DNA of 64,000 nucleotides from Trichormus sp. M33_DOE_039 (GTDB lineage: Bacteria; Cyanobacteriota; Cyanobacteriia; Cyanobacteriales; Nostocaceae), in NCBI GenBank assembly GCA_015296085.1, contig DVDT01000021.1:1-64000 (forward strand). The letters run 5' to 3'. Of this stretch, positions 1 through 64,000 are shown piece after piece (position 1 is the stretch's first letter; each line of letters opens with the position of its first letter). The notes beneath the pieces are model-generated. The model was given only the letters and a program-made list of their open reading frames with translations. It was not told where the DNA came from and did no database searches. A program made the position numbers and the translations under genes.

Positions 1-2
1 CA

Positions 3-200
3 CAAATCTTTCAAAGATTACACCCAGCATTTACTTTCTCCTCTGATGCTCCTGAGTATCCATCTGCCCTTCTCGGTTATGCTTGCGCTCTCTCTCCCAT
101 TGCTCTTATTATCCAGCTACTAGTCACCTTGACAGGGCTAGTGCTGAGTGCTGTTAGCGGAGTGGGGTGTAAACAGTGTGCTGAGTTAGGAAGTCAATAA
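3..200 (+). CDS. possible C-terminal end of an unidentified ORF (left edge)
   Basis: One plus-strand frame is open from the left edge to a TAA at 198..200, giving about 65 residues with a hydrophobic stretch in the middle and a CxxC near the end. I do not recognise it. It would converge with cydA. The stretch is short and cut by the edge, so an open frame could be chance. The sequence left of this window would settle it. Confidence 0.2.
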   Translation, partial: QIFQRLHPAFTFSSDAPEYPSALLGYACALSPIALIIQLLVTLTGLVLSAVSGVGCKQCAELGSQ

Positions 201-255
201 TCAATAGTCATTCATCAGTCATTAGCTATCTTCCTCTGCTGTCTGTCACCTATTA

Positions 256-1701
256 CTACTCCCTAGCTTCAACAGGACGCTCATCGGGGATAAATTCTCC
301 TGGAGTGGTATCAATGGCAGGTTTGGTGATTTCTGTTCCTGGGATTGGTAATTCTAGGTTTGGCCCTGTACGGATGATGCGGCTACCAAAGTACATGGCT
401 GTGATAAACAAGATGGTATAAACTATAGCAAAGCCAGTGAGTGAAACTAAAACATTACTGGCTGGTAACTGGGAAGCAGAATCAACGGTGCGAATTTGTC
501 CGTATAGCGTCCACGGTTGTCTACCGACACAACGCACAATCCAACCAGATTCTACAGCGATGTATCCTAAAGGTGCAGCCAATACCCAAGCCCACATTAA
601 CCAACGCTGCTGACTAATATTTTCGGCTGCAAGTTTACCACGCAGCCATTGCAGGGTACTCAACAGCATTAAGCCTACAAAGAAAAAGCCAATGCCAATC
701 ATGGTACGAAAGGCGTAGTAAATTAAACCTACCATGTGGGGGCGATCGCTCGGTTTCCACTCTTTCAAACCGCGCACAGGTTCGGAAAGGTTCTGTTGAA
801 ATTCCAGGATGTAACCTAGCGCATTGGGAATAGTGATTTCCCAATCATTTTTCTCGGCTTTCTCGTTGGGTATCGCCAGTAAACTCCAGTCCGCAGGTTG
901 TCCAGCTGGTGTTGATTCCCACTGGGCTTCCATTGCGGCTAGTTTTGTGGGTTGATAGTGATAAACTTGTTCGCCGCTTAAATGTCCAATATATATTTGT
1001 AATGGAGCAACTGCGATCGCAGCTGCTAAAGCAATCTTCAAAGATTTAGCAAAAAACTCAGCATGGTGTTGCTGAAGAATATACCAAGCACTAATCCCAC
1101 CAATCACAAATAAAGATGTTTCCAGTGTGGCAAAAAACATATGCAGCACACTGTTGACCATAAAGGGATTTAAAATTGCTTGAAAATAATCATGAACTAC
1201 AAATTTACCATTGACTAATTCCCCTCCGGCGGGAGTTTGCATCCACGAATTAGCCGTTAAAATCCAAACTGTGGAAAGGTTTGCACCCACAGCTACCAAA
1301 ATAGTTGAAAGATAGTGAATTGCAGGATTCACTCTCTCCCAACCGAATAACATAATTCCTAAAAAAGCCGCTTCTAGCATGAACGCCCAAGAAGCTTCAA
1401 AACCAATTACACTACCAAAAAAGTTACCTACTGCTTCTGAAAAAGGGGCCCAATTCGTGCCGAATTGAAATTCCATTGGGATACCAGTAGCCACACCTAT
1501 GCCAAAATTCAGCACGTAAAATTTAGACCAAAATCGCGCATGAAGATAATAGTCTGGATTTTTAGTTTTGAGCCAAATTCCTTCCACAATTACTAAATAA
1601 ATTCCCATCCCTGTAGTCAGTACAGGCCAAAGCATATGAAAGATTGCGGTCAGGGCAAATTGCATCCGTGATAGCACTACGGAATCGGATAAAAATTCCA
1701 T
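256..1701 (-). CDS. cydA: cytochrome bd-type quinol oxidase subunit I
   Basis: CydA is the haem-bearing subunit of cytochrome bd oxidase, which oxidises quinol and reduces O2 to water without pumping protons. The 481-residue protein has multiple membrane helices. His22 sits in the FHMLWP segment expected for the haem b595 ligand, a FEASWAFMLEAAF segment carries the two conserved acidic residues, LHM provides the second His, and GRQPW lies near the end. The TKLAAMEAQWE segment corresponds to the quinol-binding Q-loop. The length fits the short Q-loop (CIO-like) branch. The gene starts at an ATG. Its usual partner cydB is not found in the 255 nt downstream within the window, so it must lie further left or elsewhere. 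Confidence 0.95.
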   Translation of the reverse strand: MEFLSDSVVLSRMQFALTAIFHMLWPVLTTGMGIYLVIVEGIWLKTKNPDYYLHARFWSKFYVLNFGIGVATGIPMEFQFGTNWAPFSEAVGNFFGSVIGFEASWAFMLEAAFLGIMLFGWERVNPAIHYLSTILVAVGANLSTVWILTANSWMQTPAGGELVNGKFVVHDYFQAILNPFMVNSVLHMFFATLETSLFVIGGISAWYILQQHHAEFFAKSLKIALAAAIAVAPLQIYIGHLSGEQVYHYQPTKLAAMEAQWESTPAGQPADWSLLAIPNEKAEKNDWEITIPNALGYILEFQQNLSEPVRGLKEWKPSDRPHMVGLIYYAFRTMIGIGFFFVGLMLLSTLQWLRGKLAAENISQQRWLMWAWVLAAPLGYIAVESGWIVRCVGRQPWTLYGQIRTVDSASQLPASNVLVSLTGFAIVYTILFITAMYFGSRIIRTGPNLELPIPGTEITKPAIDTTPGEFIPDERPVEARE

Positions 1702-2155
1702 GCCTGTATTCCCCTATTTATGAAAGATTCAGCGTCATTACAGGTATAAAAACTTTAGACGAATTGTAATTTTATATTGATTTATGTAAGGATTATTTAA
1801 CTATAATGATAATTGATTTTTATGAAAACTACTGTCATATGTAAATTCTTGATTAATGGATAATTTATGATTTTTTTGGTGGTAAGAATTTATGAGATTT
1901 TTTTAGGTGGTCACAATTTTTCAATGCCCAATAAATCGGCTGTTTACTTACTTGGTAAACTCTATTTTGTTAAGATTACATCTACCCATAGACAGGGAAA
2001 GTTTTTCTCAATTTTGGGATGATTAGTGATATTGGTCAAAAGACAATTAGTCAAACTTTACATAAAAAAGTCTTGGATTAGCTCAATAAATAGCAAACCA
2101 AGACTTAAAGTGTATTTTTTGGTTTTTAGCAACCATTATTTTAATTTCCGCCTAC
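1702..2155. other. AT-rich intergenic spacer between cydA and a small membrane protein gene
   Basis: This 454-nt spacer lies upstream of cydA and downstream of the next minus-strand gene. It is AT-rich, contains many stops in all frames, and should hold the cydA promoter. I see no convincing gene, strong hairpin or recognisable operator in it. Confidence 0.6.
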
Positions 2156-2488
2156 TTACTTATTGTCCATCTTGCCAACTATACTTTTCTTAGTGCGCTC
2201 TACATCACGTCTTAAAGCCTCCATCCTCTGGATTGACAGGCGATTTATCCAAATTATCAATGAGGACGAAATTACGCCTGTTGTAGCAGTTAACGTTCCT
2301 TCACTTCTGTATCCCCAAAGAATCAATAAAGCACCTACTGTACTCACAGACAAAGAAATGAGGCTTGAGATCAACACAAGGTTAAACATTTGCTGTGCTT
2401 GCCGGAGAGATTCATACAGAACATCTAACTTTATCTTGGTCAAAGGATCTAGTTGGGGCGTGTTATAGTACCCGTAATTGTTGCTCAT
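2156..2488 (-). CDS. small two-helix membrane protein, function unknown
   Basis: The 110-residue product has a polar N-terminus rich in Tyr and Asn, then two hydrophobic stretches (about residues 38-60 and 66-84) that look like a transmembrane hairpin, and a basic C-terminal tail. The layout of helix, YRSEG turn, helix and an INRLSIQRMEALRRDVER tail resembles small cyanobacterial two-helix domains that accompany conflict or signalling proteins (the TRADD-N-associated type), but I cannot confirm that without a profile search. It stands alone, with ald behind it on the same strand 128 nt away. The overlapping plus-strand ORF is a shadow. Confidence 0.7.
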   Translation of the reverse strand: MSNNYGYYNTPQLDPLTKIKLDVLYESLRQAQQMFNLVLISSLISLSVSTVGALLILWGYRSEGTLTATTGVISSSLIIWINRLSIQRMEALRRDVERTKKSIVGKMDNK

Positions 2489-2616
2489 TGGTTCTAGTTT
2501 TCGTAAGCTAAGTAATCAACACGTAGTTATTTGAGCCACTGGCGAACCAATGGCTTATCAATCTCTCGGCTTATGAGGTAACACGAGGTAAAGGTGCGAC
2601 CAAGTAAGAGTGAATT

Positions 2617-3708
2617 CTAACTGACTAAATCAGGAAATACTTCTTGCACAGCCGGATGTACTAAACGGTGATTCTGCACATTCAAACCTTTGGCTAAGGC
2701 GGGGTTAACGTCTAAAGCTTTGAGTCCCAAATTTGCCAACTGCACCACATAAGGTAGTGTACTGTTATTTAGGGCTTGGGTAGCCGTCCAAGGGACTGCG
2801 CCTGGCATATTGGGAACGCCATAATGCACTACACCTTCCTCGATGTACACAGGGTTGGTGTGAGATGTAGCATGTAAGGTTTCTACACAACCACCTTGGT
2901 CAACTGCAACGTCAACGATGACTGCACCAGGGTGCATTTGTTTCACCAATTCGCGGTTAACTAGAATAGGTGCTCTCCGTCCCAGTACCAACACAGCACC
3001 TACAAGTAAATCTGCTGCTTTCACAGCTGCTTCAATGTGAGCAGAGTTACTGTACAGCAATTCCACTCTCGAACCAAAGATTGTTTCTAAATAAGATAAA
3101 CGCTCTACATTCACATCTAAAATTTGTACCGCTGCACCCATACCAACGGCGATTCTGGCGGCTTCTGTACCGACTACACCACCACCTAAAATTACTACTT
3201 GGCCTGGTTTCACTCCAGGGACACCACCTAAAAGCACACCTCTACCACCTTGTTGACGTTCCAAGAAACGTGCGCCAAATTGTACGGCCAGTCTACCAGC
3301 AATGATACTCATGGGAGTCAGCAAAGGTAGTTTGTTTGGGCCTGATTGCTCTACGGTTTCGTAGGCGATCGCACAAATGCCAGAATCAATTAAGTTCTCT
3401 GTTAATTTGCGATCGGCTGCTAAATGCAGATAAGTGAACAATATCTGCTCTTTTCGCAAGAATTTATATTCACTAGCCAGTGGTTCTTTTACCTTCACCA
3501 CTAATTCCCGATTCCACACTGCTTCGGCTGTGGAAACAATTTCCGCCCCTACATTTTGATAATCTGCATCTGTAAACCCAGCACCATTACCAGCTTGAGT
3601 CTCAACAAAAATACTGTGGCCGTTTTCTCGCAAAACCCTTACACTAGAAGGGCTTAAGCCAACTCGAAACTCTTGATCCTTCGTCTCTTTGGGAACGCCG
3701 ATTTCCAT
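2617..3708 (-). CDS. ald: alanine dehydrogenase
   Basis: Ald catalyses the reversible NAD-dependent deamination of L-alanine to pyruvate and ammonium. The 363-residue protein opens with the family's MEIGVPKE. It carries the substrate-site Lys in VVKVKEP, the His in FTYLHLAAD, a Rossmann loop GGGVVG with EAARIA after it, and the DVAVDQGG segment with the catalytic Asp. Length and motif order are normal for the family, and the ATG start fits. In cyanobacteria the enzyme is linked to alanine use and nitrogen metabolism. The gene is divergent from the Hli gene; the shared spacer is 3709..3996. Confidence 0.96.
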
Positions 3709-3879
3709 ATAAAGCCTCTGCTTAATTTTTTGTTTAATTTAGCCTGCCAGTCTCAAACTGACACTTCCGTATTCGGGATAGCTATCTACCACATTAGTTT
3801 TCCCTATTTCAATTCCCCAAACCTCAAACTACTTATCCCTTGACGATTACCCGATTGTTTCTACAATATATAAAGAATA

Positions 3880-3897
3880 ATTACAAATTGTTAACGA
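3880..3897 (+). promoter_or_regulatory. candidate HLR1-like element upstream of the Hli gene
   Basis: TTACAAATTGTTAACG resembles the HLR1 direct repeat bound by RpaB (two TTACAA-type hexamers four bases apart). The first repeat is perfect and the second has about two mismatches. It lies about 100 nt before the Hli start, with a TATCAT -10-like hexamer near 3941. The placement makes sense for a high-light gene, but the match is imperfect. Confidence 0.3.
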
Positions 3898-3996
3898 GCT
3901 TTTGCAGAACTGCTTAAGTTATCCTGACATTCAAGCTCTGCTATCATCTCAAAACTCATTATTAAGTCCCGTCTGCCGCAAAGAGGTTTTTGGAAT

Positions 3997-4167
3997 ATGT
4001 CACAAGTACAACCCACAGTCAGCCCCAAACTAGAAGAGCCGAAATTTGGCTTTAATGAATATGCTGAACGCTTGAACGGTAGAGCCGCCATGATTGGCTT
4101 TCTTTTGATGGTGGTAATTGAATATGTCACCAATCAAGGTGTTCTTTCTTGGCTTGGTCTTAAGTAG
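3997..4167 (+). CDS. high-light-inducible protein (HLIP/SCP family)
   Basis: This 56-residue protein ends in one transmembrane helix with the chlorophyll-binding signature AERLNGRAAMIGF (residues 23-35), the hallmark of the LHC-related Hli family. Known members bind chlorophyll and carotenoid in thylakoids, protect photosystem assembly and chlorophyll biosynthesis, and dissipate excess light energy. The N-terminus is a short polar tail. An AAGAGG ribosome-binding sequence lies about 10 nt before the ATG. It is monocistronic, followed at once by a strong terminator. I leave the symbol empty because the paralogue cannot be told apart. Confidence 0.93.
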   Translation: MSQVQPTVSPKLEEPKFGFNEYAERLNGRAAMIGFLLMVVIEYVTNQGVLSWLGLK

Positions 4168-4204
4168 TTCTTACTGTTGAAGTTGTAAGCTAGTAATTAG
4201 AAGA

Positions 4205-4239
4205 GTTAAAACCAGCTGGAACTTCTAGCTGGTTTTAAC
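4205..4239 (+). terminator. stem-loop terminator after the Hli gene
   Basis: Arms GTTAAAACCAGCT (4205..4217) and AGCTGGTTTTAAC (4227..4239) pair perfectly over 13 bp around a 9-nt loop. It begins 38 nt after the Hli stop. The T-rich right arm serves as part of the tail. The rest of the spacer to 4484 shows nothing clear. Confidence 0.75.
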
Positions 4240-4484
4240 TGTATTAACTAATAATGGAATACCTAGACACAAATTACCCTTGATATTTATGAGGCGCACT
4301 CTTTGAGTGCTAGTAACAGCTTCAACTTGCAAATACTTGACGCAAGGGAGTTAATTACTATAAATACTTATAAACTTAAGGAAATTATAATCTTTTTCAG
4401 AAGCCTTTTCTGGAGAAGGGCAATTTGCAGATAAGGTATTCTGAGTAAATCAACAAAAAGGTAATCTGGATAAACCAAGCTGTG

Positions 4485-4778
4485 ATGAACGCTGTATTAC
4501 CTCGTTTTTTAAAGTCAGCCTACCGAAGAGAACCCATCGTCAGCATCTTGATGACTATGGGTGTAGTAGATGCCTTAATTGGTGGATTAGATGATAGTTG
4601 GTCATTATTTGCTGTGGGTTTGGGGACAGCAGGTGTTACACTCGCTTTCAAACTGTGGCGCAATAGCCAGCAGCAACGCCCCGTAACAGAAGAGCCTGTA
4701 GTACATTATTTACCGCCTCGCTCATCTAGTCCGACTTTGCCTATGCTCACTGTAGAAAAGAAAAAACCTCCGTACTAA
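4485..4778 (+). CDS. small conserved membrane protein, function unknown
   Basis: The 97-residue product has a basic start (RFLKSAYRREP), two hydrophobic segments (about 18-35 and 41-56) separated by GGLDDSW, and a Pro/Ser-rich basic tail ending KKKPPY. This looks like a two-helix membrane protein with both ends on the same side. The frame also offers a GTG one codon earlier (4482); I chose the ATG. I do not recognise a family. The WD40 gene follows on the same strand after 199 nt. Confidence 0.6.
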   Translation: MNAVLPRFLKSAYRREPIVSILMTMGVVDALIGGLDDSWSLFAVGLGTAGVTLAFKLWRNSQQQRPVTEEPVVHYLPPRSSSPTLPMLTVEKKKPPY

Positions 4779-4977
4779 AAGGCAAATGGCAACAGGTAAA
4801 AGTAAAAAGCAAGAAAGCTTAATTTTATGATGCTTTCGTCTATTTTAGGTGCTGGCTTTGTTCCCGCCATGCCGTACTAGAGAGTGGAGAGTAGTAGTGC
4901 GATTATACTTTTGTAAGCAACTATCTACCCGTTTGTACATATTGTGATCGGTTTACGTGACTAGGTGAGGAAAAACA

Positions 4978-6033
4978 GTGAGGAGAGAGGGAAAAGACGG
5001 CCTGTATTTGATTTTGGCACTCATGGCGGCGATCGCTGTGCCGATAAATCTCTGGTCAGGATTAAAAATTGCTCCGGCTTATGCTAACCCAGCCGTAAAT
5101 ACCCCAGAAACAACAGGAGCATTTACCAATCCCCGCCTCCTCCAAAGCATCATGGGACATCAGGGAACTGTGAAATCTTTAGCCTTTAGTCCAGATGGTA
5201 AAATGCTGGCTAGTGGTGGTGCTTACAATGACGGGATTATCAGAATGTGGAATCCCATCACAGGAAAAAAAGTAGGCAGTATCAGTAAAGCCCAAACAAC
5301 AACAGTAGAATCTTTAGTGATTTCTCCAGATGGTCAAACTTTAGTTAGTTGTGGTAGCGATAACACAATAAATCTGTGGAATCTCAAAACTAATAAATTT
5401 ACACGCTCTTTTGTGGGACATAGTGCTAGTGTTCTGTCTTTAGCAGTATCTCCTGATAGTAAAGTTCTCGTCAGTGGTGCTTTAGATGGAATTCGGATGT
5501 GGGATTTGCTACAACAACGCCCACTGGCTACATTAGTCCGCTTTGATAACACAATCCACACAGTAGCCATGAGTCCCGATGGTCAGACTATAGCTAGTGG
5601 TGATAAAAGAGGTGTAATTAAGCTGTGGAATTTAAGTACTGGTAAGTTAATCAGGGGATTTGTAGCCCATACTGATGCAGTTACGGATATTGCTTACACT
5701 CCTGATGGACAGAACTTAGTAACTTCTAGTCGCGATCGCACCATCAAACTTTGGAATCTCACCTCTACTGCATCAGTGTATACCCTCACCGGACACAACA
5801 ATTGGGTAAATGCGATCGCTATTAACCCTAATGGACAAATCTTAGCCAGTGCGGGTAGAGATGGGATTAAAATGTGGGATTTAACTACGGGTGAGTTATT
5901 AAAGACACTAATTGGACACAGTGATTGGGTCAGTGCGATCGCTTTTAGCCGTGATGGACAAATGTTGGCTAGTGGCGGATTTGATGGGAGAGTCAATATC
6001 TGGGGGAATCCATCCCTTGCAGTTCGGAAATGA
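4978..6033 (+). CDS. secreted or membrane-anchored WD40-repeat protein
   Basis: The 351-residue protein has an N-terminal hydrophobic segment ending in a possible signal-peptidase site (near residue 36), then seven WD40 repeats forming one beta-propeller. Typical units are visible: GHQGTVKSLAFSPDG, WNPITGKK, DRTIKLWNL, GHSDWVSAIAFSRDG. WD40 propellers are interaction scaffolds, and no catalytic domain is attached. The start is a GTG, supported by AGGTGAGG about 8 nt upstream. The partner is unknown. With one signal sequence and one propeller it would act outside the cytoplasm, unlike the large WD40 kinases and NTPases common in these genomes. Confidence 0.88.
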   Translation: MRREGKDGLYLILALMAAIAVPINLWSGLKIAPAYANPAVNTPETTGAFTNPRLLQSIMGHQGTVKSLAFSPDGKMLASGGAYNDGIIRMWNPITGKKVGSISKAQTTTVESLVISPDGQTLVSCGSDNTINLWNLKTNKFTRSFVGHSASVLSLAVSPDSKVLVSGALDGIRMWDLLQQRPLATLVRFDNTIHTVAMSPDGQTIASGDKRGVIKLWNLSTGKLIRGFVAHTDAVTDIAYTPDGQNLVTSSRDRTIKLWNLTSTASVYTLTGHNNWVNAIAINPNGQILASAGRDGIKMWDLTTGELLKTLIGHSDWVSAIAFSRDGQMLASGGFDGRVNIWGNPSLAVRK

Positions 6034-6191
6034 AAGGGAACGGGAAAGAGGAAAGAGGAAATTTGGTAGTCCCTAATAGGGATTCAATTTTTTATTGCAC
6101 CGGAACTACTACAATGACTATGGATGCTAGATAATGGGAAAGCTTTGACATTTACTAGTAAATCTAGCTTGGAACAACAGAACTAATACCT

Positions 6192-7979
6192 ATGCGAACT
6201 CACTATTGCGGCGAACTCCGAAAAGAAGATATTGGAGAAACTGTTACCTTATATGGATGGGTAGACCGTCGCCGCGATCATGGGGGCGTGATATTTTTAG
6301 ATTTACGCGATCGCTCAGGCACTGTCCAGATTGTCAGCGATCCGCAGCGCACCCCAGATTCCTACGAACAGGCTAACTCTCTACGTAATGAATACGTTGT
6401 GCAGATTACAGGTAGAGTCACACAACGTCCCGAAGAATCCCTGAATAGCCGCATCCCTACAGGCGGAGTAGAAATTTACGCCGATCAAATCACGCTGCTG
6501 AATGCTGTGCGGAAGCAGTTACCTTTCCAGGTCTCCAGTGCGGACACCGAAACCGTGCGGGAAGAATTGCGGCTGAAATATCGTTACTTGGATTTACGAC
6601 GCGATCGCATGGCGCGGAATATACAGCTACGCCATCAAGTCGTGAAAGCCATGCGCCGCTACTTGGAAGACATAGAGGGTTTTATTGAAGTTGAAACCCC
6701 AGTCCTCACCCGTTCTACCCCAGAAGGTGCAAGAGATTATATTCTACCGAGTCGAGTTAACCCTGGGGAATGGTTCGCTCTACCCCAATCACCACAACTA
6801 TTTAAACAAATATTGATGGTATCGGGCATGGATAGATACTATCAAATTGCCCGTTGCTTCCGGGATGAAGACTTACGCGCCGACAGACAGCCAGAATTTA
6901 CACAATTGGACATGGAAATGAGTTTCATGTCCCAAGCAGAAATTATTGCCCTTAACGAGAAGTTAGTTAGTTATATCTTCAAAACCGTCAAAGGGATAGA
7001 ATTACATACTCCCTTCCCCCGTCTCACCTACACTGAGGCGATGGAACGTTACGGAAGCGATAAACCAGATACCCGCTACGGCTTAGAACTAGTCAACGTT
7101 TCCGATGTTTTGAAAGACTCCGGTTTTAAAGTCTTTCGGGATGCGATCGCCCACGGTGGAATTGTCAAAATTCTCCCCATCCCCAACGGTAACGACCAAA
7201 TTTCTAACGTCCGCATCAAACCAGGTGGCGATTTATTCAAAGAAGCCAGTGAAGCTGGTGCGAAAGGTTTAGCTTATATCCGTGTCCGGGAGAACGGCGA
7301 AATTGACACCATCGGCGCGATTAAAGACAACCTTTCCGAAGAACAAAAGCAAGAAATCTTAAAGCGTACAGGCGCGCAACCAGGGCATTTGTTACTCTTT
7401 GGTGCAGGTGATGCGGTCACTGTCAATAAGACTTTAGATAGATTACGTCAAGTCGTTGCCAAGGAATTCAACTTGATTGATCCCGAAAAAATTAATCTTC
7501 TCTGGATCGTCGATTTCCCCATGTTTGAGTGGAATGCAGACGAAAAACGCCTCGAAGCATTACACCATCCATTTACCGCACCTCATCCCGATGACTTGCA
7601 AGACTTAAAAACTGCTCGCGCTCAGGCTTATGATTTAGTCTTCAACGGCTTTGAAGTTGGTGGTGGTAGTCTACGGATTTACCAACGTGACATCCAAGAA
7701 CAGGTGTTTGAAGCCATTGGTTTGTCCCCAGAGGAAGCACAAAATAAATTTGGATTTCTCTTGGAAGCCTTTGAATATGGTACACCGCCGCATGGTGGCA
7801 TCGCCTACGGTTTAGATCGATTGGTCATGTTACTGAGTGGAGAAGAATCCATTCGGGATGTCATCGCTTTTCCTAAGACACAGCAGGCTCGTTGTATGTT
7901 GACAGACGCACCTTCTGGTGTAGATGTCAAGCAATTGAAAGAACTGCACGTTGCTTCTACATACAAGCCCAAGGCTTAA
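6192..7979 (+). CDS. aspS: aspartyl-tRNA synthetase
   Basis: AspS charges tRNA-Asp with aspartate. The 595-residue length is typical of the bacterial type. An N-terminal OB-fold anticodon domain ([20 protein letters not shown]) is followed by the class IIb catalytic core: motif 2 [18 protein letters not shown] and motif 3 [17 protein letters not shown] insertion domain sits between them (about residues 280-415). The start [10 protein letters not shown] is standard. It lies alone between a WD40 gene and the convergent comM. Confidence 0.97.
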
Positions 7980-8018
7980 GGGAGAGAGGAGGAAAGCAGG
8001 GGTGCAGGGGCAGGAACT

Positions 8019-8042
8019 CTACCTCACAGGTGTAGGTTTTTT
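8019..8042 (+). terminator. weak terminator after aspS
   Basis: TACCT and AGGTGTA arms form a short imperfect stem directly followed by a run of six T about 40 nt beyond the aspS stop. Just downstream (8070-8112) GTGTAAGGG/GTATAGGGG heptamer-type repeats fill the spacer up to the convergent comM. Confidence 0.45.
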
Positions 8043-8209
8043 ACTCTTTACCTATAAGACACTGTTTTAGGGTGTAAGGGTTTAAGGGTATAGGGGTGTA
8101 GGGGTGTAGGCGTGGATGAAAATATCATTCTGTTGTTGGTTTGATAGTCATCACTCACTGCTCTATTAGAAACCTACACTTGTCAGAGGAACTCTACCCT
8201 GTCACCTTC

Positions 8210-9739
8210 CTACTGCATTCTATCTATGGTGCGATATTGGATCGCTTCTGCGACATGATGGACTTTGAGTTCTTCCTCGCCTGCTAAATCTGCGATGGTG
8301 CGGGCGACTTTAAGGATGCGATCGCTTGCTCTGGCAGATAAGCCTAATTTATTAATTGCAGCTTCTAATAAACTCCGGCTCGCATCATCTAGTTTGCACC
8401 ATTTCGATAGATGTCGGCTTTGCATTTGGGCATTGCAGAGCAAATTGAGTTCATTTTGAAACCGAGTAGTGGCGCGATCGCGTGCTTGTTGTACTCGCTC
8501 CAGTAAAGTCCCAGAAGTTTCTCCTGTGGGTTGCTGGGTAATTTCTGCTGGTTTTAAACGATTCACCGCCACTTGTAAATCAATTCTATCCATCAAGGGG
8601 CCGGAAAGTTTTGCCCAATAGTGTTCCCGTTGCCTAGGTGAACAACTACACTGTTGAATTGTATCGCCGTAATAGCCACAAGGACAGGGATTGGTACTGG
8701 CGACTAAAGTAAATTGTGCGGGAAAGGTCACTGATTGTCTGGTGCGGGATATGGTGACAAAACCATCTTCTAAAGGCTGACGCAGGAATTCTAAGACATC
8801 CCGCTTAAACTCTGTGAGTTCGTCCAGAAACAATACACCTCGGTGAGATAAAGAGATTTCCCCCGGACGAGGAAAACCGCCACCACCGACTAAAGACGGC
8901 CCTGATGCGGAATGATGGGGACTACGAAACGGGCGATCGCGGACTAATGAGCCACGATTCTTTAATAAACCAGCAACAGAGTAAATCCGAGTCACCTCCA
9001 AAGCTTCTGCAAAAGCCAAAGGTGGCATAATTCCTGGTAAACGGCGAGCTAACATTGTTTTGCCGCTTCCTGGTGGCCCGACGAAAATTAAATTGTGTCC
9101 CCCAGCTGCTGCAATTTCTAAGGCTCGACGCGCATGAGCCTGTCCTTTGACATCTTTTAAGTCAGCGATCGCTTGAACTATTGGTGGTACATCCTTTGCT
9201 ACATCTAACTTTACAGGTTTGTGCTTCCCTGGATTGTTCAATAAATCAACCACTTCCGCCACATTTTTACAGCCGTAGACATCTAACCCTTGAACAATCG
9301 CTGCTTCTTGAGCATTATCCATTGGTACTACTAAACCAGCAATTCCCATGTTTTCAGCAGCCGCAGCAATGGGTAAAACACCAGCTACTGGACGTAAACT
9401 CCCATCTAAAGACACTTCCCCTAAAAAAATATAATCTCCTAATAAATCAGCACTCACTTGCTCAGAAGCTGCCAAAATGCCCATGCTAATCGGCAAATCG
9501 AAACACGGGCCTTCCTTACGTAAATCGGCCGGTGTTAAGTTAATCACAATTTTTCGCATCGGAAAGGCAAAACCCGCATTTTTCAAAGTGGCTTTGACTC
9601 TCTCTTTTGACTCTTGAACCGCCGAATCTGGTAGCCCTAAAACCACAATTCCCGGTAAACCCCCTGAAACATCCACTTCTACACCGACTTTCACCGCATC
9701 GATGCCGACAATTGACGCACTCCAGACTCTAGCAAGCAT
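8210..9739 (-). CDS. comM: Mg-chelatase-like AAA+ ATPase, ComM/YifB family
   Basis: ComM is a hexameric helicase that extends heteroduplex during natural transformation; the cyanobacterial homologues are usually assigned the same role. The 509-residue protein has an N-terminal ChlI-like/Lon-protease-fold domain (1-170), Walker A GPPGSGKT at 221-228, Walker B GVLFLDELTEF, a CPCGYYGD Cys-containing loop, and a C-terminal Mg-chelatase lid domain. Length and order are normal. It is divergent from the HIT gene with a 42-nt spacer, so the two promoters overlap. Confidence 0.93.
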   Translation of the reverse strand: MLARVWSASIVGIDAVKVGVEVDVSGGLPGIVVLGLPDSAVQESKERVKATLKNAGFAFPMRKIVINLTPADLRKEGPCFDLPISMGILAASEQVSADLLGDYIFLGEVSLDGSLRPVAGVLPIAAAAENMGIAGLVVPMDNAQEAAIVQGLDVYGCKNVAEVVDLLNNPGKHKPVKLDVAKDVPPIVQAIADLKDVKGQAHARRALEIAAAGGHNLIFVGPPGSGKTMLARRLPGIMPPLAFAEALEVTRIYSVAGLLKNRGSLVRDRPFRSPHHSASGPSLVGGGGFPRPGEISLSHRGVLFLDELTEFKRDVLEFLRQPLEDGFVTISRTRQSVTFPAQFTLVASTNPCPCGYYGDTIQQCSCSPRQREHYWAKLSGPLMDRIDLQVAVNRLKPAEITQQPTGETSGTLLERVQQARDRATTRFQNELNLLCNAQMQSRHLSKWCKLDDASRSLLEAAINKLGLSARASDRILKVARTIADLAGEEELKVHHVAEAIQYRTIDRMQ

Positions 9740-9778
9740 TGGTTAAATATTTCTTCTATAAACCTTTAGAATCTCTAG

Positions 9779-10150
<372 letters not shown>

Positions 10151-10686
10151 TTAAAGTTAATTAATCTCATCTTTTAGACAATACCTGCGCCATTTTCTGG
10201 CGGTGAACTGACACAGCTAATACTGTGCATTCAGAAAATCTTGTGGGATGGTCATCTTGACTGTCCCGCATAGGCATATTGTCCATACCACAAGAAATAT
10301 TGAATTATATTTTAAGCACTATTTGAGTTTTATCAGTTCAGTAGCTGGGGTTGAGTAAAGCAAAACCCGACGCAGTTGCTGAATTATCTGACACGTAACT
10401 GTTCCGCGTCTTAGTATCTCAAAGCAACCTACAAATCAAAACTTTTTTCGATTGTATTTTGCTCTGTTGCTTACGTCTCATATTTTCATATTTAAGAGGC
10501 CACAGAAACAAGTTTCGCCTTAGCGGTAAATGCAAAATAAAAATCCTTCAATCAAAGCGTGATTCATGCTTCATTCTACGTATAAAATTTATAAAAACGT
10601 CTTTAATATATAGTGTTTTTACTGTTGCTTTAGTATTGAAAACTCACATAATATTTACCACATCATTTTTTCTTATGTGAGCTATT
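10151..10686. other. AT-rich spacer with an imperfect hairpin
   Basis: This 536-nt spacer follows the HIT gene. The only clear structure is the hairpin listed at 10245..10267. A TTG-started 73-codon frame at 10459..10680 is not convincing: its composition is basic and hydrophobic and it has no ribosome-binding site. Confidence 0.5.
10245..10267 (+). other. 10-bp hairpin downstream of the HIT gene
   Basis: GGGATGGTCA and TGACTGTCCC (outer pairs G-C, two central G.T wobbles) fold around a TCT loop. There is no T-run after it, so it may be an RNA stability element rather than a terminator. It is enclosed by an outer CTTGTGG/CCACAAG inverted repeat about 40 nt apart. Confidence 0.4.
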
Positions 10687-10980
10687 GTGAAGTCTATCCT
10701 ACAGTCATACTTAGACCAAGAAATCTGGATACTGATACGAGATAAATGGTATTTTGCAAAAATCATTCGGGTTTGGGATGATTTGTTGTGGTTTCAACAC
10801 AGGACTCACAACAAAGAAACAGAAGAGGATACTTTGTGGGAAATGGTTGTCAAAATCAATGAGGTGATTGCAATTGATAGAATTATATCTGTTGTTAGTA
10901 GAAAACCAGATGTATTCATGTCAAAACTAATAGAAACTGACCAACACACAAATAATCATCCAAAAGAGCATGAAAACTAA
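10687..10980 (+). CDS. small hypothetical protein, possible SH3/Sm-like barrel
   Basis: The 97-residue product starts at GTG. Its first 65 residues alternate hydrophobic strands with turns (YLDQEIWILIRDKWYFAKI and similar), suggesting a small beta-barrel of the Sm/SH3 type, and the tail is polar, rich in His, Asn and Glu. I do not recognise a named family. It stands alone in an AT-rich neighbourhood. No membrane helix or signal peptide is visible. Confidence 0.55.
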   Translation: MKSILQSYLDQEIWILIRDKWYFAKIIRVWDDLLWFQHRTHNKETEEDTLWEMVVKINEVIAIDRIISVVSRKPDVFMSKLIETDQHTNNHPKEHEN

Positions 10981-11226
10981 TTAGATAAAATCGATTTTTA
11001 CCTTATAAAACCCCGTGTAATGTGTGAGAGTGCGAGAATTAATAACCCCAGTTTCTCTAGGAAACTGGCGTTATTGGCTAATATAGAAAAACAGAAGATA
11101 GCCTCATCCGTCTTCACCATCAACACCTTCTCCCTTGGATTCTACAGGCTCAAACTTGAATTGCGCTCTAGCGGCAAATAAATTGGGAGTAGAAGGCATT
11201 GCATCCCTTCTGATTACGACTTGGTT

Positions 11227-12357
11227 TCATCCCCAAAGTCTTCTACCAGATTTACCTTTTAATTGCTTGTGAGTGTCTGCTAATAAAGCAGGAATATCTA
11301 ATTTTTCTGGACATCGAGGTAAACAATCGCTACATTCTGTACAACGGTTGGCTTTCATCCCTGGAAACCAATGTCCGGCATTTTCAAACATACTATAACG
11401 ATATTGCCCGTAATCTTTCATATCATAAGCAACAGCTAGATTACGTAAGCGTAAAACTTCGGGAATATTAATCTTTTCTGGACAGGGTAAACAAGCATAG
11501 CATTGGCTGCACTTTTCAGCTTCTAGAACTTGATTTTGATGATTTTCTAAACTTTTAAAAGTGAAAATCTCTGCTGGTGTCAACTCACTATTATTATCAG
11601 CAAATTGTAAAGGTGCTACTAATTCCTCTGGATTAGCTGGCCCTACACTTAAGGTAGTGATACGGTTGTCACTTAATAAAAATCGATAGTTTAATTCTAG
11701 AGGTGAAAACGGCTGACACAAATCTTTGAGGGTTTGGGATGGTGTGTACAGTCTTCCTCCCTTGTCAGCAGGAGAAATAATAAAAACACCGATTTCTTTC
11801 TCAGTTGCTAACTGAATGACTGGGGCATTTCTTTGAAAGAAATAGTAATAATGTAGATTAACAAATTCAAATAAATCTGTATTGATTGCTGCTTGAATTA
11901 ACTCTAATGAACCGTGAGTAGAGAAGCCAACGTGTCTGACTCTACCGTCAGCGATCGCTTCTGTGACGGCTTCCATACAGCCACCTTTGGCTTGCACTAA
12001 TTCTAGATGTTCCCAAGTATTTAAGCCATGAATTCCCAGACAATCTAAATAATCCAAATTCAATCTAGTTAAAGATTCATCAATATACCGACGCATACTA
12101 TCAGCATCAGCTGTGGGTGGGATTTTGGTAGTGATGTAAACTTGGGAACGTTTCACTGATAATCCACTTGCGATCGCAGCCCCTAAATACTCCTCACTTT
12201 TGCCGTAACCTCTGGCTGTTTCTATGTGATTGATTCCCATCTCTAAAGCTTTGGCTATAGTTCGCTGTGCAGTTTCCACATCAGCTAGGTAGCGCATTGT
12301 CCCTAGAGAAAAAACTGAAAGATGTAGATTTGTTTTCCCAAAGCGTCGGTATTGCAT
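11227..12357 (-). CDS. aldo/keto reductase with C-terminal ferredoxin-type Fe-S domain
   Basis: The N-terminal TIM barrel carries aldo/keto reductase features: YGKSEEYLG with the catalytic Tyr, TTKIPP with the Lys, and GIHG for the His. The C-terminal 100 residues add two Cys clusters (CSQCYACLPCPEKINIP and CTECSDCLPRCPEKLDIP), each fit for a [4Fe-4S] cluster. This fused class is known in bacteria and archaea; the substrate is unassigned. The fusion suggests that electrons come from ferredoxin as well as, or instead of, NADPH. It stands alone. Confidence 0.92.
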   Translation of the reverse strand: MQYRRFGKTNLHLSVFSLGTMRYLADVETAQRTIAKALEMGINHIETARGYGKSEEYLGAAIASGLSVKRSQVYITTKIPPTADADSMRRYIDESLTRLNLDYLDCLGIHGLNTWEHLELVQAKGGCMEAVTEAIADGRVRHVGFSTHGSLELIQAAINTDLFEFVNLHYYYFFQRNAPVIQLATEKEIGVFIISPADKGGRLYTPSQTLKDLCQPFSPLELNYRFLLSDNRITTLSVGPANPEELVAPLQFADNNSELTPAEIFTFKSLENHQNQVLEAEKCSQCYACLPCPEKINIPEVLRLRNLAVAYDMKDYGQYRYSMFENAGHWFPGMKANRCTECSDCLPRCPEKLDIPALLADTHKQLKGKSGRRLWG

Positions 12358-12579
12358 AAAATTCCAGTAAAAAGTAAAAATTTCAAGTGCAAAAGAAAGA
12401 AAATGCTTTGTACCCTGTGGGATACCGCAGGTTAGCCCCTCAGTTTATCTACGGGAATCATCTTTTTACTTTTTACTATTTAACACTTGTTGAAGTAGCT
12501 AAACAGAATTAATTACGCACATTGTTTTCTTGTTCCCTGTTCCTTCTCTTTGGGAATGAATTTCATTCTGCACAACTAC

Positions 12580-13077
12580 TTAACTTTCGTCATTACCAAA
12601 TCTCTTGATTAAATCTTCAGGACGAAGATTAGAAATAAATTCTCGGAAAGCTTGTTGTTCTGCTTCATCAGCGTCACGGTCAACAGGGATAGAAGCATCC
12701 GCAATCACTTCTTCCATGACCCAAATTGGAGTATTGGTACGCAGTGCGACTGCGATCGCATCACTAGGACGAGCATCGATTTCTTTTTTAACTTCACCTT
12801 GTTGTACGATTAATGCCGCATAAAATGTATCCTTCTGCAAAGAATGAATAATGACTTTTTCTAGAGTCATGCCCCAGGTTTCTAAAATATTGACAATCAA
12901 GTCATGGGTTAAGGGTCGAGGAGGCTTTTGATTCTCCAACGGCCCCATAATTGCCCTCGCCTGTTCTTGACCAATATAAATTGGCAATGCCCGCCGATCA
13001 GACGCATCTTTCAACAAGACTATCGGGCTACGGGTTATGGCATCTAATGCTATGCCAGCGACTTTCATCTCAATCAT
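12580..13077 (-). CDS. bifunctional nuclease family protein (BFN/DUF151)
   Basis: The 165-residue protein matches the DUF151 layout: MIEMKVAGIALD, then LPIYIGQEQARAI, the LTHDL segment, and DARPSDAIAVALR. Plant and bacterial relatives have been described as dual DNase/RNase enzymes. The acidic C-terminal tail is normal in cyanobacteria. The gene stands alone and is divergent from ribE. Confidence 0.9.
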   Translation of the reverse strand: MIEMKVAGIALDAITRSPIVLLKDASDRRALPIYIGQEQARAIMGPLENQKPPRPLTHDLIVNILETWGMTLEKVIIHSLQKDTFYAALIVQQGEVKKEIDARPSDAIAVALRTNTPIWVMEEVIADASIPVDRDADEAEQQAFREFISNLRPEDLIKRFGNDES

Positions 13078-13416
13078 TGGCCAACCCTCTACAATCCTTT
13101 GAGTGCTTAATTGTTAAGTGATAAATAATACCCTCAATGGGGTAATTAGAAGCGGTAATAAACATAGGCATCGTTCTCTATAATTGCCTCTATTAAACTC
13201 TGAACTGGCTGTGAACACCAGAGTAAATGAAATGGGTCTTTATAGACAATAACCTTCTTAACCAAGTATGACTTGTGAAGGATGCCATTGTGTTAATTAC
13301 CTTATAATAAAAGCAGTCAGAAAATATACTCAGAATTTTCGACATTCTTGTGAGAATTACCAGTGGATTTTCGGCAAAATTAGGCAATAAATAGAGATAG
13401 TTTTGCAAAAGAACCA
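13078..13416. other. spacer between divergent BFN-family gene and ribE
   Basis: This 339-nt AT-rich spacer should hold both promoters. I looked for an FMN-riboswitch-like element ahead of ribE and saw none. The minus-strand 71-codon frame here is not convincing. Confidence 0.5.
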
Positions 13417-14082
13417 GTGTTTACAGGATTAATTCAATCATTAGGAACAATCAAGCCCCTAGGTGGTGATGCGTGGCAAATTACTTGTGTGAGTCAGCCA
13501 TCATTAATTATGAAGGATCTAGCCTATGGTGACAGTGTTGCTGTAGACGGTGTTTGTCTCACAGTAGAAGAAATTCTGCCAGTCGGATTTATTGCTTCAG
13601 CTTCCCCAGAAACTTTGCGCCGTACTACTCTAGGCTATGAGCAAACACAACAAGGCTACGTTAACCTGGAAACTTCACTCCGCGTTGGTGGTAAAGTCGG
13701 CGGTCATTTCGTCATGGGTCACGTAGATGGTGTAGGTAGCTTGCTAGATACTAAACAGACTGCCAGTTCTTGGGAAATGACTTTCACTGCACCCGAAGCG
13801 ATCGCTCGTTACATTGTCCCCAAGGGTAGTATCGCTGTCAATGGCGTTAGTCTGACGGTAGCTGCTTATGAAGTGGATTTATCTCAGTTTACCGTGGCCG
13901 TGATTCCCCTAACTTACGCCGAAACCAATCTTCGCTATCTTGTTTCTGGTAGTTTAGTCAATTTAGAAGGTGATATTCTCGGTAAATACGTAGAAAAATT
14001 CCTTCATCCTGGCAAAAATTCTCTCAAAACCACAGACGATTCTATTACACCCGCATTTCTAGCAGAACACGGATATTTATAG
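13417..14082 (+). CDS. ribE: riboflavin synthase alpha chain
   Basis: RibE dismutates two 6,7-dimethyl-8-ribityllumazine molecules into riboflavin. The 221-residue protein shows the tandem lumazine-binding repeats: MFTGLIQ with SVAVDGVCLTV in the first half, and MGHVDGVG with SIAVNGVSLTV in the second. The start is GTG, fixed by the invariant MFTG N-terminus, although the ribosome-binding site is weak (AAAAGAA). No other rib gene is adjacent. Confidence 0.96.
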   Translation: MFTGLIQSLGTIKPLGGDAWQITCVSQPSLIMKDLAYGDSVAVDGVCLTVEEILPVGFIASASPETLRRTTLGYEQTQQGYVNLETSLRVGGKVGGHFVMGHVDGVGSLLDTKQTASSWEMTFTAPEAIARYIVPKGSIAVNGVSLTVAAYEVDLSQFTVAVIPLTYAETNLRYLVSGSLVNLEGDILGKYVEKFLHPGKNSLKTTDDSITPAFLAEHGYL

Positions 14083-14135
14083 GGATTGGGGAATAGGGAT
14101 TGGGACAAACAGAACATTGGGATAAAATCTACCTT

Positions 14136-14172
14136 GTCCCCAATCCCCAGTCCCCAGTCCCCAGTCCCCAGT
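14136..14172. repeat. heptanucleotide tandem repeat (GTCCCCA)n
   Basis: Five heptamers (GTCCCCA, ATCCCCA, then three GTCCCCA) run head to tail between ribE and the convergent peptidase gene. This is a short tandemly repeated repetitive (STRR) element of the type typical of heterocystous cyanobacteria. The same heptamer occurs in inverse form at 46592. Confidence 0.9.
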
Positions 14173-14174
14173 AC

Positions 14175-15728
14175 CTACTCCTTCCTCAATGCTTGCGCTG
14201 TCTGTACGCCTTGTAATAACTGGCTGAGGGCAACTTGTAGTTGTACACCAGGGTCAACAGCCACCCATCCGTTCTGTGTGAGATGACGGACTTCAAAGTG
14301 CAGGTGAGGGCCTGTTGAGTTACCAGTGTTACCCACGCGCCCAATCACAGTTCCCGGTTCTACCCATTGTCCTGGTTGTACAAAGATTTCCGACATATGA
14401 CCGTAGAGGGTTTGTTGAGCAGAACTGTGGTTGAGGATGACGGTTAAACCATAACCGCCTTGCCAATCAGCTGTGGTTACTTGACCTCTAGCAGCTGCCA
14501 AAATCGGTGTACCTAGAGGCGCACCTAAATCAGTACCGGCGTGAAAACGGCGATTACCTGTGATGGGGTGAATTCGCCAGCCAAATAAAGATGTCACTGG
14601 TGCTGCTACAGCTAGAGGATAAACCATCCCACTACCACCACGGTACGCTAATGTACTGGTGTAAGGAATTTGTGGCAATACTGATGCTAAAGGAATATCG
14701 TAAGTGACATTACTCTCACGAGGAGCAACGTTCCCTTCTGCCATTGGCGGGGGTAGTGTACCGCCGCTGGGTGCAATGGGAGTAGCACTGACTCTGGTTG
14801 TGCCGAATTCGCTGGGGTTGGGAATGAAACGGTTAGCATGAAAAGCTGTTTTATTTGCGCTACCAACAGCTACTTGAGAGCCACGCCATCTGCTTTGGCT
14901 TTGTGTACTAGCCAAAGGACGTACTGGGGATGCTGCTAACTGAGCAGTTTGACTCTTTCTGAGCCATGTGGGGGCTGATTTGGCTACGCGCTGGTTAGAT
15001 GATGGTGTTTGAGCGCAAGCACTACCAGCGACTCCTTGTCCAGAAGACAGAACGGTGCGACAGCCGCTAGAGCGTTCTGTAAGAATTACGGAATTTGGTG
15101 CTTGGTAAGTACCAGCATTATTAGAGCTGTAGTCGTTGGGGTCAATATAGGCGTTGTTATAATCCTGCTTGGGTTGCCTAACTGTAACGCTATTATTATT
15201 TGATTCGTTCGATGGTTGGGCAACTACTGGTTTTTTATTAGTTAATAATGGTTGAGCAACTGCTGGTTTCTGATCAGGTGTAGTTACTTCCCGTTGGGGT
15301 TTAACTTTGGTATCTTGTGCTGGTGCAATTCGGGACGTTTCTACTTGGGGTTGTGACTTTCTCACACTAAAAACTGGCTCGGTAGCCTCATTGTCAATAT
15401 TAGGTTGAGATTGTCTGACGGGCTTTGGTGATTGCGAAACTTCTGGTTGACGTAGCCTTTGCCTGAGTTTACTCTGCCGTGCAGAGAATTTTGGCTGTGA
15501 TTGAGATGCGGCTGGGGGTACAACATCTTTTTTCACTGGAATAGTCGCTGCTGTTGGTTGGGAACTTTCAACAGTAGGAACAATATTATCTATTGATGTT
15601 TCTGTTTGTGCCAACACCAAGCCGCCACTGAGGAGGCTAACACCACTTAACCAACACAGGCTTTGTGCTGGCAGAGTGTAGGCTAGGCGTTTCTTTGGAT
15701 TATGGGCAGAGTGATTGCGCTGCGTCAT
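14175..15728 (-). CDS. secreted M23-family metallopeptidase (peptidoglycan endopeptidase)
   Basis: The 517-residue protein has an N-terminal signal-like hydrophobic segment (about 22-42), a long Gln/Pro/Ser-rich low-complexity linker (about 50-330), and a C-terminal LytM/M23 domain. Zinc ligands are visible in FHAGTDLG (His, Asp) and GPHLHFEVR (HxH), with LYGHMSEI between them. M23 enzymes cut peptidoglycan cross-links, or activate amidases when ligands are missing; here all appear present. The disordered linker may span the wall. The peptidase ends against the repeat array between it and ribE. Confidence 0.92.
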   Translation of the reverse strand: MTQRNHSAHNPKKRLAYTLPAQSLCWLSGVSLLSGGLVLAQTETSIDNIVPTVESSQPTAATIPVKKDVVPPAASQSQPKFSARQSKLRQRLRQPEVSQSPKPVRQSQPNIDNEATEPVFSVRKSQPQVETSRIAPAQDTKVKPQREVTTPDQKPAVAQPLLTNKKPVVAQPSNESNNNSVTVRQPKQDYNNAYIDPNDYSSNNAGTYQAPNSVILTERSSGCRTVLSSGQGVAGSACAQTPSSNQRVAKSAPTWLRKSQTAQLAASPVRPLASTQSQSRWRGSQVAVGSANKTAFHANRFIPNPSEFGTTRVSATPIAPSGGTLPPPMAEGNVAPRESNVTYDIPLASVLPQIPYTSTLAYRGGSGMVYPLAVAAPVTSLFGWRIHPITGNRRFHAGTDLGAPLGTPILAAARGQVTTADWQGGYGLTVILNHSSAQQTLYGHMSEIFVQPGQWVEPGTVIGRVGNTGNSTGPHLHFEVRHLTQNGWVAVDPGVQLQVALSQLLQGVQTAQALRKE

Positions 15729-15828
15729 TGTTTCTCTCAGTTGAGTTGTGTCTGATTTGCCTAAAGAGATGATGCCAGTGGTTTGTCTTACCCAAAGAGC
15801 GAAATTGTCAACAAACCTGATATGAATC

Positions 15829-16707
15829 TTAAGAACTACGATAACCCAAACTAATTCTACCGGGTTCTAGATGAATTTCTGGTGTTTTCATATCAGTTAT
15901 GCAATCTCTTTCTAAGGATACTCGTAAACTCCCTTGAGGTGTTACGCCCACAACATTACCTGCAAGGTCGTTGACGTAAACGCGATCGCCCATGTTCACT
16001 AAAAATTCTAAATAGCGAGACAGAAGTATACTTATTCCTTCTTCTAAAAGGCAAGCCAGACCGGATTCTATGCCCAGTAAAACCTTACATATTAAGGTTT
16101 CTAGACAAGGGATTGGGTAATGGGTACTGGGTATTGGGGATTGGGAGAAAGAATTTGTATTTGTATAAGTATTCTCCCCTGTCCCTTGTCCCCTTCTTGC
16201 TTGCCATGTTTGTAAGTTAATCCCCGTCTCCAGTACAGGATTAGCCCAGTTGATGCCAACACCAACAACTGCTTGCGTGATTTTGCCTTGATTAACTTTG
16301 GTTTCTGTCAAAATGCCGCCTAATTTGCGACCCTCTAAAACTAAATCATTAGGCCATTTAATTCCAACATTAATCCCACATTGACGCAATTGATCAGCAA
16401 TTCCCCAAGCGGTAGCTAAAGTGAGTCGGTAGCTGGCGTTAGCTTCTAGATCAGGATTAATGGCTACAGAAAGATATAATCCGCCGGTTTGGGAAATCCA
16501 CTGCCGACCCCATTGTCCCCTCCCGGCTGTTTGCTCTGTGGCAATCACTACAGTTCCTGCTTTTGCTCCTTGAGTGATTAATTCCCAGAGAGCTATGTTT
16601 GTTGAATTAACACAGTCAAAAATGTGTAGAGAAAACGGTAAATAATCATACTTGCGCTCGGTGGTGAGAGCAGTTAATAATTTTTGCTGATCAAGTTTTA
16701 CAGCCAT
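15829..16707 (-). CDS. birA: biotin--[acetyl-CoA carboxylase] ligase, class I
   Basis: BirA attaches biotin to the biotin carboxyl carrier protein of acetyl-CoA carboxylase. The 292-residue protein begins directly with the catalytic domain (no N-terminal HTH, so it is not a repressor). GRGQWGRQW at 62-70 binds biotinyl-AMP, KWPNDL at 117-122 carries the catalytic Lys, and a short C-terminal SH3-like domain follows. An unusual polar insertion at residues 170-200 is encoded by heptanucleotide repeats (see the repeat entry). The rest of the protein is normal. Confidence 0.94.
   Translation of the reverse strand: MAVKLDQQKLLTALTTERKYDYLPFSLHIFDCVNSTNIALWELITQGAKAGTVVIATEQTAGRGQWGRQWISQTGGLYLSVAINPDLEANASYRLTLATAWGIADQLRQCGINVGIKWPNDLVLEGRKLGGILTETKVNQGKITQAVVGVGINWANPVLETGINLQTWQARRGQGTGENTYTNTNSFSQSPIPSTHYPIPCLETLICKVLLGIESGLACLLEEGISILLSRYLEFLVNMGDRVYVNDLAGNVVGVTPQGSLRVSLERDCITDMKTPEIHLEPGRISLGYRSS
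16111..16198. repeat. heptanucleotide repeats inside the birA reading frame
   Basis: Five heptamers (GATTGGG, TAATGGG, TACTGGG, TATTGGG, GATTGGG) at 16111..16145 and further CTCCCCT/GTCCCTT/GTCCCCT heptamers at about 16173-16195 are the same class as the intergenic STRRs, but here they are translated. They encode about 30 residues rich in Ser, Thr, Pro and Asn inserted between the catalytic and C-terminal domains of BirA. Confidence 0.85.
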
Positions 16708-16988
16708 TAACAGAAATTCCGTTGTTCACTTTAGCTACTTAAGTGCTGTTAGACAACTCTCTATGAAGATGAGTTCACAAGTCAACAGTCACTAGTCATG
16801 ATTACACGCAAAATCCCAACCTACCGCATTGTTCACTGGGGGCATTTTTTGGTCTCTTATTGTTACTCCTGAGTAAAAATTTTTTCACTCCCGAAACAAT
16901 GGGCAAACTGCGAGTGATGACTTTCACTCACTGGGGATTCAAGTTAGCATGAATTGGCTGATAAGTTTCTGTTTAGGTTTGGTTCAAG

Positions 16989-17762
16989 ATGCACACTTGG
17001 CATTGGCATAATTGGGAGGGACTACCATACCTAACTTGTAGTCTCTTAGGAAATTGGCAACATGGCTTTTTTACCCAGCAGTTTTGGCCGCGATCGCCCC
17101 ACGAGTTAACAAAGGTGCTGCACCCAGAAGCATCAGCATATCGATTGAAACAGGTACATGGCAATACAGTTCTCACCCCTAAGGAAATAGATGCGAATCT
17201 GGATGCAGAGGATGAATTAGCTTTAGCAGATGGTTTAATGAGTGAAGCAGCTCTGCAAGCTGTGTGGGTAGCCAGCGCAGACTGTACACCTGTTTTAATT
17301 GGGGATGTCAAAACTGGACGGGTAGCAGCACTCCATGCAGGTTGGCGGGGAACAGCACAGAAAATTGTGCCGCAGGCGATCGCTCGGATGCAAGCCCAAG
17401 GTAGTCAGTTAACAGACTTGCGGATTGCAATGGGGCCAGCCATTGCTGGCGAAGTTTACCAAGTTTCTGTGGAAGTTGCAGCAGAAATTGGAACTAGCAT
17501 TACACCATATGACGACACCCAAAAAATTGTTCAGACGCTACATGAGTTACCTAATTCACCCTTGTTAGCTGACCCCGAACCAGGAAGAGTCAGGGTAGAT
17601 GTGCGGCGAGTCAATGCTTTGCAAATGGAAAGCTTAGGGATTAGTAGCGAGCAGATAGCGATCGCACCTTACTGCACTTACCAAACTCCAGATCATTTCT
17701 TCTCCTATCGTCGTGAGCAACAGAAAAAGGTGCAATGGTCGGGGATTGTTAGTGTGTCTTAA
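16989..17762 (+). CDS. pgeF: PgeF/YfiH family protein (multicopper-oxidase-like fold, purine nucleoside phosphorylase family)
   Basis: This 257-residue protein belongs to the YfiH/DUF152 family. Metal-site residues are visible: His57 in KQVHGNTV, Cys99 in ASADCTPVLI, and His116 in ALHAGWRG. Members have been reported as peptidoglycan-editing factors in E. coli and as zinc-dependent purine nucleoside phosphorylases; the annotation laccase is older. Which activity applies here cannot be read from sequence. It converges with the FMO gene across a shared terminator. Confidence 0.9.
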   Translation: MHTWHWHNWEGLPYLTCSLLGNWQHGFFTQQFWPRSPHELTKVLHPEASAYRLKQVHGNTVLTPKEIDANLDAEDELALADGLMSEAALQAVWVASADCTPVLIGDVKTGRVAALHAGWRGTAQKIVPQAIARMQAQGSQLTDLRIAMGPAIAGEVYQVSVEVAAEIGTSITPYDDTQKIVQTLHELPNSPLLADPEPGRVRVDVRRVNALQMESLGISSEQIAIAPYCTYQTPDHFFSYRREQQKKVQWSGIVSVS

Positions 17763-17783
17763 AGTGAACTTGCCTGCTCAAAA

Positions 17784-17816
17784 TTTGTAGGACAGATGTT
17801 TTATCTGTCCTACAAA
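17784..17816. terminator. bidirectional stem-loop terminator between pgeF and the FMO gene
   Basis: TTTGTAGGACAGAT (17784..17797) and ATCTGTCCTACAAA (17803..17816) pair perfectly over 14 bp around GTTTT. It lies between two converging stops and A/T runs flank both sides, so it can end both transcripts. Confidence 0.85.
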
Positions 17817-17845
17817 CTCATAAAAGAAAAATATAGTATTTTTAT

Positions 17846-19393
17846 TCAAGCAATACTAACCTGCTCACTATTCTTGACAGCCGTATCACCTAAAGATTCA
17901 CATCTTCTTGATTTTAAAATCTGTCTAATTTGTTGATAGTTAGATGGAGATACAGGTAAGATCATTTTGATAATTTGTGTCCAGCTTGTAGGATTACTTT
18001 TTATCACCATATCCTCCATCAATTCCTCAATATAATGAAAACTAAATGGGAATATAGATGTACCATTGTATAAACTAGATTCCCACTCTTTCTGTTTCCA
18101 TTGCCATTCTACTGCTATTTCTTCTAGCATCTTTTGTGGTGATGGTAAATTGAGTTGTCCTTGAAAATATTCCACCAACCACTGAGAACTAATATCTGAT
18201 GTTAAAGGACAAAATTTGCTCGAATTGTAACCCACAAAGCCTAATTGCTGAATGTGAGGGTGAATAAGATTACGGTAAAGTTGGAAATTACCTTGCTCAT
18301 TTATGATTAGACGACGATAATCTGCTTCCAAAAAAGGAACATCTTGACGAAATCCTGTGCCGAATACCACAATATCCGCAGGTATATATTCACCAGTTGC
18401 TAACTCTACGCCACCGGAAACAAATTGTTTAATTTCTGTCTTTTTAGTCTGAATTTTTCCAGAACGTACGTAATTATAAAAGTTGGGAGTTTCTAAAGCG
18501 ATCGCCGCAATTACCCATTGATTTAAGGGTTTCTCAGGGAGCATTCCACAGGTATCCAAACTGAGTTGGTAACGGAGTAAAATTTCGTTAATGCGCCAAA
18601 AAGCCCAGACTAATGGCTTACCCAAAGTGTGCAACACCCATTCCATCCCCCGCAATTGACGATAGGGTAGCCAACTTTCAGCAAACCGTGTCAACAAAAT
18701 ATACTTGACATTCACTACACCCAAGAAAAATTTAGGAATCTTCCAAGGTATTTGACGAAACACCATCGTGCATTCTGAAGCTAAATTAGCAGACATAGTA
18801 GCGATGTCAGTCGCAGATTTACCAAGACCTACAACAACTACCCGCTTACCTTCCACAATCGAGGCGTTGTTAAACTCTGTGGTGTGTAATATCTGACCTC
18901 CAGATGCGATGAAGTCTTCCTTACCGGGTAATGAAGGTTGGTGAGGAATGCTAAAAGTCCCAGTACACACTACAACAAAATCAAACTCCAACTGTTCCTG
19001 TGTTGTCTGTCCAGAAACCTGATCACGAAATTGGATACTAACTAACCATCCTGATGTTTCTGTAGTTTTTCTTTTTATCTGAGTTACTTCTGTTTGGAAA
19101 CGAATTTTGGGTGTAATACCGAAATGTTCAGCGTAGGATGCTAAGTAATTTCGCATCTGTTCGGCGGTAGGCCACTCTGGATAAGATGCAGGCATAGGAT
19201 AATCAGGAAAGGCGTAGGTATCGCGAGGGCTTTGAATGGTAAGACCGGGATAATTTCTAGATTTTTCCCACACACCACCCAGTCCTGATTGTTTCTCAAA
19301 CACTCTAACTTCGTAACCTGCTTCGATAAATGTTTTAGCGGTAGTTAGGCCGCTGACACCAGAGCCAATTACACATACTTGCTTGGCTTGCAT
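17846..19393 (-). CDS. flavin-containing monooxygenase, last gene of the peptide cluster
   Basis: The 515-residue protein has an N-terminal FAD site GSGVSGLTTAK (10-20), an NADPH site GLGKSATD (189-196) and a GxxxHxxxF segment (166-174) resembling the FMO/BVMO fingerprint. FMO-family enzymes oxygenate N, S or C atoms using NADPH and O2, and single-component FMO-type tryptophan halogenases (AetF type) are known in cyanobacteria. It lies on the same strand as the halogenase-like gene, 217 nt behind it and after a hairpin, so it may have its own promoter. AGGAT lies upstream of the ATG. The substrate is unknown. A role in modifying the repeat peptide, or in supplying reduced flavin, is inference only. 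Confidence 0.85.
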   Translation of the reverse strand: MQAKQVCVIGSGVSGLTTAKTFIEAGYEVRVFEKQSGLGGVWEKSRNYPGLTIQSPRDTYAFPDYPMPASYPEWPTAEQMRNYLASYAEHFGITPKIRFQTEVTQIKRKTTETSGWLVSIQFRDQVSGQTTQEQLEFDFVVVCTGTFSIPHQPSLPGKEDFIASGGQILHTTEFNNASIVEGKRVVVVGLGKSATDIATMSANLASECTMVFRQIPWKIPKFFLGVVNVKYILLTRFAESWLPYRQLRGMEWVLHTLGKPLVWAFWRINEILLRYQLSLDTCGMLPEKPLNQWVIAAIALETPNFYNYVRSGKIQTKKTEIKQFVSGGVELATGEYIPADIVVFGTGFRQDVPFLEADYRRLIINEQGNFQLYRNLIHPHIQQLGFVGYNSSKFCPLTSDISSQWLVEYFQGQLNLPSPQKMLEEIAVEWQWKQKEWESSLYNGTSIFPFSFHYIEELMEDMVIKSNPTSWTQIIKMILPVSPSNYQQIRQILKSRRCESLGDTAVKNSEQVSIA

Positions 19394-19492
19394 TATTAGT
19401 TTTATCCTTAGTTATTAGTTTATTAGTTATTAGTTATCACCTAATATTTTTGAATATGGATGATGGATATTAAAAAGTAAAAAATTTGTCTG

Positions 19493-19531
19493 GGAAAGTT
19501 TGAGTGTAGAAAAACTCCACTCAGACTTTCC
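19493..19531 (-). terminator. terminator-like hairpin between halogenase-like gene and FMO gene
   Basis: GGAAAGTTTGAGTG and CACTCAGACTTTCC pair over 14 bp with one G.T, around an 11-nt loop. In the minus direction it is followed after a few bases by T-rich tracts (ATTTTTTACTTTTTAA). It could end, fully or partly, the transcript coming from the halogenase gene. Confidence 0.65.
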
Positions 19532-19610
19532 ACAAAAGTAAAAAGAAAAGATTCTCTTGCCTTTTTATTGCCCCATTCTCATCAATAAAGGTATTGGACT
19601 TTAATGAGGA

Positions 19611-21314
19611 TTAACTCCGACTGGTGTAATGGAGTTGACCTTCAACCGGCATAGAAATTTTCAGTGGTGGCTTATCAGGATTTAAAGAGGCTTTCACCCA
19701 ACCTTCTAAAACCATAACTTCCAAGCAGAACATTGTATGCTGAATGGCGATGCGAAGATGTTCTGGAGCAAAACGCGCCTTGAACAAACTAATTAAGTAA
19801 TGATAAATTTGTTCGACATCAGAGGTGCGGCTGAGAATATCGATTAATAAACCATAAAGACCAGTGATCGGCAAGCGATCGCCATTTTCTCGGCGGTAAC
19901 ATTTCACTTGGTTAATCTCACCATTGCTATAGACAGCAACAAATTCCTCGGTGGTGTTCTCGATGTCCAACTCAAAGATGTTGTAACCGCTAATTTCCCA
20001 AGGTAATTCTTCCTTGGAAAAACGCTGTACCATTTGTTTCATCGCCCCCAAATCAAAACCACCAATCACAGCTTGACCAACGATATCATTGGTAAAACCG
20101 CCTTGGGCTAACCAGCGAAAAGCTTCGGCTGGACTGAGATTTAATCCCGCTTCTTTAGCTATAGTTTGACAGTGATCATACAAATCTGTAAATTGACCAT
20201 TAGAAGCGTACCAATAATCAGCAAAGCGAATGTGTTGTTGTACACGACGACGCTGATTTTGATCGTATTGGTTTTTTAACCAATCAGGGTCATATTTGCT
20301 TTGATGCAATGCCGATATGGTATAGGCTAATTCCCGACCTCCAACATGGGTGAGAGTTAACCCAGCAGATAAGATTGGGTCAGCGAAACCTGCGGCTTCT
20401 CCTACTAAAAACCAATTTTCCCCCACAGTCCTCTCTGCTAGGAAAGACCAATCTTTAGTAATCTCGATATTACCTCTACTACTAGCATTAGCCAGCAACT
20501 TGGAAATGAAGGGTTCGTCTTGGAGTGCTTGATGATAAATCTCTGCGGCTGACTTTTTCGCTTGTTTGTAATAGCTAGCTGGACAGACAAAACCAACGCT
20601 AGTACGGGTTGGCCCTAAAGGAATAAACCAAATCCACCCGTGTGGTAAGCTCATTACTTGTATCCGAGTCCCACCTACACCAATCTCTACAGCCCACTCT
20701 GCATTTTCCCAATAATCCCAGATAGCGACATTTTGCAGTTGTGTAGGAGATTCAGTTTGTACACCTACAGCCTTCCGCAACACACCAACGTGACCAGAAC
20801 CATCAGCGTAATAAGTCGCAGTGATTTTTTCCCCAGTATTTAAGTGTAACGCAGTGATGCGATCGCCTTGTGTGTCCACTTTTACTACTGCTGTTTGTTC
20901 TCGTACTTCACACCCCAATTCTTCGGCGTGGCGCAGCAGAATATCATCATAAATTGCACGGTCAACTTGGAAAGCTGTTTGTTTACGTTGTCCTGCAAAC
21001 TTAGCCGGACGAGCTTCTTCTTTAAATTCCTCTAAGCGCAAAAAGTGAAACTCCCAAGGTTCCGGATCTTGTCCCCAGCGATAGTTACCCCCAACTTTGA
21101 TTGGGAAATTAGCAGCTTCTACTTTATCCCAACACCCCATCTCATCAAGGATCTCACTAATCTGTGGTAGTTGGCTTTCACCGACATGATCTCGTGGAAA
21201 TTTCTCCTTTTCAACAATTAATACACGCAGTTGAGGATTATACTTCTTCAATAGAGTGCCAGTTGTGCTACCTGCTGGGCCGCCACCAACAATTACAACA
21301 TCATAATGATTCAT
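19611..21314 (-). CDS. flavin-dependent halogenase-like oxidoreductase in the repeat-peptide cluster
   Basis: The 567-residue protein has the FAD site GGGPAGS (10-16) and FPRDHVGES (39-47) typical of the tryptophan-halogenase/geranylgeranyl-reductase superfamily. Two features favour true halogenases: Lys73 in PIKVGGNYRWG, at the place of the hypohalous-acid lysine, and the WxWxIP motif as WIWFIP at 227-232. GEAAGFADPILSAG binds FAD further on. The C-terminal 180 residues are extra and unassigned. No flavin reductase gene is adjacent. It lies 195 nt behind the repeat peptide gene on the same strand. I infer that it halogenates the peptide, for which Trp in each repeat is the obvious candidate; hydroxylation or another oxidation cannot be excluded. 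Confidence 0.85.
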   Translation of the reverse strand: MNHYDVVIVGGGPAGSTTGTLLKKYNPQLRVLIVEKEKFPRDHVGESQLPQISEILDEMGCWDKVEAANFPIKVGGNYRWGQDPEPWEFHFLRLEEFKEEARPAKFAGQRKQTAFQVDRAIYDDILLRHAEELGCEVREQTAVVKVDTQGDRITALHLNTGEKITATYYADGSGHVGVLRKAVGVQTESPTQLQNVAIWDYWENAEWAVEIGVGGTRIQVMSLPHGWIWFIPLGPTRTSVGFVCPASYYKQAKKSAAEIYHQALQDEPFISKLLANASSRGNIEITKDWSFLAERTVGENWFLVGEAAGFADPILSAGLTLTHVGGRELAYTISALHQSKYDPDWLKNQYDQNQRRRVQQHIRFADYWYASNGQFTDLYDHCQTIAKEAGLNLSPAEAFRWLAQGGFTNDIVGQAVIGGFDLGAMKQMVQRFSKEELPWEISGYNIFELDIENTTEEFVAVYSNGEINQVKCYRRENGDRLPITGLYGLLIDILSRTSDVEQIYHYLISLFKARFAPEHLRIAIQHTMFCLEVMVLEGWVKASLNPDKPPLKISMPVEGQLHYTSRS

Positions 21315-21432
21315 AAGAATTTGGGAGTTGTGAATAGTATGTTTCGCGTCACGAGAATCAATTTAAAATCAGAAACATTTGCCCAGATATAACTAGCACT
21401 TCTCCGTCAATTAGAGTTTGATGCACCGTTAC

Positions 21433-21478
21433 AGCATACTGAAAAGTACACCTACCCATAGGAAATTTTCAGTATGCT
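21433..21478 (-). other. perfect 13-bp inverted repeat after the repeat-peptide gene
   Basis: AGCATACTGAAAA (21433..21445) and TTTTCAGTATGCT (21466..21478) pair perfectly around a 20-nt loop, starting 32 nt beyond the peptide stop codon. No T-run follows in the minus direction, so it looks more like an mRNA 3'-end stabiliser, processing site or leaky terminator than a classical terminator. Such an element would raise precursor levels over those of the downstream enzymes. Confidence 0.7.
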
Positions 21479-21509
21479 AAGAGTTAGATGGGCAATCTAG
21501 TGTTAGCTT

Positions 21510-21743
21510 TTAGGCATTACCAGCTAATGCTATTTCTGCATTGCTCATAGCAGGATGGCAGATATCTAGATTTTCTGTCCAAGTGTGGGATATTTCTAAA
21601 TTTTCTGTCCAAGTGTGGGAGATATCCAAATTTTCTGTCCAAGTATGGGAGATTTCTAAATTCTCTGTCCAAGTGTGAGCAATATCCAGATTTTCTGTCC
21701 AAGTGTGGATAAGATTAATATCTTGTTTTTGAACTTTAGACAT
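21510..21743 (-). CDS. repeat peptide with five HTWTENL[D/E]I[A/S/C] units, candidate RiPP precursor
   Basis: The 77-residue product has a 12-residue N-terminus (MSKVQKQDINLI), five head-to-tail decapeptides at residues 13-62, and a 15-residue tail (HPAMSNAEIALAGNA). Position 8 alternates D, E, D, E, D and position 10 is A, S, S, S, C. A strong AAGGAG site (21751..21756 on the opposite strand) lies 7-8 nt before the ATG. Codons of equivalent residues differ silently (five Leu use CTG, TTA, TTG, TTA, CTA), so the protein sequence is constrained. It is flanked on the same strand by an HDO-like oxidase and a halogenase-like flavoenzyme. I do not recognise a known precursor family. Multicore RiPP precursor is the best inference; a structural repeat peptide is the alternative. 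Confidence 0.75.
   Translation of the reverse strand: MSKVQKQDINLIHTWTENLDIAHTWTENLEISHTWTENLDISHTWTENLEISHTWTENLDICHPAMSNAEIALAGNA
21549..21707 (-). repeat. five 30-bp direct repeats coding the decapeptides
   Basis: The five 30-nt units align without gaps. ACT-TGG-ACA is identical in all five copies. Differences concentrate in third codon positions and in the Asp/Glu and Ala/Ser/Cys codons. The D/E alternation suggests that a 60-nt double unit was once duplicated. Confidence 0.9.
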
Positions 21744-21913
21744 GATGCTACTCCTTAGTAAATAGATGAACTTGGGTAGGTGCTAAACATAAAAAATCTG
21801 CTATATTCAGGCACAAAAATTTAGATTACTCTTAAGCATTCACCGTAGTAATCAACTGTTATCACATATAATATTCAGAGATAAAATTAAAGCTTCATAC
21901 CCAAATACTTAAT

Positions 21914-22657
21914 TTAAGCAGCAGATAAATCAGTCTTTATAATGCCAATTTTTTCCAATGTTTGCGGCTCATCATAATTTACAGCATATTCAAAGAGCGC
22001 ATTGACTAATTCTATAATTAACTCAAATATTGTTTCTGCCATTTCTAAAGCAGATTGATACTGTAACCCAGTTAGTTCAAGGTTATTCAGGAATGATTCT
22101 ATATCATTTTTACCTGTAGTATGACCAGTTTCTACAGCTAGATGAAATTCTCCAAAATATAGATATTTATTGCCTGTGATGGCTTGTAGTTCTTGGGCAA
22201 CTTTTGCGGCATTAGCAAATACAATATTACCGGTAGACTCTAGCACTTCGATAATCACTAGTTTTTGGAGAGGATCTGATTCTAAAGCATAACGGAATAA
22301 CTGATAAATTACCCAACGTGGTGTTTTAGTTTGGTCGCCCCATAAAAATTTCACATTGTCGGTAAATTTCAGTGAGTAGTCAAAACCGAGTTTCTCAATA
22401 TCTGATAGAAACCAAAGCCAGTGATGATCATCCTCTTCAGTATGTTTATTAATTAATAGCTGAATAGGATCATTGCTGGTGAGATCGCGAAATCCGTATT
22501 TATTTAATTCTCCAAAACCCATAATAAAAGGTGTAGCATACGGACTCCAAGCTAATCTTTTTCTAGGAGCTATGCTTGTATCTTGCATGAATTTTAATAA
22601 GGGTAGCTGGGCAAATTCTTGCTTCTTAGCGTCAATGAGTGCAAGGATTCCTTTCAT
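21914..22657 (-). CDS. haem-oxygenase-like metal-dependent oxidase (HDO, CADD/DUF3865-like)
   Basis: The 247-residue, all-helical protein has the ligand pattern of the haem-oxygenase-like diiron family: HTEEDDHHW at 72-80, Glu137/Glu140 in IIEVLESTG, and FHLAVETGH at 171-179. Relatives include CADD, UndA and the nitrile-forming AetD; a Nostoc CADD-like structure (DUF3865) is the closest relative I recall. These enzymes use O2 and iron (or Fe/Mn) to cleave, desaturate or oxidise amino-acid-derived substrates. It is the first gene of the cluster, 170 nt ahead of the repeat peptide. A role on the peptide is inferred from context. Confidence 0.8.
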   Translation of the reverse strand: MKGILALIDAKKQEFAQLPLLKFMQDTSIAPRKRLAWSPYATPFIMGFGELNKYGFRDLTSNDPIQLLINKHTEEDDHHWLWFLSDIEKLGFDYSLKFTDNVKFLWGDQTKTPRWVIYQLFRYALESDPLQKLVIIEVLESTGNIVFANAAKVAQELQAITGNKYLYFGEFHLAVETGHTTGKNDIESFLNNLELTGLQYQSALEMAETIFELIIELVNALFEYAVNYDEPQTLEKIGIIKTDLSAA

Positions 22658-23401
22658 GTTTAATGCCCTATCTTATGTGAATGATTTAATTTTGAAAAAG
22701 CTCAAATCAACGCTGCACTCATTACGGTGTTCATCTTCCTGCATATTTACTGTATTGAATGCTTAACAAAATAAAGTTTTTACATGAACACTTGAACTTA
22801 TTAACCATTTTTAATATCTTTTTGTATGAAACAGTATCCGTAATTATTGCTATTTATTTGTGTAAAAAATATTTTAAGATATAAGCCGTATTAAAACGCT
22901 ATTCTTTCGCTATATACTGAGAGCAATGCAACTAATACTTAGATTTAGCAATATTTTTGTAATATTTTTACCCTTGACAAAACCCATTTATATCTTGAAC
23001 AAAATATTTTGTAGACGATCTAATGTGTTGGATATCACAGCGATATAATTAGCTATACTTAATTATAGTTTTTTCATGACAATTAGAAATTAAAAATTAT
23101 GCGAAAAATCTTCATGCTCAGTTTGATTTTGCTCGCGTTCAAGTGAGCATAGAGAGCAAGTATTTATTTATATAAAATTACATTGCAAAAACTGCTAGTT
23201 ATTTTTCCTTAAATATCATTCAAAAGATAGATGACATAAACAATAAATTATGGAAATGTCAGATATAAATTATTTATAACAATGCTGATAATTACGCCTC
23301 ATCTACACCAAACTTAGGATGTTTTTAAGGTACATAATCATAATATAGTGCTGAGTGTTATCACAGGTATCCCAATATTCTTGTTAACTTAATTTAATTG
23401 A
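22658..23401. other. AT-rich spacer upstream of the peptide cluster
   Basis: This 744-nt spacer separates csaB from the cluster on the same strand and is the likely promoter region of the cluster. It contains a possible 23-codon minus-strand frame (22673..22744) and a possible 15-codon hydrophobic plus-strand frame (23099..23146) next to overlapping GCTC/GAGC and TTGCTC/GAGCAA inverted repeats. Nothing else is clear. Confidence 0.5.
22673..22744 (-). CDS. possible 23-residue leader ORF before the HDO-like gene
   Basis: ATG at 22744 opens a 24-codon frame (with stop) that ends 15 nt before the HDO-like start. The product is MQEDEHRNECSVDLSFFK followed by five residues. There is no good ribosome-binding site, so this may be chance. 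If translated, it could couple translation to the oxidase gene. Confidence 0.15.
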   Translation of the reverse strand: MQEDEHRNECSVDLSFFKIKSFT

Positions 23402-24448
23402 CTAAATCAGCATTTGACATAATAAATCACGGTGTCTCAATGCTCCATCTATTAATGATTGGATAGTTAGGGGTGAAAGTGGTTGAGCATTGGCGTAATG
23501 TGCTATCCAAGTCTGACTAATTAACTGTGGATCATCTGGTAGGTTTACTAAATCCCAACCAGGCATTGTCAAATCTTCCATCAAACGGTTAACCTTGGGA
23601 TCATAACTAAGGGCAAAACAGCGACAACCTTCAGCCGCAGCCATAATTAAACTGTGCAGTCGCATTCCAATTGCCATTTCTACATCTCGAAATACCCCTT
23701 TTAATATTTGCGGATCTTCGAGACACAAAATCTGACTCACATCTGCAAGGTGTGGTTGTATGGCTTGAGCAATATCTAAATCTTCGCTTTTTTGAAACGG
23801 CAGCAAGATAATAAAAGTCTGCGTAGCTTTTTGAAATTCTACTAAGGCACGAATTAAATTAGCTAACCGTGCTTCAGTTAATAGGGGATGCTTTCTTAAG
23901 GTAACGGCGACTCTAGGCTGAGGTAAATCCCAAATTGCTGATACTGGTTTTCCTTCCAAAGCCCAAACCGGATCAGGTGCAAGGATATGCGGAATTTGCC
24001 AATTAGATAATAAAGCTGCACTGGCGCGATCGCGCACACTAACTTGAGTGCAACCAGCAAAATTTTTTCTTGCTAACCACTGTGTTTGCGGACGTACCAA
24101 AGGGCCGATACCCTGCGCCCAAGCAATAGTCTTTAAACCCATGCTTTGAGCCAACGCCATCAGCCCCCCATAATAAAAGGGACTCATAGTGCTGGTAACA
24201 TCCTGAATCAAACTCCCACCGCCCCAAATTAAAGCCTGACAGGAACGTAAAGCTTGCAGTACGGCTAGAGGCGACATGCGATTATACGCTTCCACATTGT
24301 AGCGATCGCGCGTTTCCTCTGGATTTCCCGAAAGCACCACAGGCGTGACATGAGATGGTAGCATTTGCAGGAGTGTCGCTAATAAAGCTTCATCACCACC
24401 GTTCCCTTTACCGTAATACCCAGATAATAGCGATCGCATCGTTCCCAT
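23402..24448 (-). CDS. csaB: polysaccharide pyruvyl transferase CsaB
   Basis: CsaB adds pyruvate ketals to secondary cell-wall polysaccharide, which in bacteria with SLH proteins creates the SLH docking site. The protein has the family N-terminus LLSGYYGKGNGGDEALL, then LIWGGGSLIQD, IAWAQGIGPL and IGMRLHSLIMAAAEG. I chose the ATG at 24448; the frame extends 12 codons to a TTG, and an ATG at 24439 matches the usual MR start. An SLH-type porin is encoded 10 kb away, which fits the supposed function. Confidence 0.9.
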   Translation of the reverse strand: MGTMRSLLSGYYGKGNGGDEALLATLLQMLPSHVTPVVLSGNPEETRDRYNVEAYNRMSPLAVLQALRSCQALIWGGGSLIQDVTSTMSPFYYGGLMALAQSMGLKTIAWAQGIGPLVRPQTQWLARKNFAGCTQVSVRDRASAALLSNWQIPHILAPDPVWALEGKPVSAIWDLPQPRVAVTLRKHPLLTEARLANLIRALVEFQKATQTFIILLPFQKSEDLDIAQAIQPHLADVSQILCLEDPQILKGVFRDVEMAIGMRLHSLIMAAAEGCRCFALSYDPKVNRLMEDLTMPGWDLVNLPDDPQLISQTWIAHYANAQPLSPLTIQSLIDGALRHRDLLCQMLI

Positions 24449-24601
24449 TGCAAATAATTTAGATGTTGGATTTAAGGTTATCAACTTTTTCTAAGTAGTT
24501 CACCAGATGTCAGTCATCTTGCTACAAAAAGTTGAATTGGCCTGTGCGAAGATGAAGTGAGTCCCGACTATTGACTGTTGACTGTTGACTAATGACTTTC
24601 T

Positions 24602-24949
24602 ATGAACGCTCTTTCAATTCCCACTTGGATTATTCATATTTCTAGCGTCATTGAGTGGATAGCCGCAATTTGGTTAATCTGGACTTATGGCGAACTTACT
24701 GGAAATCGCAGTTGGTGGGGATTGTCCCTGGCGATGTTACCAGCGTTGGTAAGTGCTATGTGTGCTTGTACTTGGCATTATTTCGACAATGCCCAATCTC
24801 TAGAATGGCTAGTAACATTGCAAGCTACTATGACTGTAGTTGGTAATTTTACCCTTTGGGCTGCGGCGGTATGGATTTGGCGTTCCTCCTGCAGCACCAA
24901 GATAGACACTAATGCTTTTGAGCCAAAATCTATTAAATCAGAGCGATGA
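24602..24949 (+). CDS. Ycf49-like membrane protein (DUF2499)
   Basis: The 115-residue protein has three hydrophobic helices. The sequence (IPTWIIHISSVIEWIAAIW, then GNRSWWGLSLAMLPALVSA, then HYFDN) is typical of DUF2499, the family also known as Ycf49-like, conserved in cyanobacteria, algal plastids and plants. The function is not known to me. The stop overlaps the start of the DUF3593 gene by four bases (ATGA), so the two are translationally coupled. Confidence 0.88.
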   Translation: MNALSIPTWIIHISSVIEWIAAIWLIWTYGELTGNRSWWGLSLAMLPALVSAMCACTWHYFDNAQSLEWLVTLQATMTVVGNFTLWAAAVWIWRSSCSTKIDTNAFEPKSIKSER

Positions 24950-25233
24950 TATCTAAAGACACCCTATTCGCCTTATCACTGTTTCCTTATCTGGGTTTCT
25001 TGTGGTTTATCACCCGCAGTCAACAACTACCCCGTTTAGCATTGTATGGATTTTACGGCACTCTAGTTTTCGTGGCTGTGACAATTCCCGCCGGAATATA
25101 CGCCAAAATTCATTACGGTGAAGCTTTAGCTAACGTAGATTGGCTACATGGTGGGGCGGAAGTTTTTTTAACACTTTCTAATATTTTAATTGTGTTGGGT
25201 TTTCGCCAAGCTGTTAAGCAATTAAAAAAATAG
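24946..25233 (+). CDS. DUF3593 membrane protein
   Basis: The 95-residue protein has three predicted helices and a DWLHGGAEVFLTLSN stretch characteristic of DUF3593. This family is, like DUF2499, conserved in oxygenic phototrophs. The ATGA overlap with the upstream gene suggests that the two proteins act together in a membrane, possibly the thylakoid. The exact function is unknown. Confidence 0.86.
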   Translation: MISKDTLFALSLFPYLGFLWFITRSQQLPRLALYGFYGTLVFVAVTIPAGIYAKIHYGEALANVDWLHGGAEVFLTLSNILIVLGFRQAVKQLKK

Positions 25234-25306
25234 GTGATAGGGGAAAATATTTGACTGTTGAGTGTTTGTTGGCTAATGAATATTGACTAAGTAGGGAAAA
25301 TTTAAT

Positions 25307-26080
25307 ATGGATGTAATTCCAGCGATTGATTTACTAGATGGTCGCTGTGTGCGACTGTATCAGGGAGACTATGATCGCTCCCAAGTTTTTAGCGAAAATC
25401 CTGTTGATGTGGCGAAACAATGGGTAGATCAGGGCGCAACTAGATTGCACATTGTGGATTTAGATGGCGCAAAGGCAGGTAAAGTAGTAAACTTGCAGGC
25501 AATTGAGGCGATCGCACAAGCAATTTCTATCCCTATTGAAATTGGTGGTGGATTGCGTGATCAAGCCAGTGTACAACAAGTTTTTAATTTAGGAGTGCAG
25601 TGGGCAATTCTCGGTACTGTCGCCGTTGAACAACCCCAATTAGTACAAGAACTCTGCCAAGAGTTTCCCGAAAAAATTATCATTGGCATTGATGCTCGTA
25701 ACGGACTAGTCGCCACTCGCGGTTGGTTAGAAACTTCACAAGTATTAGCTACTCAACTTGCTGTCCAAATGCAAGAACTGGGAGCAGCCGCAATTATTTA
25801 CACTGATATTCACCGTGATGGAACTCTAGAAGGGCCGAACTTGGAAGCGTTGCGCGAACTCGCCGCAGCAATCTCAATTCCAGTGATTGCTTCTGGAGGA
25901 GTAAGTTCTGTCACCGATTTATTGAGTTTGTTGGCGTTAGAACCCCAAGGTGTTAAAGGGGTAATTGTCGGACGCGCCCTGTATACTGGTGATATTTCTC
26001 TAAGAGAAGCATTGCAGGCGATCGGGCCAGGACGAATTCAAGACATACCACCCAATTTAGGCTTTTCTTCCTTCGCTTGA
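25307..26080 (+). CDS. hisA: ProFAR isomerase, histidine biosynthesis
   Basis: HisA converts ProFAR to PRFAR in histidine biosynthesis. The 257-residue TIM-barrel protein begins [22 protein letters not shown] with the catalytic Asp, has IEIGGGLRD and [14 protein letters not shown] with the second Asp, and the phosphate site IASGGVSS. It follows the DUF3593 gene by 73 nt and ends before a terminator at 26275. Confidence 0.96.
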
Positions 26081-26274
26081 TATCGACGGCTAAATTAACG
26101 ATGGTGATTTCAGGAAAACTCAGTGATACTGTTGTAGTTCTGATATAGAAAGCTAATCAACGGTTTGTATATCTTTCTTAATTTTCCGTAACTGCACGGT
26201 TAAATAGATGCAGTAAGATTTACTAGTTAATTGCTCTGTTCTACTTACTAAATCTAATGGGTTTCCTTCTCTAA

Positions 26275-26300
26275 AGAGACGTAATCAATTTTGCGTCTCT
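26275..26300 (+). terminator. terminator downstream of hisA
   Basis: AGAGACG and CGTCTCT pair around a 12-nt loop and are followed by ATTTTATT. It lies 195 nt beyond the hisA stop. Confidence 0.6.
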
Positions 26301-26390
26301 ATTTTATTATGTAAAATTTTTGACTATTTTCCGAAAACAGACCTATGCTAGATGTAGATAAACTTGTCTCAAATTACACTATTCCGCCTT

Positions 26391-26510
26391 ATGTCTAGCC
26401 AACAACCTAACTCCAACCAACCATCCAATAAAAAATTAAAAGCGACGGAAACTAGTAAGACTAGAAAAAAACCTCTAAATAATGGTCGCCCAGATAAAAC
26501 AGACCATTAA
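26391..26510 (+). CDS. possible 39-residue basic small protein
   Basis: ATG at 26391 opens a frame of 39 codons ending in TAA at 26508..26510. The product is very polar and basic (SSQQPNSNQPSNKKLKATE, then KTRKKPLNNGRPDK) with no hydrophobic core, so it would be disordered. A strong terminator follows 36 nt later, and a hairpin precedes it, so the unit has the shape of a small gene. No strong ribosome-binding site is visible. It might equally be a short RNA. Confidence 0.4.
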   Translation: MSSQQPNSNQPSNKKLKATETSKTRKKPLNNGRPDKTDH

Positions 26511-26546
26511 AATATATAAAAATCATATTCGATCAGTTAAACTTTC

Positions 26547-26579
26547 AGATACCCGACCTCTTTTAGAAGTCGGGTATCT
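26547..26579 (+). terminator. strong stem-loop terminator after the small ORF
   Basis: AGATACCCGAC (26547..26557) and GTCGGGTATCT (26569..26579) pair perfectly over 11 bp around an 11-nt loop, followed by TATTTATT. Confidence 0.8.
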
Positions 26580-26609
26580 TATTTATTACGAATAATCATA
26601 GTTACACAA

Positions 26610-26635
26610 AAGAGACGTATATATTTACGTCTCTT
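26610..26635 (-). terminator. terminator of the coiled-coil gene pair
   Basis: AAGAGACGTA and TACGTCTCTT pair perfectly around a 6-nt loop just beyond the stop of the minus-strand coiled-coil gene. In the minus direction TTTTGTGT follows. Confidence 0.7.
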
Positions 26636-26641
26636 GATTAC

Positions 26642-27721
26642 TTATTTATTTTTTACTTGACTTTTTGCTTGTTCTAACGCTATCTCTTTCATAGCTTGAT
26701 AAGAATTGACATTTGCAGTACCTTCGATCGCTTTAACCGCTAAATCTTGAACTTGTTTCAGGGCTGATTCAAGTTGTTTAGAGAGATTTTGTAGCCTACT
26801 TTCTTGATTAGTAATGGTTTGTTCTAAAGATTGCAATCGCTGTTCATAAAAACGTTTTTGTCCTTCTACTTCTTTCCCATACAAATCAGATTTAACTTTA
26901 GCTTGATAATGGGCAATTCCTTTACCTTCTTCTGTAGCCTTTTTAATCGCTGCTTCTTTTTCTTTAGGAAATGATTCTACTTTGGTTTTATATTCATCAA
27001 ATTGCTTTTCCCGTTCAGCAATTACTTTCTCTCGTTCATTCCATTGTTTTTCTACTTCTTGTTGTCCTTCTTCTAATTCTTGGTATAAAACTTTTTGTTG
27101 TTGTTCATATTCTTCAGTATTCAATCGGCGTTGTAGTTCTAGGTTATATTTATACTCTGCTGATTCTCTTTGTCTATTCTTGCTTAAATTATCATTTTCC
27201 TCTTTGATTGTTTTGTTGTATTCTTCTTGTTCTTTTTGCCAAGCTGTTGCTTCTGACAACATTTCTTGTGAAAGTAAATCATAACGCTGTTCAAATTCAT
27301 TTTGATAAGCTTTAGAGTTATCTTCGTATGCTGTAATTAGCGTATCTAAAGTATCATCATTAACTTCTAAATCATGTAATTCTTTTAATTGTTCAACTTC
27401 CTTTTCTACAGACTTTCTCATTTCCTCTAATTTAGAAGCCTGTGTGGTCAATTTTTCTGATAATTCATTAGCCGCACTACCAAAACCCAATTGAATTTTT
27501 GCTAGACTTTCAATTGTATAATTCATCTTCTGTTGAATGGTAGCGGACTGATTCATAACTTTATTTACTTCTGCTTTGGGTTGAGCTGGAGTAACAGGTT
27601 GTTTCTCTTTTGATACTTGATTAATTTGTGATTTAAGTGATGATGTCTCCTTGAGTAAATCTTCATAGGCTTGAAGAATCTCAGCTTTAGTATTTTTATC
27701 TGTTAATTTTTTTTTTGTCAT
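26642..27721 (-). CDS. lfiB: coiled-coil filament-forming protein, LfiB-like
   Basis: This 359-residue protein is almost entirely alpha-helical coiled coil, rich in Glu, Gln and Lys, without membrane segments. It is a paralogue of the gene just upstream: both share the LxExLTxxxSKLEEL region and a similar C-terminus (VQDLAVKAIEG here, AQDLAMRAFDS there). From memory, the pair next to sphR in Nostoc PCC 7120 (alr4504/alr4505) was named LfiA/LfiB and co-assembles into filaments in the cell. I chose the ATG at 27721; an upstream GTG at 27745 adds eight residues. An A10 run sits right after the start codon. Confidence 0.7.
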   Translation of the reverse strand: MTKKKLTDKNTKAEILQAYEDLLKETSSLKSQINQVSKEKQPVTPAQPKAEVNKVMNQSATIQQKMNYTIESLAKIQLGFGSAANELSEKLTTQASKLEEMRKSVEKEVEQLKELHDLEVNDDTLDTLITAYEDNSKAYQNEFEQRYDLLSQEMLSEATAWQKEQEEYNKTIKEENDNLSKNRQRESAEYKYNLELQRRLNTEEYEQQQKVLYQELEEGQQEVEKQWNEREKVIAEREKQFDEYKTKVESFPKEKEAAIKKATEEGKGIAHYQAKVKSDLYGKEVEGQKRFYEQRLQSLEQTITNQESRLQNLSKQLESALKQVQDLAVKAIEGTANVNSYQAMKEIALEQAKSQVKNK

Positions 27722-27773
27722 ACGTAACTCTATTGACTCATACACACTTAACTACCAACGAACAAATTGCTAA

Positions 27774-28757
27774 TTATTTACCAGCAGAACTATCAAATGC
27801 TCTCATTGCTAAGTCTTGAGCTTGTTTTAATGTAGATTGTAATTGAGTAGAGATACTTTCTATTTGTTCAACTTGTTTCTGAATTGTTTCTTCCAAAGAT
27901 TTAATTTTCAATTCATAGCTTTGCTTAGTAGCTTCCCATTCTTTTTCAAATAAATCAGCTTCTATCTTCGCCTTTTGACTAGTTTCTTTAATAGCTTCTT
28001 CTCTAGCTTTCTTGACAGCCTCCTCTAATTCATTAGGAAAAGTTGTTACTTTTTGTTGATATTCAGTGAATAAGGTCTGATTTTCCAGCAAGATTCTTTC
28101 TCTTTCAGTCCAGTCTTTTTCTTTTTGTTGACTTTTTTCTTGGATATCTCTTTCTAAGTTGCGTTTTTTAGATTCATACGCATCTGTGTTGAGTTTACGC
28201 GTTGTTTCTAATTTATATTCATATTCTTCTTGTTCTTGCTGACGTGCTTTGACTAATAAATCAGAAAACTGTTGTCGCGATTCTGTGATATCTAATCGCT
28301 CTTTTTGCCATTCTTTACGTTTATTGGCAATTTCTTTTTCTAGTATTTCTCGCTTACTAGCAGTATCTTGCTCTAGTGTTCTTAGCTTTTCTTGATGCTC
28401 CTGGTTTAAAATATCTAGAGTATCAGCAACAATCCTAATTTTTTGTAACTCTTGTAGGGTTTGAGTTTCAATTTCTATCGCTCGATTCAGTTCATCTAAT
28501 TTAGAATTTTCTTGAGCTAATTTTTCAGCTAAGGCATTGACTACACTACCAAATTCAAGTTGTAAGTCGGCTAAACCTTTGACAATACTATCAACAGTAT
28601 ATGTAGAAGCCACTACCAGAATTTCCTGATTTTTAGCTTTATCCGCTTCTTCTTGCTTAGTGGCTATTTTTGACTCTAGCTTTTTCCTGTCATTCAGAAT
28701 TTGTTGAAATGCTTGAATTAGTTGCTGTTTGCTATCTTTAAGTGCAACTGTTGTCAT
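27774..28757 (-). CDS. lfiA: coiled-coil filament-forming protein, LfiA-like
   Basis: The 327-residue protein is a long coiled coil rich in Glu, Lys and Gln, first gene of a two-gene operon with the LfiB-like gene 52 nt behind. A strong AGGAGTTGAAAT ribosome-binding region precedes the ATG. The assignment rests on the coiled-coil nature, the tandem paralogy and the position divergent from sphR, which match alr4504/alr4505 as I recall them. Such proteins act as cytoskeleton-like scaffolds; the physiological role is not settled. Confidence 0.7.
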   Translation of the reverse strand: MTTVALKDSKQQLIQAFQQILNDRKKLESKIATKQEEADKAKNQEILVVASTYTVDSIVKGLADLQLEFGSVVNALAEKLAQENSKLDELNRAIEIETQTLQELQKIRIVADTLDILNQEHQEKLRTLEQDTASKREILEKEIANKRKEWQKERLDITESRQQFSDLLVKARQQEQEEYEYKLETTRKLNTDAYESKKRNLERDIQEKSQQKEKDWTERERILLENQTLFTEYQQKVTTFPNELEEAVKKAREEAIKETSQKAKIEADLFEKEWEATKQSYELKIKSLEETIQKQVEQIESISTQLQSTLKQAQDLAMRAFDSSAGK

Positions 28758-29357
28758 ATTTCAACTCCTGTGATCTGTAATAATAGATAATATTTGAGTG
28801 AGTAGTAAGTCATACCAAATAACTACTCTATGCAGACATTTCAGAGTAGCTTGGAAATGAACATTATTAATGCAGTGCAATTACTGAAATCAAGCAATAA
28901 CCCATACTAAAAGTTAGTATGAGTGATCAACGCCAAAGTTTGGTTTGCTGGTAGCCTTTGTAGTTTTATAGTATTTATGTACTATAAATATATCCAGATG
29001 AGTCTGCTGTTGTCAAGCTTTTGGGAATTGGGTAGGCAGTGCGTTGGGGACACACTGCGTTGGGCGGGCAATGCCCGACTTGTAGCAAGTGTCGTCGAGT
29101 TTCCCGACTTGTAGCAACTGCTGCCCATTAGGCATTGGTTATATAATTTACACTTCTTACCCTGACAGCACTGTTTTCGTAATGAATGGAAGTAAATGCG
29201 ATCGCCTGCTTGCAACCAGAGTAATTTATGATATATGTATTACTGTTAAAAGAATTACTTTTTTGCAAAATAATTCACGAGAGAGCAAGCGTGAATGCAC
29301 TGAAGGCAGATAATTAACTCAACCATCATATTGATACAAGCACAGGGTTAGACTTTT
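28758..29357. other. spacer between divergent lfiA and sphR
   Basis: This 600-nt spacer holds promoters for both directions. It contains a REP-like patch around 29040-29130 with GGGCAATGCCC and two copies of CCCGACTTGTAGCAA (29074..29088 and 29103..29117). I looked for tandem CTTAACCT-type Pho boxes and found none convincing. Frames here are shadows of the repeats. Confidence 0.5.
29074..29117. repeat. 15-bp direct repeat in a REP-like patch
   Basis: CCCGACTTGTAGCAA occurs twice, 29 nt apart, next to the palindrome GGGCAATGCCC. This looks like a dispersed non-coding element rather than a gene. Confidence 0.7.
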
Positions 29358-30119
29358 GTGATATCAATGTACACCAGTGAATCAATTAAATATTCTGCTA
29401 GAGCAGACATTGGACAAACGAGCCGTGTTCTGGTGGTAGAAGATGAAGAGCTAATCCAAGAGATGCTAGCTGTAGCACTAGAAGAGGAAGGTTATAGCGT
29501 AGTAACTGCCCCTGATGGGCGTTCTGCCATAGAATATCTCAAAAGCTTTGAACCCAACGGGGGAGAAATTCCTTTTGATTTGGTGATTCTGGACATCATG
29601 TTGCCTCAAATCAACGGCTTGGATATTTGCCGCCTACTACGTCACCAAGGCAACCCAGTACCAATTTTAATGCTCAGTGCTAAGGGTAGCGAAACTGATC
29701 GCGTATTAGGTTTAGAAGTAGGTGCAGATGACTATTTAACTAAACCCTTCAGTATGCGGGAGTTAGTCGCACGTTGCCGTGCTTTGCTCCGTCGTCAACG
29801 CCTCAGCACCCTACCACAACTGCCAGTCCTCAAATATAAAGATGTCACCCTCAACCCCCAAGAATGCCGGGTTTTGGTACGCGGACAAGAAGTCAACCTT
29901 TCCCCCAAGGAATTCCGGTTATTAGAACTATTTATGAGCTATGCTCGCCGGGTATGGTCGCGGGAGCAGTTGCTAGACCAAGTATGGGGGCCTGATTTTG
30001 TTGGTGATAGCAAAACCGTAGACGTTCATATCCGGTGGTTGCGGGAAAAACTAGAGCAAGACCCCAGCCATCCAGAATATATTGTGACTGTAAGAGGATT
30101 TGGCTATCGATTCGGATAA
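29358..30119 (+). CDS. sphR: phosphate-response regulator SphR (PhoB family)
   Basis: This OmpR/PhoB-type response regulator has an N-terminal receiver domain (VLVVEDEELIQEML, phospho-acceptor Asp in LVILDIMLPQING, Lys in YLTKPFSM) and a C-terminal winged helix (LSPKEFRLLELF, SKTVDVHIRWLREKL, VRGFGYRF). Its adjacency to a SphS-type kinase and phoU identifies it as the phosphate regulator. The GTG at 29358 has an AGGG about 11 nt upstream; the ATG at 29367 is the alternative. Confidence 0.88.
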   Translation: MISMYTSESIKYSARADIGQTSRVLVVEDEELIQEMLAVALEEEGYSVVTAPDGRSAIEYLKSFEPNGGEIPFDLVILDIMLPQINGLDICRLLRHQGNPVPILMLSAKGSETDRVLGLEVGADDYLTKPFSMRELVARCRALLRRQRLSTLPQLPVLKYKDVTLNPQECRVLVRGQEVNLSPKEFRLLELFMSYARRVWSREQLLDQVWGPDFVGDSKTVDVHIRWLREKLEQDPSHPEYIVTVRGFGYRFG

Positions 30120-30177
30120 TCTAGTCAGATAGTTGTTAGTTTTTATTAATCACCAGCAACTAACAACTTCAACTCAA

Positions 30178-31509
30178 ATGCTCTTATTGGGATTTCTTCT
30201 AGGTTTAGCGGTAGGCATTGGGTTTTGGATTTGGCAACAGGTTCAATTAAACCGCTACCTGGAACGCGTACTTCAACCTTTAAATTCCCGTACTGCTAAA
30301 GTGACAACGCCTTGGCTACCCCGGCTACGGCAGGAAATTGCCATGCTCAAGCAGCAAGATCAAGACTTGCAGCAGTCGTTACAGACTTACCAAGACGTAC
30401 TGGACTTTGCACCAGTGGGTTATTTGCAAGTGGACGAAGAAAATCAACTGCTGTGGTGTAATCAGCAAGCCCGGAAAATCTTGTATTTGCAAAGATGGCA
30501 ACCGGGACAGGTACGCCTGTTACTAGAATTAGTCCGCTCCTATGAACTTGACAGGTTAATTGAGCAAACTCGTGATGAGCAAGTTCCCAAAACTAAAGAG
30601 TGGATGTTTCATCCTTCTTGTGATAACCCTGTGGAAATGCCAACAATCAAGTCTTTAGCTTTGCGGGCTGCTAGTTTACCTTTACCCAATGGTCAAGTCG
30701 GCGTGTTTTTAGAAAATCGCCAACCCATGCAGGATATGAACCAAGTGCGGGAACGCTCATTTTCAGACTTAGCTCATGAATTGCGAACCCCATTAACTTC
30801 AATTCGGTTGGTGGTAGAAACTCTGCAAAACCGTCTAGAACCGCCTTTAAATCGTTGGGTTGATCGTTTAATGCAGGAAGTAGACCGATTGATTAACTTG
30901 GTGCAAAGTTGGCTAGAACTCACCCAAATGGAAACTAGTCTGGCAGCACAATTACAAACTGAAGCGGTGGAAGTGCGATCGCTCATCCTATCAGTTTGGG
31001 AAACCTTAGAACCTCTAGCACAGCGTCACCACTTGTCTCTTTCCTACTCTGGCCCCGATAGTATCTGGATTAAAGCCGATCCAGCCCGAATTTACCAAGT
31101 TTTTCTCAACTTGCTGGATAATAGTATTAAATATAGTCCGCCTGCTGCCGATATTCAAATTCAAACAAAAATATTGCAGCCACAGGATCATCAGGGGGGT
31201 GAGATTAACAACTCTGTTTTAGAAATCAATTTAATTGATTCTGGAACAGGTTTTGCACTAGAAGATTTACCCCATATTTTCGAGCGGTTCTACCGTGGAG
31301 ATAAAGCCCGGACTCATTCTCCTTTACCAGCAAATAGTCCTGTGGAAACTATTGTAGGTAATGGTTTAGGTCTAGCGATCGTGCGACAAATTGTCTTAGC
31401 TCATGGTGGTTCTATCAAAGCCATGAACCATCCCCATACCGGGGGTGCATGGATGCAACTTCAATTCCCGGAGGTGATGGCAAACTCCCAAAGCCAAGAC
31501 TATAGTTAA
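30178..31509 (+). CDS. sphS: phosphate-sensing histidine kinase SphS
   Basis: The 443-residue kinase has an N-terminal hydrophobic segment (residues 1-18), a PAS-like region (about 70-180), the H-box FSDLAHELRTPLTSIRL with the phosphorylated His, and an HATPase domain (LLDNSIKYSP N-box, DSGTGFALEDLPHIFERFYRGD, NGLGLAIVRQI). It senses low phosphate together with PhoU and phosphorylates SphR. I prefer the ATG at 30178; the frame extends 15 codons upstream to a TTG. A short spacer and the same strand place it in one operon with sphR and phoU. Confidence 0.9.
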   Translation: MLLLGFLLGLAVGIGFWIWQQVQLNRYLERVLQPLNSRTAKVTTPWLPRLRQEIAMLKQQDQDLQQSLQTYQDVLDFAPVGYLQVDEENQLLWCNQQARKILYLQRWQPGQVRLLLELVRSYELDRLIEQTRDEQVPKTKEWMFHPSCDNPVEMPTIKSLALRAASLPLPNGQVGVFLENRQPMQDMNQVRERSFSDLAHELRTPLTSIRLVVETLQNRLEPPLNRWVDRLMQEVDRLINLVQSWLELTQMETSLAAQLQTEAVEVRSLILSVWETLEPLAQRHHLSLSYSGPDSIWIKADPARIYQVFLNLLDNSIKYSPPAADIQIQTKILQPQDHQGGEINNSVLEINLIDSGTGFALEDLPHIFERFYRGDKARTHSPLPANSPVETIVGNGLGLAIVRQIVLAHGGSIKAMNHPHTGGAWMQLQFPEVMANSQSQDYS

Positions 31510-31537
31510 AAATATCTTCACGTTTGAGACTAAAAGT

Positions 31538-32206
31538 GTGAAAGCCGTTCTTTATAGTCCCAACCCTGAAAGTCCCCAGTTAGCACGCGCCATCAGGCGT
31601 TTAGAGCGGGATGTATTACGCATGGGTGCTTTGGTAGAACAATCATGTCGCCTCAGCCACCAAGCGTTATTTGCCCGTGACTTGCAAGCAGCTGAGGAAC
31701 TTCCTCGATTAGATAAAAAAATTGATCGTTTTTATAGACAAATAGAATCAGACTGTACATCTATCATGACATTACAAGCACCTACGGCTCAAGATTTACG
31801 CTGTTTAAGTGCTTTTATGCAATTGGTTCGCGATTTAGAACGAATTGGTGATTATGCTAAGGATTTAGCTGATATTGCAGTCAAAATCTTTCCTTATCCG
31901 CCTCATACGTCTTTACCAGAAATTGCTGTGATGTCTCATCATGCCCAAGCAATGCTAGCAACCAGTTTAGTTGCTCTAGCTGATTTAGATGAAGTAGGTG
32001 GGCGGAGTATTAAACATTTAGATGATACCGTAGATAATGCTTACAATCGTCTCTATCAAACCTTAGCTCAACAACGGGATGTGCCAGGTGTTGTTGAGCC
32101 AATTATCTTACTGGCTTTAGCGATTCGATGTCTGGAAAGAATGGCGGATCATGCAACTAATATTGGTCAAAGGGTGGCTTATATCGTCACTGGTCAACGT
32201 TCCTAA
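31538..32206 (+). CDS. phoU: phosphate signalling complex protein PhoU
   Basis: PhoU couples the Pst phosphate transporter to the SphS/SphR sensor and suppresses it when phosphate is plentiful. The 222-residue protein has the two PhoU repeats with the metal-binding ExxxD motifs: LVRDLERIGDYAKDLADIA and LAIRCLERMADHATNIGQRV. The start is GTG, 28 nt after sphS. No pst genes are in the window. A strong terminator follows. Confidence 0.95.
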   Translation: MKAVLYSPNPESPQLARAIRRLERDVLRMGALVEQSCRLSHQALFARDLQAAEELPRLDKKIDRFYRQIESDCTSIMTLQAPTAQDLRCLSAFMQLVRDLERIGDYAKDLADIAVKIFPYPPHTSLPEIAVMSHHAQAMLATSLVALADLDEVGGRSIKHLDDTVDNAYNRLYQTLAQQRDVPGVVEPIILLALAIRCLERMADHATNIGQRVAYIVTGQRS

Positions 32207-32222
32207 ATCATGCAAATCTATG

Positions 32223-32269
32223 AAAAATAGAGGATCGGCATCTTACCTTAGCCGATCCTCTATTTTTTT
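32223..32269 (+). terminator. very strong terminator of the sphR-sphS-phoU operon
   Basis: AAAAATAGAGGATCGGC (32223..32239) and GCCGATCCTCTATTTTT (32251..32267) form a perfect 17-bp stem around 11 nt, ending in a T-run. Confidence 0.9.
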
Positions 32270-32988
32270 GTGGCGAGAGCTGAATTGTGAGTCAAAAGAA
32301 ATCCTAATAAATTTTTTGGTTTATCCATGCTTGTATTAAGCACTACTATGCGGGAACATTGCGCAAACAGTCATCAAATCTTCAAGTAGTAGGGTGTTGA
32401 CCACAAACTTATCAAAATTTTTGCGCCACGCTCCTAACTTAACCAGCGATCGCATTTTCTTTTCAAATTTGTCTCACAAGTTGAGTAAATCATTAAAAGT
32501 TCCTAAATGTAAGTTACATTTTACCGTTTTATTACCTTTTCTTAATCTTGGGCAACTAGATTTGGCATTGAAATAAGTAAAAATTCAATTTATTAACACG
32601 ATAGTCACCACTCAAAATCATCTATCAAAATTAATTATATAGAGGGTAATTAAAACCTCATTATTTTAATTCATTAGAGTATCATAGATATTTTTCTGAA
32701 ATTTTTACCCAATTAATTAACCCTGTTTATCATCTTGAAAATCATTAATTAAAAATTATTACAATAATCCCAACTATCAACATTAACTTAACTAATAATC
32801 AGGAATTGAATGAAGAAGTTATTAATACGTTTTTCCAAAATATTAAAATTAGTTTTGCCAACCCGATATATAATACCAAATTATATCTTTGCTCAGTTTC
32901 TATGATTTTAGAATAGGCAAAAAATAGAGATTCATAAAGTTTAAATACCTTAAAATCTAGTAATTCCATTCTAGGAACAGCTCCCACA
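32270..32988. other. AT-rich spacer upstream of the Crp-type regulator
   Basis: About 720 nt follow the terminator and hold no convincing gene. Short frames at 32394 and elsewhere lack ribosome-binding sites. The spacer should contain the promoter of the regulator gene. Confidence 0.5.
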
Positions 32989-33600
32989 ATGTCTTCGCTC
33001 ATTTTCACACCTGATTCTTCTGTTTTATTACAAAACTCTACCTTGGTTGAAAAATTACCACAGAGGCTTTTCACCCGTCGAGAGGTCATTGAGCCTTGCA
33101 ATGACGTAATGTGGATGATTGAACGAGGGGCAGTTCGCACACTAACGTGGAGTGAAGAAGGAACGTTTATCACTCTGGGGTATTGGGGAACTGGTGATTT
33201 GATTGGATATCCTTTATCCCAGGTAAAACCATATCAAATTGAATGTTTAACCAGTGTAGAAGTAACTACTATTCCTTTACATCTGGGACATCAATATATA
33301 GATGCTTTAGTTGCTCACATTCAAAATTTAGAAGAGCTTTTAAATATAGTAAACCGCAAACCCATGTCACTACGTTTATGGGAATTCTTGGTGTGGTTAA
33401 GTAAAAAATTCGGGCGTGATGTCGAACAGGGTTCTCTGATTGAATTATATATTACTCATCAGGAAATAGCAGAAGTGTTAAACACAACGAGAGTCACAAT
33501 TACACGTTTACTTCAAGAGTTTGAGACAGCAAAAATGCTGTTACGTTATCACCGTCGGATTATTCTATGTATACCAAATAAACTATTGCAAACATCATAA
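32989..33600 (+). CDS. Crp/Fnr-family transcriptional regulator
   Basis: The 203-residue protein has an N-terminal cNMP-binding-like beta roll (VIEPCNDVMWMIERGAVRTLTWSEEGTFITLGYWGTGDLIGYPL) and a C-terminal winged helix (ITHQEIAEVLNTTRVTITRLLQEFE). Key cAMP-contacting residues are not obvious, so the effector may differ. Its position immediately upstream of the SLH porin gene suggests it might control that gene. This is inference. Confidence 0.88.
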   Translation: MSSLIFTPDSSVLLQNSTLVEKLPQRLFTRREVIEPCNDVMWMIERGAVRTLTWSEEGTFITLGYWGTGDLIGYPLSQVKPYQIECLTSVEVTTIPLHLGHQYIDALVAHIQNLEELLNIVNRKPMSLRLWEFLVWLSKKFGRDVEQGSLIELYITHQEIAEVLNTTRVTITRLLQEFETAKMLLRYHRRIILCIPNKLLQTS

Positions 33601-33745
33601 AAAACATGACAAATCCTCTTGTGTTAATCACAGTAAAATATGTATAATCATTGCTGAAATCATGTGTAAATTATCCTACGAGAAATAATTGAGTTCGAGA
33701 TTTTACCATGAAGTTGAACTAGTTGGTGTGAGTGGAAGTAAAATC

Positions 33746-35347
33746 ATGACAAAACTATTCTGGAATACCGTTAAGGTAAGTCCGGCTGTTTTAGCTGCTA
33801 CTTTTTTAGTTGCTAACAGTGCATGGGCTGGAGAAGCGAATCAAAATGTAACTAGTGTTGACCAATTGGCTCAAGCCTCTCAAGAAATAGGTCAAGTAAC
33901 ATCTGTATCACAGTTTTCCGATGTTCAACCTACTGATTGGGCTTTCCAAGCATTGCAATCTTTGGTTGAGCGTTATGGCTGTATCGCAGGTTATCCCAAT
34001 GGTACATACCGCGGTAATCGTGCCTTGACTCGTTATGAATTTGCTGCTGGTTTAAACGCTTGTTTAGACAGAGTGAATGAGTTAATTGCTACAGCGACAG
34101 CTGATTTGGTAACTAAGGAAGACCTCGCTACTTTACAGCGTTTGCAAGAAGAATTTTCTGCGGAATTAGCAACTCTGCGCGGTCGTGTCGATGCACTAGA
34201 AGCACGCACTGCTGAGTTGGAAGCTAATCAGTTCTCTACTACCACCAAACTTTCTGGAGAAGTAATCTTTGCTGGTTCTCAAGTATTTGGTGATACAAGA
34301 GTTGGTGGACAAGACCTAGCAAGCAATACTACTTTCTCAGATCGAGTACGTTTAACACTAAACACCAGCTTCACCGGTACAGATAGACTGCAAACTCGAT
34401 TAAATGCAGGTAATATCGTCTCCAACAGTACCGTAACTGGAACAAACATGACCCGTTTGGGTTTTGATGGTGATAACGGCAACAGTGTTGTGGTTGATAA
34501 ACTCAACTACAGTTTCAACTTGAGCGAAGCTATCAGCGTCAAGATTGATGCTACTGGTGCTGAGTTGAACGAAAACGTAAATGTCTTCCACCCAGACTTT
34601 GCTAGTTCTGGTAGAGGCGCACTTTCTCGCTATGGACGTTTCAGCCCAATCTATCGTCAAGGTCAAGGTGGTGCTGGTTTAACAGTTAACTTTAACTCTG
34701 GTGGGCCTCTGACTTTCTCTGCGGCTTACTTAGCACCTCGTTCCAATGACCCTGCTGATAGAAATGGGGTTTTCGATGGCTCTAGTACTATCTTTGGTCA
34801 AATCGGCTTCAAACCAAACCAAGCTTTCAACATTGGTTTTGCATACGCTCACAGTTATCTAAATAATGCAGCTGGCAACAACACAGTAAATATATTTAGC
34901 AGCACCGGAAGTACATTGGCAAATAGACCTTTTGGTGGTAACACTGCCACATCTTCCAACAACTATGGTATACAAGCTACTTTCCAACCTAGCTCAAGAT
35001 TTACCATTGGTGCATGGGGTGGTTACACAGTTGCTACTGCTGAATCTGGTGCCAACAGAGGTAGAAATGCAGATGCTTACTATTGGGCTGGCAGCGTTGC
35101 TCTCAAAGACTTTGGCCGAGAAGGTAACGTACTGGGCTTAATTTTTGGTCAATCACCCAGACTCACCGATAACGAGGGAGGAGCGGAAGATCCAGATACT
35201 TCCTATCACTTAGAAGGACTCTACAAAATTCAGTTGACCGATAACATTCAGATCACACCTGGTTTGATGGTCATCTTCAACCCTGAACACAACGACAACA
35301 ACGACTCCATCTACGTTGGTACTATCCGCACAACCTTCAGTTTCTAA
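33746..35347 (+). CDS. SLH-domain porin of the OprB family
   Basis: The 533-residue protein has a Sec signal peptide ending near AWA, one SLH domain (FSDVQPTDWAFQALQSLVE, then ALTRYEFAAGLNACLDR), a short coiled coil (about residues 125-165) and a C-terminal OprB-type beta-barrel ending in Phe. In cyanobacteria such proteins are the main outer-membrane porins, anchored to wall polysaccharide by the SLH domain and permeable to ions. I chose the ATG at 33746; the frame extends 19 codons to a TTG without a signal-like start. Confidence 0.93.
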   Translation: MTKLFWNTVKVSPAVLAATFLVANSAWAGEANQNVTSVDQLAQASQEIGQVTSVSQFSDVQPTDWAFQALQSLVERYGCIAGYPNGTYRGNRALTRYEFAAGLNACLDRVNELIATATADLVTKEDLATLQRLQEEFSAELATLRGRVDALEARTAELEANQFSTTTKLSGEVIFAGSQVFGDTRVGGQDLASNTTFSDRVRLTLNTSFTGTDRLQTRLNAGNIVSNSTVTGTNMTRLGFDGDNGNSVVVDKLNYSFNLSEAISVKIDATGAELNENVNVFHPDFASSGRGALSRYGRFSPIYRQGQGGAGLTVNFNSGGPLTFSAAYLAPRSNDPADRNGVFDGSSTIFGQIGFKPNQAFNIGFAYAHSYLNNAAGNNTVNIFSSTGSTLANRPFGGNTATSSNNYGIQATFQPSSRFTIGAWGGYTVATAESGANRGRNADAYYWAGSVALKDFGREGNVLGLIFGQSPRLTDNEGGAEDPDTSYHLEGLYKIQLTDNIQITPGLMVIFNPEHNDNNDSIYVGTIRTTFSF

Positions 35348-35391
35348 AGCTGGTGATGGATTAGTAATGATAGTTAAATTCTAACTAAAAG

Positions 35392-35420
35392 CAAAAGCTC
35401 ACCTGGTAGGTGGGCTTTTG
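35392..35420 (+). terminator. terminator after the porin gene
   Basis: CAAAAGCTCACCT and AGGTGGGCTTTTG pair over 13 bp (one T.G) around a 3-nt loop, 45 nt after the porin stop. The strong hairpin suits a highly expressed gene. Confidence 0.85.
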
Positions 35421-35434
35421 TTGTGGTGGAAAAC

Positions 35435-35695
35435 TTATTCAGAGCCAAACTCTTGCTGCTTTAATAAATCAGAGGGAGGCCGATCGCTACTCCAAGCCCA
35501 CCACACGCAACCACATTGACAATGATAAAACTCTTGCCATTTGCGACGATGATTTTCTGTCAGCACAGGCGATCGCCGATTAATCCAAACTTGTACAGCT
35601 TCTAAACTACTAGCACGACAACTAGGGCAGCAAAACTGATAAGCGTGAACTGCCTTGTTTGTCCATTCAGGTGGGATGGGAGCAAAAGCGTCCAT
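35435..35695 (-). CDS. small zinc-ribbon-like protein, function unknown
   Basis: The 86-residue protein has two Cys knuckles: CCPSC around residues 22-26 and CQCGC around residues 59-63, with a variable loop between, as in zinc ribbons. It is Trp-rich. I do not recognise a named family. It converges with the porin gene and is divergent from the DUF3318 gene. Confidence 0.65.
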   Translation of the reverse strand: MDAFAPIPPEWTNKAVHAYQFCCPSCRASSLEAVQVWINRRSPVLTENHRRKWQEFYHCQCGCVWWAWSSDRPPSDLLKQQEFGSE

Positions 35696-35865
35696 TAGTA
35701 TAATTTGTAATTTCTAATTCTTAGCTCGTGACTCGTAATTAAGAAATATCAGTTTTTTACAATACATCTCATCATAATAGAATACGTTGGTACTGGGAAG
35801 CAGAAGAGTATCAGAGAAAAACTCATGCCAATGCCCATTGACTAGTGACTAATGACTAATAACTC

Positions 35866-36462
35866 ATGGAGTCCAACATTGAGATTCGCCGCTTATTAGA
35901 TGTGATGCCTGCTTCTGGGCGCATGACTACTAAAATTGTCAGTAGACCAGAGCAACCAAAAGTAATAGATACGTCATTTCCTTTACCTTGGCATCAGGAA
36001 AGACCGATGTATATTAATTTTGATTTATGGGGTCGTTTGCCGAAACCACAACGGGATTTGCTGCTATTGCAGAAAGTTGCTTGGTTAACAGGGGTGAAAT
36101 GGTTTAGACCTGATATTTATCAGGGTGTGGCTTTGGCGGGATTAGTGGGTGCATTGATAGAATCAACCCAGTCAGACGTTGTGGGTGTGGCGGTAGCTGC
36201 TGGATTAAGTGCGATCGCGCTTGGATGCATTTGGCGCACCAACAAATCCCAAGAATCAGAGATCAATGCTGATTTAGCAGCGATTAAAGTAGCCCAAAGA
36301 CGGGGTTACTCAGAAACCGAAGCCGCCCAGCATTTACTCTTTGCCATTGAGACAGTCAGTAAAATCGAAGGTAATTCTGGTTTAAATTTTATTGATTTAA
36401 TTCGTTGCCAAAACTTAAGAGCGATCGCTGGTTTATCACCAGTTGGTATACCAGAGAAATGA
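35866..36462 (+). CDS. DUF3318 family protein
   Basis: The 198-residue protein matches the cyanobacterial DUF3318 pattern: a long N-terminal region with IRRLLDVMPASGRM, a central WGRLPKPQRDLLLLQKVAWLT, a hydrophobic pair of helices (about 90-125) and an amphipathic C-terminal part. The function is unknown. It stands alone and converges with the next minus-strand gene. Confidence 0.85.
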   Translation: MESNIEIRRLLDVMPASGRMTTKIVSRPEQPKVIDTSFPLPWHQERPMYINFDLWGRLPKPQRDLLLLQKVAWLTGVKWFRPDIYQGVALAGLVGALIESTQSDVVGVAVAAGLSAIALGCIWRTNKSQESEINADLAAIKVAQRRGYSETEAAQHLLFAIETVSKIEGNSGLNFIDLIRCQNLRAIAGLSPVGIPEK

Positions 36463-36577
36463 AAGGTAACAGGTGACAGATGAAACCAAGTAGAGATAAC
36501 TCATGCCCAATGATGGCAGTTGCTCCTCTTGGGGTTTCCCCTGCGTACCTGTTACTACCTCCCCAATGCCCCATACA

Positions 36578-38236
36578 CTATTTCCCAATCATCCGATTCA
36601 GAATATTGCGCGTCATAGCTTGTGCATCAGGATTTAAAACAGAGGGACGTAACTTCGGCGCGTTGTAATCATCTAATCCCCAACTCCACTGTATAGAACC
36701 AGTAGCAAATACCATTGCACCAGAATCAGCAGTATACATAGTCATATCTGAGTATCTAGTTTTGCCCTGATATCGATAAGGCGAATGGGCTAGACGAATT
36801 GTATTTGTTGGGGCGTAGCGGAACATTCGATCAACTTCGTAGCCTAAAAGTCCTGTCAAACGCATTTCTTTTGGAGGGGCTTTATGATTACTCTGCACTG
36901 ATGCTGTACCATTACCCAAGTCTAATTGCGTGTCAGCTAGTAACCAATCTGGTGCTGTGTTATTGATCACAATGTCAGCATTGACTTGAAATGTTTCATA
37001 CATAACTCCAATCAATCCTTCTTCTGGACGATTCACGGGTTTGCTGCGCCAAAGAGTTGTTACTAAAAAATCGTTTGTCGGATCATTGTCTCTGGCAAAT
37101 GGATCTAATGTGACGCTTTCTTTGTAAGCAACGATAGTCCGGTTGATATCCCTAGTAATTAGACTAGGCTCAAAGCGAATTTGCCAGTAGCAAGTATTAG
37201 CAGAGAAAAAACCCAGATTTAAACCATAATCCCTAGCTGTTTCTACATTTTGCCGCATTTTGGCTGACCAATATTCATCATGTCCCACTGAAAGAAAGAC
37301 TTTGTGTAACCACAACATGGGTTTAGTAGTATTTACATCTAAAGGATTTTCATGGGTATCAATATCGGTAATGTAAGTTACATCGTAACCAGAACGTTCT
37401 AGCCACCTGACCATGTTGTATTCCCAACCCGCATTAGAAGTCCTACGTTTGGGTTGAAGATTAGTTAAAAACTCTCCCGCACCTACTCCATAGGCGGCGG
37501 CTGAATTGGGGCTAGCAGCATAGGGACGGTTAAAGGAAACTTTGGATGCTTGTTTACTGCGACTGTTCCAACGATATAGGGACATACCTCCCCAATTGTT
37601 GTAGGCTTGATAAGTCGTGACGCTTGACTGAAAAAGCAGATCAGAAGGGCGACTGTCATCACGCACTACAAAAAGGATGTAGCTTTGTTTACCACTTTTA
37701 CTACCAGTGAGTTTTGCTAAGTAAAAACCACTAGCCCACTGTGTTGGATCGTTGGGATTATCAGGAATTTTGAGACTATATGGATCTTTCCAATTACATT
37801 CAATCAGACCAGTAGCTCTATCTATAATTGGCGGTGGTTGTTTGACTCCTACTCTTGTAATAGCAGCAGCCATTTGCCTACCACCAGCACCACCATACCA
37901 ACCCATCCGAAAGATTTCTATGGTGTAGTTTGGCTCTTTAGTATTGACAAATAGCTTAATTGTGTCGCCACGATTCACACTAGTTAGAGAAGCATAACCT
38001 TCTATTTCTCGCCTAGTAGCAGGATTAGTCAATTGCCAAGCTGTAGTGCCAATCTTTTGATTTTCAATGATAATGGGATTATTTTTTTGATTGAGGATGG
38101 ATAAATCCGCCGCGATGGGCTGCGCCCCGCCATAGGCGATCGCATAGGGTTGGTAAGAACATAAGATAGTCGCGAGACTGAACCAAAAAGGTAATACAAC
38201 TCTGGTAAAAAATTTTAAGGGATGTCTAGATAACAT
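36578..38236 (-). CDS. secreted N,N-dimethylformamidase-beta-subunit-like protein
   Basis: The 552-residue protein has a signal-like hydrophobic N-terminus (about 8-32) and the family's core: GDTIKLFVNT, IEIFRMGWYGGAGGR, LLFQSSVTTYQAYNNWGG, DIDTHENP, then HDEYWSAKMRQNVETARDYG. The family takes its name from a dimethylformamide hydrolase subunit, but this protein is probably something else, since the second subunit is absent. I chose the ATG at 38236; the upstream TTG adds eight residues. It may act outside the cell. Confidence 0.82.
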   Translation of the reverse strand: MLSRHPLKFFTRVVLPFWFSLATILCSYQPYAIAYGGAQPIAADLSILNQKNNPIIIENQKIGTTAWQLTNPATRREIEGYASLTSVNRGDTIKLFVNTKEPNYTIEIFRMGWYGGAGGRQMAAAITRVGVKQPPPIIDRATGLIECNWKDPYSLKIPDNPNDPTQWASGFYLAKLTGSKSGKQSYILFVVRDDSRPSDLLFQSSVTTYQAYNNWGGMSLYRWNSRSKQASKVSFNRPYAASPNSAAAYGVGAGEFLTNLQPKRRTSNAGWEYNMVRWLERSGYDVTYITDIDTHENPLDVNTTKPMLWLHKVFLSVGHDEYWSAKMRQNVETARDYGLNLGFFSANTCYWQIRFEPSLITRDINRTIVAYKESVTLDPFARDNDPTNDFLVTTLWRSKPVNRPEEGLIGVMYETFQVNADIVINNTAPDWLLADTQLDLGNGTASVQSNHKAPPKEMRLTGLLGYEVDRMFRYAPTNTIRLAHSPYRYQGKTRYSDMTMYTADSGAMVFATGSIQWSWGLDDYNAPKLRPSVLNPDAQAMTRNILNRMIGK

Positions 38237-38359
38237 TACAGTCTCAAAGATTGTAAGCAATCAAATTTGCACTCTGTTTTGATTGTTTCACGTTGACTGT
38301 TACTTGTATATCAGAAGGTAGAGAGACAGAGTAGGCGAGGTAGCAATAATGACTAATGA

Positions 38360-38821
38360 TTAATGATGGACATTTTCCAAAATCTTAAAAAATTTGAGAA
38401 TTGTAAAAGTTAAGCAAGTACCAATCATATTCAATTGCCATAATCCACACCCAGCCGCAATCCCTAGAGATGCTGAGACCCAAATGGCTGCTGCTGATGT
38501 TAGCCCACGAATTTCTAGACGGTGTGATGCTTGGGAAGACTCGCGCACAATTTCTCCAGCACCCAAAAACCCTACACCAGTCGCAATACCCTGAATAACT
38601 CGGCTCAGAGCTTCATGGAGAGATGCTGATGTATTTATTTGCATAGGTATGAGAGTAAATATAGCTGCACCAAAGCTTACCAGCATATGAGTTCTTAAAC
38701 CGGCTGGTTTTTGGCGGATTTCCCTTTCTAAACCAATAATTGCTCCACTGATTAAAGCTAAACACAGCCGAAAAAGAATATTTACCCAATCATTAGGCGG
38801 AAGATGGTAAGTGTTAAACAC
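38360..38821 (-). CDS. MgtC/SapB family membrane protein
   Basis: The 153-residue protein has four hydrophobic segments and the family signature GAIIGLEREIRQKPAGLRTHMLV at residues 21-43. MgtC relatives affect magnesium homeostasis and inhibit the F-ATPase in pathogens. The cyanobacterial role is unproven. The start is a GTG. It follows the minus-strand gene order with no obvious operon. Confidence 0.85.
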   Translation of the reverse strand: MFNTYHLPPNDWVNILFRLCLALISGAIIGLEREIRQKPAGLRTHMLVSFGAAIFTLIPMQINTSASLHEALSRVIQGIATGVGFLGAGEIVRESSQASHRLEIRGLTSAAAIWVSASLGIAAGCGLWQLNMIGTCLTFTILKFFKILENVHH

Positions 38822-39231
38822 TTTTATTCTGAAGATAAGAAAGACTTTATTCTAGATCAATTGATGAATTCTTATACTTGTCTTATGATCAGCGAACAAG
38901 CTTAATTCGAGAGTCGGGATTGAGGGAAAGGCTACCAATGCTCGTTTGTGAGATTTATTCATTGGGACTGCCTTTTGCTTTTGTGTATTGATATGTTAAG
39001 TTGGCAAAATTATTTGTGAAAAAATCCGTACAACTTGCAAAGTCTGATTCCTTATCTCCCCTATTCCCCACTCCTCTTTTCAAGACAGACGTTCATGTGA
39101 TCAATCACACAACGAGGGCATGAAAATTTCTTTACTCTGATACCCCACTCCCTGCTCCCTACAGCCTCTTTCCTATTTTCAATACAGATAGTTGTAGCTG
39201 TAAACTAACAAATGATCATCAAAAAAATTGA
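38822..39231. other. spacer upstream of the PEP-synthase-like gene
   Basis: This 410-nt spacer holds the promoters of two divergent genes. It contains degenerate CCCCACTCC-type heptamer remnants near 39057-39075 and 39140-39170. Nothing else is clear. Confidence 0.4.
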
Positions 39232-41544
39232 GTGGATAGACTCTACTGGCTTGACCAAATTAAACTGCAAGACCGTACCAAAGTAGGTGATAAAGCGTTC
39301 TACCTGAGTAGGCTCAGACAACGTGGCTACCCGGTAATCCCTGGTTTTGTAGTTCCAGAAGAATTCATGCGACTATTTTTGGAAACTCTTAACTCCACCG
39401 AGTCATTAGTCGCTAACTTACCACATTCTTCTTTGCACTTGGACGTAGGAAACTGGCGACAACTTCAGCAAGTGGCTACTCGTTTGCGCCAGGAAATTAT
39501 TAATGCTAACGTACCATCCGACTGGGTGAGTACGATTTTGACAGCAGCTAGAGAATGGCAAACTGAGTATTTAATTTTACGTCCAACCTTAGCTACACCA
39601 AAAGTCAGAAACACCTCTGGATTGCTGGAGTCCAGTTTTTGCCACTGTGAGGAAGTGGCGATCGCTACGTCATTAAAAAATATTTGGAGTCAACTATTTC
39701 GGGCAAAAAGTCTACTTTATTGGCAACGTCTGGGAGTTAATCTACAACAAATTAATTTAGCAATTCTAATTCAGCCAATCAGAAATGCGATCGCCAGTGG
39801 TGTGCTGAATGTCAGCCCTACAGGTTGGACAATCGAAGCCACTTGGGGGTTAGGAAATGCGATCGCTCAAGGTGAAGTTCTACCCGATACGTACCACATT
39901 CAACCAGAAACAGGTTTTGTCTTAGAAAAGCATTTAGGTAATAAAATCCTCGCTTATCATCTGCATCACGCTCCACCAGCCTTAACCATCGATCACAGTA
40001 TTCCTAATGTGTATTTAGTTGCAGAAGCCCAACAACAACAATACGCCTTACAAGAGGAATTTTTACAACAAGTCATTACCCTAGGACATCAACTTGTCAG
40101 TGAATTAGGTAAAAATTTCACAATTGAGTGGACAATTGCCGAAGAAAATTCATCCCCTAATCTTTATATTACCCAAGTTAAAACTTCCCAGCCGACAATT
40201 CCCAATCTCCAATGCCTCAAAGGTATAGGTGCATCTGGAGGGCGAGTTGCTGCTCATGCTCACATAGTCAACAATCACCAATTCAAGCAGGGACAAATAC
40301 CTAAAGGAGCTATTTTAGTAGTACCAAAGATTACTCCCGATTATTTGCCGCTGATGCAAGAAGCAGTAGGTTTAGTCACAACACAAGGAGGCTTGACTAG
40401 TCATGCAGCAATTTTAGCCAGAGAATTGGGCATTCCAGCCGTAGTAAGTGCAATTGATGCTACAGTAATTATTCAAAATGGAGAGCGTCTATTGGTGGAT
40501 GGCGATCGCGGAGAAGTGTATCGTTTAAGAGACGCTGAAGTCAGCGAGGAAGAAACTCAAAAGGAAAATCCATCTGTTTTACCCCCCACTCTCTTGACCC
40601 AAACTGTTGTTAATTCTCATTTACCAATGATTGCTACCCAACTATTGGTTAATCTGAGTCAAGCAAGTTTAATAGAGCAAGTACACAAATTACCCGTGGA
40701 TGGCGTAGGATTATTACGCTCGGAACTCATGCTAGTCCCACTCCTCAAAGGAGAACATCCTCATTTTTGGGTGATGGAGGGACGAAAATCAGAATTATTA
40801 GCATATTTGACTGAGCAGATTACACAATTTGCCCATGCTTTTAACCCTAAACCAATTTTTTATCGCTCCTTAGACTGGCGATCGCACGAATTTTCATCAC
40901 ATAATTCCCTCTCAACACCTCATTCAACTTTGGGCGATCGCGGCACATTCAGTTATGTCCAAGATTCTGCCGTTTTTGATTTAGAATTGACTGCGATCGC
41001 CAATGTTCAAAAAGCTGGCTATAGCAATATTCACCTGCTGCTACCTTTTGTTCGCAGTGTGCCTGAGTTTACTTACTGTCAGCAAAAAGTTGAAAAAATG
41101 GGACTGACTCAAGTACCCCAATTTCAATTGTGGATGATGGCAGAAGTCCCCAGCGTCTTGTTTTTATTGCCAGAATACGTCAAAGCCGGTGTAGCTGGTA
41201 TTTCTATTGGTACAAATGACCTCACCCAACTAATTTTGGGAGTAGACCGCGAACAAACACAATTAACCAGGGTATTAAATGAACGCCACCCGGCCGTACT
41301 AGCTGCAATTGCTCAACTCATCCAAATGTCAAAAGCAGCAGGAATACCTTGTTCTATCTGTGGTCAAGCACCAGTCAACTATCCAGAAATCATTGATCAA
41401 CTGGTGGAATGGGGAATTACTTCTATTTCCGTAGAACCGGAAGCAGTAGAGCGAACATATCAGGCGATCGCTCGTGCTGAACAGCGTTTAATTTTAGCAG
41501 CCGCAAGACAATCTTTGGGAATCGTCAATAGTCAACAGTTGTAG
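39232..41544 (+). CDS. phosphoenolpyruvate synthase-like protein
   Basis: The 770-residue protein has three parts known from PEP synthase and PPDK: an N-terminal ATP-grasp-like region (1-310), a central swivelling phosphohistidine domain with GGLTSHAAILARELGIPAVV (catalytic His), and a C-terminal PEP/pyruvate TIM barrel with GLLRSELML and a Cys in SICGQAP. The N-terminal half is degenerate: the GGK motif reads VGDKAF, and the conserved EASFAGQ loop reads LESSFCHC. It may therefore be inactive with ATP or use another phosphate donor. GTG start. I leave the symbol empty because this degeneracy makes ppsA uncertain. Confidence 0.82.
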   Translation: MDRLYWLDQIKLQDRTKVGDKAFYLSRLRQRGYPVIPGFVVPEEFMRLFLETLNSTESLVANLPHSSLHLDVGNWRQLQQVATRLRQEIINANVPSDWVSTILTAAREWQTEYLILRPTLATPKVRNTSGLLESSFCHCEEVAIATSLKNIWSQLFRAKSLLYWQRLGVNLQQINLAILIQPIRNAIASGVLNVSPTGWTIEATWGLGNAIAQGEVLPDTYHIQPETGFVLEKHLGNKILAYHLHHAPPALTIDHSIPNVYLVAEAQQQQYALQEEFLQQVITLGHQLVSELGKNFTIEWTIAEENSSPNLYITQVKTSQPTIPNLQCLKGIGASGGRVAAHAHIVNNHQFKQGQIPKGAILVVPKITPDYLPLMQEAVGLVTTQGGLTSHAAILARELGIPAVVSAIDATVIIQNGERLLVDGDRGEVYRLRDAEVSEEETQKENPSVLPPTLLTQTVVNSHLPMIATQLLVNLSQASLIEQVHKLPVDGVGLLRSELMLVPLLKGEHPHFWVMEGRKSELLAYLTEQITQFAHAFNPKPIFYRSLDWRSHEFSSHNSLSTPHSTLGDRGTFSYVQDSAVFDLELTAIANVQKAGYSNIHLLLPFVRSVPEFTYCQQKVEKMGLTQVPQFQLWMMAEVPSVLFLLPEYVKAGVAGISIGTNDLTQLILGVDREQTQLTRVLNERHPAVLAAIAQLIQMSKAAGIPCSICGQAPVNYPEIIDQLVEWGITSISVEPEAVERTYQAIARAEQRLILAAARQSLGIVNSQQL

Positions 41545-41588
41545 GTTAAAGGTTATGGGTTACAGGTTACAGGGGACAGTCAAAATTC

Positions 41589-42401
41589 TTACTGTGTATA
41601 ACCTGTTTCCCGTAAGAATTTGCGTAACTCAGCAAAATATTGATTCCTATCGCTTTTTTTATAAACTTGCTGAACACGTCGCCAGCCATCTTTTCCTTGA
41701 CCTAATAAACATTTATCTGCTAAATACGCTGCTAAAAACCCTTTACCGTCATCACCTTGTTGTTGAGCTTCAATGTAGGTTTTCCATACTTCTGCGGCGT
41801 GACTGGCGACTTCTTTGGGATAGCGACGGGTAACATCAATCATTTTGCCTTGACGATACTGCCAAATTTGGATGGGATAGCCAGAAGCCGCATAAGATGT
41901 GAAAGCATAGGCAAAGCGATCGTCCCGGCTGATAAATTCTGGTTTGCCGTCCTTGTCTAAGTCTTTGAGTTGATAGCCACCATTACCCCAGTCGTGTCTG
42001 ATTTTTTGATACTGCTGAGATTTGCTGTTATAGCGATAAATCAAAGAATAAGTGCAACAATGCGCCCCACCTGTAAAGAAATCTGCCATCACTTCTGGTT
42101 CTTTGTTGCCATCTAAGTCCAGCACTGGTAACTTATCTGTGAATAAACCACCAATTGGTCTGTCGTATTCACTTTCTTGGGGTAAATTTTGATTTAAAAC
42201 GGTTTTACCTGCGCGTGTAATTTCCAAGCGGACGTTTTTATATTGAAACTCTTCAGGTTTTTCAAAAGAGATTTCTGCTCGAACATGACCTGATTGTCCA
42301 GTAATTGTATCTGCTTGAGCAGGTTGAGTAATCCCCGCAAATGTTCCCAATAAAGTTAGACTTAATAAAGATTGACTAATAGAATTACGAATACTATTCA
42401 T
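41589..42401 (-). CDS. secreted protein with FG-GAP-like region, function unknown
   Basis: The 270-residue product has a signal peptide ending at about residue 31 (TQPAQA) and a segment with FG-GAP/VCBS-like calcium-binding turns (DLDGNKEPEVMADF, DLDKDGKPEFISRD). I chose the ATG at 42401. The longer frame to 42461 is translated from GTGTAAGGG-type repeats and is therefore unlikely. No family name comes to mind. Confidence 0.7.
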   Translation of the reverse strand: MNSIRNSISQSLLSLTLLGTFAGITQPAQADTITGQSGHVRAEISFEKPEEFQYKNVRLEITRAGKTVLNQNLPQESEYDRPIGGLFTDKLPVLDLDGNKEPEVMADFFTGGAHCCTYSLIYRYNSKSQQYQKIRHDWGNGGYQLKDLDKDGKPEFISRDDRFAYAFTSYAASGYPIQIWQYRQGKMIDVTRRYPKEVASHAAEVWKTYIEAQQQGDDGKGFLAAYLADKCLLGQGKDGWRRVQQVYKKSDRNQYFAELRKFLRETGYTQ

Positions 42402-42440
42402 TGATGAACAAGGGTGTAAGGGTGTAAGGGTATAGGGGAA
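42402..42440. repeat. STRR-type GTGTAAGGG repeats
   Basis: GTGTAAGGG/GTATAGGGG units stand directly upstream of the secreted protein gene, and the inverse (CCCTTACACCCCTATACCCC) occurs at 42498..42517 before the next gene. Together they form an imperfect inverted pair about 60 nt apart. Confidence 0.75.
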
Positions 42441-42550
42441 AGAGTTAATTTTATAAGTCAACAGGATTGCAAATAGGGAATGTAGTTGAAATCTCTCCCT
42501 TACACCCCTATACCCCTACACCCATATTTTTTACCACACCAAAAACACCA

Positions 42551-43717
42551 TCAATATCGGAAAATCGCTGCTACTGGCTGATCATTTGGTATTTGTGCTG
42601 GTTCAACTGTGTAAACTTGACCACCGTTTAAGAAGGTGTGAACAGCTGCAAAATCTAACATGTCTTCGTCATCTGGCTCTGGTTCGGAGTGTACATCTAC
42701 AGTCATGGTATCGGGATCAAATTTACCCCAAATTTGCTGTCCTAGAGGTACAAACAGGGTGTCAACTTTTTGATAATAGGCGGCTGGGACAATTTCTTTG
42801 ATGTCGCCAGAAGCTTGAGTCACATCTTCTCCAGCCAGTTGCTGATAAAATGCGATCGCCTGCTGTTGTTGTTCTTCCACCATTGGTGCAACAATTGACC
42901 AAGCTTGATGGTGTAATTCTTTCAGGTTTGTCAGTTCTTGATTACCTGTAATTCCTTCTTTCAGCAAATGGGGATAAGAGTTCGCCTCCCGGTAAAGTGG
43001 ATGAAGATACTCAACCCCTGCCACAATTAAAGGTGCTTGTTCGTCCCGCAATTTCTCATGTAATGCCTGATCAATGGCATAGCAAAATTGTAAAATGTCT
43101 GCTTGATGTGTATCAGAGCTTCCCTGTCCATGAAACTCACCTGGATGCTGGAAAGGATTTGCAGTTCCGCCTCTAGTTGTAGCAATTCGGTGCTGGACTC
43201 CTTTTTCTGAGTTATCCTGTATCAACAGAACAGCTTCTAAATTTGGCGGCATATTCTCCACTTGTATTTCTTCAATCTCATAGTGGTTGCCCTCAAAGAA
43301 GCGGACATTTTGTTGACTGAGAGCCAGGAGGTAAAATTTGCGATCGCTATTAATTAAAGATAGCAATGGCTTTAGGTGGAATTGATTACCCACAACTACC
43401 AACTCTGGTAAGTCCATCGGTAAACAGTAATAGCGAAATATTTCGGGGGAAATAAAGATGGCTAATCCCTGATCTTGGTGTTCCCAAAAATCATGCCGAT
43501 CCAGTTCCATTGCTGGTTGCAGCAAGTTTAGAGCTTCTGAATGGCGGACTCCCATCGCATCTAAACGTTCCTCCGCTTCCCGAATGGCATTTTTAAAGCG
43601 AATCGGATTTTGTCTAATCTCTGCCCCCGATTTTTGCATGGGAACGTAGATGGTGATGCAAGGTGTTTGAGAATTCTCCGTGAGAGTCTTTAATTCATCA
43701 ATAGATAGTAGTGTCAT
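42551..43717 (-). CDS. baeRF-family protein (bacterial eRF1-like)
   Basis: The 388-residue protein follows the pattern of baeRF family 3: an N-terminal TPCITIYVPM segment, VGNQFHLKPLLSLI, a central eRF1 domain-2-like part with YLLALSQQNVRFFEG, and a C-terminal part with AAYYQKVDTLFVPLGQQIWGKFD. Such proteins resemble archaeo-eukaryotic release factors and are thought to act on stalled ribosomes or as tRNA-related hydrolases. The function is unproven. It stands alone. Confidence 0.75.
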   Translation of the reverse strand: MTLLSIDELKTLTENSQTPCITIYVPMQKSGAEIRQNPIRFKNAIREAEERLDAMGVRHSEALNLLQPAMELDRHDFWEHQDQGLAIFISPEIFRYYCLPMDLPELVVVGNQFHLKPLLSLINSDRKFYLLALSQQNVRFFEGNHYEIEEIQVENMPPNLEAVLLIQDNSEKGVQHRIATTRGGTANPFQHPGEFHGQGSSDTHQADILQFCYAIDQALHEKLRDEQAPLIVAGVEYLHPLYREANSYPHLLKEGITGNQELTNLKELHHQAWSIVAPMVEEQQQQAIAFYQQLAGEDVTQASGDIKEIVPAAYYQKVDTLFVPLGQQIWGKFDPDTMTVDVHSEPEPDDEDMLDFAAVHTFLNGGQVYTVEPAQIPNDQPVAAIFRY

Positions 43718-44329
43718 ATGATTAAATTCCTATCTGCATGAAATAAAGCTAAATTGTGTAGTTATATTTCAATGCGTGATTGATCAAAAATCATCTTTCT
43801 TTTGATAAGAATTTTTCTTTATGTACACCTTTCTGAAGAAAGATAAATATCCTATTTTTCCCATTTAACTTGTGAACATCGAAAGGTTAACATACTATAT
43901 TTGTTAAAGAAATCAATGATATTATTCATCATGAATGATTTAGGATTAATATATAAAATTTCTATTAAAAATCCCATAAAAAGATAATATTATGGTCATC
44001 TCTAGCTCTACAACACACCATGTGTTTATATAAATTAAGTTGACATTATTGAAAATAAAGTATTCACTTGTGAAACCGATAAAAAAACAGGTTTTTCCTT
44101 CCTGCCTTAAAAGGGGCGTAAGGATATAGGGAAATAAGAGAAAAAGCATCTTTCCTCTTTGACTGTGAAACAAGTTTCATCGGGACTGCCCCTGCCTCCT
44201 TGCCCCTCCGCAATTGCTCCACTTGGGGAGAAGTCAGAGCGGAGGAAACCTCCGCTCTGAACTTCGGCGCAAAGCCCAAGACTGCATTGCTCCCTGCCTC
44301 CTTGACCCCTGCCTCCTGCCTTCTACCTT
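43718..44329. other. AT-rich spacer with a palindromic element
   Basis: This 612-nt spacer upstream of scpA is AT-rich to about 44100, then carries aaggggcgtaaggatataggg-type repeats, the hairpin at 44234..44260 and CCTGCCTCC repeats. No convincing gene is seen. Confidence 0.5.
44234..44260. repeat. 12-bp perfect palindromic hairpin (AAA loop)
   Basis: TCAGAGCGGAGG and CCTCCGCTCTGA fold around AAA. There is no T-run, so it resembles a dispersed palindromic element of Nostoc genomes rather than a terminator. It lies 69 nt before scpA. Confidence 0.75.
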
Positions 44330-45160
44330 ATGGATGCCTCCGAGCTATTAGAAACAATCACACTCCTAATTGAGCAAGCTGAACGAGGGGAAATAGATCC
44401 TTGGGATGTCCAAGTAATTGATGTAATTGATCGTTATTTAGAACTGATGACCCCAAAGACAACAGCCAGAGGCTACGAAGCTGACTTGTCTCAGTCTGGA
44501 CAGGCTTTCCTCTCAGCATCAATGTTAGTTTTATTCAAAGCTAATACTTTGATGCAATTATCAACAGCAACTGATGAACTAGAAGCAGTGATAGACGACG
44601 CTTTATTAGACAGCGAACTGGGATTATTACAACAGGGTCATCGTTTACAATTAGAACGGCATTTGCGTCGTCGGCCTGCTGCTATGCCCCCACCAAAACG
44701 CCGTGTGACGTTGCAAGAGTTAATCGATCAATTGCAAATCATGGCGAACCAGCTCAAACTGGTACAAAAAGTCAGTAAGCCAGCGCGTCTCAAACGTCAA
44801 CCCAGTGTCAAAAGTATGCGAGAGGCACTGGAGTTAGCCCACCAAGAAAATTTAACGGAGGTGGCTGGCGAACTGGAACAAGTATTGCATTCTGCAGCCC
44901 AAGAATTGCTATTAGAGCAAAATTACTTACACCTAGAACAACTTGTGCAATTGTGGTCACAAACGAAGCCAGTGCATCAAAATGACTCTCACCACGAATC
45001 AGAAAATAGCCACATAGTTAGCGTTTTCTGGGCTTTGCTGCTGCTTTCGGCTCAATCTAAGGTAGAGCTATTTCAGGAGGAATTTTACCAAGACATCAAA
45101 ATTCGTTTAATTACAGATGTAAATAACACTCACTCGGTATTACCAGAACCGATGAACTAA
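44330..45160 (+). CDS. scpA: segregation and condensation protein A
   Basis: ScpA is the kleisin of the bacterial condensin SMC-ScpAB, which compacts and segregates chromosomes. The 276-residue protein has the N-terminal kleisin part (LLETITLLIEQAERGEIDPWDVQVIDVIDRYLELM), a variable middle, and a C-terminal winged-helix region. Neither scpB nor smc is in the window, as is common in cyanobacteria. Confidence 0.9.
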   Translation: MDASELLETITLLIEQAERGEIDPWDVQVIDVIDRYLELMTPKTTARGYEADLSQSGQAFLSASMLVLFKANTLMQLSTATDELEAVIDDALLDSELGLLQQGHRLQLERHLRRRPAAMPPPKRRVTLQELIDQLQIMANQLKLVQKVSKPARLKRQPSVKSMREALELAHQENLTEVAGELEQVLHSAAQELLLEQNYLHLEQLVQLWSQTKPVHQNDSHHESENSHIVSVFWALLLLSAQSKVELFQEEFYQDIKIRLITDVNNTHSVLPEPMN

Positions 45161-45416
45161 AAAAATTCCCAGCAAAAGCAAGATAGAATATTCGGGGAAT
45201 TGACCAAACGAGAGTGCTTGTAGTGCGGTCAAAGCAAAAATCCGATTAAATTTATAAGATAACTCAATCCCTAGTTATCTAACTGTACATCAGTTGCAAT
45301 AATCGGTAAATTCCTGTTATCCCTGTTGTCAGGGGTTACTTAAAGAATACATAAAAACTGATGATTAAGTATCACTCAATGAAACTAAACTGGCTTGTGG
45401 TTGAGGAATAAATATT

Positions 45417-46586
45417 ATGAAAGCGATGATTCTCGCAGCAGGTAAAGGTACTCGTGTTCGTCCGATTACCTACACGACTCCCAAACCGATGATTCCCATC
45501 CTGCAAAAGCCAGTCATGGAATTTCTGGTAGAACTTCTGCGTCAACATGGTTTTGACCAGATTATGGTTAATGTGAGCCATTTAGCTGAAGAAATTGAAA
45601 ACTATTTCCGTGATGGTCAACGATTTGGCGTACAGATTGCTTATTCTTTTGAAGGTAAAATCGACGACCAAGGTAAACTCATCGGGGAAGCGATCGGATC
45701 AGCAGGTGGGATGCGACGTATCCAAGACTTCTCGCCGTTTTTCGATGATACCTTTGTGGTGCTATGCGGTGATGCTTTAATTGACTTGGATTTGACAGCA
45801 GCCGTCAAGTGGCATAAATCCAAAGGTTCAATTGCTACTATCATTTCCAAATCCGTCCCTTTGGAGGAAGTCTCTAGTTACGGTGTAGTAGTTACTGATG
45901 AAGATAATCGCGTTAAAGCTTTCCAAGAAAAACCCTCAGTAGAGGAAGCACTTAGCACCAATATCAATACAGGTATTTATATTTTTGAGCCAGAGGTATT
46001 TAAATACGTCCCCTCTGGTGTGGAATATGACATTGGTAGTCAATTATTCCCTAAATTGGTGGAAATTGGTGCGCCCTTCTACGCCATTCCTATGGATTTT
46101 GAATGGGTGGACATTGGTAAAGTCCCAGACTACTGGCGAGCAATTCGTGGTGTGTTGTTAGGTGAAATCAAGAATGTGCAGATCCCTGGTCACGAAGTAG
46201 CACCTGGCATCTACACTGGTTTAAATGTTGCCATCAATTGGGACAAGGTAGATATCACAGGCCCAGTTTATATTGGTGGGATGACCAGAATCGAAGACGG
46301 AGCAAAAATCGTTGGCCCAGCGATGATTGGCCCTAACTGCTGGATATGCAGTGGCGCAACTGTTGATAACAGCGTCATCTTTGAATGGTCACGTTTGGGA
46401 GCAGGAGTCAGATTAGTCGATAAATTAGTATTCGGGCGTTACTGCGTAGATAAGACCGGTGCAGCTATTGATGTGCAGGCTGCGGCTTTAGACTGGTTGA
46501 TTACCGACGCACGTCAGACACCGCCAGAAACTACTCCTTTGGAAAGACAAGCCATTGAGGAGTTGTTGGGGACAAATGTGATTTAG
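45417..46586 (+). CDS. nucleotide-sugar pyrophosphorylase (GDP-mannose or glucose-1-phosphate type)
   Basis: The 389-residue protein has an N-terminal nucleotidyltransferase domain (MILAAGKGTRVRPITYTTPKPM, GGMRRI, VLCGDALIDLDL) and a C-terminal left-handed beta-helix (GPVYIGGMTRIEDGAKIVGPAMIG). It activates a sugar-1-phosphate for polysaccharide synthesis. The choice between mannose-1-phosphate guanylyltransferase and a glucose-1-phosphate enzyme is not settled by sequence. Confidence 0.88.
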   Translation: MKAMILAAGKGTRVRPITYTTPKPMIPILQKPVMEFLVELLRQHGFDQIMVNVSHLAEEIENYFRDGQRFGVQIAYSFEGKIDDQGKLIGEAIGSAGGMRRIQDFSPFFDDTFVVLCGDALIDLDLTAAVKWHKSKGSIATIISKSVPLEEVSSYGVVVTDEDNRVKAFQEKPSVEEALSTNINTGIYIFEPEVFKYVPSGVEYDIGSQLFPKLVEIGAPFYAIPMDFEWVDIGKVPDYWRAIRGVLLGEIKNVQIPGHEVAPGIYTGLNVAINWDKVDITGPVYIGGMTRIEDGAKIVGPAMIGPNCWICSGATVDNSVIFEWSRLGAGVRLVDKLVFGRYCVDKTGAAIDVQAAALDWLITDARQTPPETTPLERQAIEELLGTNVI

Positions 46587-46591
46587 GGAAT

Positions 46592-46624
46592 GGGGACTGG
46601 GGACTGGGGACTGGGGACTGGGGA
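46592..46624. repeat. heptanucleotide tandem repeat (GGGGACT)n
   Basis: Four perfect GGGGACT heptamers in a row lie between two convergent stops. The element is the inverse of the array at 14136. Confidence 0.9.
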
Positions 46625-46662
46625 AAAGTTTTACTCCCATGCCCAATGCCCAATGCCCCATC

Positions 46663-48675
46663 CTAACTGTTGAGATATGTGTATCTTCTGAGACTTTGCT
46701 CGTAGGTTTGCAGTAGCCTTTGGGATTCAGCTAAGGTGATGCGCTTTTCTTCTAAAGCTTTCTCACAACGCTGACGGATGTTTTCCACCATATCTTCGGA
46801 GTCATACTGCACGTAGCTAACTACTTCACTCATGGTGTCGCCTTTGACTACATGTTCAATCTGGTAGCCTTTGGGAGTCAATTGAATATGCACCGCATTG
46901 GTGTCGCCAAAGAGGTTGTGTAAATTACCCATGATTTCTTGGTAAGCACCATTAAGGAACATTCCTAAGTAATAGGGTTCTCCAGGTTGGAAGGAGTGCA
47001 GTTCTAGAACAGATTTGACATCGCGCAGATCAATAAAGCGGTCGATTTTGCCGTCGCTATCACAGGTGAGGTCTGCTAAAATTCCACGCTGGGTTGGTTC
47101 TTCGTCAAGGCGATGGATAGGCATAATGGGGAATAGCTGATCGATCGCCCAACAATCTGGTGCTGATTGAAACACTGAAAGATTGACGTAGTAAATGGAA
47201 GCCATGATTTTTTCTAGGTCTTCCAGTTCGTCTGGTACGTAATCGTGCTGCCGGATAATGTTCAGGATTTTCTGACAGCAAGCCCAGTACAGACGTTCAG
47301 CTTTGGCGCGTTCTCTGAGACGCAAAATTCCTAAGTTAAAGCGGCTGATGGCTTCTTCTTTAAACTGGGTTGCATCGTGGTAAAACTCTTGATAGTTTTC
47401 TTTATTAATGGATTGGTAGGTTTCCCAAAGGTAATTGATGACTGGGGATTCACCTTCTTGCGGTGGTTCTGGTAAATCAAGAGGAACTTCACTTGTGCTG
47501 AGAACATCAAAAATTAACACTGATTGATGGGAAGCGATCGCCCGACCACTTTCACTAATCAATGTCGGTACAGGAATTTGCCGTTCCGCACAGGTATCTT
47601 TTAACTCTGCCACGATATCGTTAGCATAGTTCTGCATATTGTAGTTTTTTGAGGCGTAGAAGTTGGTCTGAGAGCCGTCATAATCTACACCTAGGCCACC
47701 ACCGACATCGAGATATTTCATATCTGCACCCTGGGCGGCTAGTTCCACGTAAATCCGGCTAGCTTCCTGGATGGCATCTTTAATCACATTAATGGCGGAA
47801 ATTTGCGAGCCGATATGGAAGTGCATCAACTGCAAAGAACCTAATAAGTCAGCTTCGCGCAATTTGTCAACAGCCTGGATAATTTCGGGAATTGTCAGCC
47901 CAAATTTGGCGCGATCGCCTGTGGATGTTCCCCAACGTCCCATCCCTTGGGTGCTTAATTTGGCACGTACACCCAAAATCGGTTTAATTCCTAGTTGATG
48001 GCTAGCAGCAATTACTAAATCGACTTCTTCAACCTGTTCTAAGACAATAATGGGCGTTTGTCCTAGTCTTTGGGCTAACATCGCCGTTTCGATGTATTCC
48101 CGGTCTTTATAGCCGTTGCAAATCAGTAATGCGCCTGGGGTATCCAATAAAGCTAAGGCGATCATTAATTCTGGTTTAGAACCGGCTTCTAAACCAAACT
48201 GATGGGGTTTACCAAATCTGACTAAATCTTCGATCAAATGCCGCTGTTGGTTGCACTTGACAGGAAACACACCACGGTATACACCAGGGTAATTGTAACG
48301 GGCGATCGCTTTCGCAAAACAAGCATTCAACCGTTCAATACGGTCTTCTAAAATATCTGAAAAGCGAATCAATAGGGGTAGTCCCAAATTACGCTGCTTG
48401 AGTGCATTGACCAATTCAAATAAATCCAGAGAACCACCGCGATCGCCTTTGGGAGAAACAGTCACATGACCAGCTGCATTAATCGAAAAATAAGGTTGTC
48501 CCCAACCTTCAATCCGATACAAAGCTTCGCTATCCTCAATTTTCCAAGCACGGGAAACATCACCCGTACTTGGTGGTAACAGCTTTTTCTGTTTATGACC
48601 TTTTCCTTCCAATTTATTGCCGTTAGATGGCACTTTTACCACCTCATCCGATGTAGCAGTTGACTCAACACCCAT
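46663..48675 (-). CDS. speA: biosynthetic arginine decarboxylase
   Basis: SpeA converts arginine to agmatine for polyamine synthesis. The 670-residue protein is a long PLP-dependent fold-III enzyme: GVFPVKCNQQRHLIEDLVRF carries the PLP lysine, DVGGGLGVDYDG the phosphate-binding glycines, and a helical middle domain follows. I chose the ATG at 48675, because AGAGG lies 5-6 nt upstream; the frame extends to a GTG at 48723. Confidence 0.95.
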   Translation of the reverse strand: MGVESTATSDEVVKVPSNGNKLEGKGHKQKKLLPPSTGDVSRAWKIEDSEALYRIEGWGQPYFSINAAGHVTVSPKGDRGGSLDLFELVNALKQRNLGLPLLIRFSDILEDRIERLNACFAKAIARYNYPGVYRGVFPVKCNQQRHLIEDLVRFGKPHQFGLEAGSKPELMIALALLDTPGALLICNGYKDREYIETAMLAQRLGQTPIIVLEQVEEVDLVIAASHQLGIKPILGVRAKLSTQGMGRWGTSTGDRAKFGLTIPEIIQAVDKLREADLLGSLQLMHFHIGSQISAINVIKDAIQEASRIYVELAAQGADMKYLDVGGGLGVDYDGSQTNFYASKNYNMQNYANDIVAELKDTCAERQIPVPTLISESGRAIASHQSVLIFDVLSTSEVPLDLPEPPQEGESPVINYLWETYQSINKENYQEFYHDATQFKEEAISRFNLGILRLRERAKAERLYWACCQKILNIIRQHDYVPDELEDLEKIMASIYYVNLSVFQSAPDCWAIDQLFPIMPIHRLDEEPTQRGILADLTCDSDGKIDRFIDLRDVKSVLELHSFQPGEPYYLGMFLNGAYQEIMGNLHNLFGDTNAVHIQLTPKGYQIEHVVKGDTMSEVVSYVQYDSEDMVENIRQRCEKALEEKRITLAESQRLLQTYEQSLRRYTYLNS

Positions 48676-48881
48676 GTCTGACCTCTGTGTTTCACCCACG
48701 AATAAACAATTTAACGCATTCACTTAGCAACGTATATGCACTGAGAGATAATTTCTGAGATAAACTCTGATTGGTCGTTAGTCATTAGTTATTAGTCGTT
48801 GGCCGAAAAATCTTAGGCTGTGGACTGTAGGCTATGGACTCTTGACCAGATAAAAATTTTATTAAGTTTTGGGAGATAGCT

Positions 48882-49331
48882 TTGGAACGCACATTTTTAG
48901 CAATTAAGCCTGATGGCGTACAACGTGGACTCGTAGGTGAAATTATCCGTCGCTTTGAAACCAAAGGTTTTACCCTTGTTGGTTTGAAATTTTTGCAAGT
49001 CAGTCGGGAGTTGGCACAACAGCACTATGATGTACACCGCGAAAGACCATTCTTCCCCAGTTTAGTCGAATTTATCACTTCTGGCCCTGTGGTAGCGATG
49101 GTTTGGGAAGGTGATGGTGTGATTGCTGCTGCAAGAAAAATCATTGGTGCGACCAATCCCTTAACCGCAGAACCAGGAACTATTCGGGGTGATTTCGGTA
49201 TTAATATCGGTCGTAACCTGATCCACGGTTCTGACGCGCCAGAAACAGCTGTGCGCGAAGTTAGCCTGTGGTTTAAAGACGAAGAATTAGTCACCTGGCA
49301 ACCTCATTTAACACCTTGGTTGCACGAATAA
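48882..49331 (+). CDS. ndk: nucleoside diphosphate kinase
   Basis: Ndk balances nucleoside triphosphates by phosphate exchange from ATP. The 149-residue protein starts [17 protein letters not shown], and [10 protein letters not shown] carries the catalytic His115. The start is a TTG at 48882, fixed by the invariant N-terminus and by GGGAG six to seven nt upstream. No in-frame ATG fits. Confidence 0.97.
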
Positions 49332-49408
49332 TCTATTAATGGGCATTGGGCATTGGGTATTGGAGTAAAAACTTCTTCCCCATTCCCCATTCCCTATTCC
49401 CCATTCCC

Positions 49409-50131
49409 TCACTTGGGTACTTCACTTTTTTCTGGTTCTACTTGGGGTACTTCTGTGAGAGTGCGTTTGGAAAATCCCCAGGTTAAAATTAGGGCGATCG
49501 CAGTGATCATTAACCATTCTGGTGGCACTAAATCATCATTTACTACCTTCAATAACAACCGCAAACCGACTAAGGCGACGGTGATGTATCCTGCGTCTTC
49601 TAGGTTTTCAAATTCATCTAACCAACGGATAAATAAACCAGCCATGAAGCGCAGGGTAATAATACCGATGGTAGTTCCTGTAAGCACTAACCACTTTTCT
49701 TGAGAGACTGCGATCGCGGTTGTGACGCTATCTAAAGAAAAAGCTAAGTCCGTGAAGGCAATCACTGGTATGGCTTGCCACAATGAATTGAAACGGGGGC
49801 CATGATGATGTTCGTTTTCTGTATCTTCCGAGGTAAAGTGTTGGAACACCAACCACAGCAGGTATGCAGCACCGAGGAGTTCAAATTGCCAGAACTTCTG
49901 TACTTCAGTGGCGGTCAACAATAAGGTAATTCGCAGCACATAGGCAACGACTAAACCAATGTTGAGTGCCTGCCGTTCCAGTTTTTTATCACCTAGTCCT
50001 TGGGCTATGGCTGCAAGTGCGATCGCATTATCAGCAGATAGCACTGCTTCTAAAAATATCAATATCAGCAGGACTATAGAAGCTTCAACGCTGAGATGAA
50101 AGTGCAGGTAGTCAAAAATTTGGTCTAGCAT
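49409..50131 (-). CDS. TerC-family membrane protein
   Basis: The 240-residue protein has about seven helices with the TerC motifs FLEAVLSADNAIALAAIAQGL and FTDLAFSLDSVTTAIAVS, whose Asp residues lie in the membrane and bind metal. Relatives take part in manganese or tellurite handling and, in plants, thylakoid insertion. I chose the ATG at 50131; the TTG at 50179 adds 16 residues. It converges with ndk. Confidence 0.88.
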   Translation of the reverse strand: MLDQIFDYLHFHLSVEASIVLLILIFLEAVLSADNAIALAAIAQGLGDKKLERQALNIGLVVAYVLRITLLLTATEVQKFWQFELLGAAYLLWLVFQHFTSEDTENEHHHGPRFNSLWQAIPVIAFTDLAFSLDSVTTAIAVSQEKWLVLTGTTIGIITLRFMAGLFIRWLDEFENLEDAGYITVALVGLRLLLKVVNDDLVPPEWLMITAIALILTWGFSKRTLTEVPQVEPEKSEVPK

Positions 50132-50631
50132 TCCAGGTTTCTCAAGCAGGGAAAATAAAAAATTAACAGGGATAGCCAATTTAATCTAAAAAGCGCAACA
50201 AATTGCTACTTTCATTCAGCTTAACGTGTAGGTGCTGCATTCTGAAAATATTAGGGGTGAGGCGATCGCCTCAATAAGTAGTCATCATCAAATGCAGTTG
50301 CAGTCGAACTTGTATTTATTTTATGCAAGTCTGACTTGAAAAAGGGGTATAGGGTTGTAAGGGAAAGACTTTTTCATGTTTTCTGATGTACGCAGTTCAT
50401 GACGGCTACTTACTTATTCAGTTGTTTTACCGTAATCAAATATATCAATAAAAATTAATTTTTCATTCGGTCTGGAAACAATACTGTGTTGATTGCTGAG
50501 GGTTAACAGTCAATCGGAAAAAATTTGTCAGTCAAATGTACGACAACTGACTGGATTTGCCTAGAATCAAGATTCGTGTAAAATCATGCCATTAGCAATG
50601 TGAATCATACTGAAGATTAAGGACATTTTCA
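50132..50631. other. spacer with dispersed repeat
   Basis: This spacer of about 500 nt holds one copy of the dispersed element (50330..50410), the promoter of the TerC gene and the promoter of the next gene. No extra gene is seen. Confidence 0.5.
50330..50410 (+). repeat. dispersed repeat element, copy A
   Basis: 81 nt starting TCTGACTTGAAAAAGGGG and ending GACGGCTACT. The inverse copy at 55086..55182 is nearly identical apart from a 16-nt difference in the GTGTAAGGG-type part and one substitution. Confidence 0.9.
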
Positions 50632-51066
50632 ATGGCTATGGGTAAAACTAGGTTGGATTCAAAACCTTTGGTGGCTGGGTTAAGTGTGATGTGTGGGTTA
50701 CTGACTTTAGTATTTCCTCAACCTGTTTCTTCTCAAACTCAAAGTATACCCGTGATCAGGATTTTAAGAGTTACTGCGACAGGAGGAACTACATTCAAAC
50801 TACAAGACAATTGGTTTCGTCAGTCCAGCCAAATTCAGGAAAATAATAAAAAGTGTGGTGTCAGAACAGGGGATAAATTTTTTGTGGCTTCTATTAATGA
50901 TAATCGTAATAGTAATACGGAGTTTCGTGAAGGTAATCGGGTGGAAAAACTCCGTGATTACTACACCGTGACTTTTGACAAAACATTAGCTTGTAATCAG
51001 CAAGGACAAACATGGTATATTTTTAAAAGCCATGTGCAGCAATTACAAGCTGTGCCTGTACGCTAA
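50632..51066 (+). CDS. secreted protein of unknown function
   Basis: The 144-residue product has a signal peptide (hydrophobic residues 14-29, with a probable cut after VSS) and a mature part of about 110 residues with two Cys, likely a disulphide. Regularly spaced hydrophobic strands suggest a small beta-barrel. No family is recognised. Confidence 0.65.
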   Translation: MAMGKTRLDSKPLVAGLSVMCGLLTLVFPQPVSSQTQSIPVIRILRVTATGGTTFKLQDNWFRQSSQIQENNKKCGVRTGDKFFVASINDNRNSNTEFREGNRVEKLRDYYTVTFDKTLACNQQGQTWYIFKSHVQQLQAVPVR

Positions 51067-51098
51067 AAACTGATTTGCTCAGTAATATATTTACAGTT

Positions 51099-51530
51099 TC
51101 ACAAAGTTTCTGTTAACTTGTTTAACAAGCTATCGGCTAAATCTGATATATCTACATCATCTGTTTCGCCGATGGCTAAGATATTTTTTACAGTAGCTAA
51201 TCTCTCACTTGCAGGGGTAATTCGCCACATTTCTTCTAAGTTGACTGCTAAATCAAAAAGCGATCGCTCGCCTAAATAATTCCGTAACCTCACAGCCAGA
51301 ATATCATCACTGACAAGAAATTCTTTGATATGGTCTAACACTGGGTTAGCAAATATTTCATCATTTTCCCATGTGTCTAGCCAATCTCCATCTACATCAT
51401 CAACGTAAAGATGGATGAAATTTAACCCATAACTTAGCCAGTCTTGCTGCATCTGTCTAGCTGTTGCTAAAGCTTCAGTAAATGTTTCCATCTGGTGATT
51501 GTAACTACGAGTTTCTTTTGGGTTGGTCAT
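51099..51530 (-). CDS. acidic protein of unknown function
   Basis: The 143-residue product is strongly acidic and mostly helical. Trp and Asp clusters (VDDVDGDWLDTWENDE) are its only notable segment. No domain is recognised. It lies 49 nt behind another unknown on the same strand, so the two probably form a unit. Its acidic nature would suit a partner or antidote protein, but that is guesswork. Confidence 0.6.
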   Translation of the reverse strand: MTNPKETRSYNHQMETFTEALATARQMQQDWLSYGLNFIHLYVDDVDGDWLDTWENDEIFANPVLDHIKEFLVSDDILAVRLRNYLGERSLFDLAVNLEEMWRITPASERLATVKNILAIGETDDVDISDLADSLLNKLTETL

Positions 51531-51579
51531 GTCAAGCCATCATTGGCAAATCTACAAAATATGCGATCGCAGACAACAA

Positions 51580-52314
51580 TTAAGAAAATTTTAAATATTT
51601 CCCATCAACTAGATAGTCACTGTTGTATAGTGTGACATTCACTAACTGGTTGATAAAATTCGCATTTTGAGGGTTGTAACTTAGGAATAATCCTCTCTCG
51701 ATTTCCCAAGAACGTAACGTACTTTCCCATGCTTGGTATTTTTGGCGATTTAGTTCTTCACTCACACTGGTAATTTGAATACAGAGTGGTTGCTGCTGAT
51801 GGTTACTAACAATTAAATCTGTGGCCATAGAAAGGTCAGCAATATAACGCTGCCAAACATTTCCGTTTCGACTGGCAATATGTTGCGCTATAGTTTTAAT
51901 AATATCATCATCTTCTTGATTAAACTCCCCTGCCATTAATTTTTGTTTCCAAATATAGAATTTAGCATCAGTAGCATTAATCCACTTTGGAAACAAATAC
52001 CCGTACCAGTACCTTTCATTCGGTGTCATTTGCTCAAACTTGGCTGCTTTTTCTGCTTCCGAGGGTAGAGATTGAATGATCAGCCAAATTTTTGCATCCG
52101 TAATTACTTCTAATAAAAAAGCCAGCACCAAAGGTTTAGCAGTCAGAGAACCAGGTTTGATATCTTTTACCCAACGATTTATTTCATCTAATTTTTTCGC
52201 TAAGTTAGAATCTATCGAGGAGGCTTGCTCGATGAGTGATTTCAACTTATCTTTAATCTCTTTTGCTTGCAAACGATCGCCTACTTTACTATAACTATAG
52301 CTTTTTGCCGTCAT
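51580..52314 (-). CDS. protein of unknown function, paired with the acidic protein
   Basis: The 244-residue product (from the ATG at 52314) starts with a coiled-coil-like part and ends in a region with DLIVSN, then LCIQITSVSEE, an alternation of acidic and Gln/Thr residues faintly like a degenerate PD-(D/E)XK nuclease core. The frame continues upstream to a GTG at 52410. I do not recognise a family. Immediately downstream lies the acidic 143-residue gene, 49 nt away. Confidence 0.55.
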   Translation of the reverse strand: MTAKSYSYSKVGDRLQAKEIKDKLKSLIEQASSIDSNLAKKLDEINRWVKDIKPGSLTAKPLVLAFLLEVITDAKIWLIIQSLPSEAEKAAKFEQMTPNERYWYGYLFPKWINATDAKFYIWKQKLMAGEFNQEDDDIIKTIAQHIASRNGNVWQRYIADLSMATDLIVSNHQQQPLCIQITSVSEELNRQKYQAWESTLRSWEIERGLFLSYNPQNANFINQLVNVTLYNSDYLVDGKYLKFS

Positions 52315-52606
52315 GAGCAATACTTCGACCGATTGATTTTTCTGTGCACCCAAAAATATATCGATGGATATTTTATACTTTACTACAAAATACAGAGTAG
52401 CTTTCAACACTAAGATAGCAGATATATCTTAAAATCGTAAATTATAACTGATAAAATCGCAAAATTAGTTATTTTAACAAGATTGTCTAAACTTTAATTG
52501 AGCCTGACTCTCGTTCATTCCTGAATGATGGACAGTAGTCGTATCAAATTGGAAAATCAGCTTTGTTTAAACTTTTGTCAATACCTGTGCCACCTTAAAC
52601 TTAAAG

Positions 52607-52641
52607 TAGTCAAGAGTCTCTGTATTACTGACTCTTGACTA
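52607..52641 (-). terminator. hairpin downstream of psb27
   Basis: TAGTCAAGAGTC and GACTCTTGACTA pair perfectly over 12 bp around 11 nt, 21 nt beyond the psb27 stop in the minus direction. The T-tract after it is weak. Confidence 0.55.
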
Positions 52642-52662
52642 TCAGAATATACCAAGGGAAAG

Positions 52663-53064
52663 TTAAGCACCTCGCCGGAGTGCTGCTTCTACCTGCTGAA
52701 ATTCTTGCTCTAAACGGTTTTTAAGTTTTTGTGGTACGGGTCTGTTAGGGTAAGAACTGTAATGTCCAGCCAGGGAGTTGAGGGCTGTTCGCATAGTTGT
52801 AAATGAACTCAGACCGGAAACCGAGTTAACCCGTTGATAGCGAGCAGAAAAATCATTAATTTTTTGCCGTGCTTCTGCTTGAATTGCCGCTTTTTCTGGC
52901 GAATCTGGTGATACTTCTAAGGCTTGTTTGAGGATATTGACTACAGCCAAAGTATCTTGGCGGTAATCTCCTGTTAAACTGTCTGGACTACCACAGCCTA
53001 CTAAGCCAATGGCAACAACCAAGACGAGGGCAAGCAGACGCGACCAATACCGCTTCATAAGCAT
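52663..53064 (-). CDS. psb27: photosystem II assembly lipoprotein Psb27
   Basis: Psb27 binds CP43 on the lumenal side during photosystem II assembly and repair, keeping the Mn cluster from forming too early. The 133-residue protein has a lipoprotein signal with lipobox GLVGC (Cys24) and a four-helix bundle of about 100 residues with the family's SLSGHYSSYPNRP-like stretch (here LAGHYSSYPNRPVP). The two start Mets (MLM) are both possible. Confidence 0.94.
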   Translation of the reverse strand: MLMKRYWSRLLALVLVVAIGLVGCGSPDSLTGDYRQDTLAVVNILKQALEVSPDSPEKAAIQAEARQKINDFSARYQRVNSVSGLSSFTTMRTALNSLAGHYSSYPNRPVPQKLKNRLEQEFQQVEAALRRGA

Positions 53065-53310
53065 TATGTAAAACTATACGTAAATCAACGTCCATCGTAT
53101 CTTGGATTGGTGACTTGAAGATCAAGTTAAGTGCCGTTGGCAGTCTTGGGGCGTTAGCAGCGTGCTGAATTTTGAGTGGGGACAGTTAAAAGTAAAGAAT
53201 TTTGAAGAAGACAAAATCATCAGTTTCCGAAACTAAAGTTCGGCGTTGCTCCCTAGTCGTGTGTAGCTATATGGAAAGACTTAGCCTGACTGTAGGGTAG
53301 TTGGAGTTGC

Positions 53311-54474
53311 TTAGACACTATGAGTAATTTGGTTATTAATACTTATTTTCTGATAGAGAGTATCCCGCTGTTGGTAAGGTCTACCCAAGGAAGTGATCGC
53401 AGTTTGTAGAGTGTTCACATCCATACAAGTACCACCCACAGCACCAGCCATGCTAGTAATGTGTTCCTCCATTAATGTGCCACCGATATCGTTGCAACCC
53501 CAAACTAAAGCCTCTGTTGCACCGCTGAGTCCCAGTTTTACCCAACTGGGTTGATGGTTGGGAATCCAATTACCTAAGTAAATCCGCGCCACTGCGCCCA
53601 AAAGTAGAGCATCAGCTAAGACTGGTTGGTCACGTCCCACACGTCGGCGTAGGGATTTGGGGGCTTCTTGACCAACAAAGGGTAAAAGTATAAATTCAGT
53701 GATTTTGGCGGGATATCCCTTGTTAACAGCAGTTTTTTGAAGCGATCGCAATTTTTCTAAATGCCCAATTTGTTGAACGGGGGTTTCAATATGCCCTGAT
53801 AGCATGGTGCTGGTGGTATGCAAGCCTAATTGGTGCGCCATGCTGACAATTTCTAGCCAAGTAGCCGTGTCAATTTTTTCTGGACACAGGACACGCCGCA
53901 CCTGATCATCTAATACTTCTGCTGCTGTTCCTGGCATGGAATCTACACCAGCGTTTCGCAAAGCCTCAATCACATCACCATAGGTCAAACCATCGATTCT
54001 GGCAATAAATTGCACTTCTTGAGGCGAAAAGGCGTGCAGATGAATTTGGGGGAATTCTTGCTTAATTGTTGCAACTAATTTGAGGTAATAAGGCAAGGAT
54101 TGACCGTTAATTTGTGCTTTTGGGTTTAAACCTCCCTGCATACAAATTTCTGTCGCACCGCGCTGCACGGCATCTTGGCATTTTTCCAAAATTTGCGTCC
54201 AATCTAACCAGTAAGCAGCAGTGTCTCCCTCGTCTCGGCGGAAAGCACAAAAACTACAGTGTTGCTCACAAATATTAGTGAAGTTAATATTGCGGTTAAT
54301 TACGTAGGTAACAGTATCGCCGACTTGCTGCTGACGAAGCTGATTAGCCGTGGCACGAATAACAGCGATCGCTTCCGGGTCAGTTTGTGTTAACAATGCC
54401 ACACCCTCATCTGGCAATAAATCGTACCCTAAAAGAGCGCGATTAGTAATAGCATTAATAGTATTTTTATTCAC
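53311..54474 (-). CDS. cofH: FO synthase subunit 2 (radical SAM), CofH
   Basis: CofH joins a tyrosine-derived radical fragment to the ribityl pyrimidine on the way to the deazaflavin FO; CofG completes the ring. The 387-residue protein has the radical SAM cluster CEQHCSFC (Cys69, 73, 76). FO serves in cyanobacteria as a photolyase antenna. cofG is not in the window. The start is a GTG at 54474. Confidence 0.93.
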
Positions 54475-55293
54475 AGTAAACTAATAATTAACAGCCACAA
54501 AAATCTCTAATATCAATTTTACACTTATCTTTGTGAGATTGAGCGTATTATAAAAGTATATGATTTTTGTGTTTTAGTATATTTGTAAATGTCATTTTGA
54601 ACGCCGACCCATAATGACAAATAAACAACTAAAAAATATACAAATAATTTAACCATATGAATTAAGGTCATTATAGCTAAAAAGCTCTTTAATCCTGACC
54701 TCGGAGTCGTAAGGTGTATAAGGGAAAACATCTTTTATATGTAGCTTTTTAACTTACTTCATTTGGACTGAATTCTGTATTTTCCAAACTATAATTATTC
54801 ATGTCCATCTACTTATTTATCTTGGTTCATAGTAAAAGTGATTGTCAAAGCATATACTCTCAATTAATCAATAGCTTCGTCTTCTTTTATACGAGCTATT
54901 TCTATTTTGTAGTAACGGGTGTGTAAATATGAGTTATAAATTTGCTTTTACTGACTACTTTGTTAGTATATTTTTCTCATTATCTATCAATCCAATTTAA
55001 TTTAGAGACATTACTTGCATCACTAGGGGATGTAGAACAGGAATAAAGAAAGGTAAAGATGTACTGATTTTTTAAATCAAATATGAGTAGCCGTCATGAA
55101 CTACGTACATCAGAAAACATGAAAAAGTCTTTCCCTTACACCCCTATACCCTTACACACCAACACCCCTTTTTCAAGTCAGATTTTCTCAGACATTCTTT
55201 ATCAATTTAGAGTAAATACTTAATCCAATCATCACATTACGCAAGTGATACCACTGGTATTATGATCACAATCCAGTGTAAGCAAATATATTG
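54475..55293. other. long AT-rich spacer with dispersed repeat
   Basis: This 819-nt spacer separates cofH from the divergent glycosyltransferase gene. It carries copy B of the dispersed element (55086..55182) and, around 54696, TCGTAAGGTGTATAAGGG-type repeats. Frames in it lack ribosome-binding sites. Confidence 0.5.
55086..55182 (-). repeat. dispersed repeat element, copy B (inverse of copy A)
   Basis: 97 nt, the inverted partner of 50330..50410. It is longer by 16 nt in the heptamer-like part. Confidence 0.9.
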
Positions 55294-57102
55294 ATGAATC
55301 CAGGTTTACCAGTTAAAGCTTTGCAAAAGCTGGTTTCTTTGGAAAGACTAGCTTTTGCCGCGATCGCGATCGCCATATTGTTGAGAATATTTAGTTTAGG
55401 TAGTCGAGAATTTTGGTACGACGAAGTTTTATCATTACTACTTTCTACCGGACAAAGAAGTGCGTACCAAACGCCTACGAGTTTACCAATACCATTAGCA
55501 GAATATACATCCTTACTTAATTTACCTATTGAATCAAGCCTCCAGGATATCGTCCTCACCTTTAAAAACCTACTTTTGAGTTTGCTGCAAGGAGAACCTC
55601 ACCCACCCATATTTTTCTTGAGTCAACATTTCTGGCTGCGTCTTTTCGGTAACACTGAAGCAGCTATGCGCAGCCTGAATCTAATATTTAGCATTGCAGC
55701 TATTTTTAGTGGCTATAGTTTAGGTAAAGTTGTTCTCAATCACCGTAGTGGATTGTTACTTGCAGCCTTCATTGGCATTAATCCTTATTATTTATTCCAC
55801 TCTCTGAACGTGAGAATGTACGCGCCTTTGGTGTTGTGGACAACACTGAGTGCAACTGCACTATTACATCTCATCAAAAGTTATGAATACAAACCGAGTA
55901 TTGAGTTAGCAGAACATTGGACAATTCCAAATACATCAAGTAGAAAATCTCACTCATCAGTGATAACTCAAGACTTAGCAGTGAGTGTAATAAATCAACA
56001 AAACAATTCACCTACAAAAACTGTTCAGCATCTCTGGCTATGGGACATCCTATTAATTGGTTCAGTAACGGCTGGTTTACTCACCTTCTATTTTTACGGG
56101 TATTGGGTGATTACTTTAGCTGTTTTAGCACTATATCTTGACAGAAAAAATGGGTGGCAACATAGTTTACGTTTGGCGACTGGAGTCGTCATAACTACAC
56201 CCTGGTTGCTGTGGGGTGGACTCAAACAAATCCGCAATGCAGACTTAAATCGTTTTGGTGCTGACAAAGGATTAATAACGGCATTTTTGAACCATTTACA
56301 AGGTCTCTTAAGTACACTAGGAACTAATTTACTCTTAGGAGATTGGGTTTCAAGTTTACCTACAGCAAGTGTCGTTTTAGCTGGTTGCTTAGTCATCGCA
56401 TTGATCATCACCTGTATTTTGGGCTTATGGAGAAAATGCGATCGCCAAAACTTATTCATGGCTTTAATCTTAGGTATTTTGCCATTATTACTAGGTTTAG
56501 CAGTAGACATCATTACACAAAAATACACCTTGGGTTTTGGATGGGGAAGAACGATGATTATTATTCTTCCAGGCTGTTTACTACTCTTTGTTATGTGGCT
56601 AGAAAAGGCAGTTAATTCACAATGGCGAACATTTCTAGCCTCTAGTTTATTGATGTTGTATCTAGCAATTGCGATTGGCGATTTTAGTCTCAGACAACGT
56701 TCAGTATTCCATCCAATTGCTGATTTAGTAACACAACAAATTAATCAACCAACACTAATTGCGATGAATTCTAAAGCTTGGGGTCATGTGATGCGGTTAG
56801 CATATTACATTCCTCCCGAAGCTAATGTGATGCTATTGGCACAACATCCGAAAAAATTAGCAGATGCTTTAGAAAAAGTCTTGAATGATGAAAATAAAAA
56901 ATATGACCGTGTCGTCTGGTTAGACAGTGGCAATCCCCTCTGGTCTCGTCTGAAAACGACGGCAGAAATTACAACAGCGCAAGAAAAAATTCAACAAGTT
57001 TTAGCACAGAAATTTTCTTTACAACAGAGCCGAAATCTCAAAGGTACGATGGATCTGGATGATTTTAACATCAAACTTTATATTCGCTCTATTGCAAAGT
57101 AA
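55294..57102 (+). CDS. membrane glycosyltransferase, GT39/PMT-like (first of two)
   Basis: The 602-residue protein has about ten to twelve membrane helices and the GT-C signature FWYDEVLSLLL with an Asp-Glu pair in the first loop, then HPPIFFLSQHFWLRLFG. GT39-type enzymes transfer sugars from lipid-linked donors to proteins or polysaccharides on the outer face. A polar stretch (about 205-250) is inserted between helices. I chose the ATG one codon after a TTG. A DPMS-type gene and a second GT39 follow, forming a set. Confidence 0.85.
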   Translation: MNPGLPVKALQKLVSLERLAFAAIAIAILLRIFSLGSREFWYDEVLSLLLSTGQRSAYQTPTSLPIPLAEYTSLLNLPIESSLQDIVLTFKNLLLSLLQGEPHPPIFFLSQHFWLRLFGNTEAAMRSLNLIFSIAAIFSGYSLGKVVLNHRSGLLLAAFIGINPYYLFHSLNVRMYAPLVLWTTLSATALLHLIKSYEYKPSIELAEHWTIPNTSSRKSHSSVITQDLAVSVINQQNNSPTKTVQHLWLWDILLIGSVTAGLLTFYFYGYWVITLAVLALYLDRKNGWQHSLRLATGVVITTPWLLWGGLKQIRNADLNRFGADKGLITAFLNHLQGLLSTLGTNLLLGDWVSSLPTASVVLAGCLVIALIITCILGLWRKCDRQNLFMALILGILPLLLGLAVDIITQKYTLGFGWGRTMIIILPGCLLLFVMWLEKAVNSQWRTFLASSLLMLYLAIAIGDFSLRQRSVFHPIADLVTQQINQPTLIAMNSKAWGHVMRLAYYIPPEANVMLLAQHPKKLADALEKVLNDENKKYDRVVWLDSGNPLWSRLKTTAEITTAQEKIQQVLAQKFSLQQSRNLKGTMDLDDFNIKLYIRSIAK

Positions 57103-57391
57103 TGGTAAAAGTTGACTTGATTTAAACATAATTCAGAAATCAGGATTCATAATTCATGAATAAATCATTGGTAAATTTGGGATATGACTTACTTTTTGAT
57201 GTCAAATTTATCAATGGGTGTCAGATTGCCATCAATCAGAATCAAACTGCACAAATTAACATTCTTGCTTTTACCTGCTTATACTAGAAAGCTACAGATA
57301 AGCTAAATTGATATCTGTTAATGCACAGAAATTTTGTGTAACAGAACACCATAATTTTGTAAACTCTATTGTGTGATTTGTAATCTAGTTT

Positions 57392-58639
57392 ATGAATGTC
57401 AACTCATCCACCTTACTCGTAGCCGTTCCAACTGGCCCATTACAGATTTCTGATTTGCCGCCTCATAGTGCAGGAATAGTAGATCAAGACATTTACTTTT
57501 CTTTGATTATTCCTACGTATAAAGAACGCGACAATATTCATAATGTTGTCAAGATTTTGACTCAGATATTGGATGAATCTATTCCAGGAGACTACGAATT
57601 AATTGTTGTGGATGATGATAGTCCTGATTTAACTTGGGAAGTAGCCCAATCCCTAACGAACGACTATCCTCAATTGCGGGTAATGCGGAGACAAGGAGAA
57701 CGGGGATTATCTTCAGCCGTAATTCGTGGTTGGCAAGTGGCTAGAGGCAGAGTTTTAGGTGTGATTGATGGAGATTTACAGCATCCACCAGAAGTTTTGA
57801 CACAATTACTATCACAAATTGCCCAGGGTGCAGATATGGCAGTAGCTAGCCGTCATGTGGATGGCGGTGGTGTCAGCAGTTGGAGTGCAATCAGGCGTTT
57901 CTTATCTCGTGGCGCACAGGTACTAGGTTTAATAATCCTACCAGGAGTTTTGGGTAGAGTTTCTGACCCCATGAGTGGCTATTTCATGGTGCGACGTAGT
58001 AGCATTGCTGGGGCTACACTCAATCCCGTAGGTTATAAAATTCTCTTAGAAGTTATTGGACGGGGTAATATCCAAAATATTGCCGAAGTAGGTTATGTAT
58101 TCTGTGAGCGCAAAGAGGGTGAAAGTAAGGTGACATGGAAGCAATATGTCGAATACATTCACCATTTAATTCGTTTACGGTTGTCCACAAGTCAGTTAGG
58201 GCGTGTTGGTCAGTTAGTAGCTGGTTTCCCGATGGGGCGATTCTTGCGGTTTGGCTTGGTGGGGTTGAGTGGGGTACTTGTCGATATGGCTGTGCTGTAT
58301 TTACTGAGCGATCCATCTACCTTGGCTTGGCCTTTGACTCGCAGTAAAATCATTGCCGGAGAAATTGCCATTTTCAATAACTTCTTGTGGAACGATGCTT
58401 GGACATTTGCGGATGTCTCCATGAGACAACAAGAATGGCATCAACGCTTAAAGCGGTTTGTGAAATTCAACGTGATTTGTTTGGCTGGGTTAGTGTTGAA
58501 CGTTTTGGTGTTGAATTTAGTGTTTAATTTCTTAATTCCTAATCGCTACGTTGCCAACTTGGTGGCGATCGCCGTAGCTACCATCTGGAATTTCTGGGTA
58601 AACTTAAAACTTAGCTGGCGAGTCACCGACGTAAAATAA
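57392..58639 (+). CDS. polyprenol-phosphate mannosyltransferase fused to GtrA domain
   Basis: The 415-residue protein has an N-terminal GT2 domain (FSLIIPTYKERDNI, ELIVVDDDSPDLTWE, GDLQHPPE) like Dpm1 and a C-terminal GtrA-type part with four helices (about residues 290-410). It would make polyprenol-phosphate sugar from a nucleotide sugar and help flip it, supplying donor to the GT39 enzymes on either side. This supply relation is inferred from context. Confidence 0.9.
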   Translation: MNVNSSTLLVAVPTGPLQISDLPPHSAGIVDQDIYFSLIIPTYKERDNIHNVVKILTQILDESIPGDYELIVVDDDSPDLTWEVAQSLTNDYPQLRVMRRQGERGLSSAVIRGWQVARGRVLGVIDGDLQHPPEVLTQLLSQIAQGADMAVASRHVDGGGVSSWSAIRRFLSRGAQVLGLIILPGVLGRVSDPMSGYFMVRRSSIAGATLNPVGYKILLEVIGRGNIQNIAEVGYVFCERKEGESKVTWKQYVEYIHHLIRLRLSTSQLGRVGQLVAGFPMGRFLRFGLVGLSGVLVDMAVLYLLSDPSTLAWPLTRSKIIAGEIAIFNNFLWNDAWTFADVSMRQQEWHQRLKRFVKFNVICLAGLVLNVLVLNLVFNFLIPNRYVANLVAIAVATIWNFWVNLKLSWRVTDVK

Positions 58640-58700
58640 TCAGCGAACTTAAATGAGCAATGGAAGTCTAAGATATACAAATTGACACAAAAATTTATAG

Positions 58701-60389
58701 ATGCGTTTGTATAATTGGCACTCTACCATTTCATCTCCCTGGTTTCATCCTTTACTATTGCTGGCCTGGTTCATCATCGGTCTTGGCTTACGTTTAACCA
58801 ACTTGACAGCTAAACCTCCTTGGACTGATGAATTTTCCACATTGGTATTTAGCCTAGGCAATAGTTTTCTTGGAGTACCTTTAGATCAAGCGATCGCACC
58901 TGATATTTTGTTGCAACCACTGCAACCACAACCAGGGGCGAATCTGGATGATGTCTGGAAGCACCTCAGCCATGAAACCAACCATCCCCCAATCTACTTT
59001 GCTTTATCTCATTTGTGGATACAATTATTTTCCCCACAACAGGGTTTAGTCTCCCTGTGGGGGGCGCGATCGCTAGCAGCGATTTTGGGGGCCGCATCTA
59101 TCCCCGCTATGTACAGCTTCAGCTGGATTGTTTTCCGCTCTCGTTTAGTAGCTCATTTAGCAGCAGCGATGATGGCTGTATCGCCATACGCTATCTTTTT
59201 AGCACAAGAAGCCCGTCACTACACCCTGGCGATTTTGTGGGTCATTGCTTCCCTCGCCTGCTTTGTGATCACCATTCGCCACATCCAAAATCAAACACAG
59301 ATTCCTATTGCTTTAGCACTCTCTTGGGTAACTATTAACGCCTTGGGTATTGCCACCCATTATTTCTTTGTTTTGACGCTGTTAACAGAAGCTTTAGTAT
59401 TAATAGTTGTCGCCGCACGAAACATCCAAAGCAATCCCAAAATATTTTTATCTCCTCCTTGGCGGCGAATCTATGCCGTAGTTTTGGGTACTTTTATCAC
59501 TGGTATAGTTTGGCTACCAGTCTTTTTACAGAATAGCTATGGTGACAAATTAACAGACTGGATACAGCAACCCCGTGTAGGGTTTGCTTGGTTGAGTCCG
59601 TTTTTTCAAGCTTTTGCGGCTTGGGTAACGATGCTTTACTTACTTCCAGTGGAAGCACCGCAATTATGGATTGTGATTGCTTCCGGCTTAGTCATGCTGA
59701 TATTTATCATTTGGGCTGCGCCGATTTTAGTGCGAGGATTAAAGATGCAGCTACAGCAACCCGATACTCAATTTGTCACACGGGTGTTAATGGGACTAGT
59801 TGTGGGTGCGATCGCTATATTTTTTGTATTTACCTATTTTCTGGGTATAGATTTAACCAGAGGTGCGCGTTATAACTTTGTTTACTTTCCGGCTGTCATC
59901 GCTTTGCTAGGAGCGAGTTTAGCTGTGACTTGGCAAAGTTTTCCGGGAAAAAAAGCCGTTATGCTCATTTGGCTGATGGGGTTTGTGAGTGCGATTACAG
60001 TTATCTGCAATCTTGGTTATCAAAAATACTATCGTCCTGATTTATTTGTGAGACTAATTCAACAGACATCACAAGTTCCCGTTCTAATTGCCACTACCCA
60101 GATTACTCATGTACAGATTGGGGAAATGATGGGTATAGCCAGGGAATTCAGAATGAGAAATAGTCCCTCTCCCTCTCCCTTATTTCTGTTAGCTCATCGA
60201 GATCAAGATGCAAATACATCCACTACCATTCTAGAAAATACCATCAATCAATTGCCGCGATCGTTTGACTTATGGTTGGTTAATTTTCATGCACCTGTAG
60301 GCGAAGCAGTTAAAAACTGTACACCCAACACCCAATCTTTGCCAGCTATTAACGGTTATGAATACAAAATTTACCATTGCAGAAAGTAG
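58701..60389 (+). CDS. membrane glycosyltransferase, GT39/PMT-like (second of two)
   Basis: The 562-residue protein has about ten helices and the loop KPPWTDEFSTLVFSLGNSF with the Asp-Glu pair, then NHPPIYFALSHLWIQLF. It lies 61 nt after the Dpm1-like gene, so the two are probably one transcript. Sequence identity to the other GT39 is modest, so they may transfer different sugars or use different acceptors. Confidence 0.86.
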   Translation: MRLYNWHSTISSPWFHPLLLLAWFIIGLGLRLTNLTAKPPWTDEFSTLVFSLGNSFLGVPLDQAIAPDILLQPLQPQPGANLDDVWKHLSHETNHPPIYFALSHLWIQLFSPQQGLVSLWGARSLAAILGAASIPAMYSFSWIVFRSRLVAHLAAAMMAVSPYAIFLAQEARHYTLAILWVIASLACFVITIRHIQNQTQIPIALALSWVTINALGIATHYFFVLTLLTEALVLIVVAARNIQSNPKIFLSPPWRRIYAVVLGTFITGIVWLPVFLQNSYGDKLTDWIQQPRVGFAWLSPFFQAFAAWVTMLYLLPVEAPQLWIVIASGLVMLIFIIWAAPILVRGLKMQLQQPDTQFVTRVLMGLVVGAIAIFFVFTYFLGIDLTRGARYNFVYFPAVIALLGASLAVTWQSFPGKKAVMLIWLMGFVSAITVICNLGYQKYYRPDLFVRLIQQTSQVPVLIATTQITHVQIGEMMGIAREFRMRNSPSPSPLFLLAHRDQDANTSTTILENTINQLPRSFDLWLVNFHAPVGEAVKNCTPNTQSLPAINGYEYKIYHCRK

Positions 60390-60448
60390 AGTCTATACTC
60401 TGCAAACCTCCGCGTTTAACAACACTACAACTTTACACAAAGCTGTAC

Positions 60449-60877
60449 TTAATTAAACAATGCTAATGCTTTGGCAAAAATTTCTTCATTTGCTCTAGTT
60501 TCCAGGATTGATTTAACTAAATAAATAAAATCCCAATCTATTTGTATATCATTATCAATTGTTTTACTAGCAGCATAAAAACTAGCGTCATCAATACTTA
60601 ATTCGTTAGTAATTCCTGTTTGTAAATACTCTTTTCTCCGATCCCACGAAAGTGATTTACCACGTAATGTAAATTGAAACCATAATATTTCATCATGTTC
60701 TAACTCAAAGAAGACATCGAAATATGGTTCTTCTCCTTGAAACCAAACTTTTGATTTCCCTTCATTGAGCTTCTGTTTGAGGATTTTTTGTTCAATTTGT
60801 CGTAAAGATGCGCCTAATGATAAAATTTCACTTTGGTTTAATATAATCTTTTGATTTAGCATAGACAATATTTTCAT
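60449..60877 (-). CDS. small acidic protein of unknown function
   Basis: The 142-residue product (from ATG 60877; a TTG at 60916 extends it) alternates helices and strands. The stretch VWFQGEEPYFDVFFELEHDEILWFQFTLRG suggests a beta-sheet core. No family is recognised. AT-rich codon use and isolation hint at an accessory gene. Confidence 0.55.
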   Translation of the reverse strand: MKILSMLNQKIILNQSEILSLGASLRQIEQKILKQKLNEGKSKVWFQGEEPYFDVFFELEHDEILWFQFTLRGKSLSWDRRKEYLQTGITNELSIDDASFYAASKTIDNDIQIDWDFIYLVKSILETRANEEIFAKALALFN

Positions 60878-61161
60878 AATTACTAACCAATTTTTAATAA
60901 AAAAATCTCGAAACAATAGTGGCTCTATTTACACGAGCTACACTCTAACTTTTAGCTTTGTAAATTTGGAAATATATCTAAATAAGTAAGTCGGTGAAAA
61001 AACTTAGCTATCTTAAGAAAGATAAACTAGGCTAACATCATCTTCCATTCTGCCTACCCTGGGGGAACGCTTTCGCGTAGCTTGCTTCCCTGAAAGGGTA
61101 CTGCCTTATCCCAATTACAAATGATTCAGCCATTCCTAAAAATGAGCAAAACTATAAATTA

Positions 61162-62289
61162 TTAAATAGCATTTGGTGATAATATTCTTCCTGATTGTAC
61201 ACAAATAACTTGAGAAGAGTTCAACCACTGAGCATCAAAAGAACTCAAGTGAGTGGTAGTTATTAAGGTTTGAAAGCGGTCTTGAATAGCATCTAGCAAT
61301 TGATTTTGACGAGAAGGGTCTAGTTCAGCTAGAACATCGTCCAGCAGAAGTAATGGTGGTTCTTTAATAACTTCTTCGATTAGTTGCAATTCTGCTAATT
61401 TTAGGGCTAATACTAAGGTGCGCTGCTGACCCTGAGAACCGTATTGACGAGCCGGAGTTTGATTAATAGTTAATTCTACTTCGTCACGATGGGGGCCGAC
61501 AAGGGTAGTATTGCGGTTGAGTTCGGCAATGGTTCGCTGTTGTATTTTGGTTAAAAAAGCTTGCTGGACTTGTTCGGGATGTGTTTGGGTCAGGGGAACA
61601 TTAGGCGCGTATTGAATTTGCAAAATCTCCGTACTACCACTAATGCTAGCGTGCCAAGCCGCCGCAATGGGTGCTAGTCTTTGCAAAGCGCGATCGCGTC
61701 TTCTAATTACTCTTGTTCCCGTAGTGGCTAATTGGGCATCCCACAAGGCCAGTTCTGAGTTGTGTGTTCCAGGTGTGGAGTCTTGCAACTTTTTTAACAG
61801 GGCGTTGCGTTGCCGTAACACATGATTATATTGCTGTAAAATGTGGGCATAAACTGGTTCTAGTTGAATTAGTAGAGTATCCAACCAGTTACGCCGCACT
61901 TCTGGACTACCGCGCACTAATTCTAAATCCAAGCTAGAAAACTGAACAGCATTGAGTACACCCAGAAAATCCATTTGTCGCCGCAAAGATTCGCCGTTCA
62001 ATGCCACAGTCCGACGACCATTGCGGCGCAGAGTTAAACTCAAGTCACTCACGCCAGTTTGCCGTTCAACACAGGCATCAATCTTGGCTACTGGTTCACC
62101 TTCTTGGACAATATCGCGATCGCGTGCCATACGGTGCGATCGTAATGTTGCCAGTAACTCCACTGCTTCCAATAAGTTTGACTTTCCCTGAGCATTATTC
62201 CCTACCAAAATCGTTTTAGCAGCCGTAAATTCTACTGCTTGTTCTTGATAGTTGCGAAAATGCCGGAGGTGTAGGGTTTTTAGATACAT
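61162..62289 (-). CDS. recF: DNA replication and repair protein RecF
   Basis: RecF helps load RecA at gaps and stabilises stalled forks. The 375-residue SMC-like ATPase has Walker A in VGNNAQGKSNLLEAV, signature GSQGQQRTLVLALKLAE and Walker B LLLLDDVLAELD. Start MYLKTLHLRHFRNY is standard. It stands apart from dnaA/dnaN, as is normal in cyanobacteria. Confidence 0.96.
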   Translation of the reverse strand: MYLKTLHLRHFRNYQEQAVEFTAAKTILVGNNAQGKSNLLEAVELLATLRSHRMARDRDIVQEGEPVAKIDACVERQTGVSDLSLTLRRNGRRTVALNGESLRRQMDFLGVLNAVQFSSLDLELVRGSPEVRRNWLDTLLIQLEPVYAHILQQYNHVLRQRNALLKKLQDSTPGTHNSELALWDAQLATTGTRVIRRRDRALQRLAPIAAAWHASISGSTEILQIQYAPNVPLTQTHPEQVQQAFLTKIQQRTIAELNRNTTLVGPHRDEVELTINQTPARQYGSQGQQRTLVLALKLAELQLIEEVIKEPPLLLLDDVLAELDPSRQNQLLDAIQDRFQTLITTTHLSSFDAQWLNSSQVICVQSGRILSPNAI

Positions 62290-62377
62290 AACGGGGAGTA
62301 GGGAATGGGGATTAGGGAATGGGGACTGGGGATTAGGAATTTAGAAGTCGGAAGAATTACTCTCTCACCTCACCTAT

Positions 62378-62563
62378 CACCTGTCACTCCAAAGGGGTTC
62401 GCCACTTGCTTTATGCCGGGGAACCCGTCCACCGCAGTGGCTCACCTGTCACCCCAAAGGGGTTCGCCACTTGCTTTATGCCGGGGAACCCTTTCGGCCG
62501 TTGCTAATGGGGGAAACCCCCAAGATCGCACTGCCTCACCACCGCAGTGGCTCACCTGTCACC
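62378..62563. repeat. tandem repeat block between recF and the P-ATPase gene
   Basis: Two 49-nt copies of CACCTGTCACYCCAAAGGGG...GGAACCC (62378..62426 and 62443..62491) differ at one base. A 25-nt CCACCGCAGTGGCTCACCTGTCACC segment occurs at 62429..62453 and 62539..62563. GGGTTC/GAACCC and CCACCGCAGTGG are palindromic. The plus-strand frame over this region is a repeat shadow. Confidence 0.9.
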
Positions 62564-62566
62564 TTT

Positions 62567-64000
62567 TCACACAGTTCTCTTACCCATAAGGCGGAAGAAG
62601 ACTTTCTCCATTTCAATCCAGACAAACATTAAAGCACTGAAACCACAACAAATCGCCAACTCTGTGGGAGGTAGCCAGTGAGTACCAAAAAATGCCCGGA
62701 GGGGTGGAACATAAATCAGCATCAACTGCAAAATTGTGGTGACAATTACAGCCCCTAAGACAAACATATTAGAGAAGGGATTGATCTCAATAGTCAGTTG
62801 ATTATTAGAGCGAATGGCTATAGCATGACCCATTTGAGCAATACACAACGAAGTAAAGACCATTGTTTTCCATCGCTCAGGGTCAAGTCCTTCCCCTGTG
62901 AATGTTTGGGCATGAGTATATGCCCACTGCATCAAAATAATTGAGATGATGGCGAAAATCACACCGATCCGAATCATGTAAGAACCCAAACCCCTAGCAA
63001 AAATACTTTCACGGGGACTGAAGGGAGGACGCTTCATCACATCCGGTTCTGGGGGTTCTACCGCTAAAGCTAAAGCAGGTAAACCGTCTGTGACTAAGTT
63101 CATCCACAGAATTTGTAAAGGTGTGAGGGGAACACCACCCAGTCCTAAAAGCGGTGCAGCAGCAATGGTGAGAACTTCACCAATGTTACTACCCAAAATG
63201 TATTTAATAAAACGACGGATATTAGTGTAAACGACCCTACCTTCCTTGGTAGCAGCGACTATTGTCGCAAAGTTGTCATCTAGCAGCACCATATCACTGG
63301 CTTCTTTACTGACATCAGTACCAGTGATACCCATTGCAATCCCAATATCAGCTTGTTTTAAGGCTGGTGCATCATTCACACCATCCCCAGTCATGGCCAC
63401 AAATCTACCCCGGCGTTGCAGTGCTTGTACAATCCGTAATTTGTGTTCTGGAGCTACTCGTGCGTAAATGCTGACTAAGTCAACTTGCTCTTCTAGTTCT
63501 TGGTCATTCATGCGTTGCAATTCTTGACCAGTGAGAACCCTGTCACCTTCTTGAGCAATACCTAAATCTGTGGCGATCGCTCGTGCAGTTAGTTGATGGT
63601 CGCCAGTAATCATCACTGGACGGATACCAGCATCACGACATTCTTGGACGGCGGCTCTGACTTCTGGACGGGGTGCATCTAGCATTCCCACTAAGCCCAG
63701 CCATACCAAATCCTGCTCTGAGGTTTCGTCTGTTCCTTCTGGTGGAACTTCTGTGAGAGGTTTGTAAGCAAAGCCTAAAACCCGTAGACCTTTGCTGGCC
63801 ATGTGGTCATTTTGTGCCAAAATTTGACTACGTTGCTCTTCGTTGAGTGGTGCAGCATTTGTACCTACATAAATCTCACTGCAACGAGCTAAAATTAGCT
63901 CTGGTGAACCTTTGGTAAACATAATGTAAGGTTCATCCTTGAGCAAACCAGCAATTTTGGGGTCAATATCTGTAAAAGATTGTTCGCCAGTGGAGACTTT
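62567..64000 (-). CDS. Ca2+-type P-type ATPase, C-terminal part (runs off right edge)
   Basis: The 478 residues in view include [10 protein letters not shown] (nucleotide-binding Lys), [27 protein letters not shown] (hinge Asp), and the C-terminal helices with [22 protein letters not shown]. The NLVTDGLPA motif is the Ca2+-binding M6 of SERCA/PMCA-like pumps, which points to calcium. The phosphorylated Asp (DKTG) and the first helices lie beyond the edge. The frame is open to 64000; the TTG at 63946 is only an internal codon. Confidence 0.93.

Follow-up and report, generated by a model that had tools for sequence, protein, structure and literature searches.

The haem-oxygenase-like diiron oxidase (HDO) AetD of the aetokthonotoxin pathway converts 5,7-dibromo-tryptophan into indole-3-carbonitrile, and SktA, as described in the excerpts available, converts 5-bromo-tryptophan into 5-bromoskatole. 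Within the accessible portions of the open-licence literature, no report linking AetD-type chemistry to a ribosomal peptide was found. Here, a conserved gene trio of some filamentous cyanobacteria is delineated by gene order and co-occurrence, in which a gene for a tryptophan-repeat peptide (PEP) lies between an AetD-type HDO gene and a gene for a halogenase-like flavoenzyme (HAL). Judged by its gene content, the trio may be an undescribed route to tryptophan-derived compounds from a ribosomal peptide and is a candidate new RiPP-type pathway. New here are the AetD-type identity of the HDO, a related operon that lacks PEP (locus L054), the non-monophyly of PEP-linked HDOs and the kinase neighbourhood.

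Organisation of the locus

An ORF check of the window, i.e. the whole 64,000-nucleotide stretch that was analysed, located the four same-strand genes of the original prediction, all in the same direction on the minus strand. Their features are:

17846-19393, minus strand: FMO, flavin-binding monooxygenase (PF00743), 515 aa; accessory, in 4/15 cassettes
19611-21314, minus strand: HAL, flavin-dependent halogenase-like enzyme, 567 aa (PF04820/PF01494; K73, WxWxIP)
21510-21743, minus strand: PEP, repeat peptide, 77 aa; short leader, five decapeptide units and tail
21558-21707, minus strand: five PEP units HTWTENL[D/E]I[A/S/C], one Trp each; tandem repeat of period 30
21510-21557, minus strand: PEP C-terminal tail HPAMSNAEIALAGNA and stop
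21914-22657, minus strand: HDO, AetD-type haem-oxygenase-like diiron oxidase, 247 aa; first gene of the cassette

In Pfam searches, the flank beyond FMO carries a laccase-domain gene (PF02578; 16989-17762, plus strand) and the flank beyond HDO a polysaccharide pyruvyl transferase gene (PF04230; 23402-24484, minus strand). No RNA element reached its gathering score in 15000-26000, and the promoters and terminators predicted for the window did not rise above shuffles.

Mobile or defensive origins were considered and rejected. PADLOC returned one match for the four proteins, between FMO residues 4-41 and a desaturase model, which was judged generic. FMO matched phrog_6397 (labelled ribonucleotide reductase) and phrog_9677, and HAL matched the tryptophan halogenase family phrog_2928 (6.7e-23); these were judged ordinary flavoenzyme similarity. 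PEP and HDO matched no phrog family, and a PLSDB search (E up to 1e-60) gave no plasmid-borne HAL.

Conservation of the trio and its neighbourhood

Of 386 genomes of the phylum, 6 carry the PEP repeat motif; HAL is present in these 6 and no others (Fisher 2e-13, kinship ignored), and an HDO adjoins in every case, so the expected co-conservation of the peptide gene with the flavoenzyme was not refuted. One further match, in Bacteroidales (L014), was spurious, being a long protein of unrelated sequence whose surroundings contain neither enzyme. Among the 15 distinct cassettes collected via PEP or HAL, all have the order HDO-PEP-HAL on one strand, with HAL cut by the contig end in the L013 cassette. 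The proposed peptide-enzyme link thus held for the HDO and the flavoenzyme (15/15) and was not supported for FMO, whose association is loose (4/15). FMO is optional, and it also adjoins AetD-type HDOs that lack PEP (L054, L056, L061 and L092). Neither the window FMO (E up to 1e-8) nor the Pyr_redox_3 enzyme of L061 (E up to 1e-10) had a match named AetF in searches of the PDB, a database in which AetF is represented.

Other than HDO, PEP, HAL and a giant Ser/Thr-His kinase, no gene group occurs in over 7 of the 15 cassettes, whose flanks are unequal in length, and the groups found in three to seven cassettes, not all of them annotated, follow kinship. The partly annotated flanks of the 15 cassettes showed no protease, exporter, peptidase or flavin reductase that the lineages share.

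The giant kinase lies at the cassette edge in 13 of 15 cassettes. This position, together with the two Thr residues in each PEP unit, would suit a PEP that serves as a phosphorylation or signalling scaffold for the kinase, or as an HDO regulator, and not as a biosynthetic substrate. We consider this very improbable: the kinase is also near HDOs without PEP (13/26 loci), direct searches found none beside the window and L074 cassettes, both of which keep PEP, and PEP tracks HAL. A gene-cluster grouping that placed the kinase at the window and L074 was contradicted by these direct searches and was judged to reflect generic histidine-kinase similarity. The pairing of AetD-type HDOs with a giant sensor kinase in many cyanobacteria provides a genomic context for the enzyme family, of which no mention was found in the available portions of the literature.

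The AetD-type diiron oxidase

By homology, the HDO is an AetD/SktA-type diiron enzyme. It aligns with AetD (8ji2, 8twn, 8zvg) without gaps over 224 residues (phmmer E 2e-49). The original label 'HDO/CADD-like' is corrected to AetD-type. The ligands D76, H79, E140, H172, E176 and H179, a fully kept 3-His/3-carboxylate set, and the substrate-facing residues F44 and F48 are invariant in 12/12 aligned rows; the same six iron ligands, F44 and F48 are named for AetD in the sections available (PMC11611611, PMC10654658). Residue Y167 is kept in 11/12 HDO rows; the HDO of the Anabaena 4-3 cassette has Phe there, and the G089 HDO has diverged (38%, D76E, H72Y). AetD residues I146 and S214 correspond to Val and Ile in the window HDO. 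Positions 139/142/214 read L/T/I in the window HDO, M/A/S in AetD and, as given in the excerpts on SktA, T/T/F in that enzyme. At the thresholds used, no position separated 14 PEP-linked HDOs from 34 others (G089 row left out), and a Trp-like substrate is therefore expected.

AU tests rejected a single clade of PEP-linked HDOs, with p 1.9e-5 for 43 rows and 2.5e-6 for 42 rows. Whereas these tests against all rows rejected a single origin, the group table, in which PEP rows faced only three FMO rows, gave 1 change (support 54/73) and no rejection by itself. Several HDO lineages thus probably acquired, or retained, the link to PEP, and losses as well as gains could underlie the changes on the HDO tree. 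Sequence comparison finds the PEP and HAL pair next to HDOs from different lineages, whereas the window HAL shares 70% identity or more with every one of the ten other aligned HALs.

The L054 operon has the order HDO, Trp halogenase, FMO. Its halogenase best matches the Trp 5-halogenase 8fov (E 2.5e-183), and its HDO carries T139, T142 and F214, the residues given for SktA in the source excerpts. As read from gene order and homology, PEP and HAL occupy the place where L054 has a free-Trp-halogenase-like gene.

The halogenase-like flavoenzyme

HAL matches PF04820 (E 1e-40) and also PF01494 in Pfam. The halogenase marks originally noted, Lys73 and WIWFIP, are present, and K73 and WxWxIP (W227, W229, I231 and P232) are invariant in 11/11 rows. 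The FAD fold, catalytic Lys and WxWxIP are signatures of flavin-dependent halogenases, and FxDPxxSxG is their halide-site motif. The window HAL reads FADPILSAG at this motif, whose Ser, close to the halide site, is replaced by Ala in 6/11 HAL rows. HAL is described here as a candidate flavin-dependent halogenase, its activity being predicted. Its best PDB sequence matches are 8zop, 3e1t and CmlS (3i3l), and the description 'Trp-halogenase-type' needs correction, as HAL is nearer in sequence to the 8zop/3e1t/CmlS/PltA group than to the PrnA/RebH group, and the free-Trp halogenases are not its closest relatives.

Among the best 25 of 86 NCBIfam models, HAL reached no curated cut-off. It scored 176.6 of 900 bits against the CmlS model NF033113, 133.5 of 240 bits against QhpG and 100.8 of 400 bits against LodB, each below the curated cut-off. 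The matches to QhpG and LodB would accord with a peptidyl-Trp oxygenase that hydroxylates the PEP Trp, with hydroxy-Trp or the peptide as the HDO substrate. According to the available text (PMC7876137), CmlS is the nearest structural relative of QhpG, which dihydroxylates a peptidyl Trp; peptide Trp is thus within reach of this fold. Such an oxygenase is nevertheless doubtful, since the CmlS profile scores higher for HAL, the leading single-sequence PDB matches are halogenases, the 18 matches at E up to 1e-6 do not include the QhpG entry 7CTQ, and Lys73 and WxWxIP do not vary.

The C-terminal part of the window HAL (~190 aa) had no PDB match at E up to 10, and Pfam matches of the three C-terminal parts tested were insignificant (E 0.05 or worse). 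A comparison of the last 195 residues of 14 HALs (14/15 cassettes, the truncated L013 HAL being left out) with PqqD-type domains from 9 loci gave no sign of an RRE (hhalign probability 0.14%). Many RiPP enzymes lack an RRE.

The repeat peptide

PEP consists of MSKVQKQDINLI, the five decapeptides of the original prediction with the last residues A, S, S, S and C, and then HPAMSNAEIALAGNA. The 30-bp array accounts for the top two scores (215 and 243) of the window's 14 tandem-repeat rows, the next being 79. At the level of the sequence, purifying selection acts on the units: differences between units of one gene are mostly synonymous (pooled pN/pS 0.11, 15 PEP genes). This ratio, a GGAG upstream of the start codon and the presence of the gene in Nostoc, Anabaena, Calothrix, Microcoleus and Tychonema place the array beyond chance. 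A search for a known repeat family gave only sub-threshold Pfam matches (DUF7415, 25.9 of 27 bits, with no single stretch passing).

Of the features by which a multicore RiPP is recognised, a small precursor gene, repeated cores and adjoining tailoring enzymes are found together at this locus and are co-conserved. In a classical multicore RiPP pathway, as first predicted, HAL would halogenate the core Trp, HDO would modify the same chain, and the products would be modified short peptides cut from the array. The multicore-like array itself, with one Trp per unit, is conserved; the 15 genes have 3-7 near-identical units each (74 units counted), a short leader and similar tails, many relatives ending in ...AVG, ...GNA or ...ANA. 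The peptide halogenases MibH, SrpI, MppI and ChlH are known (PMC12615548, in part), and the HDO MboA has been crystallised with a tripeptide whose C-terminal carboxylate is bound to Fe1 (PMC13185094, in part). Short modified peptides as the end products still appear rather unlikely, given that the partly annotated flanks of the 15 cassettes revealed no common exporter or peptidase, that the listed HDO active-site residues are the same as in relatives without PEP, and that L054 has its free-Trp-halogenase-like gene in the same place.

Proposed pathway

The chances seem to us evenly balanced that the cassette forms a biosynthetic module, with PEP as substrate, HAL modifying Trp, HDO rearranging Trp oxidatively and FMO tailoring. 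PEP would be a ribosomal multicopy tryptophan substrate. HAL would modify the single Trp of each HTWTENLDI unit, more likely by halogenation than by hydroxylation, and the ENLDI[A/S] segment between Trp residues would be a recognition element. The HDO would then oxidatively rearrange the modified Trp, giving a product that resembles an indole nitrile or skatole, or a related compound. In AetD, both the carboxylate and the amine of Trp are ligands of Fe1, and for that reason this step would more likely follow the action of a cellular protease that frees Trp or makes it C-terminal than take place inside the chain. FMO, where present, would tailor the product. By analogy, the pathway may end in a small indole compound and not in a peptide, since the HDO is of the AetD/SktA type and free (bromo)tryptophan is the substrate of its characterised relatives.

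It is unlikely that PEP is a sacrificial multi-Trp donor, in which HAL halogenates in-chain Trp and HDO strips or rearranges it, so that each peptide yields several halogenated indole nitrile- or skatole-like molecules, possibly sensed by the giant kinase. If so, the trio would be a ribosome-templated route to indole alkaloids that replaces free-Trp halogenation in the same operon type. The proposed module, if right, would tie AetD-type chemistry (single-enzyme formation of a nitrile or skatole from Trp) to a ribosomal peptide, and peptide-borne Trp halogenation followed by diiron rearrangement would be directly testable with three small genes.

Comparison with known systems

AetD and SktA are the nearest systems. 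The HDO aligns ungapped to AetD, has the same six ligands and F44/F48/Y167, and adjoins a halogenase-type gene; here, in contrast, a conserved Trp-repeat peptide lies between the HDO and the halogenase, which belongs to the CmlS group. MibH, SrpI, MppI and ChlH likewise are flavin-dependent enzymes that act on peptide Trp, but the part of the source available mentions no HDO partner, and the substrates it gives for them belong to the lanthipeptide, proteusin-type and lasso peptides and are not arrays of short decapeptides (PMC12615548). QhpG and LodB resemble HAL in applying a CmlS-like fold to peptidyl Trp (PMC7876137, in part), and HAL matches both profiles; unlike PEP, their substrate is a cofactor-bearing enzyme subunit, and HAL falls below the cut-offs of both families. 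Finally, the self-sacrificing HDO CADD shares the HDO fold and the conversion of a protein residue into a small aromatic product; according to the available text, CADD uses its own Tyr, whereas the cassette, if the sacrificial-donor reading holds, would use a separate multicopy peptide (PMC13108848).

Organisation and occurrence of the cassette

As the original prediction had described, four successive genes share one orientation (minus strand); a laccase-domain gene borders them on one side and a polysaccharide pyruvyl transferase gene on the other.

22657-21914, minus strand, first gene: HDO, AetD-type haem-oxygenase-like diiron oxidase
21743-21510, minus strand, second gene: PEP, Trp-repeat peptide
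21314-19611, minus strand, third gene: HAL, halogenase-like flavoenzyme
19393-17846, minus strand, fourth gene: FMO, flavin monooxygenase

Two further HDOs are encoded in the same genome (L051:6010-6732 and L052:6007-6705), one adjoining a giant kinase (C61) and the other divergent (C47).

The search for the decapeptide and its gene neighbourhood suggested with the original prediction, performed by pattern in one genome per species (84,980 species), returned 12 loci. Eleven are cyanobacterial, each with HDO, PEP and HAL in the same order; the twelfth, on a Bacteroidales contig, was spurious. Among 386 genomes of the phylum, the HDO profile matched 33 (E up to 1e-5) and the HAL profile six (E up to 1e-60). 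A DNA motif for HTWTE[N/K/T][L/F] found the same six, and its reversed control pattern matched none of the 386. Co-conservation of the peptide with HDO and HAL, whose absence would have counted against the original prediction, is therefore upheld. Once duplicates were merged (G019 being taken as Anabaena 4-3, G193 as Tychonema BBK16), 15 distinct HDO–PEP–HAL cassettes remained, some of them close kin (L004 and L013; L003 and G338). The FMO belongs to the cluster in the window, as predicted, but is not a constant member, occurring in only 4/15 cassettes.

Searches of open-licence papers found no report of the PEP motif and none of an AetD-type enzyme paired with a precursor peptide. We regard the cassette as a candidate pathway of RiPP type in which the pairing of enzymes is new.

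The repeat peptide PEP

PEP opens with a leader of 12 residues, continues with five HTWTENL[D/E]I[A/S/C] decapeptides and closes with a tail of 15 residues. Its 30-bp array is the top-scoring tandem repeat of the window, and a GGAG motif precedes the PEP start. Across the 15 cassettes, genes carry 3 to 7 units (74 in total); as only units starting HTWT were counted, these four residues are invariant by construction. The fifth residue is Glu in all 74. Comparison of units within genes, pooled over the 15, gave pS 0.39 and pN 0.044, and this ratio of 0.11 indicates that selection acts on the repeat at the protein level. The high pN of L011 (0.20), the outlier, reflects an array that combines units of 10 and of 8 residues; the units of L071, the G089 cassette, are identical to each other (HTWTETLDIS). 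The leader of several genes finishes with a stretch that resembles a unit but has no Trp, such as TVTENLDIA or STETLDIS, an observation suggesting that ENLDI[A/S] may be a recognition element that recurs ahead of each Trp.

Halogenase-type sequence features of HAL

HAL belongs to PF04820 (E 1e-40), and the HALs form one tight family. Its leading PDB matches are 8zop, 3e1t (CndH), CmlS, 5buk, ChlB4 and PltA, all known as halogenases. The predicted halogenase marks are confirmed, with K73 and WxWxIP invariant among the aligned HALs. HAL falls under the curated cut-offs for CmlS (177/900 bits), QhpG (133/240) and LodB (101/400). Since QhpG dihydroxylates a peptidyl Trp (PMC7876137), HAL could possibly act as an oxygenase instead of a halogenase.

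HDO keeps the iron ligands of AetD

HDO matches no Pfam family above cut-off, and it aligns with AetD ungapped over 224 residues (phmmer, E 2e-49), so that residue numbers coincide. AetD turns (bromo)Trp into an indole nitrile, and bromine is not needed for the reported reaction (PMC10654658). Its iron ligands are D76, H79, E140, H172, E176 and H179; the substrate is set against F44, F48 and I146, and Y167 contacts its carboxylate (PMC11611611, PMC10654658). All six ligands, together with F44 and F48, are conserved without exception in the 12 aligned HDOs, and Y167 in 11/12 (Phe in Anabaena 4-3). Unlike AetD, the window HDO has Val and Ile at I146 and S214. Its AlphaFold model is nearly all helix (mean pLDDT 80.8). 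No alignment column separated PEP-linked (14 rows, G089 left out) from other HDOs (34 rows) at the thresholds used.

Distant HDO relatives are carried by plasmid records of Escherichia (260) and Salmonella (22), with 25-26% identity among the matches listed; in one of them (L096:4001-5503) the relative makes up the N-terminal half of a hypothetical protein of ~500 aa. Another 36 records with relatives come from Piscirickettsia. Relatives with 34-36% identity lie on Streptomyces clavuligerus pSCL4 and a Cupriavidus plasmid (L094:6001-6675 and L095:5001-5630), with no HAL, FMO, PEP or kinase nearby.

Recurrent association of HDO with PEP and HAL

Altogether, 32 HDO loci were gathered, five with PEP. 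PEP-less orders include HDO–FMO (L056), HDO–Pyr_redox_3 flavoenzyme–FMO (L061) and HDO–FMO–SDR–kinase (Calothrix NIES-4101 plasmid). In L061:2849-6856 and L078:4332-6734, HDO adjoins a 531-533 aa Pyr_redox_3 flavoenzyme, 68% identical between the loci; L059:5977-7605 holds two AetD-type HDO genes in tandem.

A kinase of ~1,900 aa (Ser/Thr kinase–AAA–GAF–His kinase; domains Pkinase, AAA, GAF, HATPase) stands at the edge of 13/15 PEP cassettes, being absent beside those of the window and L074. Within flanks of ~6 kb, some shorter, it also lies ≤4 kb from 13/26 PEP-less AetD-type HDOs (L051, L053, L055-L057, L061, L062, L066, L069, L070, L078, L080, L081), in ten cases in convergent orientation on opposite strands. 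In seven genomes, between 4 and 19 matches to such kinases were counted per genome; from these counts, our own arithmetic puts the chance expectation at ~1/26. We infer that kinase and HDO are the older pair and PEP+HAL an add-on; the kinase might conceivably sense the HDO product.

In a 49-row HDO tree, for which the PEP-linked group was defined beforehand, the HDOs of the Calothrix (L011) and G089 cassettes are placed apart from the others. The former pairs with that of L055, a locus lacking PEP (support 98/81); the latter is a long branch with weakly supported placement (88/64). The PEP label requires four changes among 43 rows, or three without L071, and a single PEP-linked clade is rejected (AU test, p 1.9e-5; 2.5e-6 without L071). 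On the kinase tree, too, three changes are the minimum. These changes may represent gains of PEP+HAL, HDO exchanges or losses of PEP+HAL. That PEP+HAL has been kept next to AetD-type HDOs that have diverged provides the strongest evidence for joint action of the three.

Proposed mechanism and comparison with known systems

The substrate of AetD is free (bromo)Trp, which binds Fe1 through its carboxylate and amine. An internal peptide Trp offers neither group. A protease could free Trp from PEP before HDO acts, or cleavage could leave Trp C-terminal; crystals of the HDO MboA contain a tripeptide that binds via its C-terminal carboxylate (PMC13185094). Alternatively, HDO might attack the PEP chain directly, somewhat like CADD, which attacks its own Tyr (PMC13108848). 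The flanking genes revealed no protease or exporter shared by the 15 cassettes, so the task would fall to general proteolysis.

We favour release of Trp before HDO action, because in L054 a free-Trp-halogenase-like gene fills the place of PEP+HAL: the order HDO, Trp halogenase, FMO stands in place of HDO, PEP, HAL, FMO. This halogenase is closest to the Trp 5-halogenase 8fov. The HDO SktA makes 5-bromoskatole from 5-bromo-Trp and departs from AetD at positions 139, 142 and 214 (PMC13108848). The L054 HDO has all three SktA residues, and its operon (L054:6000-9995) may be an SktA-type pathway.
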